DNA of 10,654 nucleotides from Candidatus Rokuibacteriota bacterium. GTDB lineage: Bacteria > Methylomirabilota > Methylomirabilia > Rokubacteriales > JACPHL01. This document shows, piece by piece, positions 1 to 10,654 of this stretch; positions within the stretch are counted from its first letter, which is position 1; each line of letters starts with the position of its first letter. The notes below the pieces were generated by a model. That model saw nothing but the letters and a program-made list of their open reading frames with translations. It was not told where the DNA came from and ran no database searches. The position numbers and the translations under genes were made by a program. The DNA lies in the NCBI GenBank assembly GCA_016188625.1, contig JACPHL010000129.1, positions 1 to 10,654 on the forward strand, given 5' to 3'.

Positions 1-842
1 ATCAAGCGGTAACCCTCCGGCGTCAGCTCCAGCAGCGGGATCAACTCTGGGGCCTGTAGATTGGTACGCGGCGTGAACCGGCTCTCTGAGGTGCGCGCCG
101 ATTTCCGATTCCACGGACAGACTTCCTGACAAAGGTCGCAGCCGAAAATCCAATTGCCCACCAGGGATCGCAGCTCGCGCGGAATGGGACCGCGCAGCTC
201 GATGGTGAGATAGGAAATGCAGCGTCTTGCGTCCATCACGTACGAACCGAGGAACGCGCCGGTGGGGCACACGTCCAGGCAACGGGTGCAGGAGCCGCAA
301 TGCGCGGTGGTGGCGCCATCCGGAGGTAGCTCCACGTTCAGCAGCAGCGCCCCCAGGAAGAAGTAGCTGCCATGCTGCCGGTTCAGGATGCAGGTGTTCT
401 TACCGAACCATCCGAGCCCCGCCCGCGCCGCCAGGTCCCGCTCCAGCACCGGGCCGGTGTCCACGTAGACCCTCCCCTCGGTGCCCGGCCGCTCGGCCTG
501 GAGGAAGGCCAGGAGCGCCCGGAGCCTCGGCTCCAGGACCGCATGGTAGTCCCGCCCCCAGGCGTAGCGGGAGACGTGGGTCGGCCCGTCCCCGGCCTCC
601 CCCTGGTGGTAGTTCATGGCGCAGGCGATGACAGAGCGCGCCCCGGGGAGGACCTCGCGCGGGTCCAGGCGCTTGGCCCGACTCCGCTCGAGGTAAGCCA
701 TCTCGCCCGCGTAGCCGGCCTCGAGCCAGGCCCCGAAGGCGGCCCCGTGCTCCGGAGGGTCGGCGGGCCCGACCGCGACCAGCTCGAAGCCGAGCCGTCG
801 GGCCTCGGTCTTCACGCGGCGGGCGAGGTCGGCGGGCGTCAT
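1..842 (-). CDS. queG: Epoxyqueuosine reductase QueG (partial, C-terminus beyond left edge)
   Basis: Cobalamin- and [4Fe-4S]-dependent enzyme that reduces epoxyqueuosine to queuosine in the tRNA wobble position, in the cytoplasm. About 280 residues are visible; the family is usually about 350-380, so the C-terminus is cut off by the window edge. In order I see RYAWGRDYH (residues about 88-96), VDTGPVLERDLAARAGLGWFGKNT (split here only by length: VDTGPVLERD then GLGWFGKNT), the ferredoxin-like cluster CGSCTRCLDVCPTGAF (about 181-196), and a second cluster CDLCQEVCPWNRKS (about 234-247). These are hallmarks of QueG. The ATG at 842-840 overlaps the TGA of the upstream methyltransferase as ATGA, so translation is probably coupled. 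Oddity: bases 1-420 are about 63% G+C by hand count against about 77% for 421-840, with a matching change in codon choice, although the frame and motifs continue unbroken. Confidence 0.95.
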   Translation of the reverse strand, partial: MTPADLARRVKTEARRLGFELVAVGPADPPEHGAAFGAWLEAGYAGEMAYLERSRAKRLDPREVLPGARSVIACAMNYHQGEAGDGPTHVSRYAWGRDYHAVLEPRLRALLAFLQAERPGTEGRVYVDTGPVLERDLAARAGLGWFGKNTCILNRQHGSYFFLGALLLNVELPPDGATTAHCGSCTRCLDVCPTGAFLGSYVMDARRCISYLTIELRGPIPRELRSLVGNWIFGCDLCQEVCPWNRKSARTSESRFTPRTNLQAPELIPLLELTPEGYRL

Positions 843-1528
843 CGGCGTCTGGCCTTCACGATGAGCCGGCTCTCGGTGAGCGCGCGCCCGCCTCCGGCCA
901 GGTAGGCCTCGTACGCGGCCCAGCGGCCCGAGGCCGCCCACTTGGCCCGCAACCCGGCGAGATGCCTGCGCGCTTCCTCGGCCGAGGCGAAGCGGATCAC
1001 CTCCTGCTCGACCTCGAGGTGCTCGGGCTCGAACCCGGCACTCCTGAGCACCGCCTCGAGCCGCTCGGGCGAGTAGGCGAAGCGCGAGGCCTGCCCGGTC
1101 TCCCTCCACTGCTCGGTGTGGAAGCAGGCGAAGGCCAGACAGGCCCCGGGCGGGAGGGTCCGGGCCGCCCGCTCGATGATCGGATCGGACATGCAGAGGT
1201 TCGCCACCACCAGGTCGAAGGGCCCGAGGGGGCGGTAGTCGATCCGCTCCGCGTCGGCCTCGACGAATGTCACGTGGCCGAGGCCCCGCTCACGGGCGAG
1301 GCGACGGGCCGTCTCGATGGCCCGGGCGTCCACGTCGATCCCCACCACCCGGCCCGCCTCGTCGGCCAGGGCCAACGCCAGCCGCCCGCTCCCGGTCCCC
1401 ACATCCAGGACGGCCTTCCCGCCCAGCCCCGCCGCCCGGATGAGGGCGAGGAGGGTCGGGCCCAGGGCCCCGTGACGGGAGGCCCGCCCCGGCTCGACCT
1501 CACGCCGGACGACCGGCCAGTGCTCCAC
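839..1528 (-). CDS. Class I SAM-dependent methyltransferase
   Basis: Predicted 229-residue cytoplasmic methyltransferase of unknown substrate. The Rossmann SAM-binding fold is clear: motif I VLDVGTGSGRLAL (about residues 40-52), the acidic end of strand 2 in VVGIDVD (61-67), FVEADAE (88-94) and the strand-4 segment DLVVANLCM (105-113). The C-terminal half shows no domain I can name. The frame stays open upstream to 1696, but I chose the GTG at 1528-1526. It has a strong GGAGGAGG ribosome site 6 bases upstream, and the residues before it are low-complexity Arg/Gly/Pro typical of read-through non-coding GC-rich DNA. The stop overlaps the queG start (ATGA). Pairing with queG could suggest a tRNA-related role, but nothing in the sequence proves it. 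The family is sure; the substrate is not. Confidence 0.85.
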   Translation of the reverse strand: MEHWPVVRREVEPGRASRHGALGPTLLALIRAAGLGGKAVLDVGTGSGRLALALADEAGRVVGIDVDARAIETARRLARERGLGHVTFVEADAERIDYRPLGPFDLVVANLCMSDPIIERAARTLPPGACLAFACFHTEQWRETGQASRFAYSPERLEAVLRSAGFEPEHLEVEQEVIRFASAEEARRHLAGLRAKWAASGRWAAYEAYLAGGGRALTESRLIVKARRR

Positions 1529-1534
1529 CTCGCC

Positions 1535-1542
1535 CCTCCTCC
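1535..1542 (-). promoter_or_regulatory. Shine-Dalgarno that sets the methyltransferase start
   Basis: On the minus strand this reads GGAGGAGG, followed 6 bases later by the GTG at 1528-1526. It decides the start of the methyltransferase against longer in-frame readings that begin as far up as 1696. Confidence 0.7.
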
Positions 1543-1544
1543 GG

Positions 1545-1553
1545 AGTATAGCA
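1545..1553 (-). promoter_or_regulatory. Possible extended -10 for the methyltransferase-queG operon
   Basis: The minus strand reads TGCTATACT, an extended -10 (TGn plus TATACT, five of six to TATAAT). No good -35 lies 17 bases upstream. Transcription starting 7 bases downstream would begin inside the GGAGGAGG ribosome site, which argues against this being the only promoter, so confidence is limited. Confidence 0.35.
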
Positions 1554-1606
1554 CCGCCCCCGGGGGCCCGCCGGGCCCCGAATCGCTCGCCCCCTCGGCC
1601 ACGGGA

Positions 1607-1615
1607 TGCTACAAT
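1607..1615 (+). promoter_or_regulatory. Extended -10 promoter of the dehydrogenase operon
   Basis: The plus strand reads TGCTACAAT: an extended -10 TGn followed by TACAAT (five of six to consensus) in an AT-poor region. The expected start is near 1622, giving a leader of about 73 bases before the E1 alpha ATG. No convincing -35 is present, which is common for extended -10 promoters. It lies back to back with a similar element for the leftward genes. Confidence 0.5.
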
Positions 1616-1637
1616 GGATCTCGGTTGACACCCCGGG

Positions 1638-1684
1638 GACCCCCGTGGGGTCGGGGGATCGAAGGGCCGACCCAGCGGTCGGCC
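1638..1684 (+). promoter_or_regulatory. Leader with two perfect hairpins ahead of E1 alpha
   Basis: Two perfect inverted repeats lie in the predicted leader. GACCCC at 1638-1643 pairs with GGGGTC at 1647-1652 across a CGT loop. GGCCGACC at 1665-1672 pairs with GGTCGGCC at 1677-1684 across a CAGC loop. The second stem ends exactly where the GGGAGA ribosome site (1685-1690) begins. It could be a leader RNA element or a regulator's operator; high G+C also makes chance hairpins likelier. The rest of the 1529-1694 gap holds only the two -10 elements. Confidence 0.4.
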
Positions 1685-1694
1685 GGGAGACGCC

Positions 1695-2852
1695 ATGCCA
1701 CGGACCAGGCTCGACCTCCCCTACCACGTGGATTACCTCTCGATCCTCGGTCCCGACGGCACCCTCGACACGGACCTCGAGCCCAAGATCGACGAGGCCG
1801 ACCTCGGCCGCCTCTACCGGGCCATGCTCCTGGCCCGGCGCTTCGACGAGCGGATGCTCAACCTCCAGCGCCAGGGGCGGATCGGGACCTTCGCCCCGAT
1901 CAAGGGCCAGGAGGCCGCCCAGCTCGGGAGCGTGTACGCCATCACCCCCGCCGACTGGATGGTCCCGTCCTTCCGCGAGACGGCGTCCATGCTCTGGCGG
2001 GGATGGCCCATGGAGCTGATCCTGCTCTTCTACGCCGGCTACCTCGAGGGGATGCGGGTCCCCGACGGGGTCCGGGACCTCCCCATCACGATCCCGGTGG
2101 CCTCCCAGCTCCCCCACGCGGTCGGGCTCGCCTACGCGGCGCGCTACAAGGGCGACGACGCCGTGGTCCTGACCTACTTCGGTGACGGCGCAACCTCCGA
2201 GGGCGACTTCCACGAGGCGATGAACTTCGCCGGGGTCCTGGGGGCCCCGGTCATCTTCCTCTGCCAGAACAACCAGTGGGCGATCTCGGTCCCCCGGAAG
2301 AAGCAGACCCAGTCCCGGACCCTGGCCCAGAAGGCCCTGGCCTACGGGTTCCCGGGTACCCAGGTGGACGGCAATGACATCCTGGCGGTCTACGCGGCCA
2401 GCCGCGAGGCCGTGGAGCGGGCCCGGGACGGCGGCGGGCCGGCGATGATCGAGTGCGTCACCTACCGGCTCGGGGTCCATACCACGGCGGACGATCCCCG
2501 GCGCTACCGGAGTGAGGAGGAGGTCAAGGAGTGGGAGCGGAAGGACCCCCTCACCCGGTTCCGGGACTACTTGCAGAAGAAGGACCTCCTCGACGCCGAG
2601 CAGGAGCGGCGCCTGGAGGAGGAGATCGCGCAGGAGATCGCCGACGCCGTCGCCCGCTTCGAGGCCCGGCAGGACCCCGACCCCCTCGTCATGTTCGACC
2701 ATGTCTACGCCGAGCGCCCGCCGGAGCTCGAGGCCGAGCGGCAGGAGCTGGCCGAGCGGCTCCGGGGCACCGGGGCGTCGCCGGCCGAGGGCGAGGCGCC
2801 CGCGCCGACCCCGATGCGCGGGCAGCGCAGGACGAGCCGATGGCCAAACTGA
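1695..2852 (+). CDS. pdhA: Pyruvate dehydrogenase E1 component, alpha subunit
   Basis: Alpha chain of the thiamine-diphosphate-dependent, alpha2beta2-type 2-oxo acid dehydrogenase E1, which decarboxylates pyruvate and passes the acyl group to the lipoyl arm of E2. 385 residues, normal for the family. The ThDP/Mg motif runs from GDGATSEGDFHEA (163-175) to CQNNQWAIS (190-198). TFAPIKGQEAAQLGS (65-79) is the usual E1 alpha entry segment, and the conserved His is in RLGVHTTADD (258-267), followed by the loop RYRSEEEV. The C-terminus past about 345 is a charged and Pro/Ala tail. The start at 1695 follows a GGGAGA site and fits the family N-terminus. It is first of four genes and overlaps E1 beta by 13 bases. 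A branched-chain or other 2-oxo acid substrate cannot be excluded, but pyruvate is most likely. Confidence 0.92.
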   Translation: MPRTRLDLPYHVDYLSILGPDGTLDTDLEPKIDEADLGRLYRAMLLARRFDERMLNLQRQGRIGTFAPIKGQEAAQLGSVYAITPADWMVPSFRETASMLWRGWPMELILLFYAGYLEGMRVPDGVRDLPITIPVASQLPHAVGLAYAARYKGDDAVVLTYFGDGATSEGDFHEAMNFAGVLGAPVIFLCQNNQWAISVPRKKQTQSRTLAQKALAYGFPGTQVDGNDILAVYAASREAVERARDGGGPAMIECVTYRLGVHTTADDPRRYRSEEEVKEWERKDPLTRFRDYLQKKDLLDAEQERRLEEEIAQEIADAVARFEARQDPDPLVMFDHVYAERPPELEAERQELAERLRGTGASPAEGEAPAPTPMRGQRRTSRWPN

Positions 2853-3820
2853 ACATGGTCGGGGCCCTCAACCTCGCCCTCCACCAGGAGATGGCGCGGG
2901 ACGAGGACGTGATCGTCCTGGGCGAAGACGTGGGGGTGGACGGCGGGGTCTTCCGCGTCACCGACGGCCTCTACCAGAAGTTCGGGCCACAACGGGTGAT
3001 GGACAGCCCGCTGGCCGAGTCGGCGATCGTAGGGACCTCCATCGGGATGGCCTTCTACGGGCTCAAGCCGGTCTCGGAGATCCAGTTCTCTGGCTCCTCC
3101 TTCCAATCCTTCCCCCAGATCGAGAACCACGCCGGGCGCTACCGGATGCGCTCCCAGGGCCGCTACCACTGCCAGATCGTCGTCCGCATGCCCTGCGGCG
3201 GCGGGGTGCGGGCCCTCGAGCATCACTCCGAGAGCGAGGAGGCCTACTACGCCCATCATCCCGCGCTCAAGGTCGTCATCCCCTCCACCCCCCGGAACGC
3301 CCGCGCCCTCCTGGTCAGCGCGATCCGCGATCCGGACCCGGTGATCTTCCTCGAGCCCAAGGCACTCTACCACGCGGTGCGCGAGGAGGTCCCGGACGAG
3401 GAGGAGACTGTCCCCCTGGGCCGGGCCCGCATCGCGCGGGAGGGGAGGGACCTGACCTTGATCGCCTACGGGGCCATGATGCGGCCGGTCCTCGAGGCGG
3501 CCGAGGTCCTGCGCGACGAGGACGGCGCGGAGGCCGAGGTGGTGGACCTCCTGACCCTCTCCCCCCTGGACCGGGAGACCCTGGCCGCCTCGGTCCGGAA
3601 GACCGGGCGCGCGGTGGTGGTCCACGAGGCGCCGCGGAGCTTCGGCGCCGGGGCCGAGATCGCCGCCTCCCTGGTGGAGCAAGCCTTCCTCTACCTCGAG
3701 GCCCCGATCAGGCGGGTGACGGCGTACGACGTCCCCTTCGTGGGCTTCGCCCGGGAGAAGGCGAACCTGCCCGGCGTGGATCGGATCCTCGGCGCGGCGC
3801 GCGAGACGCTCCGGTTCTGA
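2840..3820 (+). CDS. pdhB: Pyruvate dehydrogenase E1 component, beta subunit
   Basis: Beta chain of the same E1 enzyme, 326 residues, the usual family length. The N-terminal transketolase-like pyrimidine domain contains VIVLGEDVGVDGGVFRVT (24-41) and SPLAESAIVGTSIGMAFYG (56-74); E60 is the Glu expected to activate ThDP. LEHHSES (126-132) holds the conserved active-site His region. The C-terminal transketolase domain includes LIAYGAMMRPVLEAAE (207-222) and VVHEAPRSFGAGAEIA (260-275). The ATG at 2840 is chosen because the protein then begins MAKLNMVGALN, as in homologues, and AGGA lies 7 bases upstream. A longer in-frame reading exists but would add about 100 low-complexity residues inside E1 alpha. 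The 13-base overlap with E1 alpha suggests coupled translation and equal dosage. Confidence 0.93.
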   Translation: MAKLNMVGALNLALHQEMARDEDVIVLGEDVGVDGGVFRVTDGLYQKFGPQRVMDSPLAESAIVGTSIGMAFYGLKPVSEIQFSGSSFQSFPQIENHAGRYRMRSQGRYHCQIVVRMPCGGGVRALEHHSESEEAYYAHHPALKVVIPSTPRNARALLVSAIRDPDPVIFLEPKALYHAVREEVPDEEETVPLGRARIAREGRDLTLIAYGAMMRPVLEAAEVLRDEDGAEAEVVDLLTLSPLDRETLAASVRKTGRAVVVHEAPRSFGAGAEIAASLVEQAFLYLEAPIRRVTAYDVPFVGFAREKANLPGVDRILGAARETLRF

Positions 3821-3825
3821 GCGGC

Positions 3826-5127
3826 ATGGCGCGGGAGTTCAAGCTGCCGGACCTCGGCGAGGGGCTCGCCGAGGCCGAGATCGTCCGGGTCCTGGTCTCG
3901 GAGGGCGACCTGGTCCGGGAGGATCAGATCGTCCTCGAGGTCGAGACCGACAAGGCCCAGGTCGAGCTCCCCTCCCCCTTCGCCGGCCGGGTGGGGCGCG
4001 TCCACGTCCGGGAGGGGGAGCGGGTCCCGGTCGGCGCGGTCCTCTTGAGCTTCGACGGCGGGGAGGGCGAGGCCGGGGCGCGGGAGCGCGCGCCGGCCCG
4101 CGCCGAAGACCGCGAACCCCCGCGCCCCTCCCCGGTCCCTGAACCCCGGGCGGAGCCCGAGGCCGAGCCCCGGCGCGGCAGACCCGTCCCCGCGGCGCCT
4201 ACCACCCGGCGCTTGGCCCGAGAGCTCGGCGTGGACCTCAGGCTGGTGCGGGGATCCGGGCCCGGCGGGCGGGTCCTGGCCGAGGATGTCCGCGCCTTCG
4301 CCGAGACCCCGGCGCGCCGGGAGGCGGCGGGCGCGCCGGTCCCGGAGCGGGCCGAGGCGCGGCCGCTGGCGGTCGTCCCCCGTGGCCTCGAGATCCCGCC
4401 CCTCCCGCGGTTCGAGCAGTGGGGGCCGGTCGAGCGACAGCCGCTCCGCTCCGTGCGCCAGCGGATCGCCGAGCGGATGACCCTGGCCTGGGCGGTGGTC
4501 CCCCACGTGACCCACTTCGACCAGGCCGACATCACCGACCTCGAGCTCCTGCGCCGCCAGCACCAGACCCAGGCCCGCGAGACCGGGGGCCCCGAGGTCA
4601 CCCTCACCGCCTTCGTGGTCAAGGCGGTGGTCGCCGCCCTCCAGGCCCACCCGCCGTTCAACGCCAGCCTGGACCACGAGGCCGGCGAGCTGGTCCTGAA
4701 GCGCTACTACCACGTCGGGGTCGCGGTGGACACCGGCCGCGGGCTCATCGTCCCCGTGATCCGGGACGCCGACAAGAAGGGCCTCGTCGAGCTGGCGGCC
4801 GAGCTGGCCGACCTGGCCCGCCGGACCCGCGAGGGGAAGATCGAGCTCTCCGAGCTCCGGGGCGGGACCTTCACCATCACCAACATCGGCGCCATCGGCG
4901 GGACCGGGGCGATGCCGCTCGTCAACTACCCCGAGGCGGCGATCCTCGGCCTGGCGCGCGCCCGCGAGATGCCGGTGGTCCGGGACGGCCAGGTGGTCGT
5001 CCGGCGCATCCTGCCCCTGTCGCTCTCCTTCGACCACCGGGTGGCGGACGGCGCCGACGCCGCGCGCTTCGTCGCCCACATCGTCCGGAGTCTCGAGGAG
5101 CCGGGTCGGCTCCTCCTGGCCGGATAG
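3826..5127 (+). CDS. pdhC: Dihydrolipoamide acyltransferase (E2)
   Basis: Core subunit that moves the acyl group from E1 to CoA. 433 residues with the full domain order. One lipoyl domain spans about 1-77, with the lipoylated lysine expected at K43 in [17 protein letters not shown] Pro/Glu/Arg-rich linker follows (80-124). The peripheral subunit-binding domain is at about 125-158 ([26 protein letters not shown]), then a second linker, then the catalytic acetyltransferase domain from about 205. The active-site motif [15 protein letters not shown] (401-415) has H404 and D408 in place, and [13 protein letters not shown] (348-360) is typical. The start lies 5 bases after the E1 beta stop; the ribosome site is weak, so reinitiation is likely. 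A single lipoyl domain fits PDH or branched-chain complexes; the context favours PDH. Confidence 0.92.
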
Positions 5128-5138
5128 GCGACACCGCC

Positions 5139-6474
5139 ATGGTCATGGGCGACTTCGAGCGGGACGCCCAGGTGGTGGTCCTCGGCGGCGGGCCGGGAGG
5201 GTACGCGGCCGCGTTCCGGGCGGCCGACCTCGGGCTCGACACCGTGCTGGTGGACGCCGGCGGCCGGCTCGGGGGCGAGTGCCTCTTCCGCGGGTGCATC
5301 CCCTCCAAGGCCCTCCTCGGCGTCGCGGCGCTCCTCGGCGACGCGGCGCGGGCGAAGGGGCTCGGGATCGAGTTCGCGACCCCCCGGATCCGCCTCGAGG
5401 CCCTCCGCGCCTGGAAGGACGGGGTGGTGGAGCGGCTGGCCAAGGGCCTCGAGGCCCTCTGCCGGGCCCGCGGGGTGGAGCTGGTTCCGGGCCGGGCGAC
5501 CTTCGAGGACGGCCGCACCGTGCGCGTGGAGGGGGGCGGGCGGATCCGCTTCCGGCAGGCCATCGTCGCGACCGGCTCGCGACCGACCCCGCTCCCGGGC
5601 CTCGGGCTCGAGCGCCCCGGGGTCATGGACTCGGAGGCCGCCCTCGCCCTCCCGGAGATCCCCCGGAGCCTCCTGGTCGTCGGCGGTGGCTACATCGGCC
5701 TCGAGCTCGGGACCGTCTACGCCGCGCTCGGCAGCGAGGTCACCCTGGTCGAGCTGACCGACGGCCTCCTCCCCGGCGTGGACCGGGACCTGGTGGCGCC
5801 GGTCGCCCGGCGGACCGCCGAGCTCTTCAAGGCGGTCGCCCTCGGCACGAAGGTGGTGGAGCTGGCCGAGCGCGACGGGGGGATCGAGGTCCGGTTCGAG
5901 GGCGCCCTTGAGCCCGCCCGTCAGAGCTTCGAGCGCGTGCTGGTGGCGGTGGGGCGGCAGCCCAACACCGACGGGCTCGGGCTCGAGAGGACCGGCGTGG
6001 GCGTGGATGGGCGCGGGTTCATCCTCGTGGACGAGCGGCGGCGGACCCAGGACCCCCGGATCTACGCCATCGGCGACGTCGCCGGCGAGCCGATGCTCGC
6101 CCACAAGGCGATGCGGGAGGGGAAGGTGGCGGCCGAGGCGATCGCGGGGCGCCCAGGAGGCCCGGCGGAGCGGCCAGCCGGTGGAGGTCGCCCGTTTCCC
6201 CTGGAGCGCCTCCGGGCGCGCCCTGACCCTCGCGAGGCCGGAGGGGCTCACCAAGCTCCTGATCGATCCCGGGAGCAGGCTCGTCCTCGGGGCGGGGATC
6301 GTGGGCGCCCACGCCGGCGAGGTGATCGCCGAGGCGGCGCTGGCGATCGAGACGGCGGTCACCGCGGAGGACCTCGCCGCCACAATCCACACCCACCCCA
6401 CGCGCGCCGAGACGGTCATGGAGGCCGCCGAGGTCTTCCTCGGGAGCGCCACCCACCTCCGCCCTCGCCGCTGA
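5139..6474 (+). pseudogene. lpdA: Dihydrolipoyl dehydrogenase (E3), internal deletion and frameshift
   Basis: FAD/NAD flavoenzyme that reoxidises dihydrolipoamide on E2. Residues 1-338 read well: FAD site [14 protein letters not shown], redox disulfide [11 protein letters not shown] (C48, C53), [11 protein letters not shown] (144-154), NAD site [12 protein letters not shown] (180-191) and [17 protein letters not shown] (309-325). After AEAIAGR, at about 6152, the frame fails. It stays open to 6506 but yields only low-complexity residues. The dimerisation domain resumes one frame over from about 6154 ([16 protein letters not shown]) through the catalytic [10 protein letters not shown] to a TGA at 6472-6474. 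Against E. coli Lpd about 27 residues are missing, including the conserved VIPS-YTEPE-WVGLTE stretch. The frame change implies loss of a number of bases that leaves remainder 2 on division by 3, near 80. It could be a true pseudogene or an assembly or sequencing fault. It starts 11 bases after E2. Confidence 0.85.
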
Positions 6475-6491
6475 GGCGGGTCCGGCCCGCC
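6475..6491 (+). terminator. Hairpin directly after the E3 stop
   Basis: GGCGGG (6475-6480) pairs perfectly with CCCGCC (6486-6491) across a 5-base loop, starting at the base after the TGA. No T-run follows, so it is not a classical intrinsic terminator. It may slow polymerase, protect the 3' end, or be a chance GC hairpin. Confidence 0.3.
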
Positions 6492-6555
6492 CTGAGCCTG
6501 GGCTAGGAGTCTGTCCGGGGGCGCTGATGCGGCTCGCACTCTCGAGCACCTCGAC

Positions 6556-6643
6556 TCACGGATGGATGGTCCGCTTCGAGCGCCGGCTTTGCCGGCGCAA
6601 CCTCTGGGGGGAGGCTCGGAGGGGGGTGGAACCCCCCTTCGAG
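6556..6643. repeat. Two-hairpin tandem repeat, copy 1
   Basis: First of two direct, diverged copies beginning TCACG...GGATGG...GGTCCGCT. Hairpin A: GCGCCGGC (6580-6587), loop TTT, GCCGGCGC (6591-6598). Hairpin B: a 12-pair stem 6615-6626 with 6632-6643 (CTCGGAGGGGGG with CCCCCCTTCGAG, one G-T wobble) and loop TGGAA. No reading frame of note. It lies between converging gene ends, a usual place for repetitive extragenic palindromes. The stretch before it (6492-6555) shows nothing I recognise. Confidence 0.8.
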
Positions 6644-6645
6644 TA

Positions 6646-6735
6646 TCACGCGGATGGGTGGTCCGCTCCGAGCGCGGGCTCTGCCCGCGCAATCCTCGGG
6701 GGGAGGTCCGGAAGGGGGGCTTGGCCTCCCTCCGG
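6646..6735. repeat. Two-hairpin tandem repeat, copy 2
   Basis: Second copy, offset 90-93 bases from the first. Hairpin A: GCGCGGGC (6672-6679), loop TCT, GCCCGCGC (6683-6690). Hairpin B: CCGGA (6708-6712) and GGGGG (6714-6718) pair with CCTCC (6725-6729) and TCCGG (6731-6735), with one A-C mismatch and one wobble. Compared with copy 1, one pair in hairpin A and two in hairpin B changed on both sides so pairing is kept. It ends 5 bases before the stop codon of the minus-strand gene that follows. Confidence 0.8.
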
Positions 6736-6740
6736 GCCAG

Positions 6741-7004
6741 TTAGCGCGTGTCCCGGGTCGCCTCGGGTCGGGTCGGGACGGGCTCGCCCCACCACCGGTC
6801 CTTCTCGGCGGCGTCGACGTCGTGCTCCCGGACCACGGGCCGCCCGCCGAGGAGGCGGATGAGGGTCACCCGGATGGAGAACCACATGTGGTGATCGGTG
6901 GCGTACACGGTCTCGCGCCGGCCGTCCTGCTGCGCCTGAGCGAACGCCGGGATCGCGCTCCCGATCACCGCGAGGCTGATGAGGAGGGTCAGGAGGATCC
7001 GCAC
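6741..7004 (-). CDS. Small secreted protein of unknown function
   Basis: 87-residue protein I do not recognise. It begins MRILLTLLISLAVIGSAIPAF with Arg-2, a hydrophobic core and an AFA-QA or AQA-QQ cleavage site after about residue 22-24, so export across the inner membrane is expected. The mature part is about 63 residues, has no cysteine, and holds a paired His (TDHHMWFS, 36-43), an acidic-His stretch EHDVDAAEKD (60-69) and WW at 71-72. The GTG at 7004-7002 is chosen over an in-frame ATG at 7082-7080. An AAAGGAG ribosome site lies 5 bases upstream, the signal peptide begins right there, and the longer reading would start on the -35 box. It is single and divergent from the YkoP-like gene. 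Its codon use matches the window. Confidence 0.7.
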   Translation of the reverse strand: MRILLTLLISLAVIGSAIPAFAQAQQDGRRETVYATDHHMWFSIRVTLIRLLGGRPVVREHDVDAAEKDRWWGEPVPTRPEATRDTR

Positions 7005-7009
7005 GCTCG

Positions 7010-7016
7010 CTCCTTT
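7010..7016 (-). promoter_or_regulatory. Shine-Dalgarno of the small secreted protein gene
   Basis: The minus strand reads AAAGGAG, 5 bases before the GTG at 7004-7002. It is one of the clearest ribosome sites in the window and fixes the start at the signal peptide. Confidence 0.7.
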
Positions 7017-7057
7017 CGCTGGAAGGCTCATATCCGATCTGACGGGCCCTAAAAGGA

Positions 7058-7087
7058 ATACTACCGCCGCGTCTTCCGACATGTCAA
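7058..7087 (-). promoter_or_regulatory. Promoter of the small secreted protein gene
   Basis: The minus strand has a perfect -35 TTGACA (7087-7082), an 18-base spacer and a -10 TAGTAT (7063-7058, four of six to consensus). The expected start near 7051 gives a leader of about 46 bases ending in AAAGGAG and the GTG. It is the best sigma-70-type -35 placed usefully in this window. Confidence 0.6.
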
Positions 7088-7107
7088 CTTTCTGATCCTG
7101 ACGCGCG

Positions 7108-7698
7108 ATGGGCCTCCCGGATCCCTGGCGACTCTACGACGAGGCCTACCGACGCCTCCACCGCCTCGAGGACGTGCCGGTGGAGGGCGGCGTCTTCTTC
7201 CGGCTGGGCCGCGGGCGCCACCGCGGCCGTCCGGTCGTCCTCTCGGACGGCGTCGTGGTCAGGCCCGGTGATCCCCTGGGGATCCTTCACCTCCACAACG
7301 AGGCCCTGGCCGTCCTCCACGAGGGCCGCCCCTCGTCATGGGTCGTCGGCTCGGCCCTCTACCAGGGGTTCAAGGCGACGCTCCGGGAGCTGGCCCGCCG
7401 GGCCGCGACCGACCCCGACGTCGCCCGCCTGGTGGCGTTCTATGCCGAGACCATCTTCTGGAACGGGCTGGCCCACGCGGGCTTCGACGTGCGCCCGTTC
7501 CGGAGCCGGCTCCGGGCAACCCTCGTGGGGGTCTATCAGCGAGCCCTCCTGGGCCACGTCCACCCGGAGGGCCCGGCGCGCGCGGCCCGCGGCATGGGGC
7601 GTGGGCGCTACCGCGAGCCCCGCGGGATCTGGATCTCCCGAGCGACCCTGCTGGCGCGCTACGGGGCCAGGAGCGACCCGAGCGAGCCCGCGGTGTAG
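7108..7698 (+). CDS. YkoP-like protein
   Basis: 196-residue soluble protein. The block VFFRLGRGRHRGRPVVLSDG (29-48) followed by GDPLGILHLHNEALAVLH (54-71) resembles the YkoP-like domain known from Bacillus YkoP and from proteins found near polysaccharide deacetylases and MGDG-synthase-like glycosyltransferases; both partners are next door here. No biochemical role is established that I know of. No signal peptide or membrane segment is evident; the C-terminus (about 155-180) is Arg/Gly-rich. The ATG at 7108 is the first start after an in-frame TGA at 7093-7095; no clear ribosome site or plus-strand promoter is seen. The last 40 bases overlap the 3' end of the convergent deacetylase gene. The family call rests on remembered motifs and should be searched. 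Confidence 0.65.
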   Translation: MGLPDPWRLYDEAYRRLHRLEDVPVEGGVFFRLGRGRHRGRPVVLSDGVVVRPGDPLGILHLHNEALAVLHEGRPSSWVVGSALYQGFKATLRELARRAATDPDVARLVAFYAETIFWNGLAHAGFDVRPFRSRLRATLVGVYQRALLGHVHPEGPARAARGMGRGRYREPRGIWISRATLLARYGARSDPSEPAV

Positions 7699-8348
7699 CC
7701 CCGGGCCTCGAGCGCGGCGAGGAGGCCCGGGAGCGCGGCGAGGAGCCGGGCCGGCGCCCCGCGGACCCCCTCGGCGTCGTGGAGGTCGAGGATCGCCCCG
7801 TCGTGCAGGCGGGCCAGGACGCGGCGGACCTGCTCGTCCGGGGCGCGCGGCCGGAGCCCCTCGGGCTGGATCGACCAGAGGACCAGGCGCTGGCCGAGGC
7901 GGCGAGCGGTGCGGAGGGCGACGAGGTTGACGAGGCCCCAGGGCGGCCGGAAGTAGCGCGGCGGCTCGCCGGCGAGGGCGGCCAAGATCTCGGTCCCGCG
8001 CTCGATCTCCTACACGGTCTCCCGTGGGGTCAGGAACCAGGCGTTCCGGTGGCGCCAGGTGTGGTTCCCCACTTCGTGCCCGGCCGCGACGAGCTCCCGC
8101 ACGAGCCCCGGATGACGGGCGGCCCGCTCGCCGATGAGGAAGAAGGTCGCGTGGAGCCCCCTGGCCCCGAGGAGCTCGAGGAGTCGCGGGGTCGCGGCCG
8201 GGTCGGGGCCATCGTCGAAGGTCAGGGCCACCCGCCGACGCCCGGCCGGGCCGCGGCGGAGGGGTTCGGCGGCGAGGAGCTGGGCGCCCAACCCGTAGCC
8301 GGCCCAGGCGGCCGTCCCCGCCGCGAGCGCCCAGGGCAGGAGTCCCAC
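7659..8348 (-). pseudogene. Polysaccharide deacetylase (CE4/NodB-like) with in-frame TAG
   Basis: NodB-type deacetylase, which removes acetyl groups from N- or O-acetylated sugars in the envelope. The frame runs 229 codons in one register but is broken by TAG at codon 113 (8012-8010). Before it: an N-terminal hydrophobic segment (about 3-27, anchor or signal), motif 1 ALTFDDGPDP (41-50) and the metal-binding motif 2 HEVGNHTWRH (91-100). After it: motif 3 RYFRPPWG (131-138), LVLWSI, and motif 5 AILDLHDAEG. All catalytic parts exist but on both sides of the stop, so neither fragment should work. A CAG-to-TAG change (Gln) would explain it by one base. The GTG at 8348 lies 6 bases after the glycosyltransferase stop, which suggests one transcript. 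A base-call error or recent nonsense mutation is likelier than a recoded stop. Confidence 0.85.
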
Positions 8349-8354
8349 GCCGGC

Positions 8355-9485
8355 TCAGCCGCCCCGCGAGAGGACGAGGAGCTCGCGGGCCACCGTCCTC
8401 GCCGCGTCCGGGCGGCGGAGGCGCTGAATGTTCTCCGCGAGCTTCAGCCTGAGGGCGGGGTCGATGAGGCAGTGGACGACCTGCTCGGTCAGCTCCTGCC
8501 GGCTCCGGGCCACCAGCGCGACCCCGGCCGCCTCCAGGAAGGCCTCGTTGGCGCGCTCCTGCCCGGGGAGGGAGCGGAAGAGGACGGCGGGCAGCTCGAG
8601 GGCGAGGGCCTCGGCCATCGTCACCGCCCCCGCCTTCGAGACCAGGAGATCGGCGCCCCCCATCAGCCGGTGGATCCCCTCCACGTACCCGTAGACCCGA
8701 ACGCGCGGATCGCCCCTGATCAACCGCTCCAGCCGACGGGCAAGGCCCCGGTCCTGACCGCAGACCACCAGCGCCTGGACGGCGAGCGGGAGCGCGGTGA
8801 GGACCCTGACGACCTCGCCCAACCCGCCCAGGGTCCCGTGGAGCCCGGCCATGACGAGGACCACGGGGAGCTCGGCGAGGAGCCCGAGCTCGGCGCGGAG
8901 GGCGCTCCGGTCCACCGGCGAGGCGAAGGCGGGCTGGAGGGGGATCCCGCTCACCCGAATGCGGTCGGACGGGATCCCCCGCTCCAGGAGCCTGGCCTGG
9001 ACCTCCTCGGCCGGGACGAAGTAGCGCTCCACGTGCGGGTAGACCCACTGGGTGTGGGCGACGAAGTCGGTGAAGACCGTCGCGTGCGGGCAGGCGATCC
9101 GCCCCCGTCCGCAGAGGCGGGAAAGGGCCCCGGCGGGGGTGGGGTGAGTGGAGATCACCAGATCCGCCGGATGGCGGGCCAGGTGGCGGGCCAGCTTCGC
9201 CGCCCCGAGCCGGTTCATCCCGAACAGGAGGGGTGATTCAACGGGGAGCCGATCGGCGAGCCGGTAGGCGAACCCCCAGAGCGCCGGCGCCGCCTTCAGG
9301 ATGGCGAGGTAGAGGGTCTGGGTGACGAGGGCGAAGCGGAGATCGACGAAGCGGGCGAAGTGATCGATGACCTCGACCTCGGCCCCTTCGGCCGAGAGGG
9401 CCTGACGAAGGGCAGCGGCGACCCGGTTGTGTCCCGAGCCGTAGCTAGCGGTCAGGATCAGGATGCGGGGCGCCCTGCCGGTCAT
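8355..9485 (-). CDS. MGDG-synthase/MurG-like glycosyltransferase (GT28)
   Basis: 376-residue GT-B fold enzyme expected to transfer a sugar from a nucleotide donor to diacylglycerol or another membrane lipid at the cytoplasmic face. The N-terminal acceptor domain begins ILILTASYGSGHNRVAAALR (8-27), the signature of monogalactosyldiacylglycerol-synthase-type proteins, with ISTHPTPAGAL (111-121) and TVFTDFVAH (136-144). The C-terminal donor domain has VLVMAGLHGTLGG (209-221), YGYVEGIHRLMGGADLLVSK (265-284) and AGAVTMAEALAL (285-296), with SLPGQERANEAFL (305-317), as in MurG and UgtP. The ATG at 9485 has AGGGG 7 bases upstream. It is followed after 6 bases by the deacetylase gene. MurG itself is less likely because the N-terminal motif is of the MGDG type. 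Sugar and acceptor are unknown. Confidence 0.85.
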   Translation of the reverse strand: MTGRAPRILILTASYGSGHNRVAAALRQALSAEGAEVEVIDHFARFVDLRFALVTQTLYLAILKAAPALWGFAYRLADRLPVESPLLFGMNRLGAAKLARHLARHPADLVISTHPTPAGALSRLCGRGRIACPHATVFTDFVAHTQWVYPHVERYFVPAEEVQARLLERGIPSDRIRVSGIPLQPAFASPVDRSALRAELGLLAELPVVLVMAGLHGTLGGLGEVVRVLTALPLAVQALVVCGQDRGLARRLERLIRGDPRVRVYGYVEGIHRLMGGADLLVSKAGAVTMAEALALELPAVLFRSLPGQERANEAFLEAAGVALVARSRQELTEQVVHCLIDPALRLKLAENIQRLRRPDAARTVARELLVLSRGG

Positions 9486-9544
9486 CGTACGACCCCTGAC
9501 CTCCCGGGCAGAACGTCAACGACGCGGCGCTCCCTGCCGCGCGT

Positions 9545-9573
9545 ATTCTACGCCCAACGCCGCCGAAAGACAA
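9545..9573 (-). promoter_or_regulatory. Promoter of the glycosyltransferase-deacetylase pair
   Basis: The minus strand has TTGTCT (9573-9568, four of six to the -35 consensus), a 17-base spacer and TAGAAT (9550-9545, five of six to the -10 consensus). The start is expected near 9538, inside a 6-base inverted repeat CGCGGC/GCCGCG (9523-9528 with 9536-9541). That repeat could be an operator or a leader hairpin. This would let the pair be expressed apart from the prenyltransferase gene upstream. Confidence 0.55.
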
Positions 9574-9590
9574 AGGGCAATCGAAGCGGC

Positions 9591-10373
9591 TCAGCCCCCG
9601 AAGCGGCGGTCCCGCTGCTGGAAGCTCCGGATGGCGCGCAGGAAGTCGATCTTGCGGAAGGCGGGCCAGTAGACGTCGCAGAAGTAGAACTCGCTATAGG
9701 CGCTCTGCCAGAGGAGGAAGCCCGAGAGGCGCACCTCTCCGGAGGTGCGGATGATGAGGTCGGGGTCCGGCAGGTCCGAGGCGTAGAGGTAGCGGCCGAT
9801 CTCCTCCTGGCTCACCTCCTCGGCGGCCTCGGCGAGGGTGGCGCCCTGCTTGGCCCGATCCTGGAGCAGGCGGCGGACGGCGTCGGCGATCTCCTGGCGC
9901 CCGCCGTAGGCCAGGGCGATGCTGAGGACGGCCCCGGCGTAGGGGGCGGTGGCGACCTCGGCGGCGCGGATGGCCTCGAGGGTGGAGTCGGGGAGGAGCT
10001 CGAGCTTCCCCACCGCGCGGACCCGGATGCGGCGGCGGTGGATCCGGGGGTCGGCCGCGATCGCCCGGAGCTTGGCCTCCACCACCGAGAGCAGCCCGTT
10101 GACCTCTTCGGGAGGACGGGAGAGGTTGTCGGTGGAGACGACCCACAGGGTGACCATGGGGATCCCGAGGTCCACGCACCAGGTCAGGACCTCGTCGAGC
10201 TTGTCCGCCCCGAGCCGGTAGGCCTCGAGGGGATCCCGGAGCCCCCGCTCACGGGCGTAGCGGCGGTTGCCGTCAAGGATGATCCCCACGTGCCGCGGGA
10301 CCGGGCGCCGCCGGACCTCGGCCAGGAGCCGCCGCTCGTAGAGGTAGTAGAGGAGCCGCGCGAGCCGGGTCAT
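9591..10373 (-). CDS. uppS: cis-Prenyltransferase (UppS family)
   Basis: 260-residue enzyme of the undecaprenyl diphosphate synthase family, which adds isopentenyl units in cis to an allylic diphosphate to make the lipid carrier for envelope sugars. Seen: HVGIILDGNRRYARERG (28-44) with the catalytic Asp at D34; VTLWVVSTDNLSRP (74-87); IALAYGGRQEIADAV (152-166); DLPDPDLIIRTSGEVRLSG (200-218) and WQSAYSEFYF (222-231); and the basic C-terminus SFQQRDRRFGG. NRRYA instead of the usual NGRWA, together with the ending, recalls the mycobacterial Rv1086-type branch, which makes a short-chain product. Chain length is therefore open. The ATG at 10373 overlaps the TGA of the upstream gene as ATGA. The longer in-frame reading to 10562 is low-complexity and lies inside that gene. 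Confidence 0.9.
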   Translation of the reverse strand: MTRLARLLYYLYERRLLAEVRRRPVPRHVGIILDGNRRYARERGLRDPLEAYRLGADKLDEVLTWCVDLGIPMVTLWVVSTDNLSRPPEEVNGLLSVVEAKLRAIAADPRIHRRRIRVRAVGKLELLPDSTLEAIRAAEVATAPYAGAVLSIALAYGGRQEIADAVRRLLQDRAKQGATLAEAAEEVSQEEIGRYLYASDLPDPDLIIRTSGEVRLSGFLLWQSAYSEFYFCDVYWPAFRKIDFLRAIRSFQQRDRRFGG

Positions 10374-10654
10374 GCCGCGCCGCGCTTGGCCACCATCAGG
10401 GTGATCTTCCCCTCCTGCACGACCTCCCCGCGCTGGTTGAGGATCGCCCGCTCCTCGACGACGACCCCGCCCGCCTTGAGCTCCCGCTTGGGGGCGATCC
10501 GCATCCGGCTGCGGATCGTGTCGCCGATCCTGACGGGCGCCCGGAATCGCCACTCGAGGCACATGAACGCCAGCACCGAGAGCTGGCCCTGGGGCACGCG
10601 GAGGCCCAGCCCGGAGGAGAGGGCGAGGACCAGGAGCTCCGGCACCGCGGCCGG
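10370..10654 (-). CDS. MaoC-like hot-dog dehydratase (partial, N-terminus beyond right edge)
   Basis: The last 95 codons of a protein that enters from the right edge. The pattern LEWRFRAPVRIGDTIRSRMR, then VVVEERAILNQRGEVVQEGK and TLMVAKR, is typical of the C-terminal half of MaoC-like enoyl-CoA hydratases. These act on CoA-thioesters, for example the (R)-3-hydroxyacyl type. The catalytic Asp/His motif would lie upstream of the window, so activity cannot be judged. The stop overlaps the uppS ATG as ATGA, so the two genes are likely co-translated; the operon promoter is outside. A GTG at 10645 could be read as a start, but the fold would be truncated. Confidence 0.8.
   Translation of the reverse strand, partial: PAAVPELLVLALSSGLGLRVPQGQLSVLAFMCLEWRFRAPVRIGDTIRSRMRIAPKRELKAGGVVVEERAILNQRGEVVQEGKITLMVAKRGAA

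Follow-up and report, generated by a model that had tools for sequence, protein, structure and literature searches.

Among the described repeats of bacterial genomes, REP, BIME and REPIN elements are short, GC-rich, palindromic and extragenic, and occur behind genes in tens to hundreds of copies (PMC12306157, PMC3733652, PMC3116915). A REP or REPIN is defined by a palindrome of 20-40 bp, an unpaired GTAG or CGTC tag at one end and a link to a RAYT transposase (PMC3733652, PMC3116915). YPAL/RU-2 of Yersinia, at 168 bp, has internal inverted repeats, is not AT-rich, shows target duplications together with filled and empty sites, and may influence upstream transcripts; MITEs such as Correia/NEMIS, RUP and ERIC are non-autonomous, shorter than 200 nt, present in high copy and thought to be mobilized in trans (PMC2229807).

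The tandem pair considered here lies in a window (the whole stretch of DNA analyzed, 10,654 nt of contig JACPHL010000129.1 from a Candidatus Rokuibacteriota bacterium) and belongs to a repeat that behaves like these REP/MITE-like miniature elements. With REP, BIME and REPIN elements it shares small size, GC richness, palindromic arms and many extragenic copies that lie mostly downstream of genes; it differs from them in its longer unit of four hairpins, in having neither a GTAG/CGTC tag nor a RAYT link, and in holding an exact 4-nt register to a stop triplet. Its 72-nt core with two main hairpins does not correspond to the single tagged palindrome of a REP. Like MITEs, it is a short non-autonomous unit in high copy, found at both filled and empty sites, but it is GC-rich, its aligned copies show no clear terminal inverted repeats, and no matching insertion sequence was found for it. 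Compared by structure and behavior alone, YPAL, with its internal inverted repeats and possible effects on upstream transcripts, is the closest in build and in filled and empty sites; it comes from another lineage, and a stop-codon register is not described for it (PMC2229807). We regard the tandem pair as very probably a non-autonomous, REP/MITE-like mobile repeat of the order Rokubacteriales that lands at stop and start codons. The literature searched (most subscription papers lay outside the search) holds no description of this repeat for Rokubacteria, and, as far as those papers show, a very abundant repeat family of this uncultured order has gone undescribed.

A tandem pair of multi-hairpin units

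Two direct (head-to-tail) copies stand at an offset of 92, with 82% identity across 68 nt, and the region folds to -134.4 kcal/mol (z = -4.16), a value matched by none of 200 shuffles; the two-copy hairpin repeat seen in the first-pass annotation, with copies about 92 bp apart, is therefore secure. That reading had passed over a mini hairpin and a third hairpin, the distal tail reaching to about 6503, and the stop codon beside copy 2. The features of the pair and its neighbor are as follows, the hairpins being given without strand.

6503..6549, minus strand: distal tail of the element, ending at CTAG (6503-6506; tail consensus)
6550..6643, minus strand: monomer copy 1, second in gene-strand order (covariance model R1, 109.1 bits, E 9.4e-20)
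6551..6579: hairpin C of copy 1, outer stem 6551-6554/6576-6579, inner stem 6559-6563/6569-6573 (fold)
6580..6598: hairpin A of copy 1, 8 bp, stem 6580-6587/6591-6598, loop TTT (folds)
6601..6614: mini hairpin of copy 1 between A and B, loop C on the minus strand (fold)
6615..6643: hairpin B of copy 1, 13 bp on the plus strand, one A-C mismatch on the minus strand (fold)
6644..6736, minus strand: monomer copy 2, adjoining the stop codon of the minus-strand ORF (covariance model R1, 92.1 bits, E 3.6e-16)
6672..6690: hairpin A of copy 2, 8 bp, stem 6672-6679/6683-6690, loop TCT (folds)
6705..6738: hairpin B of copy 2 (fold)
6741..6743, minus strand: TAA stop codon of the adjacent ORF (sequence, context table)
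6741..7082, minus strand: small ORF with a signal-like N terminus and no Pfam match (ORF list, Pfam search)

In each unit, hairpin B, a CCTCCCCCC strand and hairpin A make up a conserved core of roughly 72 nt, to which a variable tail is joined; the consensus of that tail in other copies is GTTACTCGGACGGGCTC-CTAG. Copy 1 and the family consensus fold into four consecutive hairpins, of which copy 2 keeps three; the mini hairpin is paired in 87% of cells across 35 copies. A search of the window against Rfam gave no match above the gathering score, the best weak one being AaHKsRNA22 (E 0.97).

Between the TAA at 6743-6741 and the point where the model begins hairpin B there are 4 nt, and copy 2 itself comes to within 2-3 bases of this codon. 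Because this stop adjoins the element, and because a sigma-70-like promoter match (TTGACA, spacing 18, TAGTAT; 7087-7058, minus strand) lies upstream of the ORF, the tandem pair would begin the 3' UTR of a small minus-strand gene, whose start is probably further in than the ORF boundary. Elsewhere in the window, the dihydrolipoamide dehydrogenase gene shifts frame near 6160-6180, from ORF 4419-6506 to ORF 5908-6474, which is probably an assembly error or a broken gene.

An abundant family of the Rokubacteriales

The window's own genome is a 2.6-Mb MAG (344 contigs, 84% complete) in which a DNA search gave 40 scored places and a covariance model built from 35 monomers gave 149 copies at E<=0.01, a count that, although no more than 150 places were scored, is near complete, since scores fall to 33 bits. 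The closest relatives of the PDH E1 beta encoded in the window are Ca. Rokubacteria. The same model matches 58 of the 59 genomes of the order, the window's own included, and finds copies in one of 35 genomes from elsewhere in the class; a 39-base pattern of the core, matched exactly, occurs in 33 genomes, every one of them of the order, while the reversed control has no match. The covariance search of this and related genomes, proposed as a check in the first-pass annotation, thus turned up many further copies and not an isolated pair. Copy number varies widely within a single genus, from at least 144 in genome G048 and at least 71 in G035 to none in G045. A viral vector was considered and rejected, the exact core pattern being absent from viral contigs. 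Several copies in the window's own genome sit at contig ends (C58, C281, C35, C330, C320, C153 and C291), so the repeat probably breaks Rokubacteria assemblies and is undercounted.

Filled and empty sites

The C-terminal tails of genes preceding the element in G048, and of one such gene in G035, were located in congeners. Sites filled in G048 are empty in G035 and/or G045 at galT, lutA, pheT, rluD and mlaC, and likewise at an enolase-superfamily gene and an aminotransferase; at such empty sites little separates the gene from the next one. The overlapping GTGA that is ancestral at pheT and lutA has been divided, its stop lying ahead of the element and its start (or a duplicate of the start region) beyond it, and at the 3' site of an acyl-CoA dehydrogenase gene the ATGAGC that is single in G035 flanks the insert on both sides in G048. 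Insertion with a short target duplication explains both the split GTGA and the doubled ATGAGC, and the duplication is readable at these three junctions. Rows for pyrG and a MetE-like gene (no element after the stop in question) and for M48 (an array with poor synteny in congeners) were left out.

Because orthologous sites are filled in one genome and empty in another, some with a duplicated target that holds the start or stop, mobility of the repeat is well supported by these sequence comparisons, which cover sites in the congeners G048, G035 and G045. Across 58 copies of the window's own genome there is no target-duplication signal, and these copies may be older than the congener insertions. 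In 110 kb of PDH-operon loci from 13 Rokubacteria-type records, where synteny downstream of lpd is not kept, there are no copies.

Some insertions take other forms. Insertion has also taken place at a start codon and within the closing codons of a gene; at loci L244/L252 of G048 a metallopeptidase gene lost its final codons to the insertion and now ends at a stop in the hairpin B loop. A subtype at L237, L232, L241 and L238 of G048 and L071 of G035 carries a tail resembling a Shine-Dalgarno sequence, GAGAGGAGGGCAGTCC, immediately ahead of the start codon that follows. In several copies of this subtype an open frame of about 37 codons, beginning at an upstream RTG, crosses both hairpins, and at L238 it continues into the downstream gene.

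Register to the stop codon

Counted without gene calls, 50 of 102 copies in the window's own genome have a stop triplet ahead of hairpin B at a distance of exactly 4 nt, against about 1 expected from other spacers (7-30 nt). These stops are TAG in 34 cases, TAA in 11 and TGA in 5, whereas all called genes end in TGA (170) more often than in TAG (101) or TAA (51). Such an excess of TAG at the element, set against the excess of TGA in genes, points to a target sequence. Hairpin B is preceded by a YTAR-like flank and four variable bases, and a target such as YTAR, which would be rare in GC-rich coding DNA save at stops, is the simplest candidate cause of the register.

Gene context, read from calls by a codon model for which the window's own genes served as training set, agrees in direction: a same-strand gene lies on the hairpin B side of 74 of 105 copies, its stop mostly 0-6 nt away, and 2 of the 105 fall within called genes. 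It is the hairpin B end that faces the gene end, an orientation overlooked in the first-pass annotation, which had tied the element to converging genes. Converging settings account for 27 copies, against 38 same-strand, 22 opposite-strand and 2 diverging ones, and copies are placed by their register to the stop triplet, not by convergence.

The mechanism that we propose has copies moved in trans by an enzyme and inserted at target sequences containing a stop or start triplet (YTAR-like in the window's own genome, RTGAGC in the compared genus), with a short target duplication in the readable cases; because the target holds the triplet and is duplicated, neighboring genes would keep their stop and start. 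An inserted unit would then be transcribed as the first structured part of a 3' UTR, in which a GC hairpin, placed 4 nt past the stop codon, would stand in the way of 3' exonucleases or impede the ribosome at termination. In E. coli, REPs can reduce translation when fewer than 16 nt separate them from a stop codon (PMC12306157, PMC3733652, PMC3116915), and by analogy the hairpins here may act in mRNA. The fixed register makes any effect on mRNA ends and translation termination testable by simple reporters.

Paired changes and alternative explanations

Changes on both sides of a stem that preserve pairing had been taken as a sign of selection on a folded form. The change in hairpin A, from C6584-G6594 in copy 1 to G6676-C6686 in copy 2, is as first described. 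In hairpin B the change at T6616-A6642 is real, with C6708-G6735 as its partner, while a claimed second change there came from an off-by-one register: at offset 92, C6617-G6641 and G6618-C6640 match the unchanged C6709-G6734 and G6710-C6733. Two compensatory pairs, one in each hairpin, therefore separate the copies where three had been claimed. Across the aligned family, copy 2 alone carries the hairpin B change (U-A in 33, C-G in 1) and the hairpin A change is common (C-G in 19, G-C in 16). Related genomes do carry covariation beyond the two copies, and it exceeds shuffled and slid controls order-wide: a set of 34 copies drawn from some 20 genomes of the order has 98.8% of its stem cells paired and shows seven both-sided pair changes, compared with 2.1 in shuffles.

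The covariation is real, yet it is no proof of selection on RNA, because single-sided stem changes on the gene strand divide about evenly between G-U (110) and A-C (122), as expected of maintenance at the DNA level or of recent common origin, and because palindrome correction or a few source lineages would fit as well. A reading in which palindrome correction, by template switching between arms, or descent from a few source subfamilies produced the paired changes, and not selection on the fold, is a serious contender to which we give somewhat less than an even chance; it concerns the covariation alone and is compatible with a mobile repeat. It would account for wobble pairs without strand bias, for the recurrence of the same variants across many genera and for the rarity of intermediates, hairpin A in the window's own genome having three fully paired forms (55, 37 and 6 copies) and only 5 imperfect copies among 103. 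The order-wide pairing above shuffled and slid controls speaks against it, and a few clean source subfamilies fit poorly with the weak inheritance of the hairpin A state, which changes 28 times on a poorly resolved tree of the rest of the element, against 33.4 times when shuffled (range 27-38).

Two further readings concern the nature of the repeat itself. A functional 3' UTR module for termination, processing or stability, kept by selection and not mobile, would explain the strict place and preferred orientation behind stop codons, the core stems that are nearly all paired in 105 copies, and a distal end frequently beside a converging stop; we consider it unlikely in view of presence and absence at orthologous sites of congeners, a range of 0 to at least 144 copies in one genus, and insertions at a start codon and within the last codons of a gene. 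It also lacks a T-tract: intrinsic terminators (a GC hairpin with a T-tract) number zero in 6400-7100, which gives no support to the suggested bidirectional intrinsic termination. That the family is a classical REP or REPIN, its palindromes single or in inverted pairs, bearing GTAG or CGTC tags and moved by a RAYT, seems very improbable; the high-copy, extragenic, structured units at gene 3' ends and some inverted pairs in G048 recall such elements, but units run to about 95-140 nt with four hairpins, the conserved unpaired tag is absent, and the RAYT domain (Y1_Tnp, PF01797) is undetected in the window's own 84%-complete MAG. Y1_Tnp occurs in only 3 of 12 high-copy genomes and is unrelated to copy number (Spearman 0.01), against the suggestion that a RAYT-type transposase moves the repeat. 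What survives of the original REP/BIME-like comparison is the many copies at gene ends, without its RAYT link, termination or convergence.

Candidate mobilizers of the repeat

Besides RAYT, candidate mobilizers of the DDE_Tnp_1, IS256 (Transposase_mut) and IS110 families were undetected in the window's own genome, negatives limited by the incompleteness of MAGs; counts of DDE_Tnp_1, like those of Y1_Tnp, are unrelated to copy number, and five high-copy genomes have neither. A tentative synthesis, to which we give distinctly less weight than to mobility itself, is that the repeat homes to stop and start triplets and enters overlapping junctions with neither gene broken, that one subtype adds a Shine-Dalgarno-like tail and a short frame, and that the enzyme moving it may belong to none of the known REP/MITE transposase families.
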